NCBI GenBank assembly: GCA_019694215.1
Contig: JAIBCK010000005.1
Location: forward strand, 1 to 63,355
Reading direction: 5' to 3'
DNA: 63,355 nucleotides
DNA from: Thermoflexales bacterium
GTDB lineage: Bacteria; Chloroflexota; Anaerolineae; J036; Brachytrichaceae
Made by a program: the position numbers and the translations under genes
Shown: one piece after another, positions 1-63,355 of the stretch
How positions within the stretch are numbered: position 1 is the first letter of the stretch
How the letters are laid out: every line of letters starts with the position of its first letter
The notes under the pieces: model-generated
Database searches by the model: none
What the model was told of the DNA's origin: nothing
What the model saw: the letters and a program-made list of their open reading frames with translations, nothing else

Positions 1-22
1 TGGTATCATCCTGGCACTCGCG

Positions 23-49
23 CTGGCACTCTGCTAACCAGAGTGCTAA
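23..49 (+). promoter_or_regulatory. CIRCE operator (HrcA binding site)
   Basis: The inverted repeat is CTGGCACTC, nine spacer bases, then GAGTGCTAA. The right arm matches the CIRCE consensus perfectly. The left arm matches TTAGCACTC at seven of nine positions. It lies 21 bases before hrcA, so HrcA probably represses its own operon with grpE, dnaK and dnaJ. A second copy of the left arm CTGGCACTC lies at 11-19. The promoter itself is not clear and may lie partly outside the window. Confidence 0.93.
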
Positions 50-70
50 CGGGTTGGCATAACAACAACC

Positions 71-1087
71 ATGGCCCTGACGTCTCGCCAGCAGCAGATC
101 CTGAGCTACGTCGTCCAGACCTACGTCGCGACGGCCAAGCCGGTTAGCTCGCACGCCATCCTCTCCTCGGGGGTGGTGGCGATGTCGTCCGCCACGATCC
201 GCAATGACCTGGCCGCCCTCGAGGACGAGGGCCTGCTCACGCACCCCCACACCTCGGCCGGCCGCATCCCGACGGACAAGGGCTACCGATACTTCGTCGA
301 GCGCTTGCTCGGCGACGTCGAGCTCCCGCCCCAGGAAGAGAACACCATCCGCCACCAGTTCCACCAGGCCCGCCTGGAGATGGGGAACTGGATGCAGCTC
401 GCAGCCGCCGTGCTGGCCCGCTCCTCGCGCGCGGCCGCGCTGATCAGCGCCCCGCACCTGGAGCTGCCACGCTTCCGCCACGTCGAGCTGATCTCGACCC
501 AGTCGCAGATGGCGCTGCTCGTCCTCGTGCTGCAGGGCGGCACCGTGCGCCAGCAGGTGCTGGCGCTGCGCGAGCCCACCGACCAGGCCGCCCTCAGCCA
601 CGCCGCCGCCCGCCTCAACGCCACCTTCGCGGGGGCCGATCAGACCGGCATGCGCACCCGCCTGGGCGGCCTGAGCGAGTTTGAGCTGGACGTGGCCGGC
701 GACATCCTCGACTTGATGATGAGCGATGCGCGCGCCCCCTCGGCCGAGGTCGTCCGCGACGGGCTGACCGATGTGCTGCGCGAGCCCGAGTTCGTCAGCC
801 AGACCGAGGCGCGCGCCATCGTGCAGGCCCTCGAACAGCCGGGCTTTCTGACCGAGTTGGGCGCCTCGCGCGTCGGCACGGTCCAGGTCGTGATCGGCGG
901 GGAAGGGCGTTGGCGCGAGCTCAGCTCGTGCAGCATGGTCCTGGCCCGCTACGGCGTGGAGGGCTTCGCCACCGGCACCGTCGGCGTGCTCGGCCCCACG
1001 CGCATGCCCTACGGCCGCGCGATCAGCGCCGTCAAGCTGGTGGCCGGGCTGATGAGCGGCCTGGTGGGGGACATCTACAGTGATTAA
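71..1087 (+). CDS. hrcA: Heat-inducible transcription repressor HrcA
   Basis: HrcA is the repressor that binds CIRCE and shuts off class I heat-shock genes when GroEL chaperone capacity is free. The 338-residue length is normal for the family. The N-terminal winged helix is typical (SRQQQILSYVV, then SSATIRNDLAALEDEGLL and the HTSAGRIPTDKGYRYFV motif at about residues 60-77). The C-terminal GAF-like effector domain ends with the usual GPTRMPY and a helix with LVAGLMSGL. The ATG has no obvious Shine-Dalgarno sequence. It is the first gene of the heat-shock operon; grpE follows after 45 bases. Confidence 0.97.
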   Translation: MALTSRQQQILSYVVQTYVATAKPVSSHAILSSGVVAMSSATIRNDLAALEDEGLLTHPHTSAGRIPTDKGYRYFVERLLGDVELPPQEENTIRHQFHQARLEMGNWMQLAAAVLARSSRAAALISAPHLELPRFRHVELISTQSQMALLVLVLQGGTVRQQVLALREPTDQAALSHAAARLNATFAGADQTGMRTRLGGLSEFELDVAGDILDLMMSDARAPSAEVVRDGLTDVLREPEFVSQTEARAIVQALEQPGFLTELGASRVGTVQVVIGGEGRWRELSSCSMVLARYGVEGFATGTVGVLGPTRMPYGRAISAVKLVAGLMSGLVGDIYSD

Positions 1088-1132
1088 TCCCGCTGCGTTG
1101 GGCGGCGGGACGCGAAAGAGGTGACAGAGATC

Positions 1133-1660
1133 ATGAGCAATCCCGATGTCGCGCCGGAAAGCGCGATGGACACCGAGAACGGCGCGGCGGCCGAGCTGGC
1201 CGCGCTGCGTGCACAACTGACGGAAGCGCAAGCCGAGGCCGCGAAGAACAAGGACGGCTGGCTGCGCGCCGTGGCCGAGTTCTCGAATTTCAAGAAGCGC
1301 CAGGAGGCCGATGCCGGCAACCTGCGCGCCTTCGCCACGGCCGGCCTGATCGGACGGCTGCTGCCGGTGCTCGACGACTTTGACCGCGCGCAGAAGACGC
1401 TGCCCGACGCCCTCCAGCACATGACCTGGATCGGCGGCGTGCTGCTCATCGCGCGCAAGCTGCAGGCCGTCGTCGAGGCGGAGGGCGTCAAGACCATCGA
1501 GGTCCAGGCCAACGACGTCTTTGACCCGAACCTGCACGAGGCGGTCAGCCACGAGGACGCCGACGGCGTCGAGGGCGGCCACGTCATCGAGGAACTGCAG
1601 CGCGGCTACCGGCTCGGGGAACGCGTCCTGCGCCCGGCGCTCGTGCGCGTGGCGCGATAA
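1133..1660 (+). CDS. grpE: Nucleotide exchange factor GrpE
   Basis: GrpE exchanges ADP for ATP on DnaK in the cytoplasm. The protein is 175 residues. It has an acidic N-terminus, a long coiled-coil helix (roughly residues 15-60, ending WLRAVAEFSNFKKRQEAD) and a C-terminal beta domain with FDPNLHEAVSHEDADG and the closing GYRLGERVLRPALVRVA. I start it at ATG 1133 because AAAGAGGTGA at 1115-1124 is a well-placed Shine-Dalgarno sequence. A GTG inside that site (1121) would add four residues and is less likely. It sits between hrcA and dnaK. Confidence 0.95.
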   Translation: MSNPDVAPESAMDTENGAAAELAALRAQLTEAQAEAAKNKDGWLRAVAEFSNFKKRQEADAGNLRAFATAGLIGRLLPVLDDFDRAQKTLPDALQHMTWIGGVLLIARKLQAVVEAEGVKTIEVQANDVFDPNLHEAVSHEDADGVEGGHVIEELQRGYRLGERVLRPALVRVAR

Positions 1661-1729
1661 CGTAAAAAAGCAAGCTTCGGCCCGCTGCGAATGGCGCGGC
1701 GGACAGATCACAAGGGAGAACAACACACC

Positions 1730-3634
<1,905 letters not shown>

Positions 3635-3695
3635 CAGACCGTGGAGTGGGGCGCGCGTGACACCGTGCGAGCGCCCCCTCCGCGGCAGGGTTTGA

Positions 3696-4832
3696 ATGGC
3701 AAACAAGCGCGACTACTACGAAGTCCTGGGCGTCGACAAGGGCGCCAGCGCCGACGACATCAAGAAGGCGTTCCGCAAGCTCGCCCGGCAGCTGCACCCC
3801 GACGTCAACAAGGCGCCGGATGCCGAGCCGCGCTTCAAGGAAGTCAACGAGGCCTACGAGGTGCTCAGCGACGACCAGAAGCGCGCCGCCTATGACCGCT
3901 ATGGCCATGCCGCGACCAGCGGCGGCCCCGGCGGCTTCGGGCAGGGCTTCGAAGGTGGCTTCAGCGACATCAACGACATCTTCTCGGAGTTCTTCGGCGG
4001 GTTTGCGCGCCAGGCCAATGGCCAGCAGCGCCGCAGCCCGCGCCGCGGTGCGGATCTGCGGCATGACATCAAGCTGGAATTTGCCGAGGCCGTGTTCGGG
4101 GTGACCCGCGAGATCGAGGTCGCGCGGAGTGAGACATGCACGCGTTGTGCGGGAAATGGCTCCGAGCCAGGAACCACGCCGCAGCGCTGCAAGACCTGCA
4201 ATGGCACCGGCGAGGTGCGCCGCGTGCAGAATAGCCTGCTCGGCGCCTTCGTCAACGTTTCGACCTGCCCAACGTGCGGAGGCAACGGCGAAGTCATCGC
4301 CACCCCGTGCAAGGAATGCGGCGGGCGCCGCCAGGTGCGCCGCAGCCGCCGCCTGCAGGTCAATGTGCCGGCGGGCGTGGACAACGGCACGCAGATCCGT
4401 CTCTCGGGGGAGGGCGAGCCCGGGGCCAACGGCGGCCCCGCGGGCAACCTGTATGTCGTGATCACCGTCGCGCCGCACGCCTACTTCCGGCGCAAGGAAA
4501 ACGACATTCTTGTCGAGCTGCCGATCAACATCGCGCAGGCCGCGCTGGGGGACGAGATCGAGGTCCCGACCCTCGAAGGCAGCGAACGGCTGAGCATCCC
4601 GGCCGGCACACAGAGCGGGACGCCGTTCCGCATCAAGGGCAAGGGTGTGCCGCACCTGCGGCGCGCCCAACGCGGCGATGAAATCGTGCTGATCACGGTG
4701 GCGGTGCCGGCCACGCTCTCGGCCGAACAACGCCGCCTCTTTCAAGAGCTGGCCAAGACTCTGGGCCGCGAGGTCGTCCCTCAGCAGGAGAAGGGCTTCT
4801 TCGAGAAGTTCCGCGACGCGATCGGGTTGTAG
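3696..4832 (+). CDS. dnaJ: Co-chaperone DnaJ (Hsp40, type I)
   Basis: DnaJ delivers clients to DnaK and stimulates its ATPase. The 378-residue product has the full type I layout. The J domain covers residues 4-70 with HPD at 34-36, and is followed by a Gly/Phe-rich linker to about 105. The zinc domain has four CxxC repeats starting near Cys148, Cys165, Cys191 and Cys205; the last repeat (CKECGGRR) lacks the final glycine of CxxCxGxG. The C-terminal peptide-binding domains follow. It is 61 bases after dnaK and the last chaperone of the operon. Confidence 0.97.
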
Positions 4833-4884
4833 CGCGCTCGGCCGCAGGCCTTCAGCGGGCCGCGCGGGTATCATGGGCCGTTCT

Positions 4885-6177
4885 ATGTCGAGACCCGTGC
4901 CGTCGCGCCTGCTGGGCGCGCTGATGGCCTTCGTGCTGGTCGGCTGCGTCCCGCTGGGCACGCCGGTCCCCAGCCAGAGCCTGATCCCGTCGCCCGTGGC
5001 CTATGTCACGGCGGGCCCCCTCCCGCGCCCGACGCTGACGCCGACGCCGCTCGTCCTCGCCACGCCCACCCAGCCCCCGCCCACGGCCGCCCCGCGCAAC
5101 TACCCCGTCGACACGTCGGCGACGGTGGGCCTGTGGAGCGAGCGCGCACCCGGCAACTTCACCGGCACGCTCGACCTCGCGTTGGGCGCGGCCGGGCTCG
5201 AGCTCCGCAAGAGTAACCTGCGCCTGGTCACGCTGACGAGCGCACAGGTTTTCTCCGGTTTCTCCGGCGTGCTCTCCGAGACGCGCGCCAGCAATCCGGG
5301 CTTCCTGCTCTACGACAAAGATGGCAAGATCGCGCTGACGACGGACGGCCAGGCGGCCGTGCTCAACATCCGCAATGAGCAGGTTCGCGCCCAGGTTGCC
5401 GACCGGGTGGCCCAGGCCGCCCGCGGCTATGACGGCGTGATCCTGCAAGGCGTCGGCGCCGAGCTCATCCGCCCGAATGCCTCACCCATCTTCACCACAA
5501 CCAAGGCCTTCACGGATGCCCAACGCAAGGATGCCGTTGACGGCCTGCTGCGCGCTGTGCGTGCGCGCGTGCCGGACAAGCTGTTGCTGGTTGCGGGCTA
5601 TGCCTGGGAGGATGGCGCCGCCTTCAGCGCGCGCCCGACCGAGTCGCAGGAGCTGGCCGCGCTCGTCGATGGCGCGCTGATCGAGCGCTTCCTCCGCGCG
5701 CCGATCTCGCGCACCAACGAGTTCAAGAACGAATCCAACTGGAAGAAGGACGTCGACCTGCTGGCCAACCTCTCGCAGGACAACAAGGTCGTCCTGCTCA
5801 CCACGCGCTTTGACGAGCCGATCTCCGGGACGCAGAAGGCCGAGTGGCTGCGCTACGTGGTCACGTCGTATCTCCTCGGCAAGAACGGCTCGCGCACCTA
5901 CCTCCAGTTCGATTCCGCCGGAGACCTGACCTATCTCGAGGACACCCAGCTCAACACCCGCCTGGGTGTGGCGGCCGAGGGCTACAGCAAGTTGTCCAAC
6001 GGTTTATATAAACGCCTTTTCACAAACGGCGTGGTCCTTGTCAACCCCGGCGACAAGGCGATCAAGATCGACATCGAGGCCGAGTTCAAGGCCTCGTTCG
6101 AAACCCTGTCCGGCCTCACCGTCAAATCCGTCGAGCTCGCGCCGCGCGCCGGCATCATCCTCCTCAGTCGAAAATGA
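4885..6177 (+). CDS. Secreted lipoprotein, putative glycoside-hydrolase-like TIM barrel
   Basis: The signal peptide ends in a lipobox (FVLVGC, Cys21), so the protein is probably a lipid-anchored extracytoplasmic protein. A Pro/Thr-rich linker follows to about residue 75. The body looks like a TIM-barrel hydrolase of the hypothetical GHL15 group: GFLLYDKDGKIALT, then RGYDGVILQGVGAE, KLLLVAGYAWEDGA, VDGALIERFL and NKVVLLTTRFDEP appear in barrel order. I saw no certain catalytic acid pair. ATG 4885 gives the cleaner signal peptide; ATG 4873 is an alternative. A TATCAT hexamer at 4869-4874 could be its own promoter. Its stop overlaps the hisS start (ATGA). Confidence 0.6.
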   Translation: MSRPVPSRLLGALMAFVLVGCVPLGTPVPSQSLIPSPVAYVTAGPLPRPTLTPTPLVLATPTQPPPTAAPRNYPVDTSATVGLWSERAPGNFTGTLDLALGAAGLELRKSNLRLVTLTSAQVFSGFSGVLSETRASNPGFLLYDKDGKIALTTDGQAAVLNIRNEQVRAQVADRVAQAARGYDGVILQGVGAELIRPNASPIFTTTKAFTDAQRKDAVDGLLRAVRARVPDKLLLVAGYAWEDGAAFSARPTESQELAALVDGALIERFLRAPISRTNEFKNESNWKKDVDLLANLSQDNKVVLLTTRFDEPISGTQKAEWLRYVVTSYLLGKNGSRTYLQFDSAGDLTYLEDTQLNTRLGVAAEGYSKLSNGLYKRLFTNGVVLVNPGDKAIKIDIEAEFKASFETLSGLTVKSVELAPRAGIILLSRK

Positions 6178-7436
6178 AGTACCAACGCGTCCGCGGGATG
6201 CAGGACCTGCTCCCCGAAGATCAACCCTACTGGGCCCACGTCGAGAAGGCCTGCCATGACCTGGCCGGCCGCTACGGTTTCGAGCGCCTCGAAGCGCCCG
6301 TGCTTGAATCGACCGACCTCTTTGTGCGCGGGGTGGGGGATGCCACCGACATCGTCAGCAAGGAAATGTACAGCTTCGTCGACAAGGGCGAGGACGCGCT
6401 GACGCTGCGCCCCGAGTTCACGGCCGGCGTCATGCGCGCGTATATCGAGAACGGGATGGGCTCGCGCCCGCAGCCGCAGAAGCTGTATTCGTTCGGCCCG
6501 ATCTTCCGGCGCGAGCGCCCCGCCAAGGGCCGCTATCGCCAGTTCTACCAGTTCAACGCCGAGGTGATCGGCACGCCCGATGCGCTGGCCGACCTCGAGA
6601 TCATGCAGATCGCGCACGGGCTGTACTCGCGGCTGGGCTTCACCAACCTGGTCTTCCAGCTCAACAGCACCGGGGACCCGGAATGCAAGCCGCGCTTCAT
6701 TCAGGCCCTGCGCGACTACTTCACGCCGCTCATGGACCGCCTCGCGCCGCTCGACCGCGAGCGTTTGGCGAAGAACCCCCTGCGCGTGCTGGACACCAAG
6801 GAGCGCGAGACGCTGCCCCTGCTCGCGGATGCGCCGCGTTTCGTCGACTATCTCAACGCGGCCTGCGCCGAGCACTTCGCCGAGCTGCGCGCCTATCTCG
6901 ATGACGCCGGCATCCGCTACGAGATCAACCACCGCCTGGTGCGCGGGCTGGACTACTACACCAAGACCGTCTTCGAGCTGTGGGGCGAGGGCCTGGGCGC
7001 GCAGGGCGCGCTGTGCGGCGGCGGCCGCTACGACGGCCTGATCGAGGCGCTGGGCGGCGCACCGACGCCGGGCGTTGGGTTCGCCACCGGCATCGAGCGC
7101 ATCATCATGTCCATGCGTGAGCTGGGCGTGCAGCCCGCGCCGCTGCCGCGCCCGGATGTCTTCATCGCCCACCTCGGCCCGGCCGCCAAGCGTGTCGCGG
7201 TGCAGCTGGCCGCCCAACTCCGCGCCGAGGGCACGGGCGTGCGCGTCGCGTTTGGCGCGCGCAGCCTGAAGGCCCAGATGAAGGACGCCGACCGCGCCGG
7301 TTGTGCGCTGGCGCTGCTGATCGGCGACGATGAAGTGCGCGACGGCACCGTCACCGCGCGCGACCTCGCGCACAGCGAGCAGGCCACCCTGGCCCGGGCC
7401 GACGCCGCCGGCTGGATCCGCGCCCACCTTCCCTGA
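6174..7436 (+). CDS. hisS: Histidine--tRNA ligase
   Basis: Class II aminoacyl-tRNA synthetase that charges tRNA-His. Its 420 residues are the normal length. Visible motifs are motif 2 (FRRERPAKGRYRQFYQFNAE), the histidine-specific LVRGLDYYTKTVFE, GGGRYDGL and motif 3 (PGVGFATGIERI). A C-terminal anticodon-binding domain follows from about residue 325. The ATG overlaps the stop of the preceding lipoprotein gene, so translation is probably coupled. Confidence 0.97.
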   Translation: MKYQRVRGMQDLLPEDQPYWAHVEKACHDLAGRYGFERLEAPVLESTDLFVRGVGDATDIVSKEMYSFVDKGEDALTLRPEFTAGVMRAYIENGMGSRPQPQKLYSFGPIFRRERPAKGRYRQFYQFNAEVIGTPDALADLEIMQIAHGLYSRLGFTNLVFQLNSTGDPECKPRFIQALRDYFTPLMDRLAPLDRERLAKNPLRVLDTKERETLPLLADAPRFVDYLNAACAEHFAELRAYLDDAGIRYEINHRLVRGLDYYTKTVFELWGEGLGAQGALCGGGRYDGLIEALGGAPTPGVGFATGIERIIMSMRELGVQPAPLPRPDVFIAHLGPAAKRVAVQLAAQLRAEGTGVRVAFGARSLKAQMKDADRAGCALALLIGDDEVRDGTVTARDLAHSEQATLARADAAGWIRAHLP

Positions 7437-7452
7437 AACACGCGAGGCCACC

Positions 7453-8289
7453 ATGCAAGCCCTACGCTCCGTTGCCGTCCTCGATCACCCCAAGGTGCCC
7501 GCCACGGGCGAGGTTGCCGCCGAAATCGCCGAGTTTCTGGCAGGGTTGAAAATTAGCGTTGCGCGGGCGACGACCTGGGACACGGCGGCGGCCGAGGCCA
7601 TCATCCCGAATGTCGATCTCGTCATCGTCCTGGGCGGCGATGGCAGCCTGCTGCGCGCCGCGCGCATGGCGGCACCGCACGGCAAGCTGGTCACCTCCGT
7701 CAACATGGGCCGGCTGGGTTTTCTCTCCGAAATGGAGCCCGACACCTGGCGCGACGTGCTTCCACGCATGATGGCGGGCGAGTACTGGGTCGAGGAGCGC
7801 CTGATGCTGCGGACCGAGGCGCGGCGTTGGGAAAAAACATTGGCCGTGCGCGACGCGCTGAACGACGTCGTGATCGGGCGCGGCACGCTCGCCCGTGTGG
7901 TGCGCTTGCAGGTCAAGCTGGATGGCACCCCCTTCACGACCTACGCCTGCGACGGGCTGATCGTCGCCTCGCCCACCGGCAGCACCGCCTATGCCCTCGC
8001 GGCCGGCGGGCCGATCCTGCCCCCGACGCTGCACAACATGATCCTGGTCCCGATCGCACCGCACCTCAGCCTCGACCAGCCGATCGTGCTCGCGCCGACC
8101 TCGGTCATCGAGGCGCGCATCAGCACCGACCACCAGGCCATCCTGACGGTGGACGGGCAGAACGAGATCACGCTCAAGTCGGACGATATCGTGCGCGTCA
8201 GTGCCAGCCCGCTGGTTGCGCGGCTGGCCCGCGCCCAGTCACAGGATTACTTCTTCAAGTCGCTGATGTCGCGCATCAATGGAGGCTGA
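7453..8289 (+). CDS. nadK: NAD kinase
   Basis: Phosphorylates NAD+ to NADP+ in the cytoplasm. The 278-residue product carries the signature GGDGS at residues 61-65 (VIVLGGDGSLLRAAR), then NMGRLGFLSE, and the second motif SPTGSTAYALAAGGPI. The C-terminal strand set ends in VDGQNEITL. I start at ATG 7453, 16 bases after hisS. Longer in-frame starts lie inside hisS and have no family resemblance. It is followed directly by the LLM flavoenzyme gene. Confidence 0.95.
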   Translation: MQALRSVAVLDHPKVPATGEVAAEIAEFLAGLKISVARATTWDTAAAEAIIPNVDLVIVLGGDGSLLRAARMAAPHGKLVTSVNMGRLGFLSEMEPDTWRDVLPRMMAGEYWVEERLMLRTEARRWEKTLAVRDALNDVVIGRGTLARVVRLQVKLDGTPFTTYACDGLIVASPTGSTAYALAAGGPILPPTLHNMILVPIAPHLSLDQPIVLAPTSVIEARISTDHQAILTVDGQNEITLKSDDIVRVSASPLVARLARAQSQDYFFKSLMSRINGG

Positions 8290-8290
8290 C

Positions 8291-9325
8291 ATGACAGGTG
8301 GACTTCGCATCGACACGGGCCTGGGTGTGGCGACGAGCGGGGCAGTCGCCGACATCGTCGCGCGCGCGACCCGGGCCGAGGCGCTCGGCTACGACGCGCT
8401 GTGGACGAGCGAGACACAGCACGATCCCTTCCTCCCGCTTGCCCTGGCGGCCGAACACACCCAACGCATCGAGCTCGGCACCGCCATTGCCGTCGCCTTT
8501 GCGCGCAGCCCGATGTCGCTCGCCAGCCAGGCCTGGGACCTGCAGAAGATGAGCGCCGGGCGTTTTGTCCTCGGGTTGGGCACGCAGGTCAAGGCGCACA
8601 TCGAGCGCCGCTTTGGCATGACCTGGGACCACCCCGCGCCGCGTCTGCGCGAGTATGTGCTGGCCATCCGCGCGATCTGGCGGGCCTGGCAGACCGGCGA
8701 GCCGCTGGCCTTTCGCGGCGAGTTCTTCAAGCTCACGCTGATGACGCCGTTCTTCAACCCCGGCCCCATCCCGCATCCGGACATCCCGATCTACATCGCC
8801 GGGGTGAATGACCATCTCTGTCGCGTCGCCGGCGAGGTGTGCGAGGGCTTTCACGTCCATCCCTTCCACACGCCGAAATACATCGCCGAGGTCATCCTGC
8901 CCAACATCGAGGCCGGGCTGCGGGCGGCCGGGCGTTCGCGCGATGCGATCACCCTGGCCAGCGGCGTCTTCGTCATCGTGGGCGACACGCCCGAGGCCCG
9001 CGCGCGTTCGCGCGAGAGCGCCCGTCAGCAGATCAGTTTCTACGCCAGCACGCCGACCTATCACCCTGTCTTCGAATTGCACGGCTGGGGCGAGCAGGCG
9101 CAGGCGCTGGGGGCGCTCGCGGCGCGTGGCAAATGGCGCGAGATGCCGGCCCTCGTCAGCGATGAGATGCTGGCCACCTTCGCCGAGGAGGGCGGCTGGG
9201 CGGAGCTCCCGGCGAAGCTCAACCGCCGTTATGCGGGCCTGCTCGACCGGGTGATGTACTACAGCGAGGAGGGCGACGACGCCCAACGTGCCGCGACAAT
9301 CGCAGGCTTTCGCGCCAGCCGCTGA
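8291..9325 (+). CDS. LLM-class flavin oxidoreductase, probably F420-dependent
   Basis: A bacterial-luciferase-like TIM-barrel oxidoreductase of 344 residues. Family features are GYDALWTSETQHDPFLPLALAAE, the strand RIELGTAIAVAFARSPM, the LGLGTQVKAHIERRFGM segment and PIYIAGVN. It resembles the probable F420-dependent enzymes first described in mycobacteria (the MSMEG_2256-like group). The substrate is unknown. GGAGG at 8281-8285 sits five bases before ATG 8291. An ATG at 8279 would overlap nadK and lose this site. It is probably the last gene of the operon, as a terminator follows. Confidence 0.85.
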   Translation: MTGGLRIDTGLGVATSGAVADIVARATRAEALGYDALWTSETQHDPFLPLALAAEHTQRIELGTAIAVAFARSPMSLASQAWDLQKMSAGRFVLGLGTQVKAHIERRFGMTWDHPAPRLREYVLAIRAIWRAWQTGEPLAFRGEFFKLTLMTPFFNPGPIPHPDIPIYIAGVNDHLCRVAGEVCEGFHVHPFHTPKYIAEVILPNIEAGLRAAGRSRDAITLASGVFVIVGDTPEARARSRESARQQISFYASTPTYHPVFELHGWGEQAQALGALAARGKWREMPALVSDEMLATFAEEGGWAELPAKLNRRYAGLLDRVMYYSEEGDDAQRAATIAGFRASR

Positions 9326-9332
9326 AAATGAG

Positions 9333-9363
9333 AACGGCCGACCCCTCGCGGGGATCGGCCGTT
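9333..9363. terminator. Bidirectional hairpin between convergent genes
   Basis: The arms AACGGCCGA and TCGGCCGTT pair perfectly. An inner CCCC/GGGG pairing leaves one bulged A and the loop TCGC. It lies between the plus-strand oxidoreductase and the minus-strand acyl-CoA ligase, so it may serve both. The following T-tract is weak. Confidence 0.7.
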
Positions 9364-9382
9364 GTTGCAGCTCGGCGCGCGC

Positions 9383-10936
9383 TCAGCCGCGCAGCTCGCG
9401 CTTGAGGATCTTGCCCGTCGCGTTCATGGGCAGCGCGTCGCGGAACTCGATCTGGCGCGGGTATTTGTAGGCGGCCATGCGCTCCTTGCACCAGGCCATC
9501 AGCGCCTCAGGGGTGATGTCCGCCCCGGCTTTGCGCACGACAAAGGCCTTGACCTCCTCGCCCATCTCCTCGCTCTTGACGCCGACGACGGCGACGAGTG
9601 AGACCGCGGGGTGGGTGATGATCACTTCCTCGAGCTCACGCGGGTAGATGTTGAAGCCACCGCGGATGATCATGTCCTTCTTGCGGTCCATGATGTAGAG
9701 ATAGCCGTCCTCATCCTTGCGTGCGATGTCGCCAGTGTGGAACCAACCCCCGCGCATCGCCTCGGCCGTGGCGTCGGGGCGGCGGTAATAGCCCTTCATC
9801 ACGTTGTAGCCGCGGATGAGGATCTCGCCCAGCTCGCCGACCGCGACATTCTTGTCCTGATCATCCACCACGCGCACATCCACGCCGAGGATCGGGGTGC
9901 CGATCGAGCCCGGCTTGCTCGGCTTGTCCAACTGATTGAAGGTGGCCACCGGCGCGGTCTCGCTCAGGCCATAGCCTTCCAGAATGCGCACCTTGAACGT
10001 GGCCTCGAAGGCTTGCAGGACCTCGACCGGCAGCGCCGCGCCGCCCGATGAGCACAGCTTGAGGTTGGCCGCCACCGTCGACGTATCGAACGCGGCCTGC
10101 TTGGCGAAGTTGAGCATCGCCCAGAACATCGTCGGCACGCCGCTGAAGTAGTTCACCTTCTCCGCCACCATCAGCTCCAACACCGTCTTGGGGTCGAAGC
10201 GAGGGACCAGCACCAGAGTCGCGCCCTGCATCATTCCGGCGTTCATCTGGCAGGTCTGCCCGAACGAGTGAAAGAGTGGCAGCGCAATCAGGATCGTGGC
10301 GTGCTCATTGCCCAGCAAGCCGTGCAGGTCGCGCGAGGCGATGGCGTTGGTGATCATGTTGCTGTGCGTGAGCTCCGCGCCCTTGGCCTGGCCCGTTGTC
10401 CCCGACGTGTACAGGATCACTGCCGTGTCGTCATCCTTCCGCATGACGGTGTCAAACGTCGGCGGCATGCGGCCGGCAAACGTCGCGAAGCTATCCGCGC
10501 CCTCGAAGGGTGGCGGCGCAGCCGGGTTGTTGGTGAGGATGATCAGCTTCTGCGCCGTCCCCGCCTCTTTGAAGCCCTCCAGGCCATACTGTCCAATAGG
10601 CAGCTCGGGGGTGCCTTCAAAACAGAAGTACGCCTTGGCCTCCGAGTCCTTCAGGTAGTACGCGATCTCGCGGCCCTTGTTCAGCACATTCAGCGGCACC
10701 ACCACGCCACCGGCCTTGAGGATGCCGTAGTAGACGACGGGGAAGTACGGGATGTTGGGACAGGTCAGGGCGACCTTGTCGCCGGGCTGCACGCCCATCG
10801 CTTTCAGGCCGTTGGCGACCTGGTTGGCCATGGCGTTGACCTGGGCGTAGGTCAGGCGCATCGGTCCCATGACGACGGCGGTGCTGGCGGGTTGTCGCCG
10901 GGCCGGGTTCTCTAGCAGGAGCGCAAGGTTCAACAT
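9383..10936 (-). CDS. AMP-forming acyl-CoA ligase, probably long-chain fatty acid
   Basis: An ANL-superfamily enzyme that activates a carboxylic acid with ATP and CoA. In its 517 residues the P-loop motif YTSGTTGQAKG is at 176-186. GYGLSETAP, GWFHTGDIARKDEDGY and the C-terminal LPMNATGKILKREL (with the catalytic lysine) are all present. The overall pattern resembles long-chain acyl-CoA synthetases; the chain length cannot be read from sequence. The start at 10936 has a good GGAGG eight bases upstream. An upstream in-frame ATG at 11062 lies in terminator-like sequence and is rejected. Confidence 0.93.
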   Translation of the reverse strand: MLNLALLLENPARRQPASTAVVMGPMRLTYAQVNAMANQVANGLKAMGVQPGDKVALTCPNIPYFPVVYYGILKAGGVVVPLNVLNKGREIAYYLKDSEAKAYFCFEGTPELPIGQYGLEGFKEAGTAQKLIILTNNPAAPPPFEGADSFATFAGRMPPTFDTVMRKDDDTAVILYTSGTTGQAKGAELTHSNMITNAIASRDLHGLLGNEHATILIALPLFHSFGQTCQMNAGMMQGATLVLVPRFDPKTVLELMVAEKVNYFSGVPTMFWAMLNFAKQAAFDTSTVAANLKLCSSGGAALPVEVLQAFEATFKVRILEGYGLSETAPVATFNQLDKPSKPGSIGTPILGVDVRVVDDQDKNVAVGELGEILIRGYNVMKGYYRRPDATAEAMRGGWFHTGDIARKDEDGYLYIMDRKKDMIIRGGFNIYPRELEEVIITHPAVSLVAVVGVKSEEMGEEVKAFVVRKAGADITPEALMAWCKERMAAYKYPRQIEFRDALPMNATGKILKRELRG

Positions 10937-11018
10937 CGGGGTTTCCTCCGCAGGAAAAAGGGTGAACGGTCTGAGACGAGTGTGTAGTCTAGCCCCGCTT
11001 GGCCGGGTCGGCAAGGGG

Positions 11019-11056
11019 AAAAATGAAGGGCGGCTACGCCAACTGCGCAGCCGCCC
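11019..11056 (-). terminator. Intrinsic terminator of the LysM gene
   Basis: Read on the minus strand, GGGCGGCT and AGCCGCCC form an eight-pair stem, followed by TTCATTTTT. It ends 24 bases beyond the LysM stop codon and separates that gene from the acyl-CoA ligase. Confidence 0.8.
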
Positions 11057-11079
11057 GTTCAAACGCGATCGATCGAGGT

Positions 11080-11613
11080 CTAGTGGCTCGGAACGCGGAT
11101 GACCATCCCCGGGTGAATGAGGTTGGGATCGGCGATCTTCTCCTTGTTGGCGTCGAACACGTCCTTCCAGCGGCTGCCATCGCCCAAGGCGCGCTGCGCA
11201 ATGGCGCTCAGGCTGTCGCCGGGCTGCACGGTGTAGTCGCGATACTTGGCGCTGTCGAGCTCGCCCTGCAGGAAGGCGATCTGCTCGCTCTTGGTGTCAC
11301 TGATGTTCTGCAGCAGGGTGTTGCGCTGCTGCATGTCGGCGAGCTGGGCCTTGAGGTCGTCGAGCAGGCCGCTCAGCGTCTTGTTGGACGCCTCGGCGGA
11401 GCTGGCGCGATCCTCATTGCCGAGGCTGCCGGCCAGGGCCTGGGCGGCGCGCTGATTGGCCTCGGACAGCTGGCCCTGAAGCTCGGTGACCTGCTTCTCC
11501 GCCGTGTCGGCGCGCGCGCTGGCCGACTCGAGCTGGGCCTTGATCTTCTGCAGGGCCTCGATCTCATCGCGGTTGGAAATGCTGTTGAAAACCTTCTCGA
11601 ACAGGGTAGCCAT
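11080..11613 (-). CDS. Coiled-coil protein with C-terminal LysM domain
   Basis: The 177-residue product has a long alpha-helical coiled coil (about residues 10-118, rich in Gln, Ala, Glu and Lys) and a single LysM domain (about 124-176, starting YTVQPGDSLSAIAQRALG and ending PGMVIRVPSH). LysM usually binds peptidoglycan or other N-acetylglucosamine polymers. No signal peptide or membrane helix is visible, so its location is uncertain; cytoplasmic LysM proteins of this kind exist. I start at 11613, with GGAGG 11 bases upstream. An ATG at 11640 would add nine residues. Confidence 0.8.
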   Translation of the reverse strand: MATLFEKVFNSISNRDEIEALQKIKAQLESASARADTAEKQVTELQGQLSEANQRAAQALAGSLGNEDRASSAEASNKTLSGLLDDLKAQLADMQQRNTLLQNISDTKSEQIAFLQGELDSAKYRDYTVQPGDSLSAIAQRALGDGSRWKDVFDANKEKIADPNLIHPGMVIRVPSH

Positions 11614-11835
11614 GTTGTCGTATTCCTCCGAATGGTTCAAAGTTCGAACTTGATTGTTCCATCATACCCGCATTTGGGTGCTTTGGTGTGGACATCTTGC
11701 GCAGCCATTCATTGAATCGCGTGTGAATCGGTCAACTTCCCCCAATAACAGGGATGGGCAGAGGGTGGCGGGTAAAATGGCCGCCGGCTCGTGCGGGACA
11801 TTTGGCCTGCAGGGCAGTGAGGAGAGACCAATATC

Positions 11836-13983
11836 GTGACGCATCCTACAATTGAATCGTTGATGCGATCGCTCCCAAAGCGCATCGAGCGCCTCGGGGA
11901 GCTCGCCTACAACCTATGGTGGACATGGCGCCCTGACGCGCAGTCCCTGTTTCAGCGGATCGACCCCGTGCTCTGGGAGAGCCTCGAGCACAACCCGGTT
12001 CGCTTTCTGCGCCAGGCCGCTCGCAAAGACTTGAACGCCGTCGCCAAGGACAAGCGATTTCTCGATCTCTACGACCGCGTGCTCGATGACCTTGACCGCT
12101 ACGTTTCGCCAACCGGCGAAGAGGCCACCTGGCTGCAGCGCAACCATCCTGACTTCAAGGGTCAGATCGGCTACTTCTCGTTTGAGTTTGGCATTCATGA
12201 GTGCCTGCCGCTGTATGCCGGCGGCCTCGGGGTGCTGGCCGGCGACCATCTGAAGGAAGCCAGCGACCTTGGCCTGCCGCTCGTCGGTGTGGGCTTCATG
12301 TATCTGCTCGGCTACTTCCGCCAGCGCGTCACCGAGGACGGCTGGCAGGAAGCCGACTATGACAAGCTCGACTTCGCCGACCTGCCCGTGACGGCGGTGA
12401 ACGGTCCGAACGGCGAGCCCATCGTCGTGGCGCTTGACCTGCCCAATCGCTCGATGCGCTTCCGCATCTGGCTGGCCCAGGTCGGCCGCGTGCCGCTGTA
12501 CCTGCTGGACGCTGACCTTCCCGAGAACCGGCCTCAGGACCGCGCCCTCACGCAGCGGCTCTACAACCCGGACCCGGATACGCGCATCCCGCAGGAAGTG
12601 CTGCTCGGCATCGGTGGCGTGCGCGCGCTGCGTGCCATGGACGTGCATCCGACGGTCTGGCACATGAACGAGGGCCACCCGGCCTTCCTCACGCTCGAAC
12701 GCGCGCGAGAGATGATCGACCAGGAGGGCATCTCCTTCGACGATGCGCGTCAGCGCGTCCGCGCCTCGACGGTCTTCACCACGCACACGCCGGTGCCGGC
12801 CGGCAATGACACCTTCGCCCAGTGGCAGATCGACCGGCAGCTGTGGGGGTTTTGGGATGAGCTTGGCCTGTCGCGCGATCAGTTCATGGACCTCGCGGAG
12901 CAGGACGGCCTCTACGGCATGACGGTGCTGGCGCTGCGCATGGCCTCCAAGGCCAACGGCGTGAGCAAGCTGCACGGCGAGGTTGCCAGCGACATGTGGG
13001 CGTGGATGTTCCCCAAGAACCCGCGTCCGATCGACTACATCACCAACGGCATCCACGTCCCAACCTGGGTCTCGCGCCGCATGAAGCGGCTGTATGACCA
13101 GTATCTCGGGACGGGCTGGATGGACCGCGTCATGGACCATGACCTGTGGAAGGCGGTCTATGACATCCCGGATTCCGAGTTGTGGACGGTGCGCAAGCAC
13201 TACAAGCGCATGCTCGTCTCGTTCATGCGCGACCGCGCCCGTCGCAAGTGGGTGACCCACACTCAGCACCCGGTGCAGACCATCGCCAGTGGCGCGCTGG
13301 TCGAGCCGGGCGCGCTGATGATCGGCTTCGCCCGCCGCTTCCCGACCTACAAGCGCGCGACGATGATCCTGCGCGACATCCCGCGTCTCGTTCGCCTCAT
13401 CACCGATCCGGCCCGCCCCGTGCAGATTCTGTATGCGGGCAAGTCGCATCCGAACGATGAGCCCGGCAAGCGGCTGATCCAGGACCTGTATCGCGTGATC
13501 AAGAATGCCGACACGGCCGGCCGCATGGTCTTCATCGAGGACTACGACATGAACGTGGCCCGTTATCTCGTCCACGGTGTGGACGTGTGGATGAACACGC
13601 CGCGCCGTCCGCATGAGGCCTCCGGCACGAGCGGGATGAAGGCGGCGCTGAATGGCGCGCTCAACTTCTCGATTCTGGATGGCTGGTGGCCCGAGGCCTG
13701 GAACGGCAAGAACGGCTGGCGGATCGGGACCGAGCAAGCCTACGCCACGAATGAGGAGCAGGACATCGCCGACTCGCGCTCACTCTTCGACACGCTGGAG
13801 AATGAAATTATTCCGTTGTACTACGACATCGATGAGGACCTCGTGCCGCATCGCTGGCTGCAGTGGGTGAAGGAATCGATCTACACCTGCGCGCCGGAGT
13901 TCAGCACCATGCGCATGGTCTCGCAGTACTTCGAGCAGATGTATCGCCCGGTCGGCGAGGCCGCCCGCCGCGCGGTGGCCTAG
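11836..13983 (+). CDS. glgP: Alpha-glucan phosphorylase (GT35)
   Basis: Phosphorolytically removes glucose from glycogen or maltodextrin, giving glucose 1-phosphate. It is 715 residues, like the shorter bacterial and archaeal alpha-glucan phosphorylases. Recognisable parts are LAYNLWWTWRPDA near the N-terminus, YFSFEFGIHECLPLYAGGLGVLAGDH, WHMNEGHPAFL, FTTHTPVPAGNDTF and the PLP-binding segment EASGTSGMKAALNGALN. The GTG start has GGAGAGA upstream (11821-11827). A TAAAAT hexamer at 11772-11777 could be the -10 box. Its product, glucose 1-phosphate, is a possible substrate for the pyrophosphorylase domain encoded next. Confidence 0.94.
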   Translation: MTHPTIESLMRSLPKRIERLGELAYNLWWTWRPDAQSLFQRIDPVLWESLEHNPVRFLRQAARKDLNAVAKDKRFLDLYDRVLDDLDRYVSPTGEEATWLQRNHPDFKGQIGYFSFEFGIHECLPLYAGGLGVLAGDHLKEASDLGLPLVGVGFMYLLGYFRQRVTEDGWQEADYDKLDFADLPVTAVNGPNGEPIVVALDLPNRSMRFRIWLAQVGRVPLYLLDADLPENRPQDRALTQRLYNPDPDTRIPQEVLLGIGGVRALRAMDVHPTVWHMNEGHPAFLTLERAREMIDQEGISFDDARQRVRASTVFTTHTPVPAGNDTFAQWQIDRQLWGFWDELGLSRDQFMDLAEQDGLYGMTVLALRMASKANGVSKLHGEVASDMWAWMFPKNPRPIDYITNGIHVPTWVSRRMKRLYDQYLGTGWMDRVMDHDLWKAVYDIPDSELWTVRKHYKRMLVSFMRDRARRKWVTHTQHPVQTIASGALVEPGALMIGFARRFPTYKRATMILRDIPRLVRLITDPARPVQILYAGKSHPNDEPGKRLIQDLYRVIKNADTAGRMVFIEDYDMNVARYLVHGVDVWMNTPRRPHEASGTSGMKAALNGALNFSILDGWWPEAWNGKNGWRIGTEQAYATNEEQDIADSRSLFDTLENEIIPLYYDIDEDLVPHRWLQWVKESIYTCAPEFSTMRMVSQYFEQMYRPVGEAARRAVA

Positions 13984-14002
13984 ACGAACACAGACCTGTC
14001 AG

Positions 14003-14039
14003 GCGGGGAGGGCGTTCGCTCTCCCCGCTTTGCATTTTC
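14003..14039 (+). terminator. Intrinsic terminator after glgP
   Basis: GCGGGGAG pairs with CTCCCCGC, and an inner GCG-TT-CGC extends the hairpin. TTTGCATTTT follows. It lies 20 bases after the glgP stop and overlaps the -35 region of the next gene. Confidence 0.8.
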
Positions 14040-14059
14040 CGCCGCGCAGCCGGTAGAGT
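14030..14059 (+). promoter_or_regulatory. Putative leaderless promoter for the kinase-pyrophosphorylase fusion
   Basis: TTGCAT (14030-14035), 18 spacer bases and TAGAGT (14054-14059) look like a sigma-A promoter. The ATG at 14067 comes only seven bases later, so the transcript would have almost no 5' leader. No Shine-Dalgarno sequence is present in between. Confidence 0.45.
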
Positions 14060-14066
14060 AGGCGCC

Positions 14067-17000
14067 ATGTCCGTGCTGATCGACACCCTCACCGCGACTG
14101 ATCCGCGCATCCGCGACCGCGATCTCGCGCAGGCCTGCGCGGGGTTGGAGCTGGACGCCCTGCTTGCCGAGGCCGACGCCCTCGACGCCTACTGGCGCAC
14201 AGCGCCGAATCTCTACCTTCAGGTTCGTGCGCAGCTCTTTTTGCACGCCCTGCATCGCTATCACCTGCCGCCGCTGTTTGTCGGGCGGCCGGCAGGGCGC
14301 ATCCCCTACGCCGGCCACGTTGACGTGCTCGAACGCCGCTTCGTCTCGGCCATCGACCGCTTCCGCGCCGCCGCAACGGAGCAGGGGGCCGGGGACGCGC
14401 TGAGCAGTGCGCTGGCCGAGGCCTATCGCGGGCTCGCCTTTCAGACCCTGGCCGATCAGGTGCGGCGAAGCGTGCGCGCCTCGGAGGGCAATGGCTGGCT
14501 GTTCGAACCCTGTGACGTTGGACACCATCGCCTGCGCATTCAGCCGGAGCTGTCCGCCGTGCCCGGGCGCTGGCTTCGCGAGCGCGTGCCGGTGCGCATG
14601 GACCTGACCCACTGCGGGTGGAGCGACATCTTCTTCCTCGGCATGGATTTCCCCGAGGGCGCGCGGGTGCTCAACATCAGCATCGACCTCGCGGTGCGTG
14701 GGAGTGGGGCGCCCCGTCCACCCGTCGAGGCCCTCCTGCGCGTCATCGATACGCCCGTCCTGCGCCTGGTGAGCGCGGACCTTGACGCCGAAGCCGAACT
14801 CACAACGTTGGGCGAGGTCTTTGACTTTGCCCGCGATTACCTCGGCCTGCTTAAAGCCGCCGTCGTCGCCTCGGGGCTGGTGCCGCCGTCGCTGGAGGGC
14901 GCGCCGGACGCCGGGCTCGCCCCGCTGCTTGCGGGCCTGGTCGGACCCGGCCGTGGCCTGGAATTGGTGAGCCGCGTGCACGGCATCCCCAAGGGCTCGC
15001 GCCTGGCCGTCTCCACCACGTTGCTGGCCGCGCTGATCGCGGTGTGCATGCGGGCGACCGGGCAGACCGCCGCGCGCACCGGCCCGCTGACCGAGGCCGA
15101 GCGCCGCCTGATCGCCTCGCGCGCGATCCTGGGCGAGTGGCTGGCAGGCTCGGGCGGCGGGTGGCAGGACTCGGGCGGGCTCTGGCCGGGCATCAAGCTC
15201 ATCGAGGGTGCGCTGGCCGGTCCGGGCGATCCCGAGCACGGCATCAGCCGCGGGTGCCTCCTGCCGCAGCACCGTCTGCTGGAGGCGGACAAGCGCGACA
15301 TCGATGCCGCGTTGGCGGGCAGCCTCGTGCTCGTCCACGGCGGGATGGCTCAGAACGTTGGGCCGATCCTGGAGATGGTGACCGAGAAGTATCTCCTGCG
15401 CAGCCAGCCGGCCTGGGATGCGCGCAAGCAGACGCTCGGGCTGCTCGATCAAATCCTGGCCGCGCTGGAGCGCCGCGATGTGCGCGCGCTCGGCGACGCC
15501 ACCACGCGCAACTTCCGCGGCCCGCTCACGACCGTTATTCCCTGGGCGACCAACGCCTACACCGAGCGCCTGATCGCGCGGGCGACCGAGGCCTTCGGCC
15601 CGGACTTCTGGGGCTTCTGGATGCTGGGCGGCATGTCCGGTGGCGGGATGGGGTTCATGTTCGCGCCGCACCGGCACGCCGAGGCGCTGCGCGTCATGCA
15701 GCAGATTCTGGATGAGACGCGCACGGGCTTCGAGCACGCCCTGCCGTTCGCCATGGCCCCGGTTGTCTATGACTTTGCCGTCAACCACACCGGGGCGGTG
15801 GCGGACTGGTGCGACGCGGGTGTGGCTGCGCAGGAGGCCGCGCGCCTCGACTCGCGCGCCGCTGCCGGCGCCGCGACGCAGGCGAATGTCCGCGAGTCCG
15901 CCACATCCCGAGAACGTGCGTTGCGCGAAATTCTGGCTGACAACGGTTTTGATCCGCAGCAGCACGAGCGCATCCGCAGCGACCTGCAGCGCGGCCACAT
16001 CGGCCTGGCGCACAATCGCATCCCCGCGCACGAGCTGGTCGAGGACGTACGGCCCGGCGATGTCATTGACCTGGCCAGCGTCACCACGCCCGAGCTGGAG
16101 CGGCGCGGCGCGAGGGCGCTGGCGTCGGGCGAAGTCGTCACCCTCAGCCTGGCGGCCGGGGCGGGCAGCCGCTGGACGCAGGGCGCGGGCGTGGCGAAGG
16201 CACTGCACCCGTTCTGCCGCATGGCCGGCGAACACCGGCGTTTTGTCGATGTCCACATCGCGCAGACGCGCCGCGCCGGGCGCGCATACGGCGCGCGCAT
16301 CCCGCATCTGATCTCCACCAGTTATCTCACCCACGCCGCGCTCGTCGCGCATCTGGCCTCGCGGCCGGCCGTGTTTGATGGCCTGGACGTGCGGCTGTCC
16401 CCGGGCCGGGCCATCGGCCTGCGCATGATCCCGATGGTGCGCGACCTGCGCTTTCTGTGGGAGGAGCTGCCGCAACAGCAGCTCGATGCGCGCCAGCAGC
16501 GCATGCGCGAGGGCGCAAGGGCGGCCCTTCAGGCGTGGGCGCGCACAACGGGCGAAGGGTCGGACTACCTGGACAACCTGCCGGCGCAGTGCCTGCATCC
16601 GGTTGGCCACTGGTTCGAGGCGCCCAACCTCCTGCGCAATGGCGTGTTGGCGACCCTGCTGCGCGAGCGGCCGGCCCTGCGCACCCTGCAGCTGCGCAAC
16701 ATCGACACCGTCGGGGCGGACCTCGATCCGCGCGCGCTGGGCGTGCATCTCGCGGCCGGCGCCGCCTTTACGTTCGAGGTGATCGGCCGGCGCATGGAGG
16801 ATCGCGGCGGCGGCCTTGCGCGCGTCGAGGGTCGCCTGCGCATCGTCGAATCGCTGGCCATGCCGCGCGAGGAGGATGAGTTCAAGCTCTCCTTCTACAA
16901 CACCATGACCACCTGGATCGACATCGACGGCTTACTATGCCTGTTCGGCCTGACGCGCGCCGACCTCGATACGCCGGCGCGCGTGGACGAGGCCGTGCGT

Positions 17001-17258
17001 GCGTTGTCGGCGCGGCTGCCGACCTATGTCACGCTCAAGGACGTCAAGCGGCGCTGGGGGTATGGCCAGGAGGATGTCTTCCCGGTCTGCCAGTTCGAGA
17101 AGCTGTGGTCGGATATCAGTGCCTTGCCCGGCGCCGACTGTCGCTATGTGCTCGTGCCGCGCGCCCGCGGGCAGCAGCTCAAGGACCCGGCCCAGCTCGA
17201 TGGTTGGATGCGCGACGGCTCCGCCGCGTTTGTCGAGGGGTTGTGCGACTTTGGCTGA
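14067..17258 (+). CDS. Fusion of fucokinase-like GHMP kinase and UDP-sugar pyrophosphorylase
   Basis: The 1063-residue protein has three parts. Residues 1 to about 170 are helical and unrecognised. Residues about 170-640 match the fucokinase branch of GHMP kinases: RMDLTHCGWSDIFF (near 177), GIPKGSRLAVSTTLLAAL (near 305), SGGGWQDSGGLWPGIKL and GGMSGGGMGFMF (near 519). Residues about 680-1063 match UDPGP-type uridylyltransferases: AGAGSRWTQGAGVAKAL (near 695), HLISTSYLTH, HPVGHWFEA (near 842), LRNIDTVGADLDP (near 876) and YNTMTTWID. If both halves work, a free sugar would become sugar 1-phosphate and then UDP-sugar. The kinase glycine loop is altered (GSRLAVS where relatives have GSGLGTS), so kinase activity is uncertain. 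The lycopene cyclase gene overlaps its end. Confidence 0.75.
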   Translation: MSVLIDTLTATDPRIRDRDLAQACAGLELDALLAEADALDAYWRTAPNLYLQVRAQLFLHALHRYHLPPLFVGRPAGRIPYAGHVDVLERRFVSAIDRFRAAATEQGAGDALSSALAEAYRGLAFQTLADQVRRSVRASEGNGWLFEPCDVGHHRLRIQPELSAVPGRWLRERVPVRMDLTHCGWSDIFFLGMDFPEGARVLNISIDLAVRGSGAPRPPVEALLRVIDTPVLRLVSADLDAEAELTTLGEVFDFARDYLGLLKAAVVASGLVPPSLEGAPDAGLAPLLAGLVGPGRGLELVSRVHGIPKGSRLAVSTTLLAALIAVCMRATGQTAARTGPLTEAERRLIASRAILGEWLAGSGGGWQDSGGLWPGIKLIEGALAGPGDPEHGISRGCLLPQHRLLEADKRDIDAALAGSLVLVHGGMAQNVGPILEMVTEKYLLRSQPAWDARKQTLGLLDQILAALERRDVRALGDATTRNFRGPLTTVIPWATNAYTERLIARATEAFGPDFWGFWMLGGMSGGGMGFMFAPHRHAEALRVMQQILDETRTGFEHALPFAMAPVVYDFAVNHTGAVADWCDAGVAAQEAARLDSRAAAGAATQANVRESATSRERALREILADNGFDPQQHERIRSDLQRGHIGLAHNRIPAHELVEDVRPGDVIDLASVTTPELERRGARALASGEVVTLSLAAGAGSRWTQGAGVAKALHPFCRMAGEHRRFVDVHIAQTRRAGRAYGARIPHLISTSYLTHAALVAHLASRPAVFDGLDVRLSPGRAIGLRMIPMVRDLRFLWEELPQQQLDARQQRMREGARAALQAWARTTGEGSDYLDNLPAQCLHPVGHWFEAPNLLRNGVLATLLRERPALRTLQLRNIDTVGADLDPRALGVHLAAGAAFTFEVIGRRMEDRGGGLARVEGRLRIVESLAMPREEDEFKLSFYNTMTTWIDIDGLLCLFGLTRADLDTPARVDEAVRALSARLPTYVTLKDVKRRWGYGQEDVFPVCQFEKLWSDISALPGADCRYVLVPRARGQQLKDPAQLDGWMRDGSAAFVEGLCDFG

Positions 17259-18426
17259 CGCCGACATCCTGATCGCCGGGGCCGGCGCGGCCGGCCTCTC
17301 ATTGGCCTGGGCGTTGACGCGCCCCGGGCAGCCGCCGCGCAGCATCACGCTCATCGACCGCGACGACAAGCGCGCCAACGACCGCACCTGGTGTTTCTGG
17401 GAGCGCGGGGACAACCCATTCGAGGAGATCGTTTACCGCCGTTGGGCGGACCTGCGCTTCGTCACGGCGGCCGGCCGCTCGGTCGACCTCGACCTGCGTG
17501 GGCACGTCTACAAGATGATCCGCGGCAGCGACTTCTACGCCCACCTGCGGCAGCGGCTGGAGGGCGTGCCTGGCGTGCGCTGGGTGCAGGCGGGGATCGA
17601 GGACGTCACGGAGAGCGGCGAGCAGGCCGCCATCCACCTCGCAGATGGCCGGACGCTCACTGCGCGTTGGGCGTTCACCAGCCTGCCGATGGTGAAGGCC
17701 GTGCCGCCCGGGCGGATCTGGTTGTGGCAGGATTTTGTCGGTTGGACCGTTCGTGTCGACCAGCCCGTCTTTGACCCGCGGCGCGCCACGCTGATGGACT
17801 TCCGCGTTCCCCAGGCGGTTGAGACCCGCTTTGTGTATGTGCTGCCGTTGAGTGCCCGTGAGGCGCTGGTTGAGCATACGCTCTTTGGCGCCGAGCGTCT
17901 GCCCGTGGCGGCGCATGAGGCGGCGCTGGATGCTTATGTGCGCGGTGTGCTCGGGCTCGAGCGCTTTGACATCCTGGATCGCGAGCACGGGGCCATCCCC
18001 ATGACCGATGCGCCGCCGCCGCGGCCGGGTGGGGCCGTGGTGGCGATCGGGACAGCCGGCGGCGCGAGCAAGCCCTCGACGGGCTACACCTTTCGCCGCA
18101 TTCAAGCCCAGACCGGGGCGATTGCGCGCAACCTCGCCGCCGGGCGCCCGCCGTTGGCGGGCTTCGCCTACGGACCGCGGCGCTTTGGTTGGTATGATCG
18201 TGCGTTGCTCAATGTGCTGGCGCTGGGCCGGCGCCCGGGCGCGCGCGTGTTCGAGGACTTGTTCACCCGCCTCCCGGCCGGGGACGTGCTGGACTTCCTG
18301 TCCGAGACCGCGTCGGTCGGGCAGGAGCTGCGGGTGCTGGCGGCGGGCGCGCCGCTGCCGTTCATGACGGCCATGGCCGACGTGTTTGCGCGGACCCTGC
18401 GGGGGTCGGCGGGAGGGAGGCGATGA
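17251..18426 (+). CDS. Lycopene cyclase family protein (CrtY type)
   Basis: A flavin-dependent cyclase that closes the ends of lycopene, normally at the membrane. The 391-residue product shows the dinucleotide-binding start ADILIAGAGAAGLSLAWAL, DRTWCFW, the central YVLPLSAREALVEHT, HGAIPMTD, and GTAGGASKPSTGYTFRRIQ, all hallmarks of the family. I start at TTG 17251, with GAGGGG ten bases upstream. This overlaps the preceding stop by eight bases, and no better in-frame ATG or GTG exists. No other carotenoid gene is adjacent; the CrtC-like protein at 46.6 kb is far away and of a different subgroup. The exact product (beta or other ring) is not predictable. Confidence 0.85.
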   Translation: MADADILIAGAGAAGLSLAWALTRPGQPPRSITLIDRDDKRANDRTWCFWERGDNPFEEIVYRRWADLRFVTAAGRSVDLDLRGHVYKMIRGSDFYAHLRQRLEGVPGVRWVQAGIEDVTESGEQAAIHLADGRTLTARWAFTSLPMVKAVPPGRIWLWQDFVGWTVRVDQPVFDPRRATLMDFRVPQAVETRFVYVLPLSAREALVEHTLFGAERLPVAAHEAALDAYVRGVLGLERFDILDREHGAIPMTDAPPPRPGGAVVAIGTAGGASKPSTGYTFRRIQAQTGAIARNLAAGRPPLAGFAYGPRRFGWYDRALLNVLALGRRPGARVFEDLFTRLPAGDVLDFLSETASVGQELRVLAAGAPLPFMTAMADVFARTLRGSAGGRR

Positions 18427-18722
18427 TTCTCGAAGTGGCGATGCTCGATGTGCGGGCGGGGCAGACGGGGGCGTTTGAGGGGGCGTTCCGCGAGGCCGCG
18501 CCGATCCTCTCCGGGATGCCCGGCTATCTCGGGCACGAGCTGCAGCGTTGTGTCGAGCGGCCGAATCGATACGTGCTGCTCGTGCGCTGGCGCACGCTGG
18601 AGGATCACACGGTGGGCTTTCGGGGCTCGGCCGGGTATCAGCGTTGGAAGGCGCTATTGCATCACTTTTACGACCCGTTCCCGACGGTCGAGCATTTCGC
18701 GCTGCCGGAGACCTTCGCATAG
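18423..18722 (+). CDS. Antibiotic biosynthesis monooxygenase (ABM) domain protein
   Basis: A 99-residue single ABM ferredoxin-like domain (ILEVAMLDVRAGQTGAFEGAF, then PGYLGHELQRC and YVLLVRWRTLEDH). Such small dimeric proteins include monooxygenases of aromatic polyketides and heme-degrading enzymes, but most have no known substrate. Its ATG overlaps the lycopene cyclase stop (ATGA), so it may act with that enzyme, for example in oxidative modification; this is only a context argument. It ends in ETFA, and its stop codon lies within a 12-base repeat. Confidence 0.8.
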   Translation: MILEVAMLDVRAGQTGAFEGAFREAAPILSGMPGYLGHELQRCVERPNRYVLLVRWRTLEDHTVGFRGSAGYQRWKALLHHFYDPFPTVEHFALPETFA

Positions 18723-18762
18723 GCACAGGCACCGCGGGCCTTGCGGGCCCTTCGCATAGGCA
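18714..18762 (+). repeat. Two copies of the 12-base repeat TTCGCATAGGCA
   Basis: The first copy (18714-18725) spans the stop codon of the ABM gene. The second (18751-18762) lies 25 bases later in the intergenic space. Two further exact copies occur at 32389-32400 and 33883-33894. Function unknown. Confidence 0.7.
18736..18752 (+). terminator. Weak hairpin terminator between convergent genes
   Basis: GGGCC, the loop TTGCG and GGCCC form a short GC-rich stem, followed by only TT. It lies in the convergent space after the ABM gene, so it may end the glgP-downstream transcript. Confidence 0.4.
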
Positions 18763-18806
18763 GGTAAGTTCGCCGGCGCGGCGATTTGACGCGGGAGCCC
18801 CGACGG

Positions 18807-19652
18807 TCAGCGGCCGCGGTCGACGACGGCTTTGACCAACTTGACCGCGATGCTGCCGCCCGGCACGAAGATGCCCACCGCGTCGGCGGTGACATCGAAG
18901 AGCAGGTCGCGCGTGACGATGTTCTTGATCTGATCCGCCAGCTTGCGCCCGGCCCGCATGTCGCCAGTCATGCCATCGACTTCGATCACCATCCGTTTGT
19001 TCTTGGCCGCCCACTCAAACTCAAAGGCATACACCGGCCGGAAATACAGCTCGATGGCCTCGATGTCGACGCGTTCATTGTGTATGACGTGAGCGTTGCT
19101 CACCGACTTGATCACTTCCGGCGTGACCTGGCGCACGACCGCCGTGGCGCGGATTTGCGGCGGCACGAGCAGCACGCCCTCCGGTGCCACCTGATTCAGG
19201 TCCGGGGCCTCGATCTTGTCCATCCGCGCGTACTTCTGAAAGTCGGCCTTCGCCCCGCTCACGGCGTCAAACGTCTGCTCGTGCGTGAGCACCTGCTCGC
19301 ACTGCTCGGCCACCGTCAGCGAAAGCGTGGAGGGACCCTTCTGCGCCGGTGTCGCCGCATAGGTCTGTCCGGCCAGGCTCACTTCGCGCACCTCTGGCCC
19401 GGAGGTCGGGACAGTGTAGGTGGCCTTGCGCTCGTAGCTCGTGTGCGAAGACGCCGCGACGCGCCAGAAGGGCTCCAGGCGCCCCTCCGTGCCCAGCAGA
19501 CGAAATTCCTCGGGCTTGGGCTGGCTGAAGAGCGAGCCGACCGTGCCGGCAATCAGGCCGACCTTCTTCTTGTCGACGCGCTCGCGCGCCTGATCAGGGG
19601 TGAGGGCGGGGGTGAGGACGAAAACTTTTTCCGGGGCGAGGCTGATTTCCAT
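18807..19652 (-). CDS. Protein of unknown function
   Basis: I do not recognise this 281-residue protein. It has no signal peptide. It begins MEISLAPEKVFVLTPALTPDQARERVDKKK and has a Val-rich central part with AAVVRQVTPEV-like strands. A segment YRPVYAFEFEWAAKNKRMVIEVDGMTGDMRAG resembles the pattern of a domain that processes or covers a peptide, but this is weak. Hydrophobic residues near the C-terminus (AVGIFVPGGSIAVKLVKAV) could form an amphipathic or short membrane helix. The start at 19652 has AGGAG nine bases upstream. It stands alone, convergent with the ABM gene and divergent from the PPIase-DsbA gene. Confidence 0.7.
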   Translation of the reverse strand: MEISLAPEKVFVLTPALTPDQARERVDKKKVGLIAGTVGSLFSQPKPEEFRLLGTEGRLEPFWRVAASSHTSYERKATYTVPTSGPEVREVSLAGQTYAATPAQKGPSTLSLTVAEQCEQVLTHEQTFDAVSGAKADFQKYARMDKIEAPDLNQVAPEGVLLVPPQIRATAVVRQVTPEVIKSVSNAHVIHNERVDIEAIELYFRPVYAFEFEWAAKNKRMVIEVDGMTGDMRAGRKLADQIKNIVTRDLLFDVTADAVGIFVPGGSIAVKLVKAVVDRGR

Positions 19653-19748
19653 CGTTGGGCACTCCTGGGCGCATCCTACCACGAACGTCGATCCCGCGCA
19701 GGTCGATGCACACGTTCATGCAATTATCACCGGGACATCACCTTCGCC

Positions 19749-19754
19749 TATAAT
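19749..19754 (+). promoter_or_regulatory. -10 box of the PPIase-DsbA gene
   Basis: A perfect TATAAT lies 41 bases before the GTG start. No good -35 box is seen at the usual distance. A GGAGGAAG ribosome site (19787-19794) precedes the start, so this transcript would have a short normal leader. Confidence 0.6.
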
Positions 19755-19795
19755 CCTCTGTCTTTGCGCGCACCCTGCGCGCCCATGGAGGAAGA

Positions 19796-21655
19796 GTGAA
19801 AAAGTCCCTGTTTGCGACGGCCTGCGCCCTGGCCCTCGCTGTGACGGCCTGCGGTCCGGCCACCCCAACCCCAACCCCGACCCTTGTCCCGGTCAAGCCG
19901 ACAACCGCGGCCGTCCCGGCCCCTGCGGTCGTGCCGACCACCGCGGCGAGCAACGCACCCCGGCCGTATGCGGCCATTGCGCCGAACAAGCGCACCGAGA
20001 TTGCCAAGACCCCGCCGGCCATGACGATCAATGTCGCCAAGAAGTATCTGGCGACGATCAAGACGAGCAAGGGCGACATCGTCGTCATGCTCGATCCTTC
20101 TGCGGCGCCCCAGACGGTCAACAACTTCGTCACCCTGGCCCAAAACGGCTTCTATGACGGACTGACCTTCCACCGCGTTGAGCCCAACTTCGTCATCCAG
20201 GGCGGGGACCCGCTCGGCACCGGCACGGGCGGCCCGGGCTACAACATCCCGCCCGAGATCAAGCTCAAGCACGTCGATGGGGCCATTGCCATGGCTCGCA
20301 CGAGCGGCCCCGCCGCGACCACGCCGAGCAGCGGAAGCCAGTTCTACATCACGATGGGCGCACAGGACTACCTGGATGGCAACTACACCGCTTTCGGGCA
20401 GACCATCAAGGGTCTCGATGTCGTGCGCAAGATCGCCATCGGTGACGTCATCCAGCGAATCGACATTGCCGAGGCCGACGCCGCCAGCGGCAGCCTCCCC
20501 GTCATCCCGACCAGCGCGCCGACCGCAGTCCCGGTGGCGTCGTGCTACCCGATGTCCGACACGTTCGATGTCTATCCGGCGGCGCTGAAGATCACCGACA
20601 CCGATCACATCCTTGGCAACCCGGCCGCGACCACGACGATGATCGAATACGCCGACATGCAGTGCCCGGCCTGTTCGAGCTTCGATCCCACCTTGCGCAC
20701 GACCTTCAACGCGGTCAGCGACACGGTCAAGCTGGTCTTCCGCCACTTCCCGCTCACCACCATTCATGACAAGGCCTTCCTGGCCTCGGTCGCGCTCGAA
20801 GCCGCCCAGCAGCAGGGCAAATTCTGGGAGCTGCATGACGTGCTCTACGCGAAGCAGGGCGAGTGGGAGAAGGTCGCCCCGGCAGCGTTTACCGACACGC
20901 TCAAGGCGCTCGCCAAGGGCCTTGGCATGGATGAGGCCAAGTTCGTGGCCGGCCTCGGCGACCCGAAGAACATCGCGCGCGTCCAGCGCGACCTCGATGC
21001 CGCGCTCGCCCTCAACCTGTCCGGCACCCCGACCGTGATGGTCGATGGGCGCCAGATCTCGACCGAGGTCTTTGCCCGGCCGGATATCGTCACCACGCTG
21101 AAGACGTATTCCAAGCAGCGCGCAACGTATGTCGCCTACGCCGCAAAGAATCCGGTCAAGGTGGGCAAGCCCGATCAGGTGTCGGATGGCAAGGCCGTCT
21201 ACCAGGTCACGCTCAAGACGACCAAGGGTGATGTCGTGTTTGACCTCGATCCCAAGAATGCGCCGGTCAACATGAACGCGATTCTGTATCTGGCGCAGAA
21301 GAACTACTTCAATGGCACGCCGGTTCAGATCAACGATGCTGAAGTGGGCGCGGTGGTCTTCGGCGATCCCAGCGGCACCGGCTATGGCCAGCCCGGCTTC
21401 GAGTGCGAGAACGAGGTTGCGCCGCCAGGCGCCTTCAGCTTGCCCGGCGTGGTCGGCCTGCTTGGCGACGAGACGACGTCGGGCGTGCAGTTCTTCATCA
21501 CCTACTCCGCGACGGAGATGCTGGATGGCCGCTTCACGGTCATCGGCAAGGTGACGAGTGGCCTGGACGTGCTGCCCAAACTCACGTCACCCACCTCGCC
21601 AACCGACACGGTCAAGGCGGACTCGATCTTGACCGTCACCGTCGTCAAGAAGTAA
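19796..21655 (+). CDS. Lipoprotein with two cyclophilin domains flanking a DsbA-like thioredoxin domain
   Basis: The 619-residue product begins with a lipoprotein signal (VTACGP, Cys19) and a Thr/Pro linker. Residues about 80-235 are a cyclophilin (LTFHRVEPNFVIQGGDP, SGSQFYITMGAQDYLDGNYTAFG). Residues about 265-430 are a DsbA-like thioredoxin with active site Cys290-Pro-Ala-Cys293 and the cis-proline loop SGTPTVMVDG. Residues about 455-615 are a second, degenerate cyclophilin (VQFFITYSATEMLDGRFTVIG) that lacks the FHR motif. It probably anchors outside the membrane and combines disulfide chemistry with proline isomerisation of secreted proteins. GTG is the start, supported by GGAGGAAG. Confidence 0.9.
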   Translation: MKKSLFATACALALAVTACGPATPTPTPTLVPVKPTTAAVPAPAVVPTTAASNAPRPYAAIAPNKRTEIAKTPPAMTINVAKKYLATIKTSKGDIVVMLDPSAAPQTVNNFVTLAQNGFYDGLTFHRVEPNFVIQGGDPLGTGTGGPGYNIPPEIKLKHVDGAIAMARTSGPAATTPSSGSQFYITMGAQDYLDGNYTAFGQTIKGLDVVRKIAIGDVIQRIDIAEADAASGSLPVIPTSAPTAVPVASCYPMSDTFDVYPAALKITDTDHILGNPAATTTMIEYADMQCPACSSFDPTLRTTFNAVSDTVKLVFRHFPLTTIHDKAFLASVALEAAQQQGKFWELHDVLYAKQGEWEKVAPAAFTDTLKALAKGLGMDEAKFVAGLGDPKNIARVQRDLDAALALNLSGTPTVMVDGRQISTEVFARPDIVTTLKTYSKQRATYVAYAAKNPVKVGKPDQVSDGKAVYQVTLKTTKGDVVFDLDPKNAPVNMNAILYLAQKNYFNGTPVQINDAEVGAVVFGDPSGTGYGQPGFECENEVAPPGAFSLPGVVGLLGDETTSGVQFFITYSATEMLDGRFTVIGKVTSGLDVLPKLTSPTSPTDTVKADSILTVTVVKK

Positions 21656-21662
21656 CCTTCAG

Positions 21663-21700
21663 GGACCCGGTCGTGAGCGCGACCGGGTCCTTGTCTTTTT
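21663..21700 (+). terminator. Intrinsic terminator after the PPIase-DsbA gene
   Basis: GGACCCGGTCG and CGACCGGGTCC form a perfect 11-pair stem with the loop TGAGCG, followed by TTGTCTTTTT. It begins eight bases after the stop codon. Confidence 0.95.
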
Positions 21701-21728
21701 CAAGGCCGAAGACGCCGAGGCATCTGCC

Positions 21729-22220
21729 ATGAGAGCAACGCCCCCTCCCGCGACCCCCACACCGGGTGCCGATCTCGTCGACACCTGGCGCATCCACGTG
21801 CGCGTGCAGCGCTATCTGCTGGAGGGAATCGCCCCGGCCGCATTCGACGTGCCAGCGCCGGGCAAGGGGCGTGGCTTCGTTGCCATGGCCGCCCACCTGC
21901 ACAACGTACGGTTGATGTGGCTGGACGCGGCTGCGCCGGATCTGCGCGCCGGGCTGGTCAAGCTCGACGCGGCGGCGCTGGATCGGGCCGGCCTTCTGTC
22001 CGCGCTCGAGGCCTCCGGTGCAGCCATCGCGCAGTTGATCGAGCGTGCGCTGGAGACCGGGCGCGTCAAGGGCTTCAAGCCGCACCCGGCTGCGTTTCTC
22101 GGCTACCTGATCTCCCATGAGGCGTACCACCACGGCGAGATCGGCATCGAGCTCAGCCGCATTGGCCATCCGCTGGAGAAGAAGACCGCTTTTGGCATCT
22201 GGGAGTGGGGCGTGCGCTGA
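21729..22220 (+). CDS. DinB-like putative metal-dependent protein
   Basis: A 163-residue four-helix DinB/YfiT-like protein. Histidines expected to bind the metal are visible in AAHLHNVRLMWL near residue 55 and in ISHEAYHHGEIGIELSRIG near the C-terminus. Members include thiol transferases, but most have unknown function. It begins with a short Pro-rich stretch and has no signal peptide. It is a single gene between a terminator and the ABC transporter operon; no Shine-Dalgarno sequence or promoter is obvious. Confidence 0.75.
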   Translation: MRATPPPATPTPGADLVDTWRIHVRVQRYLLEGIAPAAFDVPAPGKGRGFVAMAAHLHNVRLMWLDAAAPDLRAGLVKLDAAALDRAGLLSALEASGAAIAQLIERALETGRVKGFKPHPAAFLGYLISHEAYHHGEIGIELSRIGHPLEKKTAFGIWEWGVR

Positions 22221-22293
22221 GCCACGACGGCGATTCATCCAGCCTGGTGAAACGCGCCGGGCCGCGATTCACACTTTCTCGGAATCGCCCCCC

Positions 22294-22299
22294 TATAAT
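22294..22299 (+). promoter_or_regulatory. -10 box of the ABC importer operon
   Basis: A perfect TATAAT. TTCACA at 22268-22273 is the best -35 candidate but the spacer is 20 bases. A start near 22306 would leave a leader of about 150 bases before the substrate-binding protein gene. Confidence 0.6.
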
Positions 22300-22339
22300 G
22301 TCTGCGCGCTAGCACGCTGTCGTGTGAGTGTCACCGCGC

Positions 22340-22440
22340 GAGCCCCGGCTCGTGAACGTGGCCGGGCCTCGATTGTGGTGTGAACGACATTCCCTGTTCA
22401 CCCGCGCGTTCAGGGCGGCATCATTCCGCCCCTGACGCGC
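22340..22440 (+). promoter_or_regulatory. Structured 5' leader with three consecutive hairpins
   Basis: Three stems follow each other. The first pairs 22340-22349 with 22361-22370 (nine of ten pairs). The second pairs GTGAAC 22380-22385 with GTTCAC 22396-22401. The third pairs 22404-22418 with 22426-22440 (about 14 pairs with two bulges, loop CATCATT). The ribosome site GGAGGAG starts 12 bases later. No T-tract follows the third stem, so control of translation is more likely than termination. It matches no riboswitch class I can recognise by eye. Confidence 0.5.
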
Positions 22441-22459
22441 CCAATCGTTTGGAGGAGAC

Positions 22460-24109
22460 ATGAAGAAGCTCACCCGTCGCACCTTTCTCAAGGTCAGCGC
22501 CGGTGGCGCGGCCGCAGCCGGCCTCGCCGCCTGCACTCCGGCTGCCCCCGCCGCACCCGCGGCCACGGCTGCCCCCGCCGCCGCCACCGCCGTTCCGGCC
22601 GGCCCCGCCCGTGGCGGCACCGCCGTGATCGTGATGGACTCCGATCCCGATACGCTCAACCTGGGCGTGACGTCGAACTACAGCTCGGGCGATGTCGGTG
22701 CCAAGCTGTACAACGGCCTGATCTGGGTTGACACAAACTTCGGCATCAAGCCCTCGCTGGCCGAATCGTGGACGATCTCGCCGGACGCCAAGGTCTACAC
22801 CTTCAAGCTGCGCCAGGGCGTGACCTGGCACGATGGCAAGCCCTTCACCAGCGCCGATGCCGTCTACACCTTCCAGGAGATCCTCGGCAAGTTCCACCCG
22901 CGCTCGCAGGCGCTGGTCAAGCGCATGAAGAGCATCGAGGCCCCGGATGCCAACACGCTCGTCATCACGCTGGTCGACCCGTATGCGCCGCTGCTGCTCC
23001 AGCTTAACGTCTTCGAAGCGCCCATGCTGCCCAAGCACCTGTTTGACGGGCAGGGCGATGTTCTCAAGAACCCGGCCGGCCTCAAGCCAATCGGGACCGG
23101 CCCCTACAAGTTCGTCGAGTGGACGAAGGGCGCGTCGGTCAAGCTCGCGCGCTACGAGAACTACTGGGAGAAGGGCAAGCCGTATCTGGACAACCTCGTC
23201 TTCCCGATCATCCCGCAGGCCGCCAACCGTGGCACCGCGCTGGAGACCGGCGAGGCCGACTTCCTTGCCAGCTTCTACCTGCCGCTGACCGACGTCGAGC
23301 GCCTGTCCAAGAGCGACAAGCTCAACCAGAAGCGCGGCATCGCTTTCCCGGCCATCTACTTCATGATGATGAACAACGCGACGCCGGCGCTGGCCAAGAA
23401 GGAGGCCCGCCAGGCCATTGCCTTCGCCGTCGATCGCGCCCGCATCATCACGCAGGCCAACGCCGGCATCGGGCGCATCGGTCGCGGCCCCTTCGGCGAT
23501 GGCTTCAAGTGGCTGCTCGATCCGGCCGTGGACTACAGCAAGATGTACCCGCGCGATGTGGCCAAGGCCAAGAGCCTGCTCGATGCCGCCGGTGTTGCAG
23601 CCGCCGCCGACGGGACGCGCGCCAAGCTGCGGCTGGTAGTGGACTCCGCCCGTGCGCCGTTTGTCACGGCCGCGCAGATCATCAAGGAGAACCTCAAGGA
23701 GATCGGCATCGAGGTCGAAGTGCAGGCCGTCGAGCGCGCCGTGATGACCCAGAAGGTCTACACCGACCGCGACTACGACCTCACGCTGCAGTCCTTCGTC
23801 TCGAGCGGCGACCCGGCCATTGGCTATCACCGCCTGTATGTCACGACGACGACGCGCGTGGCCTCGACCAACGCGACCGGCTACTCGAACACCGTCGTCG
23901 ACGGGCTGTTCGCCAAGGCCGCCGTCACGCCCGATCAGGGCGCGCGCGCGGCGCTCTACGTCGAAGCGCAGAAGATCCTGGCCGATGAGATGCCCACCCT
24001 GGTGCTGTATGACGATGACACTGTCAACTTCGCCAGCAAGAAGTTGGCGGGCGTCTTTGGCGCGATCGATGTGCGCGATCGCTGGGAAGACGTCTCGCTG
24101 ACCAAGTAG
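22460..24109 (+). CDS. ABC transporter substrate-binding lipoprotein, family 5 (peptide/nickel type)
   Basis: The extracytoplasmic binding protein of the importer encoded downstream. It is 549 residues. The signal combines a twin-arginine motif (RRTFLK, residues 6-11) with a lipobox (GLAAC, Cys25), so it is probably a Tat-exported lipoprotein. An Ala/Pro linker follows. The fold is typical of SBP_bac_5: YNGLIWVDTNFGIKPSLAESW, TFKLRQGVTWHDGKPFTSAD, GTGPYKFVEW and AIAFAVDRARI. The ligand cannot be told from the sequence; co-encoded purine-salvage enzymes suggest nucleosides or nucleoside peptides as well as ordinary peptides. GGAGGAG precedes the start. Confidence 0.93.
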   Translation: MKKLTRRTFLKVSAGGAAAAGLAACTPAAPAAPAATAAPAAATAVPAGPARGGTAVIVMDSDPDTLNLGVTSNYSSGDVGAKLYNGLIWVDTNFGIKPSLAESWTISPDAKVYTFKLRQGVTWHDGKPFTSADAVYTFQEILGKFHPRSQALVKRMKSIEAPDANTLVITLVDPYAPLLLQLNVFEAPMLPKHLFDGQGDVLKNPAGLKPIGTGPYKFVEWTKGASVKLARYENYWEKGKPYLDNLVFPIIPQAANRGTALETGEADFLASFYLPLTDVERLSKSDKLNQKRGIAFPAIYFMMMNNATPALAKKEARQAIAFAVDRARIITQANAGIGRIGRGPFGDGFKWLLDPAVDYSKMYPRDVAKAKSLLDAAGVAAAADGTRAKLRLVVDSARAPFVTAAQIIKENLKEIGIEVEVQAVERAVMTQKVYTDRDYDLTLQSFVSSGDPAIGYHRLYVTTTTRVASTNATGYSNTVVDGLFAKAAVTPDQGARAALYVEAQKILADEMPTLVLYDDDTVNFASKKLAGVFGAIDVRDRWEDVSLTK

Positions 24110-24118
24110 CGCGCGACC

Positions 24119-25087
24119 ATGTGGCGTTACATCCTCAAGCGCCTGGCACAGGCGCTGCCGGTCGTGCTGGGTGTGATCGTGTTCAACTTCACGCTCATCC
24201 AGCTCGCGCCGGGGGATCCCGTGACGCTGCTGGTCGGCGACTATCCGGCCACCGAGGAATACACGCGCCAGGTGCGCGCGGATTTCGGGCTCGATCAGCC
24301 CGTGCCCGTGCGCCTGGCGCGTTATCTCGAACAACTTGCGCGCGGCAACCTCGGCTTCTCCTTTGCCAACCGCATGCCGGTCGGGGAGCTGATCGCCCAA
24401 CGCTTTGGGCCCACGCTCATGCTCATGCTGACCGCGCTCGGGCTGGCCATCCTGATCGGCATCCCGCTCGGGGTGATCGCGGCCAGAAACCGGGGTCGGC
24501 TGTCGGACTGGGTCGCCCAGGTCGGCGCGCTGGCCGGCTACTCGACGCCGGACTTCTGGATGGGCCAACTGCTCATCCTCATCTTCGCCGTCGCGCTGGG
24601 CTGGCTGCCCTCGCAGGGCATGCGTTCGGCGCGCTCGGTGGCGACGGGCATGCAGGCCACGCTCGAGGTGTTTCCATATCTCATCCTGCCCGCCTTCGCG
24701 CTGGGCTTCCGCTACATCGCGCTGCTCTCGCGCATCACGCGCTCGGCCATGCTGGATGCGCTGAGCGCCGATTCGGTCATGGGCGCGCGGGCCAAGGGCC
24801 TGAGCGAGCGGCGCGTCCTGATCGCGCATGTGCTTCGCAACGCCGCGCTGCCCATCGTCACCGTGATCGGCTACAACCTCGGCCTGCTCATCGCCGGGTC
24901 GGCGCTGATCGAGACGGTGTTCTCGTGGCCGGGGGTGGGGCGCCTGCTGTTTGACTCGATCAGCAAGCGCGACTACCCGGTCATGACGGCCATCCTGATG
25001 ATGGTCTCCATCACGGTCGTGATCGCCAACCTGATCACCGACCTGGTCTACGCCGCGCTTGACCCGCGCGTGCGTTATGCGCGCTGA
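24119..25087 (+). CDS. ABC transporter permease, DppB/OppB type
   Basis: Inner-membrane channel subunit of 322 residues with about six membrane segments. The N-terminal helix (ILKRLAQALPVVLGVIVFNFTLIQLAPGDPV) and the typical RLARYLEQLARGNLGFSF are present. The EAA-type coupling loop is DALSADSVMGARAKGLSERRV. It lies nine bases after the binding protein and before the second permease, and should form a heterodimer with it. Confidence 0.94.
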   Translation: MWRYILKRLAQALPVVLGVIVFNFTLIQLAPGDPVTLLVGDYPATEEYTRQVRADFGLDQPVPVRLARYLEQLARGNLGFSFANRMPVGELIAQRFGPTLMLMLTALGLAILIGIPLGVIAARNRGRLSDWVAQVGALAGYSTPDFWMGQLLILIFAVALGWLPSQGMRSARSVATGMQATLEVFPYLILPAFALGFRYIALLSRITRSAMLDALSADSVMGARAKGLSERRVLIAHVLRNAALPIVTVIGYNLGLLIAGSALIETVFSWPGVGRLLFDSISKRDYPVMTAILMMVSITVVIANLITDLVYAALDPRVRYAR

Positions 25088-25088
25088 C

Positions 25089-25898
25089 ATGACCCGTTTG
25101 CGCACGCCCCTCGCGCTCGGCATCATCGCGCTGTTTGTGCTGCTGGCGCTGCTCGCGCCTGTCATCGCGCCCTACGATCCGTTTCAGGGTGGGCAGGATG
25201 CGCTCAAGCCGCCGCTCTCGCCCGGGCACCTGCTGGGCACGAACCACATCGGGCAGGACATCCTCAGCCAGCTCCTGCATGGCGCGCGGGTGTCGCTCGC
25301 GGTCGGTGTTTCGGCGGCGCTCAGCGCCGCGCTGATTGGCGCGCTGGTAGGCAGCCTGGCCGGCTTCTTTGGCGGCTGGGTGGACGGCGTGCTGATGCGG
25401 GTGAGCGAGTTCTTCCAGGTCCTGCCGCGTTTTGTGCTGGCGCTGGTCATCGTTGCCTTCTTCGGCAGTGGGACATTGAAATTGATCGTTGTGCTGGCCC
25501 TGTTGTCCTGGCCGCAGACGGCGCGCCTGGCGCGCGCCCAGATCCTGTCGCTGCGCGAGGCCACCTTTGTCGATGCCGGCCGCCTGAGCGGGATGAAGCC
25601 GCTGCAGCTCATCACCCGCGAGATCCTGCCCAATGCGCTGGCCCCGGTCGTCATTGCGGGCTCGCTCGACATCGCGTCCGCCATCCTGCTCGAAGCCTCG
25701 CTCAGCTTCTTCGGTCTGGGCGACCCGAACACCGTGAGCTGGGGGTTCATGCTCAACTTCGCGCAGGCCTATCTCCGCCAGGCCTGGTGGATGGCGCTTT
25801 TCCCCGGCATGGCCATTTCCATCGTTGTGCTGACCTTCAACATCCTGGGCGATGCCCTCAACGACGCGCTCAATCCGCGCCTCAGGGAGACGGTATGA
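25089..25898 (+). CDS. ABC transporter permease, DppC/OppC type
   Basis: The second channel subunit, 269 residues. The family N-terminus is followed by LLAPVIAPYDPFQ and HLLGTNHIGQDILSQLLHGARVSLAVG. The coupling loop reads LREATFVDAGRLSGMKPLQLITREILPN and the end [15 protein letters not shown] is characteristic. I start at ATG 25089, one base after the dppB-like stop. ATG 25077 would overlap that gene and add four residues. Neither has a Shine-Dalgarno sequence, which suggests translational coupling. Confidence 0.93.
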   Translation: MTRLRTPLALGIIALFVLLALLAPVIAPYDPFQGGQDALKPPLSPGHLLGTNHIGQDILSQLLHGARVSLAVGVSAALSAALIGALVGSLAGFFGGWVDGVLMRVSEFFQVLPRFVLALVIVAFFGSGTLKLIVVLALLSWPQTARLARAQILSLREATFVDAGRLSGMKPLQLITREILPNALAPVVIAGSLDIASAILLEASLSFFGLGDPNTVSWGFMLNFAQAYLRQAWWMALFPGMAISIVVLTFNILGDALNDALNPRLRETV

Positions 25899-26893
25899 GC
25901 GCGCCCTTGCTCGATGTACGTGGCCTCGTCACAGAGGTCCGCCGCAAGGGACGGGGCTGGACGCCCGTCGTCGACGATGTCTCGCTGCGCATCGATCCGG
26001 GCGAGATTGTCGGGCTGGTGGGCGAGTCCGGCTGCGGCAAGAGCATGACCGCCTTCTCGATCCTGCGCCTCTTCCCGACGCCGGCCGCGCGCGTGGCGCG
26101 GGGTGAGGTGATCTTCAAGGGCCGCGATCTGGCCGCTGCCAGCCCCGACGCGCTGCGCCGTGTGCGGGGTGGCGAAATCGGGATGATCTTCCAGGATCCC
26201 TCGACGTTTCTCGATCCCCTGCACACCATCGGCGCGCAGATCGAGGAGCCCCTGCGCGCGCACCCCTTCCCGGGAGACCGCCGTGCGCGCGTCATCGAGC
26301 TCATCCAGCAGATGGGCCTGCCCGATCCCGAGGCCATGGTCCGCCGCTATCCACATCAGATCTCGGGCGGCCAGAAGCAGCGCGCGCTGATCGCCACCGC
26401 AATGGCGTGCTCGCCCAGCCTGCTCATCGCCGACGAGCCGACGACGGCGCTGGACGTGACGGTGCAGGCGCAAATCCTCTCACTCATGCGGGACCTGCGC
26501 GCGCGCAGCGGCACGGCCATCCTGCTCATCACCCATGACCTGGGCGTGGTGACCGAGATGTGCGACCGCGTCTACGTCATGTACGCCGGCAAGGTCGTGG
26601 AGTCGAACAACACCCGCGTGCTCTTTCGCGCGCCGCGGCATCCCTACACCCAGGGTCTGCTCGGCAGCACGCTCAGCCTGGAGACCGCCTCGCGTGAGCT
26701 GTTCGCCATCCCCGGCACCCTCCCCAGCGCCGACGCAATGCCATCGGGCTGCCGCTTTGCGCCGCGCTGTCCCATCGCGCAGCCGGCCTGCGCGGCATCG
26801 GCACCGTCGCTGGAGGTGGTCGATGACGGTTGTGCAGCCTGTCATCGCCTGGCGCTGACCGGGCGCAACGTGTGGCGGGAGGGCGCAGCATGA
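25895..26893 (+). CDS. ABC transporter ATP-binding protein, OppD/DppD type
   Basis: Cytoplasmic ATPase of the importer, 332 residues. Walker A is GESGCGKSM, the signature is [14 protein letters not shown] (a common ISGGQ variant) and Walker B is [14 protein letters not shown], followed by the switch ITHDLG. The C-terminal oligopeptide domain has a Cys-rich patch ([16 protein letters not shown]) as in DppD-type proteins. Its ATG overlaps the permease stop (ATGA). Confidence 0.95.
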
Positions 26894-27885
26894 TCGAGGG
26901 CATCGACCTCGCCCGCGATTTCAACGTCTCGCTCGGGCTGCTGCGCGGCAAGGCCACCCTGCGCGCCGTCGATCACGTTTCGCTCCACGTCGCCGCGGGC
27001 GAGACGGTGGCGCTGGTGGGTGAGTCCGGTTCGGGCAAATCCACGTTGGGCAGGATGTTGCTCGGGTTGCTCCCGCCCAGCGCCGGCGAGGTCCGCTACG
27101 AGGGCCAGCCGCTGCGCGCGCTGCGCGGGGCGGACTGGCGCCGTTATCGCGCCGACGTCCAGGCCGTCTTCCAGGACACCAGTGCCTCGCTCAACCCACG
27201 CAGGGTCATCGCCGATGCCGTTGCGGCGCCGTTGCGATTCAACCTCGGGCTGGGCGAAGCAGCCGCGCGGCAGCAGGCCGGCGAGTTGTTGCAGCGGGTG
27301 GGGCTCGATCCCGCCGTCTTTGCGCGACGCTATCCCCACCAGCTCAGCGGCGGGCAGCGCCAGCGGGTGGGCCTGGCGCGCGCGCTGGCCTCCCGGCCGC
27401 GCCTGATCGTCGCCGATGAGCCGGTCTCCGCGCTGGACGTCTCCGTGCGCGCGCAGGCGCTCAAGCTCATGATCGACCTGCAGGCCGAGATGAACCTGGC
27501 CATGCTTTTCATCACGCACGATCTCGGCGTTGCGCGCTGGATCGCGCGGCGGGTCGTGGTGATGTATCTTGGTGCGTTGGTCGAGGAGGGCCCGGCTGCG
27601 CGCGTCTTCGCCGCGCCGCGCCACCCCTACACGCGCGCGCTGATTGCGGCGGCACCGGTGCCCGATCCCGAGCGGCCCCGCCCGGAGCGCCTGCTGCGCG
27701 ACGAGATCCCGTCACCGCTCGCGCCGCCCTCGGGCTGTCGCTTCCATCCGCGCTGCCCGCTCGCGCAAGCCATCTGCAAAACCCGGGTCCCGGAACGGCT
27801 GGTGCTGCCGGAACCCGCCGACGCGAACGGGGCCGGCGAACGCATCGTCGCCTGCCACTTCGCCAGTGAAACACAGGAGTCGTGA
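26890..27885 (+). CDS. ABC transporter ATP-binding protein, OppF/DppF type
   Basis: The partner ATPase, 331 residues. Walker A is GESGSGKST, the signature is LSGGQRQRVGLARAL, Walker B is LIVADEPVSALDVS and the switch is ITHDLG. It has the same C-terminal Cys-rich patch (SGCRFHPRCPLAQAIC). ATGA overlap with the oppD-like gene. With the four preceding genes it makes a complete importer. The nucleoside phosphorylase gene begins three bases later, which ties transport to nucleoside metabolism. Confidence 0.95.
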   Translation: MIEGIDLARDFNVSLGLLRGKATLRAVDHVSLHVAAGETVALVGESGSGKSTLGRMLLGLLPPSAGEVRYEGQPLRALRGADWRRYRADVQAVFQDTSASLNPRRVIADAVAAPLRFNLGLGEAAARQQAGELLQRVGLDPAVFARRYPHQLSGGQRQRVGLARALASRPRLIVADEPVSALDVSVRAQALKLMIDLQAEMNLAMLFITHDLGVARWIARRVVVMYLGALVEEGPAARVFAAPRHPYTRALIAAAPVPDPERPRPERLLRDEIPSPLAPPSGCRFHPRCPLAQAICKTRVPERLVLPEPADANGAGERIVACHFASETQES

Positions 27886-27888
27886 ACC

Positions 27889-28635
27889 ATGACTGAGAAC
27901 AGGCCGTCGCCGCTGAAGCATATCCGTTGTGTGCCGGGCGACATCGCCCCCATCGTCTTCCTGCCGGGCGATCCCGGGCGCGTCAAGCGCATCGCCGCGC
28001 AGATGGACGAGGCGCATCTGGTCGCCGAGAACCGCGAATACGTCGTCATGACGGGCGTCTACAAGGGCGTGCCGATGAGCATCTGCTCCAGCGGCATCGG
28101 CGGCCCCGCCGCGTCGATTGCCATCGAGGAGCTGATCAAGGTCGGCGCAAAGGTCATCATTCGCATCGGCTCGGCCGGCGGGCGCCAGGATGATATTCCC
28201 ATCGGCACGCCGGTCGTGATCACCGCCGCGCACCGCGGCGAAGGCACCTCGCGCGTCTACCTGCCGATCGAGTTTCCGGCGGTTGGCGACCTCGATGTGA
28301 CCAACGCACTGGCACAAGCTGCGCGCGAATCGGGCGAGGAGTACCGGGTCGGCGTCGGCTACACCCGGGATGCCTACTACGTCGCCGACCAGGCGCTCAA
28401 CCAGACCCTCAAGGATGCCGGCGTCGTCGCCGCGGAGCAGGAAGCCGCCGTCCTCTTCATCGTCGCGCAGGTGCGCAAGGCCCGCGCCGGCGCCATCGTC
28501 TCGACCGACTCGAACATCTGGCTGCCCAAACAGCCGACGCAGGAGGAGAAGGAAGCGCTCTACAAGATCGGGGAGAAGAAGGTCATCGCCATCGCCCTGC
28601 GGGCCGGGCAGATCCTGGCGGAGAAGGGCCTGTGA
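27889..28635 (+). CDS. Nucleoside phosphorylase (PNP/UDP family)
   Basis: Cleaves nucleosides with phosphate to free base and (deoxy)ribose 1-phosphate. It is 248 residues with the family pattern PIVFLPGDPGRVKRIA, the SICSSGIGGPAASIAIEEL motif, IIRIGSAGGRQDDIPIGTPVVI and the C-terminal EQEAAVLFIVAQ with STDSN. The layout is that of uridine phosphorylase and hexameric PNPs; base specificity cannot be fixed by eye. It is in the same operon as an ABC importer and an adenine-deaminase-like gene, so purine nucleosides are the best guess. Confidence 0.88.
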   Translation: MTENRPSPLKHIRCVPGDIAPIVFLPGDPGRVKRIAAQMDEAHLVAENREYVVMTGVYKGVPMSICSSGIGGPAASIAIEELIKVGAKVIIRIGSAGGRQDDIPIGTPVVITAAHRGEGTSRVYLPIEFPAVGDLDVTNALAQAARESGEEYRVGVGYTRDAYYVADQALNQTLKDAGVVAAEQEAAVLFIVAQVRKARAGAIVSTDSNIWLPKQPTQEEKEALYKIGEKKVIAIALRAGQILAEKGL

Positions 28636-30338
28636 GCGCCACCCCCGACCGGCTCTTCATCAACGCCCGCATCGTCGATGTCTTTCGCCTGCGCGTTTTC
28701 GAGGGTTGGTTCGCCACGCGCGGGGAGCGTTTTCTCTTCGTCGAGGAAGGGCAGCCGCCTGCGTGGCTGGGCGATGTGCCCGCCACCGACCTGGCCGGCG
28801 CCTTCGTCGCGCCGGGGCTGGTCGATGCGCACATGCACATCGAGTCCAGCCTGCTCACCCCGCGCCGCTTCGCCGAGGCGGTCATTCCGCACGGCACGAC
28901 CGCGCTGCTGGCGGACGCACACGAAGTGGCTAACGTTGCCGGCGAGCGCGGCGTGGCCTGGATGGTCGAGGCCGGCAACCGGACCCCGCTGCGGGTGTAT
29001 CACGCCATCCCGAGCTGCGTGCCGGCCACGTCGCCCGAGATCGAATCCACCACAGAGGTCTTTGGCGCGGCCGAGATCGAGCGGCTGCTCCGCTTGCCCC
29101 GTGTTGCTGCGTTAGGCGAGGTGATGGACTACCGCGGCCTGCTCGGTCAGTCGCCGCGCCTGCCGCCGCTGGTGGCGGCCGCCCGCGCGACCGGCACGCG
29201 CATCGAGGGCCACATCCCGACCCTGACCGGCACCGAGCTGTCGGAGTATCTCGCCCACGGCGTGCAGTCCGACCACACCCTGACCTTCCCGGCCAAGATC
29301 CTCGAACAGCTCTCGAAGGGCGTAACGGTCATGCTTCAGGCAAAATCGCTCACGCCTGAGAACATCGCCTGCGTCAACGGGCTGGCCGACCGGAGCGGCA
29401 TCGTCATCGTCACCGATGACACCGAGCCCAACCTGCTGCGCGAGGGGCACGTCACCCGCATGCTCAAGCTGGCGTTGCAGGCCGGCATGCCGCCGCTCGA
29501 AGCGCTGGCCTCCGCCAGCCTGCGGCCGGCCCGTTACATGGGCGTGCACGACCTCGGCGCGATCGCGCCCGGCTACCTGGCCGACTTCATCGTGCTCGAC
29601 GCGCTCGATCAATATCCACCCGCCCAGGTGTGGGTGGGCGCGCGCAAGATGGCCGAGCGCGGCGTCGCGACGGCCGTCCCGCTGCCCGTGCCGCCGCCGC
29701 TGCCCGACTTCCCGCGCGTGCCCGGCCCGTTCACGGCCGCCGACTTCAAGCTCGCCCCGGGGGTCACAGGCACGCGCCGCGCCAATGTCGTGCAGGTGGT
29801 CAATCAAACCAATTCGATCACCCGCCACGCCGTGCGCGAGGTGAAGGTCTCCGACGGTTATGCCGTCCTCGAGCCCGGCGATGGGCTGTCGATGGTGGCC
29901 GTCTTCGCCCGCGAGGGTGGGGCGCGCAGCGTCGGGGTCATCGCCAATGCCGGCATCGACAGCGGCGCAGCGGCGACAAGCCTCGCGCATGACAGCCATA
30001 ACCTGCTGGTGGTCGGGCGCGATGTCGAAGCCATGTGCCGCGCGGCCAACGCCGCCCACACGCGCGGCGGCGGCGTCTTTGTCGACGACGGGCGGGGCAT
30101 CGTCGCGGAGCTGCCCCTGCCGGTCTTCAGCCTGATCTCCGATGACGAGGTCGGGCGCGTCTCGGACGGACTGGATGCCATCGAGGTCGCCCTGCGCGGG
30201 TTGGGGATGAAGAGCCAGCGGCCCTTCCTTCAGCTCTCGCTGCTCGCGCTCAGCGTCAGCCCATACTACAAGTTCAGCGACAAGGGCGTCGTCGACACCG
30301 AGGCCCGCGCGCTCCTGCCGGTACTGCTGCCCGCCTGA
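28632..30338 (+). CDS. Adenine deaminase family amidohydrolase
   Basis: Related to adenine deaminase (adenine to hypoxanthine). It is 568 residues with PGLVDAHMHIESSLLTP, HGTTALLADAHEVANV, GHIPTLTG, IVTDDTEP and the C-terminal adenine deaminase domain. It departs from classical Ade at several usually fixed places: GEVMDYRG where GEMMNF is usual, SDHT for SDHE, and MLQAKS where REGS is common. So it may deaminate another base or nucleoside derivative. GTG start inside a GTGA overlap with the nucleoside phosphorylase gene, and last gene of the operon. Confidence 0.8.
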   Translation: MSATPDRLFINARIVDVFRLRVFEGWFATRGERFLFVEEGQPPAWLGDVPATDLAGAFVAPGLVDAHMHIESSLLTPRRFAEAVIPHGTTALLADAHEVANVAGERGVAWMVEAGNRTPLRVYHAIPSCVPATSPEIESTTEVFGAAEIERLLRLPRVAALGEVMDYRGLLGQSPRLPPLVAAARATGTRIEGHIPTLTGTELSEYLAHGVQSDHTLTFPAKILEQLSKGVTVMLQAKSLTPENIACVNGLADRSGIVIVTDDTEPNLLREGHVTRMLKLALQAGMPPLEALASASLRPARYMGVHDLGAIAPGYLADFIVLDALDQYPPAQVWVGARKMAERGVATAVPLPVPPPLPDFPRVPGPFTAADFKLAPGVTGTRRANVVQVVNQTNSITRHAVREVKVSDGYAVLEPGDGLSMVAVFAREGGARSVGVIANAGIDSGAAATSLAHDSHNLLVVGRDVEAMCRAANAAHTRGGGVFVDDGRGIVAELPLPVFSLISDDEVGRVSDGLDAIEVALRGLGMKSQRPFLQLSLLALSVSPYYKFSDKGVVDTEARALLPVLLPA

Positions 30339-30377
30339 CGGATGAAGTTGACCATCGCCGGGGTTGCCCGGCGGTGG

Positions 30378-31094
30378 TCACAACCCGGCCACGGCCAGCG
30401 TGGAAAGCACGATCCCGGCCTGGCCCAGAATGTAGGTCCCCCACACCGCCTCGCTTGACAGCGGCCAGCGGTTCTCGCGGAAGATCTGATTGCCGAGAAT
30501 CGCGTCCGAGGCCAGAAAGAGCAGGGCACCCACCGCCAGCATCGCCCAGCGCGCATCGGTCAGGGCGAAGGCGCAGGCCATGGCGGTCATCGAGCCGAGC
30601 AGCACGAGGTAACCCAGCGAGCCGGTGTTCAGCATGGCCGGCACCGACGGTGAGCGGACAAAGCGCGCCCAGATCAACGCGCCGATCCCGAGCAGGGCAG
30701 CCTCGCACAGCACCAGCGTCAGCAGCGTCGGCTGCGTGAGCGCTCGCGCGCCGAAGAGCATGGCCGCCATGTAGACCAGGTGGGCGAGGCCAAAGGTCAG
30801 CATGCCGAGCAGCACGCGCTTTGAGTTCGGCAGCTTGCTGGCCATGATCAGGTCGGCGACGAACGAGACGGACATCCCAACCGCGATCAACGCCGCGTAG
30901 CGGCCCAGCGGCGCGCCGGGTGCGCGCGTCGCGGCGATGGCGATGGCCAGCGCGGCCAGCATCAGCGACGTCGAGCGCTGCAGCCAGGGGATGGAGCGCG
31001 CGCTACCGTCCGCGTTGGGCTTGCCCAGCGCGAAGGCGAGCAGGTTTCCGGCAAAGAAGGCCGTCAGCAACACGGCGAGCAGGTTTGGCGACAT
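30378..31094 (-). CDS. YhhN family membrane protein (lysoplasmalogenase-like)
   Basis: A 238-residue, very hydrophobic protein with about seven or eight membrane segments. The family pattern includes SFVADLIMASK in the second third and FLASDAILGNQIF near the C-terminus, with conserved acidic residues inside membrane helices. Some members hydrolyse vinyl-ether lysophospholipids; here the activity is not proven. It ends a minus-strand run behind the PLP enzyme, 16 bases downstream of it. Confidence 0.85.
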   Translation of the reverse strand: MSPNLLAVLLTAFFAGNLLAFALGKPNADGSARSIPWLQRSTSLMLAALAIAIAATRAPGAPLGRYAALIAVGMSVSFVADLIMASKLPNSKRVLLGMLTFGLAHLVYMAAMLFGARALTQPTLLTLVLCEAALLGIGALIWARFVRSPSVPAMLNTGSLGYLVLLGSMTAMACAFALTDARWAMLAVGALLFLASDAILGNQIFRENRWPLSSEAVWGTYILGQAGIVLSTLAVAGL

Positions 31095-31110
31095 GGGTGT
31101 GCTTCTTGCG

Positions 31111-32238
31111 TCAGGCGGCCAGCGCCTGGCGCAGGTCGTCGATCAGATCATCGGCATGTTCGATGCCGATTGACAGCCGGAGGAGGTTGGCCGGCGTCGT
31201 GGTGTGCGGACCCTCGACCGAGGCGCGATGCTCGATCAGGCTTTCGACGCCGCCCAGGCTGGTGGCGCGCGTAAAGAGCCGGCAGCGCGCGACGATGTCG
31301 AGCGCTTCGGCCTGCCCGCCCTGCACCTGTATCGAAAGCATGGATCCGGGCAGGGCCATCTGGCGCGCGGCAAGGGCGTGCCCGGGGTGGCTGGTCAGCC
31401 CGGGGTAGTGCGTCGCCGCGACGCGGGGATGGCCGGCCAGAAACTCGGCCACGCGCTGGGCGTTGGCCGCCTGCGCGCGCACGCGCAGCGGCAGCGTCGG
31501 CGTGCTGCGCAGCAGCAGCCAGCAGTCAAACGGTGCCTGCACGCCACCGACCAGGCGTTGGGCGAGCCGCACGCGCTCGCTGAAGGCATCCTCGCGGGCG
31601 CACACCACCGCGCCACCAAGCACATCGCTGTGCCCGCCAAAGTACTTCGTCGTCGAGTGCACCACCAGGTCCGCGCCGAGCGCGAGCGGGCGCTGCAGCA
31701 CGGGCGACGCCCAGGTGTTGTCGACCGCGCATAACGCCTGATGCTGATGCGCAATCTCGGCCAGGGCGGTGATGTCGGAGACGCGCGTGAGCGGATTCGA
31801 CGGCGACTCCAGCCACAGCAGCCGGGTGCGGCCCGGCCTGAAGCGCGCGCGGACCGCGTTCAGGTCGGTGGTGTCGACATACTCCACCTGCAACCCCCAG
31901 CGCGCAAACAGGTCGCTGGCGACGGCGCGTGTGCCGTGGTAGCGGTCATCGCCGATCAGGACGTGATCGGTTGGGTCGAGCGACTGAAACACCGCGGCCG
32001 CGGCGGCCTGGCCTGAGGCCAGCGCGAAGGCGACGGCACCGCCTTCGAGGCCGGCGAGGGCGCGTTCCCAGGCGGCCCGGGTGGGGTTGCTCACGCGCGA
32101 ATACATGTGGCTGCCCGGTGGGTAGGCGCCGTCCGCGCCGCGTTCAAACGTGGTCGCGAGGACGATCGACGGCGATACCGCGCCGCTGGCGGCTTCCACC
32201 TCCCGCCCGAGATGGGTGGCGAGCGTTTCGAGCTTCAT
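31111..32238 (-). CDS. Cys/Met metabolism PLP-dependent enzyme (cystathionine gamma-synthase/lyase type)
   Basis: A PLP enzyme of 375 residues that makes or breaks C-S bonds of sulfur amino acids. Motifs are LATTFERG, YSRVSNPTRAAWERALAGLEGG, VDNTWASPVLQRPLALGAD and the PLP lysine in VVHSTTKYFGGHSDVLGG, with SLGGVESLIEHRAS near the end. It may be a cystathionine gamma-synthase, gamma-lyase or related enzyme. The start at 32238 has GGAGGGG a few bases upstream; an earlier in-frame ATG (32286) is inside the preceding gene. Its start overlaps the end of the alpha/beta hydrolase. Confidence 0.9.
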   Translation of the reverse strand: MKLETLATHLGREVEAASGAVSPSIVLATTFERGADGAYPPGSHMYSRVSNPTRAAWERALAGLEGGAVAFALASGQAAAAAVFQSLDPTDHVLIGDDRYHGTRAVASDLFARWGLQVEYVDTTDLNAVRARFRPGRTRLLWLESPSNPLTRVSDITALAEIAHQHQALCAVDNTWASPVLQRPLALGADLVVHSTTKYFGGHSDVLGGAVVCAREDAFSERVRLAQRLVGGVQAPFDCWLLLRSTPTLPLRVRAQAANAQRVAEFLAGHPRVAATHYPGLTSHPGHALAARQMALPGSMLSIQVQGGQAEALDIVARCRLFTRATSLGGVESLIEHRASVEGPHTTTPANLLRLSIGIEHADDLIDDLRQALAA

Positions 32239-33236
32239 CGCCCCTCCAGGCCGCGGTTCTGACCCAGGCTGTCGATCAGCCGGCACACACCATCGGGATC
32301 ATCGAACTGCGCGTTGGTGCCACAGCTCCCGGTCCAGTCAACGATGCGCCAGTTCGGCTTGCGCGCAAGCGCGCTTGCGGCAGCGGGATTCGCATAGGCA
32401 CCGCCGGACAGGATGGCCAGCGCGGGCAGGCGCAGCGAGGCGTAGACCGAAAGAATCTCTGGCGTGTCGAGTTTGCCCGTCAGATAGGCGTAGGGGGCAT
32501 CCGCGGCGCCGGGCTGGTGGCTGGTGGCGTAGGCGTAATGAAACAGCCCCTGGTCGAAGCCGCGCCGCTGCGACTGCGCAATGGCGTAGCGCAGGCTGGG
32601 GCGCGACACCAGCGTGTCGAAGAGCGGCAGGCCGACCTGCGTTCGCTCCAGGCGGCCGACCATCCGGGCGGCCGGCGGTGGCGCCCAGCTTGCACCGCTC
32701 AGCCCGGTGGGCGCGACCAGCGTCAGGGTGCGGAAGCGCTCGGGTTGACGGGCGGCGGCCAGCGCGGCAAATTCCCCGCCCATCCCCATCGCGACCAGAT
32801 CGATCTGCCCGCGCGGGAAGGCGTGTTGCGCGACGCTGAGAATCGCATCGGCATTGACCGTGGCGCTGTACTCGCGCGGCCCGCGCGCCGAGAATCCAAA
32901 ACCGGGCAGGTCCAATGCGGCCATGGGCCGCTCGCCCTCGAAGCGATCGAACAACGGCTTGGCTTCATATGCCGAGGCGGCCATGCTGATGCCGTGCACA
33001 AAGAGGAGGGGCGTGCTGCCCGGTCGGCCGGTGACGGCGTGATAGTAGGCGATCTGATCATCCGACCCGATCATGCGAAGCTCGCCGTCCAACGCCGCCG
33101 TCAGGGCGACGTTGTGCCAGATGTTGGTGCGCATGTAGGCGAGCCAGGCGAGGCCGGCGCCGAAGACGGCCAGCCCACCGGCGGCCACGGTCAGCGGGAT
33201 TGCGTAGGGTGAAGTCGATTTTCTGGGGCGCGTCAT
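32235..33236 (-). CDS. Alpha/beta hydrolase fold protein with altered catalytic residues
   Basis: The 333-residue protein has an N-terminal membrane helix (about residues 12-36) and an alpha/beta hydrolase domain: PLLFVHGISMAASAYEAKPLF, LDLPGFGFSARGP and LTLVAPTGLSG. The nucleophile elbow reads AMGMGGE, so glycine stands where the catalytic serine is expected. The usual histidine region reads GSCGTNAQFDDP with no histidine. So it is likely not a serine hydrolase, or it uses other chemistry. ATG 33236 follows AGAGGA. The PLP enzyme start overlaps its stop. Confidence 0.8.
   Translation of the reverse strand: MTRPRKSTSPYAIPLTVAAGGLAVFGAGLAWLAYMRTNIWHNVALTAALDGELRMIGSDDQIAYYHAVTGRPGSTPLLFVHGISMAASAYEAKPLFDRFEGERPMAALDLPGFGFSARGPREYSATVNADAILSVAQHAFPRGQIDLVAMGMGGEFAALAAARQPERFRTLTLVAPTGLSGASWAPPPAARMVGRLERTQVGLPLFDTLVSRPSLRYAIAQSQRRGFDQGLFHYAYATSHQPGAADAPYAYLTGKLDTPEILSVYASLRLPALAILSGGAYANPAAASALARKPNWRIVDWTGSCGTNAQFDDPDGVCRLIDSLGQNRGLEGR
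32389..32400 (+). repeat. Third copy of TTCGCATAGGCA
   Basis: An exact 12-base copy inside the coding part of the alpha/beta hydrolase, on the strand opposite to the gene. The other copies are at 18714, 18751 and 33883. Confidence 0.6.
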
Positions 33237-33300
33237 GGGTCCTCTTGCGCGCGGTGTGCCTGGGGGCGCCCGCGCACCGCGCGATTGTACTGGTCCCCGC

Positions 33301-33306
33301 TATGAT
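33301..33306 (+). promoter_or_regulatory. Possible leaderless -10 box (TATGAT)
   Basis: TATGAT ends exactly six bases before the ATG of the HD protein at 33313. No good -35 box is present at 16-18 bases. Confidence 0.4.
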
Positions 33307-33312
33307 CGAAGC

Positions 33313-33891
33313 ATGGAAGTCAAAGCCCCCCTCGCACCGCTCCCGGCTGCTGCGGCCAGCCAGCCTGTGCTGGCCGCCTACGCGCAGATCAACCATCTCA
33401 AGGACCTCTTCCGGCAGGGCTGGTTGCGCAAGGGCGTGCCGCGCGTGCGCTGCGAGAGCGTGGCCGAGCACACCGCCGGTGTCGCCTGGCTGGCCGTGCT
33501 TTTGACCCCGGAGTTTCCCGAGCTTAATACGTTGTGCGTTTTGCGGATGGCGCTCCTGCATGACCTGGGCGAGGTGCATGCCGGCGACATCGTGCCGGGG
33601 CAGGGCGTTGCGCCGGAGGTCAAGCACGCGCTCGAACGCGAAGGCCTCGAGCGTGTGCTGGCGGGCGTGCCGGGGGCTGAGGCCTTGATGGCGCTGTGGG
33701 ACGAATACGAGGTCGGCGAGACGCCTGAGGCCCGCTTCGTGCGCGCGCTCGACCGGCTCGAGATGGGCCTGCAGGCGGCCCGCTACGCCGAGGCGGGCGT
33801 ACTGGCCGATCCATCAGACTTTCTGCGCTCGGCGCGCGATGCTGTCTCGCAGCCCGCCCTTCGCGCCCTCCTCGAAGCAGCTTTCGCATAG
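33313..33891 (+). CDS. HD domain phosphohydrolase (YfbR/HDDC2 type)
   Basis: A 192-residue HD-family protein. Metal-binding residues are visible as the His of SVAEHTAGVAWL, the His-Asp of LLHDLGEVHAGD and the later Asp of RALDRLEMGLQAA. This spacing is that of 5'-deoxynucleotidase YfbR and HDDC2 proteins, which remove phosphate from deoxynucleoside 5'-monophosphates; the substrate here is inferred. ATG 33313 is chosen because the conserved region begins after it; longer in-frame starts have no support. It is divergent from the alpha/beta hydrolase gene. Confidence 0.85.
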   Translation: MEVKAPLAPLPAAAASQPVLAAYAQINHLKDLFRQGWLRKGVPRVRCESVAEHTAGVAWLAVLLTPEFPELNTLCVLRMALLHDLGEVHAGDIVPGQGVAPEVKHALEREGLERVLAGVPGAEALMALWDEYEVGETPEARFVRALDRLEMGLQAARYAEAGVLADPSDFLRSARDAVSQPALRALLEAAFA

Positions 33892-33894
33892 GCA
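33883..33894 (+). repeat. Fourth copy of TTCGCATAGGCA
   Basis: An exact copy spanning the TAG stop of the HD gene, in the same register to the stop codon as the copy at the ABM gene (Phe-Ala-stop). Confidence 0.65.
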
Positions 33895-33986
33895 GGGAGT
33901 GGAATGACAAGCCAGCCGGCGTGGGCGAGAGACCCTCACCCAAACCTGAGGGTTCGCGGACGCGTCGCGGTGTCACCATCGGCGGC

Positions 33987-36302
33987 ATGGCCAATCAAGC
34001 GTCACCTCCTCCCTGCGCTCTGTTTGCCGTTCCTCGGCCACGGCCGGCCCCGCGCCGCCTTCTGAGCCTGCTGTTGACCCTCGCGCTGGTCGTCGCTGGG
34101 ATGTCACCACGTCCCGCAGTCGCCCTGCCGCTGGTGTCCGTGCTGACCGTAAACTCCGGTGGGGACGTCAATGCATCGGATGGCGTTCTGACCTTGCGCG
34201 AGGCAATCCTGATTGCGAATGGGGGCACCGCCGCACAGGGCCTCAACCGCGCCCTGAGCGCCAGCGAAATGGCACAGCTAAGCGGCTGCACCTTCTCGGG
34301 CGGACTGATCACGGGTGGGTGTGGGGCGGGACTCCCAGACACGATCAAATACAGTCTGTCAATAACGCGAACCATCCTCAACAACACGTTGCCCGCGCTG
34401 AACGATGATGGTACCGCTATCCTGCCCACCAATACGATCGAACTCGACTTCCTTGCTGCCTCTGGCCCCGCCACGTCGGCGTTCTCGGTATTCGGCGATG
34501 ACATCGAGATCGCCAATCTGCTGATCATCAATCTGGACAGCCTGCTGGAAGGGATCGCGCTGTATGGCCGACGCGCATCGATCCACGACAATGTCATTGG
34601 TACGCGCCTCGGCGTTGCCGGTTGCGGGACGGACAACATCAAGTCGAGGGGGGATCGCGGCATCACGATCTTTGCCCAGGTCACCAGCGCTGCGGATGCC
34701 AACTACATCTTCAGCAATACCATCGGTTGCATGCTGCGAGATGGCATCCGTCTGCTCGGTACGGACTACACCCGCATCGGGGTGAACAAGCAGGGTGGAG
34801 CGGCCGGCAATCGGATCGGCGTGAGCAAATCTGATGAGATGCCCGTGCCAAACGGTCACTCTGGTATCTTCATCGCCACCACTTCAAACGCCTCCGGCAC
34901 CGTGCCCGTGCGCTACTCGCTGATCGCCAACAACACCATCGCCGGGAACGGCGGCAGCGGCATCCTCGCTCAGGGCGATGGCAGCAGCGACCCAGCCTCG
35001 GTCTCGATGAACACCATCGCCGGCAACGCGATCGGCTATCTCCCCGGTCAGCAGGGCCTTCTGGGCAACCAAGGCTACGGCATCCGCCTGACGAATGGAA
35101 GCTATCTGAACCGGATCGGCGGGTCGGCCGCCATAGACGCGAACGTCATCACGGCCAACATTTCCGACGGTGTGCGCATCGACAACTCGACCAACAACGG
35201 CGTGATGGGCAATTTCATCGGCTCAAACGGCATCCTGACTGGCTCCGCCGGCAACCACGGCTACGGCGTATCCATCTATGGGGGCCAGGACAACGTCATC
35301 GGCGGGTATCCCTTTCTGGGCCTGAACGTGGCAGGAAATGGAATCGGCTCGAACTGGCTGGGGGGCGTCTTGATCGACAACAGCGCATCGAACACCGTGA
35401 TCGACAACGACATCGGTTGGGTGGCAGGAAATGGCCGCGCCAACCTCGGCGCCGGGATCCGGATTCGGAACGGCAGCGGCAATCTGATCGGCAGCTACAA
35501 CGGCTCAAACGAAGGCAATCGCCTCTACTTCAACTGGGATGGCGGGGTGATCGTGGACGCCGCCCAGGGCAACACGGTGCTGTCCAACCACGTCATCTTC
35601 AATGCTGGCCCCGGAATCATGCTCACGGGTGGTGCAGCGCAGAACACGATCGGCGGGCCGGGGTTGGCCAATATCATCAGCCAGAACTCCGGCGATGGCA
35701 TCCTGCTGATGGATGTGCTCGACAACACCGTGCACTTCAACAACATCTACTACAGCGGTCGACATGGCGTCTCGCTCATCAATGGTTCGACGCGAAATGT
35801 CGTTACGTCGACTGTCGTCATGTCCAACACCCTCGATGGGATCAGCGCGGACAGCATTTCGTCTACCAATGTCTGGTCGCACCTTTTCGCGCGTGGCAAC
35901 GGCGGCCTGGGCATCGATACCAACACGACGGGGGACCTGGGGAATGACATCAATGTCGCGCCCTTGTTCATCGGCCACACCGAATATCTCGGGCTGGCCA
36001 CCTACATCACTGGAAAGGCCTCGCCCACGTTGTCCGGGCCCTTTCCGACCACCACGCTGATCGAGGTATACGCGCTCGAAGCCCCCGCTGATCCGACCGG
36101 TTATGGCGAGGGCTTTCACTACCTGGGCAGCACGGTGACCGACGCATCCGGTGAGTGGCAAATCAGCGTTGCGGGCCATCACATCTGTGTCACCGCGTTT
36201 CAGACTCGCAAGGTGAGCGGATTGGCTGGCACCACCACGACCTCGGGTGAGTTCGCGCTCAACCGCTGCGTGGGGACCTGGCTACCGGCCATCAGGCGTT
36301 GA
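33987..36302 (+). CDS. Secreted parallel beta-helix protein (first of three paralogues)
   Basis: The 771-residue product has an N-terminal signal helix (LLSLLLTLALVVAGM, with AVA-L cleavage region near residue 50). A CSLREA-like start VNSGGDVNASDGVLTLREAI follows, then a long right-handed beta-helix of about 20-residue coils (repeated N-x-I-G and G-x-G-I patterns). A small C-terminal beta domain ends NRCVGTWLPAIRR. Such folds include polysaccharide lyases and surface adhesins; no catalytic residues are evident. I start at ATG 33987; an in-frame ATG at 33921 would lengthen the pre-signal region. The next two genes are its paralogues. Confidence 0.85.
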   Translation: MANQASPPPCALFAVPRPRPAPRRLLSLLLTLALVVAGMSPRPAVALPLVSVLTVNSGGDVNASDGVLTLREAILIANGGTAAQGLNRALSASEMAQLSGCTFSGGLITGGCGAGLPDTIKYSLSITRTILNNTLPALNDDGTAILPTNTIELDFLAASGPATSAFSVFGDDIEIANLLIINLDSLLEGIALYGRRASIHDNVIGTRLGVAGCGTDNIKSRGDRGITIFAQVTSAADANYIFSNTIGCMLRDGIRLLGTDYTRIGVNKQGGAAGNRIGVSKSDEMPVPNGHSGIFIATTSNASGTVPVRYSLIANNTIAGNGGSGILAQGDGSSDPASVSMNTIAGNAIGYLPGQQGLLGNQGYGIRLTNGSYLNRIGGSAAIDANVITANISDGVRIDNSTNNGVMGNFIGSNGILTGSAGNHGYGVSIYGGQDNVIGGYPFLGLNVAGNGIGSNWLGGVLIDNSASNTVIDNDIGWVAGNGRANLGAGIRIRNGSGNLIGSYNGSNEGNRLYFNWDGGVIVDAAQGNTVLSNHVIFNAGPGIMLTGGAAQNTIGGPGLANIISQNSGDGILLMDVLDNTVHFNNIYYSGRHGVSLINGSTRNVVTSTVVMSNTLDGISADSISSTNVWSHLFARGNGGLGIDTNTTGDLGNDINVAPLFIGHTEYLGLATYITGKASPTLSGPFPTTTLIEVYALEAPADPTGYGEGFHYLGSTVTDASGEWQISVAGHHICVTAFQTRKVSGLAGTTTTSGEFALNRCVGTWLPAIRR

Positions 36303-36324
36303 TCGTGCGCGCAACCGCGGCCGA

Positions 36325-36355
36325 GGCGGGTAGCCCGTCCATCGGGCCACCCGCC
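36325..36355 (+). terminator. Strong hairpin after the first beta-helix gene
   Basis: GGCGGGT (36325-36331) pairs with ACCCGCC (36349-36355), and GCCCG (36333-36337) with CGGGC (36343-36347), with one mismatch and loop TCCAT. No clear T-tract follows, so it may act as a 3' stabiliser or an inefficient terminator. Confidence 0.5.
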
Positions 36356-36412
36356 TGGCGTGTGTGAGAGAGACCTGCGCCAGGATGAGGCTCCGGTTTT
36401 CCTGAAATTTCG

Positions 36413-36418
36413 TAACAT
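36413..36418 (+). promoter_or_regulatory. Possible leaderless -10 box (TAACAT)
   Basis: TAACAT ends six bases before ATG 36425 of the second beta-helix gene. The region upstream is unusually AT-rich for this genome (TTTTCC, GAAATTTCG). No clear -35 box. Confidence 0.35.
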
Positions 36419-36424
36419 GTGCGA

Positions 36425-38710
36425 ATGCCATTCAACAACCCGTACACTCAAAGAAGTGACAGTCGGCTCGTGGTCAAGGTGCTCGTTGCACTGACCCTGG
36501 CGTTGGCAACATTGTCCGGCGCACCCGCAAAACATACGAAGGCGGGGCCGTATCAGCCCGCGGCCGGCACCTTTACGGTCAACAGCGAACTCGATACGAA
36601 CTCGGCCGACAGCGTCCTGACCCTGCGCGAAGCGATCCTCATCGCGAATGGCGGCACCAGCGCGGGCGGGCTCGGCCGCGCCTTGACGGCCGGCGAGGCC
36701 GCACAACTGTCATTTTGCACGATCTCCGGCGGGCTGATCACGGCCGGCTGTGGCGCGGGCAGCGCCGATTGGATTCTGTACTCAGCAGGGATCACCCGCA
36801 CCGTCCTGAGTGCGACCCTCCCGCCCCTCAGTGACAATGGGACGACGCTGTGGCCGTCCTCGCGCATCGAGCTGGACTTCCTCGCGGCAAGCGGCCCGGA
36901 CTCCATCGCCATCGCCGTGTATGGGTCGGATATCACCCTCGCCAACCTGACGATTGTTAACGTCGCCAATCCAATTACGGCCGTGTATGTCTCCGGCCTG
37001 CGCGCCGTGCTTCGCGAGAACTTCGTGGGCACGCGACCGAACGTCTCAGGCTGTGGGACGAACAATGTCGCTGCCCGGCCGGTCTTTGGCATCATGCTCA
37101 CAAGCAAGGTCACCGCTGGCGCCGATGCGAACCATGTCTTCAGCAACACCATCGGTTGTGCCACCTACTCGGGGATAAACGTCGTCGGATCGGACTTCAC
37201 CCGCATTGGGATGGACCTCGACAACAATCCTGCGCCGAACTGGATCGGTGTCTCGGGCGACAGCGAACTGCCGGTCCCCAATGGCACTTCAGGCATCGCG
37301 TTGAGTACCACCCCGGACCTGACCACCACGCGCGGGGTGCGCTCCACCGATATCGCCTACAACGTCATCGCTGGCAATGGCACTCATGGCATTATCCTGA
37401 CGGGATCCGGCACGAATGACACAAACAGCGTCGCCCTCAACACCATCCGGGCCAACTACATCGGCTATCGTCCCCACACGCAGACCCCGCTCGGAAACAA
37501 CATCGCAGGGATTCTGCTGACGAATGGTGCCTACCAGAATGTGATCGGGGGGGCGACGGCGGCGGACGCAAACATCATCACCGGGCACCCGGCCAGCGGC
37601 ATCATCGTCAGCAACTCCAACAGGAACGGCATCCTGGGCAATTCCATTGGCGTTCATGTGCCCTACACCACGGCCCTGGGGAATGGCGCTTTTGGCGTCT
37701 ACATCGACAATGGGGCGAACAACCTTGTCGGGGGTTTCAACTTGCTCGGTATGTCGGTACGTGGAAACAGGATTGGCAACAATGGCCTGGCGGGTGTCCA
37801 TATCGTCGGCGGCACCAACAATCAAGTCATCGCCAACGAGATCGGCAGCGACAACGGCGCGCCGCGGGGCAACCTCGGCTATGGTGTCCGACTGATCGGT
37901 GCCGTGGGCACCCGGGTTGGGAGCAACGCCGTGGCATCGTGGGGCAACACCATCAGCAACAACGCGAATGTGGCGGTCTCGCTGGAAGGCGTGACGCAGA
38001 CGCTGGTCGCCGGGAACGTCATTAGCGGCAATCTTTCGATGGGCGTCGGCATCAACTTTGGCGCTGTCTACAACACCATCGGCGCGCCCACCTTCCCGAA
38101 CACGATCACGCTCAATGGGTATGCCGGGATCTTTCTCGGCCGTGCCGCCAACAACCTGATTCACTACAACACGATCGAGGGCAACGAACAGCATGGCGTG
38201 GAGATGTCGCTTCACGCAATCAGCAACACCATCACGTCCACGGTCATCACCAACAATGGTCTGGATGGCATCAGCATCGAAGCAGGAGCGCTCTACAACA
38301 ACTGGTCGCGCCTGAGCGTCTTTGGCAATGGCGGGCTGGGCGTCGACCGCGATGCCGTCAATGGCTACAATATTCCGGATGCGGGTGCCCTGACCGTCGA
38401 CGCGGCCGTGTATGTCGAGAGCCAGACCAAGGTGGTTGGGCGCGCGACGCCCTCGACGGGGGCAGTCACGACGCGCATCGAGCTATATGCCCCCGGCAGC
38501 CCGCGCGATCCGAGCGGCTACGGGGAGGGGCTGACCTATCTGGGCAGCACCGTTACGGATGCGACAGGCAACTGGTCGTTGCTGCTGGCAGGCCACCAGA
38601 GCTGCGTCACCGCGATCGAGACGGTGATCACGGCCGGGGTCGGGGCGCAGTCGGGCGAATTTGCCTTCAACCGCTGCGTGGGGACCTGGCTGCCGGTCAT
38701 CTCACGCTGA
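36425..38710 (+). CDS. Secreted parallel beta-helix protein (second paralogue)
   Basis: 761 residues with a hydrophobic signal region (VLVALTLALATLSGAPA, about residues 18-35), the start motif VNSELDTNSADSVLTLREAI and a beta-helix of many coils (examples are HGIILTGSGTNDTNS and VIGGATAADANIITG). The C-terminal beta domain (GYGEGLTYLGSTVTDATGNW) ends NRCVGTWLPVISR. It is clearly closer to the third paralogue than to the first: both share SDIAYNVIAGNG-like and NTIRANY(I/L)GYRP stretches. An in-frame GTG at 36419 is possible. Probably cell-surface or secreted; the role is unknown. Confidence 0.85.
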   Translation: MPFNNPYTQRSDSRLVVKVLVALTLALATLSGAPAKHTKAGPYQPAAGTFTVNSELDTNSADSVLTLREAILIANGGTSAGGLGRALTAGEAAQLSFCTISGGLITAGCGAGSADWILYSAGITRTVLSATLPPLSDNGTTLWPSSRIELDFLAASGPDSIAIAVYGSDITLANLTIVNVANPITAVYVSGLRAVLRENFVGTRPNVSGCGTNNVAARPVFGIMLTSKVTAGADANHVFSNTIGCATYSGINVVGSDFTRIGMDLDNNPAPNWIGVSGDSELPVPNGTSGIALSTTPDLTTTRGVRSTDIAYNVIAGNGTHGIILTGSGTNDTNSVALNTIRANYIGYRPHTQTPLGNNIAGILLTNGAYQNVIGGATAADANIITGHPASGIIVSNSNRNGILGNSIGVHVPYTTALGNGAFGVYIDNGANNLVGGFNLLGMSVRGNRIGNNGLAGVHIVGGTNNQVIANEIGSDNGAPRGNLGYGVRLIGAVGTRVGSNAVASWGNTISNNANVAVSLEGVTQTLVAGNVISGNLSMGVGINFGAVYNTIGAPTFPNTITLNGYAGIFLGRAANNLIHYNTIEGNEQHGVEMSLHAISNTITSTVITNNGLDGISIEAGALYNNWSRLSVFGNGGLGVDRDAVNGYNIPDAGALTVDAAVYVESQTKVVGRATPSTGAVTTRIELYAPGSPRDPSGYGEGLTYLGSTVTDATGNWSLLLAGHQSCVTAIETVITAGVGAQSGEFAFNRCVGTWLPVISR

Positions 38711-38821
38711 TTCTCCACAAGCGTCGGTTCTGAGGCTGCGGCCGTGCGGCACAACCAGCGGTGAGGGTTCATCCTGCCAGGTTGATAGACCGCGCGGCCG
38801 CGGTGCGCATAGGATCGTGGC

Positions 38822-41110
38822 ATGCGCACCTATTCCCCGGCTTCGTTCGTTTGGACGTCGTTCAATTCGGCTGTCTGCGCGGCGTTGACGCTGTCGCTGA
38901 CGTTTGGCACTGTGGCACAGCCTGCTGCGGCGCAACCGCTCCGTCCGCTGGCGGGGACGTTCACCGTCAACAGCGGCCTCGACACAACGACCTCCGATGG
39001 GGTGCTGACGCTGCGTGAGGCCGTGCTGATTGCAAACGGTGGCACCGGGGCCGGCGGGCTCGCCCGGGCGCTGAGTGCCTCCGAGGCCGCCCAACTGGCG
39101 GGCTGCACGATTTCCTCCGGGCTGATTACGGGCGGCTGCGGCGCCGGCGTCCCCGACACGATCGTCTACGCCGCCGCGATCACGCGCACGGTGCTGGCCG
39201 CGACGCTGCCCTACTTCTCAGACAATGCCACCACGCTTGCCCCGAGCGCGCGCGTGGAGCTCGATTTCAACGGGGCGACCGGGCCGCTGTCGGCTGGTAT
39301 CTGGATTACCGCCAACGACGTCACAATCGCCAACCTCACCATCGTCAACCTGGGCACGTCCGAAGTGGGCATCATGTCGCAGGGGCTCCGGACGACGCTG
39401 CGTGACAACTACATTGGCACGCGCCCCAACATCGCCGGGTGTCAGTCCGACAACATCTTCGTCCGAATGCTGCACGGCATTCAGATCATGAGCAAGGTGC
39501 CCTCGGCCGCCGACGCCAACTATGTGTATGGCAACACCATCGGCTGCGCTGGCAACTCCGGCATCGTTCTGATTTCGACCGATTACTCACGCATCGGGCT
39601 CGATCAGGCGCAGAACCCGCATGGCAACCGAATCGGCGTGTCGGGCAACTCCGAACTGCCCGTTCCCAACAGCGCGACGGGCATCCTGCTCATGACCTCG
39701 ACGGTGGCCACGGTGACGACTGGCACGCGATCTTCGGACATTGCCTACAACGTGATTGCTGGCAACGGTGGGAATGGCATCCTGTTGCTCGGCTCCGGCG
39801 TCAACGACATCAACAGCGTCACGCTCAACACCATTCGCGCCAACTACCTCGGCTATCGCCCCATCACCAAACAGCCGCTTGGCAACGCCGGTTCCGGCGT
39901 TGCCGCGGCCAATGGCGCTTTCCTCAACCTGATCGGCGGCACCTCGGCCGCAGACGCCAACGTCATCGTCGCCAACAACGGCTCGGGCGTCAACATCCAG
40001 GATTCCAACTTCAACGGCGTCCTCGGCAACGACATCGGCGTCTTTGACCCCTTGACCACGACGCTCGGAAACAAGGGGTTCGGCGTCTCGGTCGCCAACG
40101 GCAACAACAACCTGGTGGGCGGCTACTCTTTTTTCGTGACCAGCGTGAACGGAAATCGAATCGGCTCCAACCAGCTGTCGGGTGTCAGCATCCAGGGCGG
40201 CTCGGGCAATCAGGTCATTGGCAACGAAATCGGAAGCCATAACGGTCTGATTCGACCCAACAAAGAGAACGGCATCCGGCTGTTCAAAACCAATCTGGCC
40301 AGGATTGGCAGCGATGCAAATTCGAGCTGGGGCAACTCGATCAACAACAACACCGTCGTCGGAGTCTGGATGGAGGGTGTGACGACGACGCTGGTGGCCG
40401 GCAACGTCATCTCGAACAATGTTTCATCGGGAGTGTACCTGGCGTACACCACCACCAACAACGTGATCGGCGCGCCGGGCTTCCCCAACACCATCACCAT
40501 GAACGGCAATTCGGGCATCGTGCTGGGCTATGCCACGAACAACACGATCCATTACAACCTGGTCGACAACAATCTGTACAACGGAATCTCACTGAATGTC
40601 GGCGCGATCAGCAACACCATCACGTCAACGGTCATCTCGCGCAACGGGCTGGATGGCATCAACCTCACCCCGGGGCTTCTCTACAACAACTGGTCGCAAC
40701 TGCGGGTGTTTGACAACGGCGGGCTGGGCATCGATGTCGATGCCACCGGTGTCTACCTCGATACGCCAAACCCCGGACCGCTGACCATTGACAGCGCAAG
40801 CTATGCGGGTCTGCAGATGAACGTCGGTGGGCATGGCACGCCCTCGACCGGCGGCGTCACTTCGGCCGTCGAGCTGTATTTCGTCGGCAGCCCGCGCGAC
40901 CCGAGCGGCTATGGCGAGGGCTGGATCTATCTGGGGAGCACGGCGACGAACGCGAGCGGGCTGTGGTCGATGACGATCGATGGCCACTGGAGCTGCGTCA
41001 CGGCGTTCGAGACTGTGACGACGCCTGTGGCCGGCGGGCCGAAACGCCAGTCGGGCGAATTTGCCTTCAACCGCTGCGTGGGCGCCTACCTGCCCATCGT
41101 CCAGCGCTAG
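38822..41110 (+). CDS. Secreted parallel beta-helix protein (third paralogue)
   Basis: 762 residues. The signal peptide (AVCAALTLSLTFGTVAQPAAAQ) appears to be cleaved after an AxA motif near residue 40. The same CSLREA-like entry VNSGLDTTTSDGVLTLREAV is followed by the beta-helix and the C-terminal domain ending NRCVGAYLPIVQR. A hexamer TAGGAT (38810-38815) lies six bases before the ATG. Like its neighbours it has many Asn-rich turns (NNTIHYN, GNGGNG), as expected for helix ladders. Spacers between the three genes are only about 110-120 bases. Confidence 0.85.
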   Translation: MRTYSPASFVWTSFNSAVCAALTLSLTFGTVAQPAAAQPLRPLAGTFTVNSGLDTTTSDGVLTLREAVLIANGGTGAGGLARALSASEAAQLAGCTISSGLITGGCGAGVPDTIVYAAAITRTVLAATLPYFSDNATTLAPSARVELDFNGATGPLSAGIWITANDVTIANLTIVNLGTSEVGIMSQGLRTTLRDNYIGTRPNIAGCQSDNIFVRMLHGIQIMSKVPSAADANYVYGNTIGCAGNSGIVLISTDYSRIGLDQAQNPHGNRIGVSGNSELPVPNSATGILLMTSTVATVTTGTRSSDIAYNVIAGNGGNGILLLGSGVNDINSVTLNTIRANYLGYRPITKQPLGNAGSGVAAANGAFLNLIGGTSAADANVIVANNGSGVNIQDSNFNGVLGNDIGVFDPLTTTLGNKGFGVSVANGNNNLVGGYSFFVTSVNGNRIGSNQLSGVSIQGGSGNQVIGNEIGSHNGLIRPNKENGIRLFKTNLARIGSDANSSWGNSINNNTVVGVWMEGVTTTLVAGNVISNNVSSGVYLAYTTTNNVIGAPGFPNTITMNGNSGIVLGYATNNTIHYNLVDNNLYNGISLNVGAISNTITSTVISRNGLDGINLTPGLLYNNWSQLRVFDNGGLGIDVDATGVYLDTPNPGPLTIDSASYAGLQMNVGGHGTPSTGGVTSAVELYFVGSPRDPSGYGEGWIYLGSTATNASGLWSMTIDGHWSCVTAFETVTTPVAGGPKRQSGEFAFNRCVGAYLPIVQR

Positions 41111-41115
41111 CCGGC

Positions 41116-41141
41116 CTGCCCGTCGGTCGGACGTCGGGCAG
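41116..41141 (+). terminator. Hairpin after the third beta-helix gene
   Basis: CTGCCCG (41116-41122) pairs with CGGGCAG (41135-41141). It starts six bases after the stop codon. No T-tract follows, so termination is uncertain. Confidence 0.45.
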
Positions 41142-41179
41142 GGGCAGCGAAGGCGTCATGCGGGACGGCGACCGGGGAC

Positions 41180-41185
41180 TATAAT
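41180..41185 (+). promoter_or_regulatory. -10 box of the LysM-PA14 gene
   Basis: A perfect TATAAT 61 bases before the ATG at 41247. No convincing -35 box. The leader contains an isolated AGGAGGT at 41192-41198, too far from the start to serve it. Confidence 0.5.
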
Positions 41186-41246
41186 CTTTTCAGGAGGTCA
41201 CGGTCTCCGCTCGTGCACGTTGCGCGGGCCGGCCGGAAGAAAAACC

Positions 41247-42326
41247 ATGAACACACGCCTCATCACGTCATTGCGTGGCTTGAGCGCAGCCCTGATGGCT
41301 GCTTCGGCGCTCGCCTTTGCAGCGCCCATGCCCGTCGCGGCCGCGAACGACGCCGCGCCTGCCGCTTGCTTCTACTACCGCGTCAGCTGGGGGGACACCC
41401 TCACCAAGATCGCCATTCGCTACGGGGTCACGATCAACGCCATCATGGCTGCCAACGGCCTGCGCAGCACGGTGATCTACGCCGGCACGACGCTGTGCAT
41501 CCCGGTCAACACGCCCGCGCCCCCGCCCTCGGGCGGCGCGTGGCTGGCCCAGTTCTGGAACAACACGGCCCAGTCCGGTGCGCCCGCCCTCGAGCGCGCA
41601 GACTCGGTGCTCAGTTTCCAGTGGGGCTTCGGCACGCCAAACCCGGCGGTGATCGTGGCGGATAACTTTTCCGCCCGGTGGACGCGCAGCTACAACTTTA
41701 TCGGCGGCACGTATCGCTTTTCCCTGAGTGCCGATGACGGCATCCGGCTTTGGGTGGATGGCAACATCGTCTACGACGCCTACAGCTTCGTGGGCTCGCT
41801 CAACAAGACGCTGGATGTGCCCATCACGGCGGGCATGCACCAGATCCGCGTCGATTACGTCGAGTACGGCGGATTGGCCCGTGTGAGCGCGAGCTTCATC
41901 CGGCTGGCCGGATCGACCCCGCCGCCGCCCCCACCTCCGCCGCCGCAGGGCGCCGCCAACTGGACGGCCTCGTTCTACAACAACACCACGCTGAGCGGCG
42001 CGCCGGTGCTCATTGTCGGCACTGGTCCGATCGACTTCAACTGGGGCACGGGCTCGGTGGGCTCGGGCGTGCAGGCCGACAACTACACCGCCCGCTTCGT
42101 CACGACCTACAACTTTGAGGCGGCGACGTATCGCTTCACCGCGCAGGTCGATGATGGCATCCGCATGTGGGTCGATGACCTGCTGATCTTCGACCAGTGG
42201 CGCGAGCAGTCGCTGCGCGGCTATTCCATCGACATCCCGATGTCCGCCGGGACGCACAACATCCGGGTCGAATACCTCGAACTGACGGGCATCTCCGCCG
42301 TCAAGGTGGGCTGGGGCAAGCGCTAG
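41247..42326 (+). CDS. Secreted protein with LysM and two PA14-like domains
   Basis: 359 residues. The signal peptide (LMAASALAFAAPMPVAAA) is followed by one LysM domain (FYYRVSWGDTLTKIAIRYGV, ending GTTLCIPVNTP), a Pro linker, and two PA14-like beta domains separated by a nine-Pro linker. Each PA14 repeat has the pattern W-x-A-x-F-Y/W-N-N-T, then Y-R-F-x-x-x-x-DDGIR-W-V-D, then G-x-H-x-I-R-V-Y-E. PA14 domains bind carbohydrates, and LysM would hold the protein on the wall. It is probably a surface glycan-binding protein, a natural partner of the beta-helix proteins upstream. Confidence 0.9.
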   Translation: MNTRLITSLRGLSAALMAASALAFAAPMPVAAANDAAPAACFYYRVSWGDTLTKIAIRYGVTINAIMAANGLRSTVIYAGTTLCIPVNTPAPPPSGGAWLAQFWNNTAQSGAPALERADSVLSFQWGFGTPNPAVIVADNFSARWTRSYNFIGGTYRFSLSADDGIRLWVDGNIVYDAYSFVGSLNKTLDVPITAGMHQIRVDYVEYGGLARVSASFIRLAGSTPPPPPPPPPQGAANWTASFYNNTTLSGAPVLIVGTGPIDFNWGTGSVGSGVQADNYTARFVTTYNFEAATYRFTAQVDDGIRMWVDDLLIFDQWREQSLRGYSIDIPMSAGTHNIRVEYLELTGISAVKVGWGKR

Positions 42327-42349
42327 CCGTTGCTTAACACTGATCGTTG

Positions 42350-42393
42350 CGCGCCCGCGATCCCGGCTCAGGCCGGGGTGGCGGGCGCGTTTT
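42350..42393. terminator. Two-step hairpin terminator shared by convergent genes
   Basis: CGCGCCCGC (42350-42358) pairs with GCGGGCGCG (42381-42389), enclosing CCCGGC-TCAG-GCCGGG. TTTT follows on the plus strand. It overlaps the last codons of the convergent methyltransferase gene. Confidence 0.85.
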
Positions 42394-43108
42394 GCTGTGT
42401 GGCCGGGGCATCCGGCTTCGTGGCCAGCACGAGGTCGTAGTCCACCAACCAGCGCAGCACGCGCACGTTGCGCAACCCGAGCGCCGAGAGCCGCGTGACA
42501 AACGCTTTGGTGGACTCGGTGCGCCCGGGCATCTTCCAGGCGTCCGGACCGATGCGATTGCTCAGCACGAGCAGCCCGCCGGGCGCGCATACGCGCTGGA
42601 GCTCGGCCAGCGCGCGCGTGGGGTGGGGCATGAACTCGAGCGCTTCGAGACACGCCACGACGTCAAAGCCGGCGTCGGGGAGCCCCAGCGCCTCGGCATC
42701 CGCGAGGCGCGTCTCCGCGCGCGCGGCATAGGGCGCTAGCAAATGGGTGGCGATGGCCAGCATGCGCGGGGAGAGGTCGGTGGCGAGCACGCTGCCCTCA
42801 AAGGCGGGCGCCGCCAGAATGGCGCGGGCAAACCGACCGGTCCCGCTTGCCACATCCAGCACGCGCGCGCGCCGCAGGCCGGACCGGTTCAAGTGGTCGA
42901 CCACCGGTGCGGCCAGCATCTGATGGTCGAACTGTGGATCGAAGTGCTTGACGACCTCGTAGCGTGGCGCATAACGATCATAAAGCCAGACCACGACGCG
43001 GCGCCCGAGATACGCCCCCTCGGCCACGACCAGCTGCCAGTACGCCAGGCCACCCACGAGGGCAAGGCCCGCGCCGAGGGCGAGCAGCATCGCCAGTGTC
43101 GCGTTCAT
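42368..43108 (-). CDS. Membrane-anchored class I SAM-dependent methyltransferase
   Basis: 246 residues. An N-terminal helix (LAMLLALGAGLALVGGLAYW) probably anchors it in the membrane. The Rossmann domain has motif I VLDVASGTGRFARAIL, then VLATDLSPRML and FDVVACLEALEFMPHPTRALAELQRV, as in ubiquinone/menaquinone-type and lipid methyltransferases. The target is unknown; the membrane anchor suggests a lipid-soluble substrate. It lies three bases after the histidine kinase and is probably co-transcribed. Its tail (APATQQNAPATPA) is low complexity. Confidence 0.82.
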   Translation of the reverse strand: MNATLAMLLALGAGLALVGGLAYWQLVVAEGAYLGRRVVVWLYDRYAPRYEVVKHFDPQFDHQMLAAPVVDHLNRSGLRRARVLDVASGTGRFARAILAAPAFEGSVLATDLSPRMLAIATHLLAPYAARAETRLADAEALGLPDAGFDVVACLEALEFMPHPTRALAELQRVCAPGGLLVLSNRIGPDAWKMPGRTESTKAFVTRLSALGLRNVRVLRWLVDYDLVLATKPDAPATQQNAPATPA

Positions 43109-43111
43109 CCT

Positions 43112-44770
43112 TCAGGCAAAGCTGAGCGGGGCCTCGATCACCGCCAGCGTGCCCTGACCGTCCGTCCCGCTGCGCAGTTCGAAGGACCCCCGCAGGTCGT
43201 CCTTGACCAGGGTCTCGACGATGCGCAGCCCCAGGCTGCGCGTGTCGCGGTCGCCGGCGTAGCCGGTTCCGTCGTCGCGCACCTCGACCACGAGCTTGCC
43301 GGTGGCCTCGCGCAACAGAATGTCGACGCGGCCGCCGCTGCGTCCGACGAAGGCGTGCTCCATGGCGTTCTGCACCAGCTCGTTCACGCTGAGGGCCAGC
43401 GCCGTGGCCGCGCGCGAGGAGAGACGAATCGCCTCGCCCTCGACCCGGATGTCGAGCTGTTGATCCGGCCGCGACATGTTGGCGTTGGTCAGGCTGACCA
43501 CGCGCTGGATGATGTCGCGCACGTCGACCAACCGCAGCCCCTCCTGCGCAAGCGCGTCATGCACCGCGGCAATGCTCATGATGCGCCCGATGCTCTGCTG
43601 CAGCACCTCACTGGCCGAGACCTCGGGATGCTCGCTGAGCTGCATCTGGAGTAGCATCACGACGTTTTGCAGATTGTTCTTGACGCGGTGGTTCATCTCG
43701 CGCACGATCGCGGCATTCCCGATCAGGTGCGCGTTCTCGATGGCCAGCGCGATCTGGTTGGCCAGCGTCACGCACAGGTCGATTTCGGAATCCAGAAAGT
43801 CGCGTCGCTCGGCGTTCCACACGTTCATCAGGCCGACCGTGCGATCCCGCGCCACGAGCGGAACCAGCAGCAGGCTGTTCAACCCCGCCTGCTGCGCCCA
43901 GCTCAGGAGCTTGGGCGCGAGCTCGCCGGCCACATCATTGATCGCCACGGGCTCGCCCAGCGCCTCGATGTTGACCAGCGGCAGGTTGTCCAGCTGCCAC
44001 TCCGGCTCGGTGGGCGGCGGCGTCCCGCGATCGGCGGCGGCGCGCAGCAGGTAGGCGTTGTCCGTTTCGTCCAGCAGCAGCAGCGAGCAGCGCGTGGCGT
44101 TCAGCGCGCCGAGGGCCATCTGCGCCACCAGGCGCAGCGTCTCATCGAGATACGCCGGCGCGACGACGGCCTTGGACACCTCCGACACCGCTGCCAGCTC
44201 CTTCATGCGCCGGTCAGTCTGTTCGTACAGGACCGCGCGCTCGAGCACGCCAGCCACCATGTCACCGATCAGCGTCGCGAACTCGAGATCCCCCGCCGTC
44301 CAGTGTCGGATGCGGAAGGTCTGCATGTTGAGCGCGCCAATGGCCTTGTCGCCGCTGCGCAGCGGCACGGCCATCAGTGAGCGGAAGGGTTTCTCACGCG
44401 TGTGCGGCACGGGGTGGAAGCGTGGGTCGTTCCAGGCGTCGGCCGACGCCACCGGCTTGAGTTGCTGCGCCGCCCAGCCGGTCAGGCCCTGCCCGAGATC
44501 GAGGGATGCCGAGCCCACGGCGTCGGCGAACAGCCCCGTCGTCGCACGCAACATCAGGCGCTGCGTTCCCGGATCCAGCAGGTAGATCGAGCACGAGTCG
44601 GCGTCCAGGGCCTTGGTCGCCGTCCGGGTCACCGAGTCGAGGATCGAGCGCAGGTCCGAGACGCCGTTGATGGCGCGGAAGATCTCGCGCACCGCGTCGA
44701 TCTCGCGCGTGCGCTGCTTGAGCAGCTCGCGCTCCGCAATGATGGCGTGCTGGTTCATGTCGCTGATCAT
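43112..44770 (-). CDS. Cytoplasmic GAF-GAF histidine kinase, HisKA_2 type
   Basis: 552 residues without a membrane segment. Two GAF domains (about 30-190 and 200-350; DADSCSIYLLDPGTQRLM and LNATRCSLLLLDETDNAYLL) sense small ligands or redox. The kinase core is HisKA_2 with the H-box REMNHRVKNNLQN (His361) and an ATPase domain with N-box LSVNELVQNAMEHAF and EVRDDGTGYAG. This layout resembles PdtaS-type kinases of Actinobacteria. No cognate regulator is adjacent, so it is an orphan kinase. The start is the ATG at 44770; ATG 44758 is also possible. Confidence 0.88.
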   Translation of the reverse strand: MISDMNQHAIIAERELLKQRTREIDAVREIFRAINGVSDLRSILDSVTRTATKALDADSCSIYLLDPGTQRLMLRATTGLFADAVGSASLDLGQGLTGWAAQQLKPVASADAWNDPRFHPVPHTREKPFRSLMAVPLRSGDKAIGALNMQTFRIRHWTAGDLEFATLIGDMVAGVLERAVLYEQTDRRMKELAAVSEVSKAVVAPAYLDETLRLVAQMALGALNATRCSLLLLDETDNAYLLRAAADRGTPPPTEPEWQLDNLPLVNIEALGEPVAINDVAGELAPKLLSWAQQAGLNSLLLVPLVARDRTVGLMNVWNAERRDFLDSEIDLCVTLANQIALAIENAHLIGNAAIVREMNHRVKNNLQNVVMLLQMQLSEHPEVSASEVLQQSIGRIMSIAAVHDALAQEGLRLVDVRDIIQRVVSLTNANMSRPDQQLDIRVEGEAIRLSSRAATALALSVNELVQNAMEHAFVGRSGGRVDILLREATGKLVVEVRDDGTGYAGDRDTRSLGLRIVETLVKDDLRGSFELRSGTDGQGTLAVIEAPLSFA

Positions 44771-44801
44771 CTGTGAACGTTGGACGGCTTTGGCTTGCGC
44801 C

Positions 44802-45455
44802 CTAGGTCACGGCAGTATACCGATCGGCGTTCCGCCACTCCAGCAGCACCGCCCATCCTCCGGTCACCTCATCGTGGACGTATTCCGGCAGCAACCCGCG
44901 CGGGGTGAAGCCATTGCGCAGCTGCGTGGAGAGGGTGGGGTCATGCAGCTGGCCGGCGACGACCTTGCGGACATACTCGAAGGCGGTCATCTCGCGCCGA
45001 TGCCCGGCATAGCCGGGAATCAGCCCGCACACCACCTGGCCGGCCAGATTCAACGACACGCACAGCGCCTTGCGCGCGTCGTAGAAGCGCCTTGCGATGC
45101 CGAGGCCCCGGTAGCGGGCATCGACGCACATGTCGGCGCCATACAGATAGGCGCCGTTGGGCTGGTGCGTGTTAAACCAGCCGTGATCTGTGTCCTGGTA
45201 GACCGAGACCAGGTGTGGGTGCGCGAAGTCCACGTCCTGCCGGAAGGTCGAGGTGAACCCAACCAGCGCGCCGGTCGTCGCGAGCGCTGCGACGAGCTGG
45301 CCCTCGGGAAAAAGTGCGATGTGGTTGCGAAACTGCTCGGCGGTGTAGATCGTGCTTGGATCCACGGTGGGGAAGCAGCCGCGATCGAGCGCCTCGCAGG
45401 CGTCGCCGTCCTCCGGGCGCATGTGCCGGATGACGACCGTGTCTTGTGCTGACAT
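44802..45455 (-). CDS. GNAT family N-acetyltransferase (first of a tandem pair)
   Basis: 217 residues with a GNAT fold: IALFPEGQLVAAL, YLYGADMCVDARYRGLGIARRFYDARKALC (acetyl-CoA motif RGLGIA) and the C-terminal LHDPTLSTQLRNGFTPRGLLPEY. This pattern matches the GNAT domain of proteins that join a GNAT to a carbon-nitrogen hydrolase, but here the hydrolase is absent. The start at 45455 is preferred because upstream in-frame codons fall inside the neighbour. The substrate is unknown. Confidence 0.85.
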   Translation of the reverse strand: MSAQDTVVIRHMRPEDGDACEALDRGCFPTVDPSTIYTAEQFRNHIALFPEGQLVAALATTGALVGFTSTFRQDVDFAHPHLVSVYQDTDHGWFNTHQPNGAYLYGADMCVDARYRGLGIARRFYDARKALCVSLNLAGQVVCGLIPGYAGHRREMTAFEYVRKVVAGQLHDPTLSTQLRNGFTPRGLLPEYVHDEVTGGWAVLLEWRNADRYTAVT

Positions 45456-45466
45456 GGCTTCCCCCG

Positions 45467-46165
45467 CTACCAGATGTGGCCGCCCAAGCTGGCGTAGCGC
45501 GCCGCGCCCGGCGTCATCACGTGGGCGCGCGTCTCGACGTAGTCGGGGTTGCGCCACTCCAGCATGGTCGCCCAGCCGCGCGTGGGCGGATCCTGGACGT
45601 AGTTGGCGACCAGCCCGCGCACGACGAAACCGTTGCGCATCTGGGTGGTCAGGGTGCTGTCGTAGATTGCGCCGGCCAGCACGAGATTGACATAGTCAAA
45701 CGCCGACATGACGTTGCGATAGGCGGCATAGCCGGGGATCATCCCGCACACGGCCTGCCCCCGCAGGCCGAGTTGCTTGCACAGTGCCTTGCGGGCATCG
45801 TGAAAGCCGCGCGCAATGCCGCGTCCGCGGTAGTCGGGATGTACGCTCATGTCGGCACCGTAGTAGTGGCTGCCGTGCGGGTTGTGGCGCCAGAACCAGC
45901 CGTTGCTGATGGCGCGCAGAAAAGTATGGCCCTGGGTGTGATGGAAGTCGAAGTGGGTGCGGAAGCCGGCTGTCATGCCGACAACGCGGCCATCGTCAGG
46001 GTCGATCGCCACAAACTGACCCTCAGGAAAGAGGCTGAGGTGGTTGGCGATGTGTGCCTCGGTGAGATGTTCCTCCGGGGCAAGCGTGGGGAAGCAGATG
46101 CGCTGCAGTTCAGCGCAGGCGGGCAGATGCTCGGGGCGTGTTCGGATGATCTTTATTTCACTCAA
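45467..46165 (-). CDS. GNAT family N-acetyltransferase (second of the pair)
   Basis: 232 residues, clearly paralogous to the preceding gene: FPEGQFVAIDPDDG, YYGADMSVHPDYRGRGIARGFHDARKALC and YDSTLTTQMRNGFVVRGLVANY. The start codon is TTG at 46165, with GAAGGAG four bases upstream. A good minus-strand TATAAT lies at 46352-46357, which would give a leader of about 180 bases. Both GNATs are transcribed towards the histidine kinase. They probably act on the same or related amines; this is inference. Confidence 0.85.
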   Translation of the reverse strand: MSEIKIIRTRPEHLPACAELQRICFPTLAPEEHLTEAHIANHLSLFPEGQFVAIDPDDGRVVGMTAGFRTHFDFHHTQGHTFLRAISNGWFWRHNPHGSHYYGADMSVHPDYRGRGIARGFHDARKALCKQLGLRGQAVCGMIPGYAAYRNVMSAFDYVNLVLAGAIYDSTLTTQMRNGFVVRGLVANYVQDPPTRGWATMLEWRNPDYVETRAHVMTPGAARYASLGGHIW

Positions 46166-46351
46166 GATGCTCCTTCCTCTCGGGAATGCGGTTCATGCAG
46201 GCAACCCTCGTTGCTGCGCGGCCTGGCCTGTGGCTCGTGCCGCCGCAACCTCGGTCCCTGCGCCGCGGGTGGGCGAATCAGAGAACATTGGCATGCGGTT
46301 CTTCATCGTGTGTTTGTGTTTTGACACCTTCCTCGACTGAGATGGGAATGG

Positions 46352-46357
46352 ATTATA
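46352..46357 (-). promoter_or_regulatory. -10 box of the GNAT pair
   Basis: TATAAT on the minus strand with TTGCAC (46377-46382) 19 bases upstream. The segment from 46166 to 46345 between promoter and gene has no other clear feature. It is rather AT-rich for this genome. Confidence 0.45.
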
Positions 46358-46396
46358 GCCATTCAGCGGAAAATTCGTGCAAGGGCGGGATTCCAT

Positions 46397-46426
46397 TTGG
46401 ATTTTCACAAATCGATTTGGTATAAT
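46397..46426 (+). promoter_or_regulatory. Promoter of tRNA-Thr
   Basis: TTGGAT (46397-46402), 18 bases and TATAAT (46421-46426). The tRNA begins 12 bases later, as expected for a tRNA promoter. Confidence 0.65.
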
Positions 46427-46438
46427 CGGCCTGTTCGG

Positions 46439-46511
46439 GCTGCCTTAGCTCAATCGGCAGAGCAATCGCTTCGTAAGCGATAGGTTTCGGGTTCAACTCC
46501 CGAAGGCAGCT
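46439..46511 (+). tRNA. tRNA-Thr (CGT anticodon)
   Basis: All four arms fold. The acceptor GCTGCCT pairs with AGGCAGC. The D stem is GCTC/GAGC. The anticodon stem ATCGC/GCGAT carries loop TTCGTAA with anticodon CGT at 46472-46474. The T stem TCGGG/CCCGA has loop TTCAACT. The discriminator base is T and CCA is not encoded. It reads ACG codons. T-rich sequence (TCTCTTTTCTTTTTC) directly after it probably ends transcription. Confidence 0.97.
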
Positions 46512-46556
46512 CTCTTTTCTTTTTCGGCATTTTCGATTCTTGGCCGGATCGGGTTC

Positions 46557-46562
46557 TACAAT
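46557..46562 (+). promoter_or_regulatory. Possible leaderless -10 box (TACAAT)
   Basis: TACAAT ends six bases before ATG 46569 of the CrtC-like gene. TTCGAT at 46532-46537 is a weak -35 candidate with a 19-base spacer. Confidence 0.4.
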
Positions 46563-46568
46563 TTCCCC

Positions 46569-47738
46569 ATGTCCCGTTCCCCCTGGCGTCGACCCACGAC
46601 CTGGCTCGCGGTGGTTGCGCTCATCGCCGTGTCTGCCCTGGCCTGGGTGATTGTCCAGCCCCCGGCCCCCACGCCGGTGCGCGCCACCGTTCAGGGGCTG
46701 CGCCCGCGCGCCGACATCGCCGGCTTTGAACGCGTGACGGCGCCGCGCACATTGGCCTTCCCGGCCGATCACGGCCCGCACACCGGCTTTCAGACCGAGT
46801 GGTGGTACTACACGGGGAATGTGCAGACCAGCTCGGGGCGCGCGTTTGGCTACCAGTTCACGATTTTCCGTCGCGCGCTCGCGCCCGCCGCACCGGCGGG
46901 GGGCAGCCTGTCGAGCAATCAAATCTACTTCGCGCACTTCGCTGTTTCGGATGTGGCTGCTGGAACACATCAGGCCTTCGAACGTTTCAGCCGCGGCGCA
47001 GGTGGGCTGGCAGGGGCCAGCGCCGATCCGTTCCGGGTGACGTTGGAGGATTGGTCCATTGTCGGCCCGGATGCCGCTTCCGTTCGCGTTCAGGCGCACC
47101 AGGAGAACTGGGCAATCGATCTCACGCTCGAGGCGGCCAAACCGCTCACGCTGCATGGAGACCGCGGCCTCAGCCAGAAGAGCCCCGAGCCGGGCAACGC
47201 CTCGTTCTACTATTCGTTCACGCGCATGGCCACACAGGGTCGCATGACGACGCCGGCTGGCTCCTTCGACGTCGGCGGCGGGAGCTGGATGGACCACGAG
47301 TGGAGCACCAGCGTGCTCAGCCAGGACACGCGCGGTTGGGACTGGTTCGCCCTCCAGCTCAACGATGGCTCGGAACTGATGTACTACCGGCTGTGGCAGG
47401 CCGATGGCAGCGATAACCCCGCCACCAGCGGCACCTGGGTGCTCGCGGATGGCACGCGCCAGACCCTGTCACGGGTGGACGTAGCGCTTTCTGCGTTGGA
47501 CAAATGGACCAGCCCCACGACGGGGGCGACCTATCCCAGCGGCTGGCGCTTGTCCGTCCCCTCGCGCGGGCTCGATCTGACGATCACACCTCGGATGCGC
47601 GACCAGGAGATGCGCCTGTCGACGACCTACTGGGAGGGGGCGGTCAGCATCGAGGGCACGCTGGCGGGCAAACCCATCAAGGGCAGGGGCTATGTTGAAC
47701 TCACCGGATATGCCGCGCCGATCACGGATCGGCTGTGA
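46569..47738 (+). CDS. Lipocalin-like CrtC/AttH family protein (predicted secreted hydrolase)
   Basis: 389 residues with an N-terminal membrane helix (TTWLAVVALIAVSALAWVI), so it is exported or anchored. It has the family signature HTGFQTEWWYYTGNV, then FGYQFTIFRRAL, GNASFYYSFTRMAT and WMDHEWSTS, with WDWFALQLNDGSELMYYRL. These are the double-lipocalin features of the AttH/CrtC fold; CrtC hydrates acyclic carotenoids, but many relatives are secreted proteins of unknown activity. No carotenoid genes adjoin it, so the substrate stays open. Confidence 0.85.
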   Translation: MSRSPWRRPTTWLAVVALIAVSALAWVIVQPPAPTPVRATVQGLRPRADIAGFERVTAPRTLAFPADHGPHTGFQTEWWYYTGNVQTSSGRAFGYQFTIFRRALAPAAPAGGSLSSNQIYFAHFAVSDVAAGTHQAFERFSRGAGGLAGASADPFRVTLEDWSIVGPDAASVRVQAHQENWAIDLTLEAAKPLTLHGDRGLSQKSPEPGNASFYYSFTRMATQGRMTTPAGSFDVGGGSWMDHEWSTSVLSQDTRGWDWFALQLNDGSELMYYRLWQADGSDNPATSGTWVLADGTRQTLSRVDVALSALDKWTSPTTGATYPSGWRLSVPSRGLDLTITPRMRDQEMRLSTTYWEGAVSIEGTLAGKPIKGRGYVELTGYAAPITDRL

Positions 47739-47774
47739 CAGATTAAACGACCTTAAAGCCAGCTTCTGGGTGTG

Positions 47775-47780
47775 TATAAT
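47775..47780 (+). promoter_or_regulatory. -10 box of the response-regulator/kinase/ahcY group
   Basis: A perfect TATAAT 15 bases before ATG 47796, so the expected transcript has a leader of only about eight bases. CTTAAA or TTAAAG at 47752-47758 could be the -35 box. An in-frame GTG at 47772 overlaps this box and is rejected as start. Confidence 0.5.
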
Positions 47781-47795
47781 CCGCGCCCGCCCGAA

Positions 47796-48485
47796 ATGAA
47801 AGCCGCAACGCGCAAGATCCTGCTGATACAAGGCGGTCTGGGCGAGTCCGTTGGACTCGCGCTGGAGCGCAGCGGCTATCCCGTTACCTGGGTCAAGACG
47901 GCCAAGAGCGCGCTGGCGCAAATTGCCAAGGACAAGCCCGCGCTGGTGCTGATCGACCTGCCTTCGCTTCAACGCATCGACGCCGGTCGTTTGTGCAAGG
48001 CGATCAAACGCGCCGCCGAAGCGCGGGTGCTTGCGCTGGGCGGGCCGGGTGACAGCGCCGAAAAGTGCGGCTGTGAGGATTGCGTGGATGGTTTCATTCC
48101 GCGACCCCTCAAGTTCGCGCGCGTGCTGGCCAAGGTCGTCAAGCTGATGCCGGCCGGGCAGGCCGTTGAGCTGCGCTGTGGTGAGCTCGCCCTGCGGCCC
48201 GCCGACGGCGTGCTGCGCAAGCGGGGCGAGGAGACCAAGCTCAACCCCAAGCTCTCGCGGCTGCTGCACTACTTCATGCAGCATCAGAGCGAGGTCATCA
48301 CCCGCAAGACGCTGATGCAACAGGTGTGGGACACGACCTACATGGGTGACACCCGCACGTTGGATGTTCATGTGCGCTGGCTGCGCGAGCGCATCGAGGA
48401 CGATCCCACCGATCCGCGCTATCTCATCACCCTGCGACGGCAGGGCTACCGCTTTGAGAACCCGAAGGCGCGCAAGACAACATGA
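47796..48485 (+). CDS. Atypical OmpR-type response regulator with degenerate receiver
   Basis: 229 residues. The C-terminal winged helix (about 130-226; LTLHYF-like start, VITRKTLMQQVWD, TRTLDVHVRWLRERIEDDP and RQGYRFEN) is a normal OmpR/PhoB DNA-binding domain. The N-terminal receiver keeps the fold (LVLIDLPSL) but has ILLIQGG where the acidic pair should be, and RPLKF where Lys-Pro is usual. A Cys cluster, C91-x-C93-x-x-C96, could bind metal or sense redox. So phosphorylation is unlikely to be its switch. The next gene's ATG overlaps its stop. Confidence 0.85.
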   Translation: MKAATRKILLIQGGLGESVGLALERSGYPVTWVKTAKSALAQIAKDKPALVLIDLPSLQRIDAGRLCKAIKRAAEARVLALGGPGDSAEKCGCEDCVDGFIPRPLKFARVLAKVVKLMPAGQAVELRCGELALRPADGVLRKRGEETKLNPKLSRLLHYFMQHQSEVITRKTLMQQVWDTTYMGDTRTLDVHVRWLRERIEDDPTDPRYLITLRRQGYRFENPKARKTT

Positions 48486-49420
48486 AGATCTTCATCACGG
48501 GCTCCATCGCCTACGACTACCTGATGACCTTTCCGGGGTCGTTTGCCGATCAGATCCTGCCCGACCAGATCCAGAACCTCAGCCTGAGTTTTCTGGTGGA
48601 TCGCATGGACCGCCGCCGCGGCGGCTGCGCGCCAAACATCGCCTACACACTGGCCCTGCTGGGCGAGCGCCCGGTGCTGATGGCCACAGCCGGCGCCGAC
48701 TTTGGCGAGTATCGCCACTTCCTGGATCAGAACGGTGTCGACACCTCGCGCGTGCAGGTGATTGCCGACAAGTTCACGGCGTCGTTCTTCTGCAGCACCG
48801 ATCAACGCAACAGCCAGATCGCCTCGTTCTACACCGGCGCGATGGCGAATGCCGTGGAGCTCAGCCTCAGCGACGGGGCGCGCCCGGACCTGGTCATCAT
48901 CTCGCCGAACGATCCGGGGGCCATGGTGAAATACGCAGAGGAATGTCGAACGTTGGGCATCCCCTTCATCTATGACCCCGGCCAGCAGTGCGCGCGCTCC
49001 TCCGGTGAGGAGCTGGCCGCCGGCCTGCGCGGGGCGTGGATCGTCATCGCCAACGACTACGAGATGGGGCTCATCCAGCAAAAGACAGGGCTGACGGTGC
49101 GCGACATGCTCAAGCAGAGCGAGGCCGTCATCGTCACGCGCGGCGAGAAGGGCTCGACCATCCAGCTCGCGAACCGCACGATCGAAATCCCGGTGGTGCC
49201 CGAGGAGCGCATCATCGACCCGACCGGGGTGGGGGACTCCTATCGCAGCGGCCTGCTCAAGGGGCTGGCCGTCGGCGCGGACTGGGAGACCTGCGGCCGC
49301 CTGGGGAGCGTGGCGGCCACCTACGCCCTCGAACACATCGGTGGACAGAGCCACCGCTTCGAGTGGCCCGAGTTCAAGCAGCGCTACGAGGCCAACTTCG
49401 GCCCGCTGGCGTTCGACTGA
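48482..49420 (+). CDS. PfkB family sugar/nucleoside kinase, likely adenosine kinase
   Basis: 312 residues of the ribokinase fold: MKIFITGSIAYDYLM, RRGGCAPNIAYTLALLGERP, TASFFCSTDQRNSQIASFYTGAM and the C-terminal DPTGVGDSYRSGLLKGL with the catalytic Asp. The relatives it most recalls are adenosine or nucleoside kinases of the PfkB family. The following gene encodes S-adenosylhomocysteine hydrolase, which releases adenosine, so adenosine kinase is a sensible inference. ATGA overlap with the response regulator. Confidence 0.85.
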   Translation: MKIFITGSIAYDYLMTFPGSFADQILPDQIQNLSLSFLVDRMDRRRGGCAPNIAYTLALLGERPVLMATAGADFGEYRHFLDQNGVDTSRVQVIADKFTASFFCSTDQRNSQIASFYTGAMANAVELSLSDGARPDLVIISPNDPGAMVKYAEECRTLGIPFIYDPGQQCARSSGEELAAGLRGAWIVIANDYEMGLIQQKTGLTVRDMLKQSEAVIVTRGEKGSTIQLANRTIEIPVVPEERIIDPTGVGDSYRSGLLKGLAVGADWETCGRLGSVAATYALEHIGGQSHRFEWPEFKQRYEANFGPLAFD

Positions 49421-49543
49421 ACGACGGAGACAACGGTATTGGTACCTGGATCACGATTGGCATCCGCCCGTGGCGCGATGCAGCCTGGAGTCCCGGTTTT
49501 GTCGTGGCCTGATCAAAAACAAGATTCAAACGAAAAGAGGTAA

Positions 49544-50809
<1,266 letters not shown>

Positions 50810-50834
50810 TCTCCTTCTGATCCTTGAAAGTCAG

Positions 50835-50872
50835 CGGGGCGGGACTGTCACAGTCCCGCCCCGTTTTGCTTT
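50835..50872 (+). terminator. Intrinsic terminator after ahcY
   Basis: CGGGGCGGGACTG and CAGTCCCGCCCCG make a perfect 13-pair stem with loop TCA, followed by TTTTGCTTT. Confidence 0.96.
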
Positions 50873-50892
50873 CGCGCGTCGACCGTCATTGC

Positions 50893-51345
50893 TCAGTGGA
50901 AGCGATGCGGTTCGGCCTTCATCGCGTCATTGAGCATGATCGTCGAGATCAGCGCCCCCACCCACACGAGCGGCCAGCAGAACGCGCCCAGGCCGAACGT
51001 CACCAACACGATGCAACCAAAGATCAGCCACCACGCGAACGACGACGCCAATAGGATGATGCCCTTGTTGGTGTAGCCGGCGTAGAGCCAGCCAATGCCC
51101 ATCAGCCCGGTGAAGACCGCCGGCAGAACTTCCAAGAGGATGGCGGTGCTCTTGCTCTTGGTCAACACGACCTGATAGCCGTAGGCGGGCGGCCCCATCA
51201 CTGCGGGCGGATAGGCCAGTGGGGGCGGCGGTGCTGCCGCAGCCGGTTCCTGCGGTGCCGAAGGCCCGATCGGCGCATTGCACGCCGGACAGGTACCGGT
51301 GGCATCGTCGAGCAGCGGCGCGCCACAGGTGAAGCAGTACTTCAT
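50893..51345 (-). CDS. Zinc-ribbon membrane protein (small paralogue)
   Basis: 150 residues. An N-terminal zinc ribbon (CFTCGAPLLDDATGTCPAC) is followed by a Pro/Ala linker and a C-terminal membrane part of two or three helices (ILLEVLPAVFTGLMGIGWLYAG, then LIFGCIVLVTFGLGAFCWPLVWVGALIS). The tail KAEPHRFH is shared in pattern with its neighbour. The membrane part loosely resembles TM2-type domains. Function unknown. GGAGGA precedes the start. Confidence 0.8.
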   Translation of the reverse strand: MKYCFTCGAPLLDDATGTCPACNAPIGPSAPQEPAAAAPPPPLAYPPAVMGPPAYGYQVVLTKSKSTAILLEVLPAVFTGLMGIGWLYAGYTNKGIILLASSFAWWLIFGCIVLVTFGLGAFCWPLVWVGALISTIMLNDAMKAEPHRFH

Positions 51346-51366
51346 CGATCAGTCCTCCGATTTGCC

Positions 51367-52197
51367 CTAGCCAAACGTTTGCGGTTCAGCCTTGAGCTGC
51401 TGGTTGAGCAAGTAGGTCGACAGGCCGACGCCGATCCAGACCAGCGGGAAACACAGGCAGCCAATCCCAACCGTCAGCGCGCCCACAACGACCATGACTA
51501 ACCACCAGACGACGGAGCCGATCAGCAGGGCGATGCCGGGTCCGGTCTTGCCCGCGTAGAGCCAGCCGATGCCCATCAGGCCGAGGAAGAGCCCCGGCAG
51601 GAGCTCGAGCAGGAGCGCGCTGGTGCGGCTCTTCGGGGCCCGAGGCCCTCCGGGCAGCATGCCGGGCGGTGGGGGCGGCGGAGGCACCGAGCCATATGGC
51701 TGCGGCTGTGGCGGCGGATACGCGCCGTAGGGCGGCTGCGGCGGAGGCGGGGGTGGGGGTGGCGGCGGCGCGGGCGGCACCGGGGGCGGGTTGAAGTTCG
51801 GTGGCGGCGGGGTCGCGGCCGGCGGCGCTGCATTCACGGCCCCGGCGACGATGGTCGGCGGGACGATGGGGACTGCCGGAGGATGCGCCTCGACGGGCAT
51901 CCCAATGATGGTCGGCGGCACGATGGGGGCGGGTGGCGGGGTCAGGTCGACGGGGGCAGCGACAATGGTCGGCGGGATCACCCCGGCGTCCACGGCAGGG
52001 GTCGCAGCGTTGGCCAGCGGGTCGCCGGTGATGGCGTCAAAACGATCGCCCAACGCCTTGGCAGCATCCTCCACCTCGCGCGCCGTCGCGTCCGCGTCTC
52101 GGGCGAGGGACGCCGCGGGCAGGATGGCTCCACAGGCGGGGCAGCTCAGCGACGCCCCGTCGGGGAGGGGGCGACCGCAGTTCGGGCAGGTTTGCAT
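51367..52197 (-). CDS. Zinc-ribbon membrane protein with Pro-rich linker (large paralogue)
   Basis: 276 residues. The N-terminal zinc ribbon is CPNCGRPLPDGASLSCPAC. Residues about 65-185 are a Pro-rich region with three degenerate copies of the segment V-P-P-T-I-(V/I)-x-x-P-V. The C-terminal membrane part (ALLLELLPGLFLGLMGIGWLYAG, VVWWLVMVVVGALTVGIGCLCFPLVWIGVGLS) matches that of the small paralogue, ending KAEPQTFG. I start at 52197 because AGGAG lies upstream and the ribbon begins at once. Probably paired with the small paralogue. Confidence 0.8.
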   Translation of the reverse strand: MQTCPNCGRPLPDGASLSCPACGAILPAASLARDADATAREVEDAAKALGDRFDAITGDPLANAATPAVDAGVIPPTIVAAPVDLTPPPAPIVPPTIIGMPVEAHPPAVPIVPPTIVAGAVNAAPPAATPPPPNFNPPPVPPAPPPPPPPPPPQPPYGAYPPPQPQPYGSVPPPPPPPGMLPGGPRAPKSRTSALLLELLPGLFLGLMGIGWLYAGKTGPGIALLIGSVVWWLVMVVVGALTVGIGCLCFPLVWIGVGLSTYLLNQQLKAEPQTFG

Positions 52198-52291
52198 CGT
52201 TTGCGCTCCTTTGGCCGCGCGATGTGGACACCGCGACGACAATTCGATTCAACCCTCTGATACGCGCGCCACGCGGAACGGTCGCGCCAGG

Positions 52292-53095
52292 CTAGGCCTC
52301 GAGTTTTGACTCGCCGAGCGCCGCGTTCGTGGCGGCGATCAGCGACGTCGCCAGCAGCGGGTCCTGATCGCGGCTCGGCACCCAGTAGTACAGCCGCAAT
52401 CGTTGCGCGCCATCGGCGTTGAGAACCACTTCGGCGCTGGTCGGTCGGCCCGTCGGCGCGGGTGCCACCTGTTGCGCGGCCTGCACCGCGGTCGCGACGG
52501 CCTTGCGCGCATCCGCGCCGGCAGCCAGCGGGAATTCCAGCGAGCGCCGCAGCACGGGCCGCGCCGTGCGGTTCTGCAGAATACTGCCATAGACCAGCCG
52601 ATTTGGGATGAGTGTCTCGATCCCGTCATTGTTGAGGATGGTGGTGACGCGCAGTGAGATGTCGCTGACCTCGCCTTCCTGGCCCGAGACCGAGATGATG
52701 TCGCCAACGACATACGAGCGGCTGAGCAGGATGAGCAGGCCGGAGATCGTGTTCTCGAGAATGTCCTTGAGCGCAAAACCGATCGCCAGGCTGGTCAACC
52801 CGAGGCCGGCCACGAGCGAAGTGACATCGATGCCGACCACGCCCATGGCAATGATGCCGACGAGGGTGAGGACGATGGCAAAGGCGAGCTGAGAGAGGAC
52901 CGTGTCCAACGTATCGCCTTTACGACCAAGATTGGCCCGCGTGATTGCGCGGAAGATGGTGCGCCGTACGATGTCGGCGATGCCATACCCGATGCCAAAC
53001 ACGATCAGGGCCATCAGCAGCCGCGGCAGGCTCTGGCCCAGGTCCTGCACCGATTGCAGCAGTCCGTCAAGGAGGTTCTGGAGAAAGGGGCTCAT
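52292..53095 (-). CDS. Small-conductance mechanosensitive channel (MscS family)
   Basis: 267 residues with three N-terminal membrane helices and a pore helix with the MscS pattern VASLVAGLGLTSLAIGFALKDILENTISGLLILL, followed by the beta domain with YVVGDIISVSGQEGEVSDISLRVT and the motif PNRLVYGSILQN. It releases small solutes under membrane tension. It overlaps the stop of the NYN gene (ATGA), which suggests they are co-transcribed. Confidence 0.93.
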   Translation of the reverse strand: MSPFLQNLLDGLLQSVQDLGQSLPRLLMALIVFGIGYGIADIVRRTIFRAITRANLGRKGDTLDTVLSQLAFAIVLTLVGIIAMGVVGIDVTSLVAGLGLTSLAIGFALKDILENTISGLLILLSRSYVVGDIISVSGQEGEVSDISLRVTTILNNDGIETLIPNRLVYGSILQNRTARPVLRRSLEFPLAAGADARKAVATAVQAAQQVAPAPTGRPTSAEVVLNADGAQRLRLYYWVPSRDQDPLLATSLIAATNAALGESKLEA

Positions 53096-53739
53096 TTGCT
53101 TTTCTTGCGGCGGTCAATTTTGAGTTCGCCATCGCTCTCCACGGTGCGCGAAGATGGCAGCGACGGCGGCAAGGGGCGGGAATTGGCGAGCTGCTGGCGT
53201 AGCCGCTCGGACTTGCTCAGTTTGGGCGGCGGCGGCGGTGGCGCGGGCCGGGCGGCGGGCGTCGGCGCAGGAGGCGGCTCGGTGAAGACATCCGCCCAGT
53301 TCTCGTACTCACGGTGGGCGCTGGGTTTTTCACCGCTGGGGCGGGGGCGCAGGGCCTCGTCCATCTGCCGGAGAAAGGCACTGGAGGACGAGATGTTGCG
53401 CAGCCCGCACGCGCGCGCAAAGGCGACGATGGCGGCATCGGACGTCACGAGGATCAGACCTTGTTTGTCGCGCTCCTCGCCGATGCGGGCGCGGATGACG
53501 TCATCGGCCTTTTCACCGGCGTGAGCGAAGACGACGCGCACGTCACCGTGCTGGCGTGTCTCGCGCCAGCGGCTGGGCGCGCTGTCCGCGCCCGGGTCAA
53601 AAATCACCGTGATGCGCTTGCGCGACGCTGCCGCGTAGCGCTGCAGGCGGGCGACGAGTTTGCCCTCGTCGTCGGGGTCGCTGAGCGAAAGGTCGCGCAT
53701 CTGGCCGATCAGGTTGTGGCCGTCTATCAGAAGCGGCAT
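53092..53739 (-). CDS. NYN domain ribonuclease (YacP-like)
   Basis: 215 residues. The NYN/PIN-like core covers about 1-115: LLIDGHNLIGQM, ITVIFDPG, VVFAHAGEKADDVIRARI and GLILVTSDAAIVAFA, with acidic residues arranged for metal-dependent RNA cleavage. YacP (Rae1) of Bacillus cleaves mRNA on the ribosome; a similar role is possible. The C-terminal third is a Pro-rich and Lys/Arg-rich tail. A minus-strand TAGAAT (53746-53751) ends six bases upstream of the ATG. Confidence 0.88.
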   Translation of the reverse strand: MPLLIDGHNLIGQMRDLSLSDPDDEGKLVARLQRYAAASRKRITVIFDPGADSAPSRWRETRQHGDVRVVFAHAGEKADDVIRARIGEERDKQGLILVTSDAAIVAFARACGLRNISSSSAFLRQMDEALRPRPSGEKPSAHREYENWADVFTEPPPAPTPAARPAPPPPPPKLSKSERLRQQLANSRPLPPSLPSSRTVESDGELKIDRRKKSK

Positions 53740-53745
53740 GCGGCC

Positions 53746-53751
53746 ATTCTA
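53746..53751 (-). promoter_or_regulatory. Possible leaderless -10 box (TAGAAT) for the NYN gene
   Basis: Minus-strand TAGAAT ending six bases before the ATG. It is only 15 bases from the opposite TATAAT of the arginine leader, so the two promoters overlap and could influence each other. Confidence 0.45.
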
Positions 53752-53766
53752 TGCGAGCGGCCTGCG

Positions 53767-53772
53767 TATAAT
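53767..53772 (+). promoter_or_regulatory. -10 box of the arginine operon
   Basis: A perfect TATAAT nine bases before the GTG of the leader peptide. Transcription would start at about 53779-53782, so the leader peptide would be leaderless or nearly so. No good -35 box is apparent. Confidence 0.6.
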
Positions 53773-53781
53773 CGCCGCACT

Positions 53782-53862
53782 GTGAATCCAGTTGCGTTCG
53801 CCATTCGCGCCCGTCGTCGTGGCAGTCTGACCGAGGTCAGCCTCCACCGATGCGTCGCGTAG
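53782..53862 (+). CDS. Putative arginine leader peptide
   Basis: A 26-codon open frame from GTG to TAG: MNPVAFAIRARRRGSLTEVS and LHRCVA. Five codons are arginine; CGC at 53806 and three consecutive CGT at 53812-53820 form the control run. CGT looks less used than CGC in the neighbouring genes. Together with the downstream terminator and antiterminator it forms the normal logic of attenuation: stalling at Arg codons should leave 53840-53846 free. It is not the product of a known gene family. I cannot show that it is translated. Confidence 0.6.
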   Translation: MNPVAFAIRARRRGSLTEVSLHRCVA

Positions 53863-53930
53863 CGCGGAGCATCTGGCGGGTAGTGGGCAGGCGGGCCTCT
53901 GACATCGATGTGTTGGAGGCCTTTTCATTT
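53840..53930 (+). promoter_or_regulatory. Attenuator: antiterminator pairing and intrinsic terminator before argC
   Basis: The terminator stem pairs GGCCTC (53894-53899) with GAGGCC (53916-53921). Inner pairs continue through the next bases to a CGAT loop, giving about 11-12 pairs with some G-U, and TTTTCATTT follows (53922-53930). The 3' arm is also complementary to GCCTCCA (53840-53846), which pairs perfectly with TGGAGGC (53914-53920). A small hairpin GAGG-TCAG-CCTC (53833-53844) can hide this antiterminator arm. The ArgC ribosome site lies after the terminator. Confidence 0.65.
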
Positions 53931-53962
53931 GTGGCACGCGGGTGCCGCAAGGAGGGAGTGGC

Positions 53963-54994
53963 ATGCTACGGATCGGAATCTTCGGGGCAACGGGCTACAC
54001 CGGGCTGGAGCTGGTGCGCCTGCTGCAAAACCATCGCCAGGCCCGCCTGGTGTTCGCGCACTCCGAGAGCAACCCCGGCGCAAAACTGTCGGACATCATT
54101 CCCTGTCTGTACGATGTGCCGCTCATCAAGGCCGATGACGCGCCCCTGGCGGATGTCGACGTGGTCTTCTCCTGCCTGCCGCATGCCGCCTCCGCGGAGC
54201 TGGCGGCCCGCGTGCTCGCGGCCGGGAAGAAGGTCGTCGACCTTTCGGCCGATTTCCGTCTGACCAATGCCGCGGTATACGAAAAAACCTACAAGCATGT
54301 GCACCCGCACCCGGAGCTGCTCACCCGGGCGGTGTATGGCCTCCCCGAACGCTACCGCGAACGCATCGCGCAGACGGACCTGGTCGCCAATCCGGGCTGC
54401 TATCCGACCAGCACGATCCTACCGGCTCTGCCGCTGCTGGAGGCGGGTGCCCTGGCCGAGCCCGTCCTCATCGCGGACAGCAAGAGCGGGGTGAGCGGCG
54501 CGGGGCGCAAGCCCAGCACCACCACGCACTTCGTCGAGGTAAATGAAGGCCTGACCCCGTACAACGTCGCCAACGTCCACCGGCATGTCCCCGAGATCGA
54601 CCAGGTCCTGAATGACATCGACAACGGGCGCACGCCGGGTGGGGTGAACGTGATCTTCACGCCGCACCTGCTGCCGATCAGCCGCGGCATGCTCACGACG
54701 CTCTACGTGCGCCTGACGCCGGAGGCGCGCCAGACCGACTGGCAATCCGTCTTCGAGAAGCGATATGCCAACGAGCCCTTCGTGCGCGTCTTGCCGCGCG
54801 GGCAGACCGCCTCGATCGCGCATGTGGCGCGGACGAACATGGCCGCGATCTCCCTTCATCCGTTGGGCGGCGCCGTCGCCGACCGCCTGCTGCTGGTGTG
54901 CGCCATCGACAATCTCACCAAGGGCGCAAGTGGCCAGGCGCTGCAGAACATGAACCTGATGTTCGGGCTGGATGAACGGGAAGGGCTGCGCTAG
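53963..54994 (+). CDS. argC: N-acetyl-gamma-glutamyl-phosphate reductase
   Basis: Third step of arginine synthesis: reduces N-acetylglutamyl phosphate with NADPH to the semialdehyde. It is 343 residues, with IGIFGATGYTGLELVRLLQNH at the N-terminus and the active site NPGCYPTS with Cys146. The pattern SKSGVSGAGRKP and FTPHLLPISRGMLTT follow. AGGAGGGAG (53950-53958) supports the ATG. First structural gene of the operon, after the attenuator. Confidence 0.97.
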   Translation: MLRIGIFGATGYTGLELVRLLQNHRQARLVFAHSESNPGAKLSDIIPCLYDVPLIKADDAPLADVDVVFSCLPHAASAELAARVLAAGKKVVDLSADFRLTNAAVYEKTYKHVHPHPELLTRAVYGLPERYRERIAQTDLVANPGCYPTSTILPALPLLEAGALAEPVLIADSKSGVSGAGRKPSTTTHFVEVNEGLTPYNVANVHRHVPEIDQVLNDIDNGRTPGGVNVIFTPHLLPISRGMLTTLYVRLTPEARQTDWQSVFEKRYANEPFVRVLPRGQTASIAHVARTNMAAISLHPLGGAVADRLLLVCAIDNLTKGASGQALQNMNLMFGLDEREGLR

Positions 54995-56257
54995 GTGACG
55001 CGGGTGCTGCGGCGCGGGCTGCTCGCGCTCGGGGTGTTTCTGTGCGCGCTGGCCGGGGCGGCGCTGCTATGGCTCAACGTGCGCCTGGTCGCCACGCCCG
55101 CCAACGCCTATCCCGCAGGCGGGCTGGGGCCGGATATCGTCGCCCAGCTCGACGGCATCGGGCGACGGTTGCGCGCCGGCGAAGGGCGCGAGATGCAGGC
55201 GATCTTTCCCGAGGGCTGGTTCTTCAGCCACATGACGTATGGCTATGCCTGGGTCAACGTTGGGCTTGCGACGGGTGACCCGGCGCTGCGCGCCCGCGCC
55301 ATCGCCGAGACGCGCTGGGTGCTGGAACGCGCGGACAGCCCGGAGGGGCTGGCGCCCTTCACCCGAGCCACACAGGTGCCGCATGGGGTGTTCTATCTCG
55401 GTTGGACAAATCGCCTGCTGGGGGGGCTGTTGCTTCTGCAGGCGCCCGCCGAGCGCAGCACCGCGGATCTCGCCCGGCTGAAGACGCAATCGCGCCAGCT
55501 GGCCGACGCGATGCGCGCCAGCCCGAGCGGCAACCTCGACGCGTATCCCGGCCAGTCCTGGCCGTGCGACAACGTCGTCGCGTTGGCCTCGCTGGCCGCG
55601 CATGACGCCGTGTTTGGCCCGACCTATGCCGACGTCATGGCGCGCTGGGTGACGCTGACCCGGGCCCGTCTCGATCCCGCCACCGGGCTGATCCCACATG
55701 CCGCCAACGCCGCGACGGGGGTGGCGACCATCGGGCCGCGGGCTTCGACCCAGGTGTACATCCACGCCTTCCTGCCCGAGGTCGACGCCGCCTTTGCGCG
55801 CGAGCAATACGCCCGCTACCGCGAAGTCTTTGTCACCTCGGTCGTCGGCTTCCCGGTCAGCCTGGAGTATCCGAAGGGCAGCCGCGGGCAGGGCGATGTC
55901 GACACCGGCCCGCTCGTGCTTGGCATCGGGCCCTCGGCCACGGTGGTCGCGATCGCATCGGCGCGCGCCAATGGCGATGGTCCGCTGGCCGAACGCATTA
56001 CGGTCCTGAGCGAGCTGTTTGGCTTCCCGGTGACGAAGGCACAGGGCAAGTCGTTCGCTCTTGGCACGCTCGTGGTTGCGGATGGCTTTCTGGCGTGGGG
56101 CAAGAGCCTGCTGCCGTGGACGGCGCCGGCGCCGGCGCTGTCCGATGATCCTGCCAGCCTGCGCCTGCCGCTGCACCTGATGTCGCTCGCGTTGTTGGCT
56201 GGCATCACGGTTCTTGCGCTGCGGATGATCGCCACGTTGAGAAGGAGGAAGGCGTGA
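54995..56257 (+). CDS. Unknown membrane-anchored protein, likely alpha/alpha barrel
   Basis: 420 residues that I do not recognise as an arginine enzyme. The N-terminus is a membrane helix (GLLALGVFLCALAGAALLWLNV); the C-terminus has a second one (LHLMSLALLAGITVLALRMIATL) with a positively charged end. Between them are repeated helical pairs, such as FFSHMTYGYAWVNVGLATGDP, GWTNRLLGGLLLLQ, PCDNVVALASLAAHDAVFG and GDVDTGPLVLGIGPSATVVAIASA. The pattern suggests an (alpha/alpha)6 toroid, as in some lyases or linalool-dehydratase-like proteins. The GTG start directly follows the argC stop; the end overlaps the next gene (GTGA). So it is part of the operon. Confidence 0.7.
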   Translation: MTRVLRRGLLALGVFLCALAGAALLWLNVRLVATPANAYPAGGLGPDIVAQLDGIGRRLRAGEGREMQAIFPEGWFFSHMTYGYAWVNVGLATGDPALRARAIAETRWVLERADSPEGLAPFTRATQVPHGVFYLGWTNRLLGGLLLLQAPAERSTADLARLKTQSRQLADAMRASPSGNLDAYPGQSWPCDNVVALASLAAHDAVFGPTYADVMARWVTLTRARLDPATGLIPHAANAATGVATIGPRASTQVYIHAFLPEVDAAFAREQYARYREVFVTSVVGFPVSLEYPKGSRGQGDVDTGPLVLGIGPSATVVAIASARANGDGPLAERITVLSELFGFPVTKAQGKSFALGTLVVADGFLAWGKSLLPWTAPAPALSDDPASLRLPLHLMSLALLAGITVLALRMIATLRRRKA

Positions 56258-56769
56258 CGGGTTCAAATCCCCTGGACGGCTATGCCATTGTCGAGGCTGT
56301 CGCGCCCGAGCAGGTCGAGGCGGTGCGCGTCCTCCTGCGCGAGTACATGACCGAGCAGGGGCTGAATCCGGTCAGCAGCAAGCGCGCCTTCGAGGACCTG
56401 CTGAACCTGCCAGGCCGCTACCGGCGCCCGCAAGGTCGGCTGCTGCTGGCCCTGCAGGATGGCGCCCCGGTCGGGTGTGGTGGGCTGACCGATGTCGTGA
56501 TCAACGGGCGCGTCGCGCCAGGCTGGTGCGAAATGAAACGGGTGTATCTTTCTCCGTCCGTGCGCGGCGGCGGTCGTGGCCGCGCGCTGGTACAGCGGCT
56601 GGTCGACGAGGCCCGCGCCGCGCGCTATGTGCGCGTGGTGCTGAGCACGCGGCGGCGCTGGGTGAGCGCGTTGGCGCTGTATCGCGCCATGGGCTTTCGC
56701 GAGAGCGAACCTTTCAAGACACGTCCCGACGACATGGCGGACCTGACCTTCATGGCCATCGATCTCTGA
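56254..56769 (+). CDS. GNAT family N-acetyltransferase (arginine operon, free form)
   Basis: 171 residues with a full GNAT fold. The acetyl-CoA motif is RGGGRGRALVQRLVDEA, and the end includes YRAMGFRESEPF. It shares with the next gene's first domain the patterns LPGRYRRP and ESEPFK. So these two probably arose by duplication. Starts with GTG overlapping the previous stop, with AAGGAGG upstream. It may acetylate glutamate, ornithine or another amine; I cannot tell. Confidence 0.8.
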   Translation: MTGSNPLDGYAIVEAVAPEQVEAVRVLLREYMTEQGLNPVSSKRAFEDLLNLPGRYRRPQGRLLLALQDGAPVGCGGLTDVVINGRVAPGWCEMKRVYLSPSVRGGGRGRALVQRLVDEARAARYVRVVLSTRRRWVSALALYRAMGFRESEPFKTRPDDMADLTFMAIDL

Positions 56770-56778
56770 CCAAGCGCA

Positions 56779-58053
56779 ATGGAAATCCTCGAAGCCAAAA
56801 CTGATGCCCATTTCGACGCCGTACGGCGCCTGCTGGCCGCCTACATCGCCGAGCATGGCTTCAGCCCGAACACCAGCAGCATCTTTCGCGATCTGGGCGA
56901 TTTGCCCGGGCGCTATGCGCCGCCGGATGGCGCGCTGTTTCTCGCCGTGCTGGGCGAGGAGCCGATTGGCTGCGTGGCGCTGGCGGCCAGCGCGGATGGC
57001 ACAGCCGAACTGAAGCGACTGTTTGTCTCACCGCCGCGCCGGGGCGCGGGGGTGGGTCGTGCGTTGTGCCAGGCCGTCATCGCGCACGCCCGCGAGACGG
57101 GTCGCCCGCGCCTGGTGCTGAGCGCGCGGGCGTCGTGGACGCCGGCCGTGTCGCTGTTCACGTCGCTGGGCTTCATTGCCACCGAGCCCTTCAAGCCGCT
57201 CAAGCCCGTGGACATGATTTTCATGGGGTTGGACTTGTCGGCGACCGCGCCACGGCCCGCCGAGGACGCTTCCACGGTCGAGGTTTACAAGGTGAGCGGC
57301 AGCGACCTGGACGATCCCGCCTTTGCCGCGACCCTGGCGCGCGAGCTGGCCACCCGCTGGCGGGATGGCACGCGCCTGGTGCTTATCCACGGCGGCGGCA
57401 AGGAGCTGACCGAGCTGCTGACCGCGCTGCAGATCCCGACGCGCTTCTCCGAAGGGCTGCGGGTGACGACGCGGGCGGGGCGGGATGCCGCGCTGATGGT
57501 CCTGAGCGGGCTGGCCAACAAACGCCTCGCGGCGGCGCTGATTCAGGAGGGCATCCAGGCCATCGGCGTGTCTGGCGTGGATGCCGGCGTGGTGCGCGTG
57601 GAGCGCATCAACGACGAGCTTCAATACGTTGGGCGTCCCGTTTCGGTGCGGGCCTCGACGCTGCGGGCCTGGCTCGAGGGCGGCTGGCTGCCCGTCATGG
57701 CGCCGATGTCGCTGGGCGTCGATGGCGAGATCTACAACGTCAATGCCGACCACGTCGCCGGTGCGGTGGCCGCGGCGCTCGGCGCAAAGCTGCTCACCTT
57801 CATCACCAACGTGCCCGGGGTGCTCAACAAACGCATGGAGCTCATCCCAACCCTGACCGCCCGCAAGACCGAGGCGCTGATTGCCGATGGCGCAATCTCG
57901 GGCGGGATGATCCCCAAAGTGCGGACCTGTCTGGAGGCCCTCGACGCCGGGGTCACCCGCGTCCGCATCACCAACCTTGCTGGCGTGAGCGCCGGCAAAG
58001 GCACCGTGTTCATACCGGCAGGCCAGGACGCCGTCGCCGAACCAAGTTCCTGA
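56779..58053 (+). CDS. argB: GNAT-acetylglutamate kinase fusion protein
   Basis: 424 residues. The N-terminal domain (about 1-155) is a GNAT with RRGAGVGRALCQAVIAHA and FTSLGFIATEPFK. The C-terminal domain (about 165-420) is an amino-acid kinase: VYKVSGSDLDD, VLIHGGGKELTELL, VTTRAGRDAALMVLSGLANKR, NVNADHVAGAVAAALGA, FITNVPGVL and SGGMIPKVRTCLEAL. This fits N-acetylglutamate kinase. If the GNAT makes N-acetylglutamate, one polypeptide would do the first two steps. Known fusions (NAGS/K of some bacteria and fungi) have the kinase first; here the order is reversed. No LysW-like carrier gene is nearby, so the arginine role is favoured. Confidence 0.85.
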   Translation: MEILEAKTDAHFDAVRRLLAAYIAEHGFSPNTSSIFRDLGDLPGRYAPPDGALFLAVLGEEPIGCVALAASADGTAELKRLFVSPPRRGAGVGRALCQAVIAHARETGRPRLVLSARASWTPAVSLFTSLGFIATEPFKPLKPVDMIFMGLDLSATAPRPAEDASTVEVYKVSGSDLDDPAFAATLARELATRWRDGTRLVLIHGGGKELTELLTALQIPTRFSEGLRVTTRAGRDAALMVLSGLANKRLAAALIQEGIQAIGVSGVDAGVVRVERINDELQYVGRPVSVRASTLRAWLEGGWLPVMAPMSLGVDGEIYNVNADHVAGAVAAALGAKLLTFITNVPGVLNKRMELIPTLTARKTEALIADGAISGGMIPKVRTCLEALDAGVTRVRITNLAGVSAGKGTVFIPAGQDAVAEPSS

Positions 58054-59415
<1,362 letters not shown>

Positions 59416-59418
59416 GCC

Positions 59419-61245
59419 GTGACCGACGCCGCACAACCAGACATCTCCATCCGCGCAGCGACGCTCGACGATGCGCCGGCCATCGCGCGCCTGGTGGCGG
59501 AAAACGCCCGGCGCGGCGGACTGCTGCCGCGCAGCGAAGCGAACATCCGCGCCACCATCGACAACTTCCTGGTGGCTGTGGTCGAGGGTCGCGTGGCGGC
59601 GTGCGGGTCGCTGCTCCCGATGAGCGCCAACCTGGCCGAGCTGCGTTCGCTGGCCGTCGACGAGAGCCTGCGCGGGCGCGGCGTCGGCCAGCTGCTCGTG
59701 GCGCGGCTGATCGAGGAGGCGCGCGCGCGCCAGTTCTCGAGCCTGTTCGCGCTGACCCGGGCGATCTCGTTCTTCGAGCGCTGCGGGTTCGTCCAGACCC
59801 CCAAGGAGAACTTTCCCGAGAAGGTCTGGAACGACTGCGTAGCGTGCCCGCTGCTGGCCAACTGCGATGAAGTCGCGGTGACTTACGAGCTCGATGACGC
59901 GCAGGAGGCGCCTGTGCGCGCCGAGGACTTTTCCATGCAGGAGCCCGGCCAGCTGCTGGCCGAGCGCAGACGGAGAAAGACCATGACCAAACGTCCCACT
60001 GTCAACAAGGTCGTGCTTGCCTACAGCGGCGGGCTGGATACCACCGTGATCGTGCCGTGGCTGCGCGAGACCTACGGCTGCGAGGTGGTTTGCTTCATCG
60101 CCGACATCGGCCAGGGCGACGACCTGGACGCGGCCCGCGACAAGGCCCTCAAGAGCGGTGCCACCCGCGTCGTGATCGAGGATCTGCGCGCCGAGTTCGC
60201 GCGCGAGTATCTCTTCCCGCTCGTCCAGAGCGGCGCCGTGTACGAGCGCCACTACCTGCTGGGCACGGCCATCTCGCGTCCGCTGATCGCAAAATACCAG
60301 GTCGACATTGCCGCGCAGGAGGGCGCTGATGCGGTCGCGCACGGCGCAACGGGGAAAGGCAACGACCAGGTGCGCTTCGAGCTGACCTACATGGCCCTCA
60401 ACCCGCGCCTCAAGGTCATCGCCCCGTGGCGCGAGTGGAACTTCAAGGGCCGCGAGGACCTGATCGCCTATGCGCGCAAGGCGGGCATTCCGCTGGCGCA
60501 GGGTGTCAAGACCGCCTACACAAGGGATGGCAACCTGTGGCACCTCAGCCATGAGGGCGGCGACCTGATCGACCCGTGGAACAGCCCGAGGGAGAACGTT
60601 TTCGAGCGCACCGTCGCGCCCGAGGCCGCGCCCGACATCGCCGACGAGGTCGAGATCGAGTTTGTCTCCGGCGTGCCACGACGCGTCAACGGCAAGAGCA
60701 TGGGCGCGGCCGAGATCGTCATGCTGCTCAACGAGTACGGCCTCAAGCACGGGGTGGGGCGCGTCGACATGGTGGAGAACCGCCTGGTCGGGATGAAAAG
60801 CCGCGCCGTTTATGAGACCCCGGGCGGGACCATCCTCAAGGTCGCCCACGAGGGGCTGGAACAGCTCATTCTCGACCGCGAGACCATGGCCTTCAAGCAG
60901 ATGGTCGCGCTCAAGTTCGCCGACCTGATCTATGATGGGCGTTGGTTCACACCGTTGCGCGATGCCCTGCAGGCCTTCATCTCGGTCACCCAGCGCGATG
61001 TCACCGGCACCGCCCGGGTGCGGCTCTTCAAGGGCGTGGCCAGCCTGGCCGGGCGCAAGGCCACCTACTCGCTGTATCGCGAGGACCTGGCCACGTTCGC
61101 GCGCGAGGACGTCTACAATCAGCGCGATGCCGACGGCTTCATCCGCCTGTTTGGCCTGCCGATGCGGGTCAAGGCCCAGGTGGACATGAACCGCGTCGTG
61201 CGCGCAGCACCGCTGGGGCCGGGTGCCTCGGACAAACGCGACTGA
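59419..61245 (+). CDS. argG: Short N-acetylglutamate synthase fused to a second argininosuccinate synthase (common type)
   Basis: 608 residues in one frame. Residues about 1-160 are a short NAGS-type GNAT: IRAATLDDAPAIARLV, LRSLAVDESLRGRGVGQLLV, FALTRAISFFERCGF and the diagnostic VWNDCVACPLLANCDEVAV. Residues about 195-600 are an argininosuccinate synthase of the common type: VVLAYSGGLDTTVIVPWL, FIADIGQGDDLDAARDKAL, HGATGKGNDQVRFELTY and YTRDGNLWHLSHEGGDL. The linker has an in-frame ATG at 59983 (MTKRPTVNK) with GGAG about seven bases upstream, so free synthase could also be made. The GTG start follows the previous stop by three bases. Confidence 0.88.
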   Translation: MTDAAQPDISIRAATLDDAPAIARLVAENARRGGLLPRSEANIRATIDNFLVAVVEGRVAACGSLLPMSANLAELRSLAVDESLRGRGVGQLLVARLIEEARARQFSSLFALTRAISFFERCGFVQTPKENFPEKVWNDCVACPLLANCDEVAVTYELDDAQEAPVRAEDFSMQEPGQLLAERRRRKTMTKRPTVNKVVLAYSGGLDTTVIVPWLRETYGCEVVCFIADIGQGDDLDAARDKALKSGATRVVIEDLRAEFAREYLFPLVQSGAVYERHYLLGTAISRPLIAKYQVDIAAQEGADAVAHGATGKGNDQVRFELTYMALNPRLKVIAPWREWNFKGREDLIAYARKAGIPLAQGVKTAYTRDGNLWHLSHEGGDLIDPWNSPRENVFERTVAPEAAPDIADEVEIEFVSGVPRRVNGKSMGAAEIVMLLNEYGLKHGVGRVDMVENRLVGMKSRAVYETPGGTILKVAHEGLEQLILDRETMAFKQMVALKFADLIYDGRWFTPLRDALQAFISVTQRDVTGTARVRLFKGVASLAGRKATYSLYREDLATFAREDVYNQRDADGFIRLFGLPMRVKAQVDMNRVVRAAPLGPGASDKRD

Positions 61246-61248
61246 CCG

Positions 61249-62271
61249 ATGTATCGAATCCTGTATCGCTCCTCCAAGGGCGCGCTGACCGAGCTGAACG
61301 ACCTGGGGCGCATCCCCGACCTCCTCGCGGACCGCGCCGGGCTGTTCTGGCTCGACATCGCCGGCCAGCCCGATGCCTCGAAGCAGGCCGGAACGAAATG
61401 GGCGGACGTGGTCACGCCCCTGCTTCGCGACACGTTCAAGTTTCATCCACTCGCGATCGAGGATGCTGTCCAGGATTCCAACGTCCCGAAGGTCGACGAT
61501 TGGGGCGAGTATCTCTACATCACGCTGCATGCCGTCGACTTCGACCGGACGATCGAGGACATCGACCTGCACGAGCTGGATGTCTTTCTTGGGCGCAACT
61601 TTGTCGTCACCCTGCACGAGGAGGAGATTCGCGGCATCGATCGGGTATTTCGCGCCGCCGTGCGCGATGAGCGCCACACCCGGCGCGGGTCGGACTACCT
61701 GTTGTTCGAGGTCTGCGATGCCGTCGCCGCCGACTACCTGCCGTGCATGGACGCCATCGACGCGGAGTCCGAGACCATCCAGGATGAGGTGTTTGACAAG
61801 CCCTCCCGCAACACGCTCAACCGCCTCTTTCACCTCAAGCGCGCCGTGCTCAACCTGCGCCGGGTGCTCAGCCCGCAACGCGAGGTGTTCAACAAGCTTG
61901 CCCGCGAGGACTTCGAGCCGATCGATCAGAAGGAGCGCATCTACTTCCGCGATCTGTATGACCACTTCGTCCGGCTGACCGACCTGAACGAGTCCCTGCG
62001 CGACATCATCGCCGGCTCGCTCGACACGTATCTCTCGGTGGTGTCGAATCGCACCAACGAAGTGATGAAGACGCTGACCATCGTCACCGTCCTGTTCATG
62101 CCGCTTTCATTTGCGACCGGCTTCTTTGGTATGAATTTCTTCGCCGGTCTGATCGAGATCACCGAAAACCCTGACCCGGTCAAGCTGATCTTTTTCCTGT
62201 GCATCGTGGCGAGCATGGTCGTCGTGCCGCTCTTCATGTTGCGCCTGTTCCGCAGGCGCGGCTGGTTCTAG
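61249..62271 (+). CDS. corA: CorA family divalent cation transporter
   Basis: 340 residues. A large cytoplasmic alpha/beta domain with long helices is followed by two membrane helices at the C-terminus. The first contains the selectivity motif GMN (FATGFFGMNFF), and the second is followed by positively charged MLRLFRRRGWF. It should be a pentameric Mg2+ or Co2+ channel. It lies three bases after argG and is probably read through in the same operon, without an obvious link to arginine. Confidence 0.93.
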   Translation: MYRILYRSSKGALTELNDLGRIPDLLADRAGLFWLDIAGQPDASKQAGTKWADVVTPLLRDTFKFHPLAIEDAVQDSNVPKVDDWGEYLYITLHAVDFDRTIEDIDLHELDVFLGRNFVVTLHEEEIRGIDRVFRAAVRDERHTRRGSDYLLFEVCDAVAADYLPCMDAIDAESETIQDEVFDKPSRNTLNRLFHLKRAVLNLRRVLSPQREVFNKLAREDFEPIDQKERIYFRDLYDHFVRLTDLNESLRDIIAGSLDTYLSVVSNRTNEVMKTLTIVTVLFMPLSFATGFFGMNFFAGLIEITENPDPVKLIFFLCIVASMVVVPLFMLRLFRRRGWF

Positions 62272-62277
62272 ACCCAC

Positions 62278-63120
62278 ATGGCATTGGCCCGAAGCGACGC
62301 CGATCTCGAACCGAATGACCTGGAACCGCGCGCCGAGCGTCCCTCGGTTCAGCATGGGATCGCGCGGGAACACTTTACGTTGTACGATCATGGCCAGGCC
62401 AGCGAGGTCGATGCCGGCGTGATCGACGAGGACCAGCTGTGCGTGTTTGTCAACGGCCAGGAGTTGGCAACGATCATGTGCTCGCCCGTCGATCGGCAGC
62501 ATCTCGCGCTGGGTTTTCTCAAGCTGGAGGGGTTCATCGCGGGCATGGACGACATCCGCGCCCTGCGCTGGTCGCAGGATGGCCGCTGCGCGGACATCTG
62601 GCTGCGGCACGACATCGCCGCCCCGGCCCGGCGCGTCATCACGTCCGGGTGCGGAGGCGGGCTGACCTTCACCGATCTCGCCGCCAGCCGCGCGCCGCTG
62701 ACCTCGACGTTGCGCGTCACGCCGGACGTGATCGTCGACGGGATGCGAGGCATGCAGGCCTCGGGCGAGCTGTATCAGCTCGTGCGCGGCGTGCACACCG
62801 CCAGCCTCAGCGATGGCGCGCGCAATGTCTTTGTCGCGCAGGACATTGGCCGCCACAACACGCTGGACCGCCTGTGTGGTATGGCGTTGGAGGCCGGGCA
62901 CGACACGGCCGAGCACATCCTCTTCGCCTCGGGGCGGATCAGCTCCGAGATGCTGGGCAAGGCCTCGCGCATGGGCATCCCCATCGTCGTCTCGCGCACC
63001 TCGCCGACCTCGCTCTCAGTCCGCCTCGCGCGCGCGTGGAACATCACCGTGATTGGGTATTGCCGGGGGGCGCGCTTTCGGGTGTATGCGGCCGGCGAGC
63101 GCATCCGGGCGGTAGCATAG
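62278..63120 (+). CDS. fdhD: Formate dehydrogenase accessory sulfurtransferase FdhD
   Basis: 280 residues. FdhD transfers sulfur to the molybdenum cofactor of formate dehydrogenases. Motifs are [15 protein letters not shown] and [12 protein letters not shown], the cysteine motif [11 protein letters not shown], and [15 protein letters not shown], with [20 protein letters not shown] near the end. Where many FdhD proteins have CxxC it has a single Cys (CGGG). The nearby moeA supports molybdenum cofactor work. Confidence 0.93.
63113..63118 (+). promoter_or_regulatory. Possible leaderless -10 box (TAGCAT) for moeA
   Basis: TAGCAT, which includes the last codons of fdhD, ends six bases before the ATG of moeA. 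No -35 box was identified. Confidence 0.3.
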
Positions 63121-63124
63121 GGCC

Positions 63125-63355
63125 ATGCCTGCCAGCGCCGAACTCTTCTCGCTGCGCACGCCCGGGGAGGCCTGGGCGCTGCTCGCTTCGCACCTCACCC
63201 CCATCACGCGCGTCGAAACCGTCGAGCTGTCCGAGGCGCTGGGGCGCACCCTCGCCCTCGACGTCATCGCCCCCGAGGACTTGCCCGCCTTTCGGCGCAG
63301 TACTGTCGATGGTTATGCAGTCCGGGCCGTGGACACGTTTGGCGCGACCCCGGGG
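63125..63355 (+). CDS. moeA: Molybdopterin molybdenumtransferase MoeA (partial)
   Basis: The first 77 codons are present; the gene runs off the window edge. The N-terminus [15 protein letters not shown] is the MoeA family start ([15 protein letters not shown], where many have FDNSAMDGYA). MoeA inserts molybdate into molybdopterin. It follows fdhD by four bases. Confidence 0.85.

Follow-up and report, generated by a model that had tools for sequence, protein, structure and literature searches.

The region 53767-53962 of the window (the whole stretch of 63,355 nucleotides that was analysed) is very probably a ribosome-mediated transcription attenuator that senses arginine, in the form of charged tRNA-Arg, and controls the argC operon. 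The host belongs to the class Anaerolineae of the Chloroflexota. Bacterial arginine genes are textbook targets of ArgR. The element described here appears to be an arginine attenuator of classical logic, probably leaderless, that is conserved in a class without ArgR; we infer the regulation itself from the sequence. A sequence-only reading of the same DNA had proposed transcription attenuation by an arginine-codon leader peptide in a Chloroflexota, and this proposal is supported by the conservation in the class and by the absence of ArgR. Computation showed the anatomy of the locus and its conservation in the class, an antiterminator that is complementary to the terminator and coevolves with it, sensor codons that agree with the genes downstream of them, and the absence of ArgR.

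The features of the locus are given in Table 1. A re-check of the sequence found every element of the sequence-only reading, from the -10 box to the complementary arm, at its position. The intrinsic terminator (53893-53922) has a stem of 13 bp and a hairpin energy of -19.9 kcal/mol, and it is the only plus-strand terminator in 600 bp, where about 0.3 would be expected on both strands. The leader RNA is more stable than its shuffles (z -3.3, and z -2.5 for the fold that ends at 53934). Since the upstream neighbour is transcribed away from the region, the terminator can act only on transcripts that start before argC. The operon headed by argC continues in the same direction with a GNAT-argB fusion, argG and an N-acetyltransferase-argG fusion. 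The two argininosuccinate synthase genes (58075-59415 and 59419-61245) differ from each other and are adjacent; the second carries an N-acetyltransferase domain and argB a GNAT domain. An ORF of 420 residues (54995-56257) between argC and the GNAT genes has no NCBIfam or Pfam match, and a second G+C-rich hairpin, GGCACGCGGGUGCC, lies at 53931-53949 between the terminator and the ribosome-binding site of argC. Taken alone, the anatomy of the window is suggestive; on the sequence evidence, it is the conservation in relatives that puts it beyond chance.

Table 1. Features of the argC leader and operon in the window, and loci carrying the related module at arginine, lysine and proline genes.
Feature	Position	Strand	Remarks
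Divergent neighbour, YacP-like NYN domain protein	53092-53739	-	PF05991, E 2.7e-17
-10 box TATAAT	53767-53772	+	no good -35; from sequence
Leader-peptide ORF	53782-53862	+	GTG start, 26 codons, TAG stop; reads MNPVAFAIRARRRGSLTEVSLHRCVA*
Sensor codons CGC-GCC-CGT-CGT-CGT	53806-53820	+	leader codons 9-13
Segment 1, CUGAC	53827-53831	+	pairs with segment 2
Segment 2, CGAGGUCAG	53832-53840	+	by alignment to the conserved GUGUGUC element of relatives
GCCUCCA, arm of the sequence-only reading	53840-53846	+	complementary to terminator 3' arm 53914-53920 (TGGAGGC)
Terminator 5' arm	53893-53905	+	segment 3 = CUGACAUCG, 53899-53907
Terminator 3' arm (segment 4)	53910-53922	+	followed by T-rich tail to 53930
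Ribosome-binding site of argC, AGGAGG	53950-53955	+	from sequence
argC, first gene of the operon	53963-54994	+	TIGR01850, 375 bits, E 3e-112
GNAT domain fused to argB (acetylglutamate kinase)	56779-58053	+	TIGR00761, E 2.6e-60
argG (PRK05370 type)	58075-59415	+	E 2.7e-244
N-acetyltransferase fused to second argG	59419-61245	+	argG part E 6e-175
Tandem modules, locus L300	491-749
Tandem modules, locus L301	432-708
Tandem modules, locus L302	416-696
Tandem modules, locus L303	246-587
Tandem modules, locus L304	382-661
Module loci at lysine genes			L300-L307, L312-L314, L317, L319
Module loci at arginine genes			L280, L285, L290, L291, L293, L297, L309, L315
Module loci at proline genes			L296, L298, L299, L308, L310, L311

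Searches with the argC protein covered 60 relatives, 298 class genomes and 251 phylum genomes, and the class sample consists of 144 Anaerolineae argC upstream regions. A good terminator precedes argC in 120 of these 144 regions. An Arg-run ORF, meaning a short frame in which three or more of six codons are Arg, in turn precedes the terminator at 102 of the 120 terminator-bearing loci; dinucleotide shuffles give 41.5±4.9. Each of the other 19 residues stays within z 2.3 of the shuffles at these loci; as the loci are related, such z-scores overstate independence. Related genomes lacking Arg codons in the leader had been named as an observation that would speak against arginine attenuation, and these Arg runs provide no such refutation. 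Outside the phylum the enrichment is near background, with Arg leaders in 16 of 35 argC regions versus 11.8±2.4. Within the genus, the one other genome examined (67% complete) has no orthologue of the leader; a candidate homologue was rejected because the match spans 48 bp and falls inside the argC paralogue of a genome that is incomplete.

In the window's own family the leader can be aligned, and its Arg core R-x-R-R is present in 21 of 21 members, the window included. Most of these leaders keep VSG (GTGTCCGG), and their stop lies further on than in the module of the class. An exact TATAAT stands at the same place in 20 of the 21, and several of them carry TTGACA 17 nt upstream. The box ends 7-10 nt before the start codon in 19 of the 21 leaders (in the window, TATAAT lies 9 nt before GTG), a spacing that is not fully independent evidence because the ORFs were picked partly by a nearby -10 box, while the identity of the box is independent. 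This distance puts the predicted transcription start at the start codon or within a few bases of it and leaves no room for a Shine-Dalgarno site. The family leader peptide is therefore probably leaderless, the transcription start itself being a prediction from the sequence. Elsewhere in the class, many families possess a 5' UTR, which frequently contains a purine-rich site, and others seem leaderless like the window's family. The families differ as well in where the leader ends: the stop lies about 20 nt downstream of segment 2 in the window and 20-40 nt in its family, while it overlaps segment 2 in sister families (TCTGGATAG). With the stop at this greater distance, masking of segment 2 by a terminating ribosome would be less direct than in trp or in the sister families.

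The distribution of ArgR complements this picture. The ArgR DNA-binding domain was found in none of 60 class genomes searched, with positive controls, and in 54 of 251 phylum genomes, every one of them outside the class; the contrast with ArgR control drawn by the earlier reading is thus borne out, ArgR being missing from the whole class sample. In 20 ArgR-positive Chloroflexota, the regions before argC yielded a single terminator and not one Arg leader. A second set, 20 ArgR-negative genomes of the phylum from outside Anaerolineae, yielded four terminators, three of them with an Arg leader. To judge from these genomes, the two forms of control, ArgR and the leader attenuator of argC, look mutually exclusive in Chloroflexota, as if one stood in for the other. 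Where ArgR occurs in the phylum-level genomes, its gene is often found a few kb away from argC.

Related leaders occur beyond argC. A covariance model (R1) was built from class argC leaders and run on 120 class genomes. Besides argC, it matches upstream of argG, carA, homocitrate synthase, lysW, lysX and the prolyl-tRNA synthetase gene proS, or of neighbouring genes. It gives no match in the window's own family, whose version of the element has diverged. The leaders of the module end in -PDxxSG-stop: CC[AG]GAC of segment 1 encodes Pro-Asp and UCUGGAUAG of segment 2 encodes Ser-Gly-stop, so that hairpin, frame and stop codon are locked together. What changes with the downstream gene are the codons ahead of this tail. 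Counted over the twelve codons before it, Arg makes up 84 of 321 in arg leaders versus 20 of 180 elsewhere (p 3e-5), Lys 31 of 120 in lys leaders versus 17 of 381 (p 3e-10) and Pro 18 of 60 in proS-type leaders versus 31 of 441 (p 1.5e-6), the proline group including metallophosphatase and LOG-family genes whose link to proS is assumed. A pair of tandem modules precedes homocitrate synthase or lysW at several lys loci, and both members of the pair come with a short ORF and a terminator of their own.

Having sequence and frame in common, the Arg, Lys and Pro modules may go back to one ancestor. We consider it fairly probable that Anaerolineae use one modular, ribosome-read attenuator as a general amino-acid regulator in the place of ArgR, in a role like that of T-boxes in Firmicutes. 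Such a module would consist of CC[AG]GAC-loop-GUCUGG-A-UAG followed by a terminator that contains CCAGAC, with an invariant -Pro-Asp-x-x-Ser-Gly-stop tail in a fixed frame, sometimes in tandem, and with exchanged codons: Arg for argC, argG and carA, Lys for homocitrate synthase, lysW and lysX, and Pro for proS. The window would then represent a diverged, leaderless branch. In the window's genome, no attenuator was found upstream of proS. The citramalate synthase gene of this genome (TIGR00977; contig C95, before 1162, L322) is preceded by a strong terminator and by a leader ORF with several Ile codons (MTARPCAILSITSIRPHTIAARIW...) that starts 9 nt after TACAAT. This leader is a candidate for a second attenuator in the genome, of isoleucine type.

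For argC, we propose the following mechanism, in which the transcription start, the actual translation of the leader, the stalling and the direction of control are predictions. RNA polymerase would begin at the start codon of the leader or immediately beside it, where a ribosome would then load, apparently with no Shine-Dalgarno site to guide it. This ribosome is expected to stall on CGC/CGT-CGT-CGT and to cover segment 1 (CUGAC) if charged tRNA-Arg runs short. Segment 2 (the CGAGGUCAG region) would then be free to pair with the emerging 5' arm of the terminator, the terminator would fail and argC would be transcribed. When arginine is plentiful, the ribosome would run through, and segment 2 would be disrupted or return to the 1:2 hairpin. 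With segment 2 unavailable, the terminator hairpin 3:4 could form and transcription would stop.

The choice of the terminator arm was examined with a triple test, in which a 6-9-mer pairs with a nearby upstream segment as well as with a terminator arm, in 119 leaders. A conserved triple with the terminator 5' arm is present in 72 of the 119, compared with 15.2±3.7 in shuffled leaders, while triples with the 3' arm occur at the shuffled rate (21 of 119 versus 20.5±2.8). When terminators were swapped between genomes, the own 5' arm fitted best (mean residual -3.5 kcal/mol, permutation sd 0.26) and the effect for the 3' arm was weaker (-1.75). The conserved element and its partner read GUGUGUC/GACACAC in the window's family, GUCCGG/CCGGGC in another family and GUCUGG/CCAGAC elsewhere, and the leaders contain the compensatory pairs GTCTGGA:TCCAGAC, ATCTGGA:TCCAGAT, GCCTGGG:TCCAGGC and GTGTGTC:GACACAC. 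By these sequence patterns, the relatives use the classical 1:2 / 2:3 / 3:4 scheme with the antiterminator on the 5' arm of the terminator. Pairing with the 3' arm as a general rule across the class is not supported, its triples being at the shuffled rate. In simulations of the growing transcripts, the antiterminator formed in 17 of 17 family leaders with a ribosome stalled at the cluster's final Arg codon and was absent in 8 of the 17 with a ribosome at the stop; for the window, the difference between the two ribosome positions was small. At equilibrium the terminator always wins, and the model therefore requires co-transcriptional kinetics.

For the window, the sequence leaves little doubt about what kind of switch is present, and both registers are compatible with this one genome. 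The 1:2 hairpin CUGAC-CGAG-GUCAG has -5.9 kcal/mol, and segment 2 pairs with segment 3 over 8 of 9 bases, with one mismatch (-10.3 kcal/mol); alternatively, GAGGUC (53833-53838) pairs with GGCCUC (53894-53899) inside a larger fold. This 5'-arm pairing is degenerate and weaker than in the relatives (z +0.8, rank 67 of 110 among swapped arms). The sequence-only reading had instead placed the antiterminator on the 3' arm, with arginine attenuation working through GCCUCCA at 53840-53846, which a ribosome at the TAG would mask. We regard this variant as possible but rather doubtful. The poor 5'-arm match of the window favours it, as do the seven perfect pairs of GCCUCCA with the 3' arm (-13.7 kcal/mol), which are unusually strong as the second best of 110 swapped arms (residual -5.2), and its place 14-20 nt ahead of the stop, where a terminating ribosome would cover it or come close to it. 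However, a conserved counterpart of GCCUCCA was looked for in the relatives and not found, 3'-arm triples there do not exceed the shuffled rate, and the aligned segment 2 of the window still offers pairing with the 5' arm. The main point of that reading, arginine attenuation, thus stands, and its antiterminator arm fails as the general mechanism, the conserved arm being the 5' one.

Where a terminator precedes amino-acid genes, a T-box or riboswitch often reads it, and the terminator of the argC leader could serve such a trans-acting or ligand-binding device, or an RNA-binding protein, with the Arg ORF being incidental. Arginine T-boxes are indeed known (PMC1262725). We nevertheless hold such a device to be very unlikely, because an Rfam search with the window and 20 class leaders gave no T-box, riboswitch or other family at threshold, because the choice of Arg, Lys or Pro codons agrees with the gene that lies downstream, and because the conserved RNA is a short hairpin and a terminator, set in the frame of the ORF and of its stop. 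Below the Rfam threshold, a plasmid ctRNA, microRNAs, an sRNA and, in L034, an end-truncated c-di-GMP-I-GGC appeared, none of which bears on the argC leader. It is similarly improbable that translation of the leader acts without the intrinsic terminator, by Rho exclusion, mRNA decay or translational coupling. Leaders with Arg codons do act in such ways in Salmonella speF orf34 (PMC6386406) and S. aureus rbfL (PMC13009471), but here 120 of 144 loci conserve a strong intrinsic terminator together with an antiterminator complementary to it, and the argC site at 53950-53955 lies 88 nt past the leader stop. Chance, meaning a constitutive promoter, a random Arg-rich ORF from G+C-rich DNA and an unrelated terminator or small RNA, has some basis in that ORFs with Arg runs are frequent in such DNA (35% of shuffles). 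Arg enrichment, pairing triples, ArgR exclusivity, the family alignment, the fit of the own arm and the match between codons and genes all disfavour it strongly, and we consider it the most remote of the explanations.

Arginine attenuation in the argC leader would mean that a whole class, apparently without ArgR, senses arginine by ribosome stalling on a leader peptide. In the literature searched, we found no description of such specificity for a bacterial arginine operon and no leader-peptide attenuator of one; the work of Lopatovskaya et al. 2010 on comparative attenuation (Mol Biol 44:128; cited in PMC4833913) may contain a prior prediction. If the reuse of one cassette with swapped sensor codons is true, it would be a ribosome-based counterpart of the T-box, and a few codons would tell the specificity of many uncharacterised Anaerolineae operons. 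The system also offers a clear test of leaderless translation driving attenuation.

Comparative work describes attenuators for histidine, threonine and phenylalanine, T-boxes for tyrosine and arginine and an L-box for lysine (Seliverstov et al., PMC1262725), and leader-peptide systems were known only from Proteobacteria and Actinobacteria, to which Naville and Gautheret added Firmicutes by their own finding (PMC2965389). With the classical attenuators (trp, his, leu, thr, phe and ilv of Proteobacteria, trp of Actinobacteria) the argC element shares a leader ORF with cognate codons, the 1:2 / 2:3 / 3:4 pairing and an intrinsic terminator before the first biosynthetic gene. In contrast to them, it would sense arginine, belongs to Chloroflexota without ArgR and is probably leaderless in the window's family, and the module of the class serves Arg, Lys and Pro alike while its -PDxxSG-stop tail stays fixed. 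In Salmonella, the consecutive Arg codons of the short upstream ORF orf34 of speF sense arginine as well, but act on a polyamine gene through RNase G decay, Rho and sequestration of a site, with no intrinsic terminator on an arginine operon (PMC6386406). The rbfL leader peptide of S. aureus reports arginine limitation by pausing at Arg codons; there, translational occlusion lowers a biofilm regulator, the opposite outcome and without a terminator (PMC13009471). Mycobacteria come close in another respect, as leaderless cysteine-rich small ORFs have been proposed as amino-acid leaders, the sensor peptide being encoded right where a leaderless mRNA begins (PMC4633059), but they concern cysteine and have no obvious terminator (PMC1262725). 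Like the module of the class, T-boxes use one terminator/antiterminator design for many amino acids across a bacterial group, but they bind tRNA directly, whereas the module, for which no T-box match was found, would be read by the ribosome at codons. In fungi, the arginine attenuator peptide of arg-2/CPA1 is an upstream peptide that senses arginine, as proposed for the argC leader; this system is eukaryotic and differs in that the nascent peptide stalls on arginine excess.

Follow-up and report, generated by a model that had tools for sequence, protein, structure and literature searches.

A GNAT domain precedes a predicted N-acetylglutamate kinase in a conserved fusion protein from a Chloroflexota family

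Introduction

Glutamate acetylation is the most variable step in arginine synthesis, and fusions have been a main clue to the origin of the enzymes that catalyse it. The arginine locus in a 63,355-nucleotide stretch of DNA from a Thermoflexales bacterium (hereafter the window), an uncultured relative of the green non-sulfur bacteria, raises the question of what a GNAT acetyltransferase does when it is joined to the front of N-acetylglutamate kinase (NAGK, ArgB) rather than to its end. An earlier note on this DNA had singled out the span 56254-58053, which holds both a free GNAT gene and the fusion; the fusion alone occupies 56779-58053. Here, we ask whether the fused GNAT is the N-acetylglutamate synthase (NAGS) of the pathway or something else, and how the fusion may have arisen.

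Results

The locus holds three GNATs in one operon, one free, one fused to ArgB and one fused to ArgG, as the earlier note had it, with the third forming the N-terminal part of the reading frame at 59419-61245, ahead of an ArgG portion that scores 582 against PRK00509 (cut-off 334; Table 1). ArgJ is also encoded in this genome. The start codon of the free GNAT gene overlaps the stop codon of the preceding gene (GTGA). The product of that preceding gene matched nothing in Pfam or NCBIfam, and among PDB sequences aligned with 6tft over residues 129-282 (E 3.9e-06); no counterpart was found in the arginine loci of relatives among the matches listed.

Table 1. Features of the arginine locus, in window coordinates
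Feature	Position	Strand	Basis or remark
argC, N-acetyl-gamma-glutamyl-phosphate reductase, first in the gene run	53942..54994	+	TIGR01850, 375.1 bits (cut-off 233.6)
Membrane-type protein between argC and the free GNAT	54995..56257	+	Weak likeness to linalool dehydratase-isomerase
Free GNAT (GNAT1), 171 aa	56254..56769	+	Pfam Acetyltransf_1 at 48-148, 51.7 bits
GNAT-ArgB fusion, one open frame, 424 aa	56779..58053	+	
GNAT domain of the fusion (GNAT2), residues 1-152	56779..57234	+	Acetyl-CoA motif RGAGVG
Linker of the fusion, residues 153-167	57235..57279	+	Alignment; shorter in relatives
ArgB domain of the fusion (predicted N-acetylglutamate kinase), residues 168-424 and stop	57280..58053	+	TIGR00761
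First of two ArgG, argininosuccinate synthase, PRK05370 type	58075..59415	+	PRK05370, 811 bits (cut-off 657)
Third GNAT (NAGS-like, residues ~9-158) ahead of the second argininosuccinate synthase, PRK00509 type	59419..61245	+	

Within the fusion, Pfam places Acetyltransf_1 at residues 47-132 (53.9 bits; cut-off 20.7) and AA_kinase C-terminal to it at residues 169-399 (134.8 bits; cut-off 24.9). The GNAT thus precedes the kinase, as had been claimed, which is the reverse of the AAK-GNAT fusions described in the available portions of PMC1865377 and PMC4490483. GNAT1 and GNAT2 are about 42-44% identical; alignment confirmed that they have LPGRY and EPFK in common, and the acetyl-CoA motif (R/Q)xxGx(G/A) is present in both, as RGGGRG in GNAT1 and RGAGVG in GNAT2, placing the two by sequence in the GNAT superfamily. 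An alignment of 15 fusions revealed that P-G-x-Y, E77-x-K-R and R88 of the GNAT half are invariant, and dN/dS over 12 pairs was 0.07-0.31 for the GNAT half versus 0.08-0.32 for the ArgB half. Purifying selection on the GNAT half matches that on the kinase half in strength. As dN/dS is low and the motifs are invariant, the GNAT domain is probably live.

The genome containing the window is a draft of 184 contigs, and a frame error or chimeric assembly could have joined two genes only on paper. This is very hard to believe given that the fusion is a single open frame in 15 of the 16 genomes that bear it, including the single-contig genome G021, with identical domain order and trees that match within genera. 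In G006 a contig end interrupts the fusion gene, which is split between two contigs. Recurrence of the fusion in 15 further genomes refutes the artefact for the family: as 16 of the 28 family genomes have it, it is no assembly error.

The kinase half matched the argB model TIGR00761 at 203.8 (cut-off 151.3), but as the LysZ-type kinase of the same genome also passes this model (211.2), the match alone is not decisive. Against the LysZ model NF010659 (cut-off 223) the fusion scored 111.6 and the C114 kinase 411.9, and LysX was found in a relative's cluster matching that of the C114 kinase; by these scores the fusion kinase does not qualify as a LysW-aminoadipate kinase (LysZ). Residues K171, G205-G207, R228, N320-D324 and K380, which we take, after E. 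coli NAGK, to be the catalytic lysine, the glycine-rich loop, the arginine of GLRVT, the NVNAD motif and the C-terminal lysine, are invariant in all 15 aligned fusions. Seven amino-acid kinase loci are present in the genome, and since the other six are a LysZ-type kinase, an aspartokinase, a glutamate 5-kinase, a UMP kinase, an isopentenyl phosphate kinase and a carbamate kinase, the fusion kinase is its only NAGK candidate. The best Foldseek match of the fusion model was 2buf. The C-terminal half is accordingly predicted to be the working N-acetylglutamate kinase of the organism.

The fused GNAT half did not match any NAGS model at cut-off (PRK07757 29.3, cut-off 154; PRK07922 21.4, cut-off 180; CG3035 19.9, cut-off 280), classical NAGS models match the fusion in its kinase half only, and the best NAGS-type score of the free GNAT was 19.1 (PRK07922). 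The third GNAT, although under every cut-off, scored 153.1 with PRK07757 (cut-off 154), 116.6 with PRK12308, 90.5 with PRK07922 and 72.0 with PRK05279, and its best PDB matches were the amino-acid acetyltransferases 5yge and 5yo2 and the NAGS 2r8v. Its DCxxCPxxxxCDExA motif is present in all 22 ArgG-fusion loci examined and its L-L/M-P/A-R motif in 21 of the 22. In ngNAGS, according to the available text of PMC4490483, the carboxylate-binding residues are Arg316, Arg425 and Ser427; by eye, a counterpart of Arg316 is present in the aligned third GNAT, while none of the three was seen in GNAT1 or GNAT2, a comparison tempered by human NAGS using other residues. The GNAT half also has, again by eye, a glutamate corresponding to the ngNAGS base. 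The third GNAT, on ArgG, is most likely the N-acetylglutamate synthase of the pathway, judging from its sequence.

The best sequence neighbours of GNAT1 and GNAT2 are YsnE (1yx0), 3lod and similar GNATs, and by sequence the two group with general GNATs whose substrates are unknown or mixed. The substrate of a GNAT is poorly predicted by the family model that it matches. The strongest NCBIfam match of the free GNAT was ArsN1, at 32.6 bits far under its cut-off of 170; arsinothricin, the ArsN1 substrate, is a glutamate analogue. A model of GNAT1 (mean pLDDT 92.8) found 3lod as its best structural match (Z 19.4, 2.2 Å over 143 residues) within a common GNAT fold of many near-tied rows, phosphinothricin acetyltransferases among them, that indicates no substrate; no NAGS entry was among the best 50 matches, which excludes nothing.

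The ArsN1 and phosphinothricin acetyltransferase matches favour a reverse-order NAGS-kinase, in which N-acetylglutamate made by the GNAT half would be phosphorylated by the ArgB half, the known kinase-synthase enzymes having been reinvented independently from another GNAT subfamily. One chain would then cover pathway steps 1 and 2, in keeping with its stable inheritance under purifying selection, and the Km of short NAGS for glutamate is reportedly very high, leaving room for a better enzyme (PMC4490483, available text). O-NAGS, in the same source, is a case of NAGS activity arising in GNATs that do not belong to the classical NAGS family, so that failing the NAGS models leaves room for that activity here. 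We nevertheless hold a reverse-order NAGS-kinase to be doubtful, as the genome already has a NAGS-like GNAT and ArgJ, the GNAT half lacks both a NAGS-model match and a visible Arg316 counterpart, and 9 of the 26 family genomes with this ArgB carry it without a GNAT domain.

Modelling of the fusion gave a pTM of 0.65, at which domain packing is not trustworthy, with linker residues 156-164 at pLDDT below 50. As the best 50 fold matches of the fusion were all kinase or kinase-fold entries, that search was uninformative on the GNAT. Another reading makes the GNAT half regulatory or structural: by sensing acetyl-CoA, or by acetylating ArgB or a partner, it would tune the kinase and make no metabolite. 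The GNAT occupies the place of the N-terminal helix of arginine-sensitive NAGKs, and the ArgB domain is without the arginine-binding motif of those enzymes described in the available part of PMC4490483, so that feedback must have another source. The GNAT-free ArgBs of relatives, their C-termini compared by eye, are also without the motif, which separates loss of the motif from the fusion; together with the unstructured linker and the retained GNAT active-site motifs, this makes a regulatory role improbable.

A survey of 28 family genomes from the Chloroflexota, whose named relatives are Roseilinea, Thermoflexales and Anaerolineae MAGs, revealed the fusion in the window's genome and 15 others, inherited stably within genera g6, g7 and g8 in the trees. 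In one genome, G004, the GNAT and ArgB genes are unfused and the GNAT stop overlaps the ArgB start (ATGA). Nine have a bare ArgB, and ArgB of this type was not found in two. The bare ArgB of G011 begins with codons near-identical to those of the fusion and then jumps to the kinase, and it groups among the fused g6 ArgBs in the tree (100/99): it keeps the scar of a deleted GNAT. Since G011 lost the GNAT half, that half appears dispensable. The ArgG-fused GNAT is retained in G011; this, the ArgJ already in the window's genome and the good NAGS-model scores of the ArgG-fused GNAT alone argue against the proposed sharing of glutamate and ornithine work among all three. In a hand tally, no ArgJ turned up in 3 of the 17 genomes whose GNAT is either fused or adjacent (G004, G013 and G023), and all nine with a bare ArgB have it, too few genomes for a link between ArgJ loss and the GNAT to mean anything.

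In a scan of 400 genomes of the phylum, full-length single-frame matches were restricted to the window's family, the sample holding three such fusion genomes including the window's own. A named scan covered 80 of 306 relatives; because its queries were two kinase peptides, it would not pick up GNAT-first fusions in which the ArgB is of another type. One ArgB-synthase-ArgG triple fusion was also met in this lineage.

A GNAT domain tree of 25 rows, from which the long-branch free GNATs G141, G180 and G073 of an earlier 28-row tree had been dropped, placed the free and fused GNATs of the window as sisters (81/71), weakly suggesting that the tandem pair are each other's nearest kin. Of the proposed tandem duplication and re-fusion, the sister pair therefore stands, with this weak support, while the direction does not: as the fusion is present in other genera, the free gene may just as well be a copy taken from an older fusion. 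Constraining all 16 fused GNATs to one clade without free ones was rejected (p-AU 6.4e-06), but the clade became acceptable (p 0.205) once the window's free GNAT, the GNAT next to ArgB in G004 and the free GNAT of G014 were added; the tests thus leave either a single fusion event followed by splits or at least two fusions. Placing GNAT2 of the window with the g6 fused GNATs was also rejected (p 0.018, one of six tests, uncorrected). We suggest that a GNAT gene first lay between argC and argB with its translation coupled to that of the neighbouring gene, a route for which we count the ATGA overlap in G004 as support, and that stop loss or a small indel then joined it to ArgB. Such recruitment, of a GNAT from beyond every known NAGS family, could also have given rise, perhaps repeatedly, to a reverse-order NAGS-kinase that now stands beside the ArgG-borne synthase, a history that we judge unlikely.

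Discussion

With moderate confidence, we interpret the fusion as a working NAGK carrying a live but accessory, dispensable GNAT that is not the NAGS of the pathway, a role that most likely belongs to the third GNAT. The label accessory is suggested by sequence similarity and by loss in other lineages; as a counterpoint, joining pathway steps 1 and 2 would explain such a fusion most simply. Acetyl-CoA would bind the GNAT half at the (R/Q)xxGxG loop and a small substrate resembling an amino acid would be acetylated on its amine, the conserved glutamate on the strand before that loop being the likely base, while the kinase half would phosphorylate N-acetylglutamate by itself.

The present case is a kinase-acetyltransferase fusion in the opposite order, conserved in close relatives, with a GNAT from another subfamily; these relatives preserve both the unfused neighbour pair and the deletion scar. 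A lineage with ArgB, ArgG and triple fusions offers a test bed for whether such fusions serve substrate channelling or merely record gene order. Neither a GNAT-first ArgB nor a GNAT-ArgG fusion was described in the titles and abstract openings searched, a scope that takes in few subscription journals.

The bifunctional NAGS-K of Xanthomonadales also unites NAGK and GNAT domains in a single protein of the arginine operon, with the kinase N-terminal and a DUF619 acetyltransferase C-terminal, and makes N-acetylglutamate; its marine alphaproteobacterial relatives lie outside the activity assays of that study (PMC1865377, available portion). In contrast, the protein described here runs from GNAT to kinase and its GNAT, of another subfamily, matches Acetyltransf_1. 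Classical NAGS (ArgA of E. coli and N. gonorrhoeae) likewise joins an amino-acid-kinase fold to a GNAT, but its kinase-fold domain comes first and its NAT domain binds both substrates, whereas the kinase domain here matches ArgB and the GNAT matches no NAGS model. The third GNAT appears to be of the same kind as H-NAGS (ArgH-GNAT of Moritella and Vibrio) and S-NAGS (Rv2747), in which a pathway enzyme is joined to a short NAGS (PMC1382215 and PMC4490483, as far as their available text goes), although the enzyme joined to it is ArgG and the order is GNAT first; the ArgB-fused GNAT does not belong to this kind. YsnE and 3lod, the nearest neighbours of GNAT1 and GNAT2 in sequence, are free single-domain proteins. 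The 203-residue 'ArgA' of X. campestris is a free gene, likened here by description rather than by sequence, yet it too is a GNAT of unassigned role whose arg operon includes another NAGS. As it showed no NAGS activity on assay (PMC1865377, available portion), it provides a precedent for a non-NAGS GNAT in an arg operon.

A conserved GNAT-ArgB fusion with the acetyltransferase domain in front

The last 10 kb of the window carry, on the + strand, a close-packed gene run from argC through FdhD. The earlier note had described a GNAT domain ahead of the amino-acid kinase in one ORF with a free GNAT upstream, and this was borne out by the ORFs and by the Pfam domain order, in which Acetyltransf_1 (residues 47-132) precedes AA_kinase (169-399). 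The membrane-type gene starts immediately 3' of the argC stop, the start of the free GNAT overlaps the stop of the preceding gene, and 9 bases separate the free GNAT from the fusion. The adjoining argininosuccinate synthases (58075-61245) are of two types, as in most relatives' arg loci.

Genes of the arg run
Feature	Position	Strand	Remark
argC	53942-54994	+	
Membrane-type protein	54995-56257	+	inside arg run; weak likeness to linalool dehydratase-isomerase
Free GNAT	56254-56769	+	
GNAT-ArgB fusion	56779-58053	+	
ArgG	58075-59415	+	PRK05370 type
GNAT-ArgG fusion	59419-61245	+	ArgG of PRK00509 type
CorA, then FdhD		+	3' of GNAT-ArgG fusion

Full-length single-frame matches were confined to the window's family in searches of 298 genomes of the class (free GNAT query) and 400 of the phylum (fusion query). 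The carriers with names are MAGs of Candidatus Roseilinea, Thermoflexales and Anaerolineae, all Chloroflexota. Within the family the fusion occurs in 16 of 28 genomes, including G006, where the gene is broken at a contig end and its two parts lie on two contigs. G004 has GNAT and ArgB as unfused neighbours, nine genomes have a bare ArgB, and an ArgB of this type was not found in G001 and G019. The reverse-order fusion is a real and conserved family trait; no description of a GNAT-first ArgB fusion was found in titles, abstract openings and selected passages of the literature. In G063, from another family of the class, a single open frame (L228:5660-8365) encodes ArgB, a NAGS-like GNAT and ArgG, with kinase then GNAT in the conventional order (Pfam), followed 3' by an ORF that is ArgJ-like by eye.

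The fused kinase as the candidate N-acetylglutamate kinase (NAGK)

Seven amino-acid kinase loci are present in the window's genome, six of which NCBIfam assigns to LysW-aminoadipate kinase, aspartokinase, glutamate 5-kinase, UMP kinase, isopentenyl phosphate kinase and carbamate kinase. As the argB model also accepts the LysW-type kinase (211.2 bits), it is insufficient alone to tell the two apart; the LysZ model (cut-off 223) scored the LysW-type kinase at 411.9 versus 111.6 for the fused kinase, leaving the latter as the only NAGK candidate of this draft genome. The residues that are catalytic in E. coli NAGK were invariant in 15 of 15 aligned fusions, and by all the computational tests made the kinase half is a NAGK.

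ArgJ, transcarbamylases and ASL_C2 proteins are also encoded in this genome, as is an ArgD-type aminotransferase that adjoins LysW-type genes and may instead serve lysine. LysY- and LysZ-type genes on the genome's contig C114 (L074) and in a relative's locus L077, the latter with LysX, point to LysW-dependent lysine synthesis alongside the arginine genes.

Origin and loss of the fusion

In G004 the GNAT stop and ArgB start share an ATGA, so a small slip would be enough to join the two genes. The bare ArgB of G011 (L058:8803-9588) begins with codons near-identical to the relatives' fused GNAT start (ATGAGCATGGAGATCGTTGAG versus ATGAGCATCGAGATCATCGAG), a remnant of about 11 residues, and continues directly into the kinase; it falls among fused ArgBs in the tree (support 100/99), and its GNAT domain was apparently lost by in-frame deletion. 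The tandem duplication and re-fusion proposed earlier is weakly favoured as to the duplication, the window's free and fused GNATs being sisters at 81/71. A clade of all fused GNATs without free ones was rejected (p-AU 6.4e-06) but one including three free GNATs was acceptable (p 0.205), so there may have been one fusion or more. In G430 (L222:5426-5896) and G651 (L223:5252-5710), of another family, a GNAT of unlike subfamily lies between argC and argB, so GNATs have probably entered this spot at least twice.

Roles of the three acetyltransferases

A split of duties among the three GNATs, also proposed earlier, is favoured only for the ArgG-fused GNAT, by its N-acetylglutamate synthase (NAGS)-like scores and PDB matches. 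The ArgG-fused domain scored 153.1 bits with PRK07757, just missing the cut-off of 154, 116.6 with the ArgH-GNAT model and 72.0 with classical NAGS, and its best PDB matches were 5yge/5yo2 and N. gonorrhoeae NAGS. Its DCxxCPxxxxCDExA motif, present in 22 of 22 ArgG-fusion loci, closely resembles the tail that PMC1382215 shows for Arg(A) of Moritella. An L-L/M-P/A-R motif occurs in 21 of the 22, its arginine aligning with N. gonorrhoeae NAGS Arg316 under a PDB chain numbering offset derived by eye. This domain is a better NAGS candidate than the ArgB-fused GNAT. A NAGS-like GNAT precedes ArgG and is fused to it in all 22 family loci examined (the window and 21 relatives); a NAGS-ArgG fusion was not found in selected passages of the review literature.

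With PRK07757 the ArgB-fused GNAT scored 29.3 and the free GNAT had no listed match, and both fall among general GNATs, YsnE and 3lod being examples. Over 12 fusion pairs, dN/dS was 0.07-0.31 for the GNAT half and 0.08-0.32 for the kinase half, by simple counting with synonymous sites close to saturation in several pairs. Given these values and the acetyl-CoA motif present in both window GNATs, the first arginine of which (R88) is invariant in aligned fusions, a decayed GNAT half is unlikely. The strongest NCBIfam match of the free GNAT, far below cut-off, is arsinothricin acetyltransferase, and phosphinothricin acetyltransferases are among the fold neighbours; as both substrates are glutamate analogues, a glutamate-like substrate is possible for the free and fused GNATs. 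Most likely, the GNAT half would be an accessory acetyltransferase recruited from the adjoining gene and dispensable in some lineages. Against denying it a NAGS role weighs the precedent of O-NAGS, in which, according to PMC4490483, GNATs outside the NAGS family can make N-acetylglutamate. The non-NAGS reading of the fused GNAT has its parallel in the GNAT of the X. campestris arg operon, which had no NAGS activity when assayed, as stated in PMC1865377.
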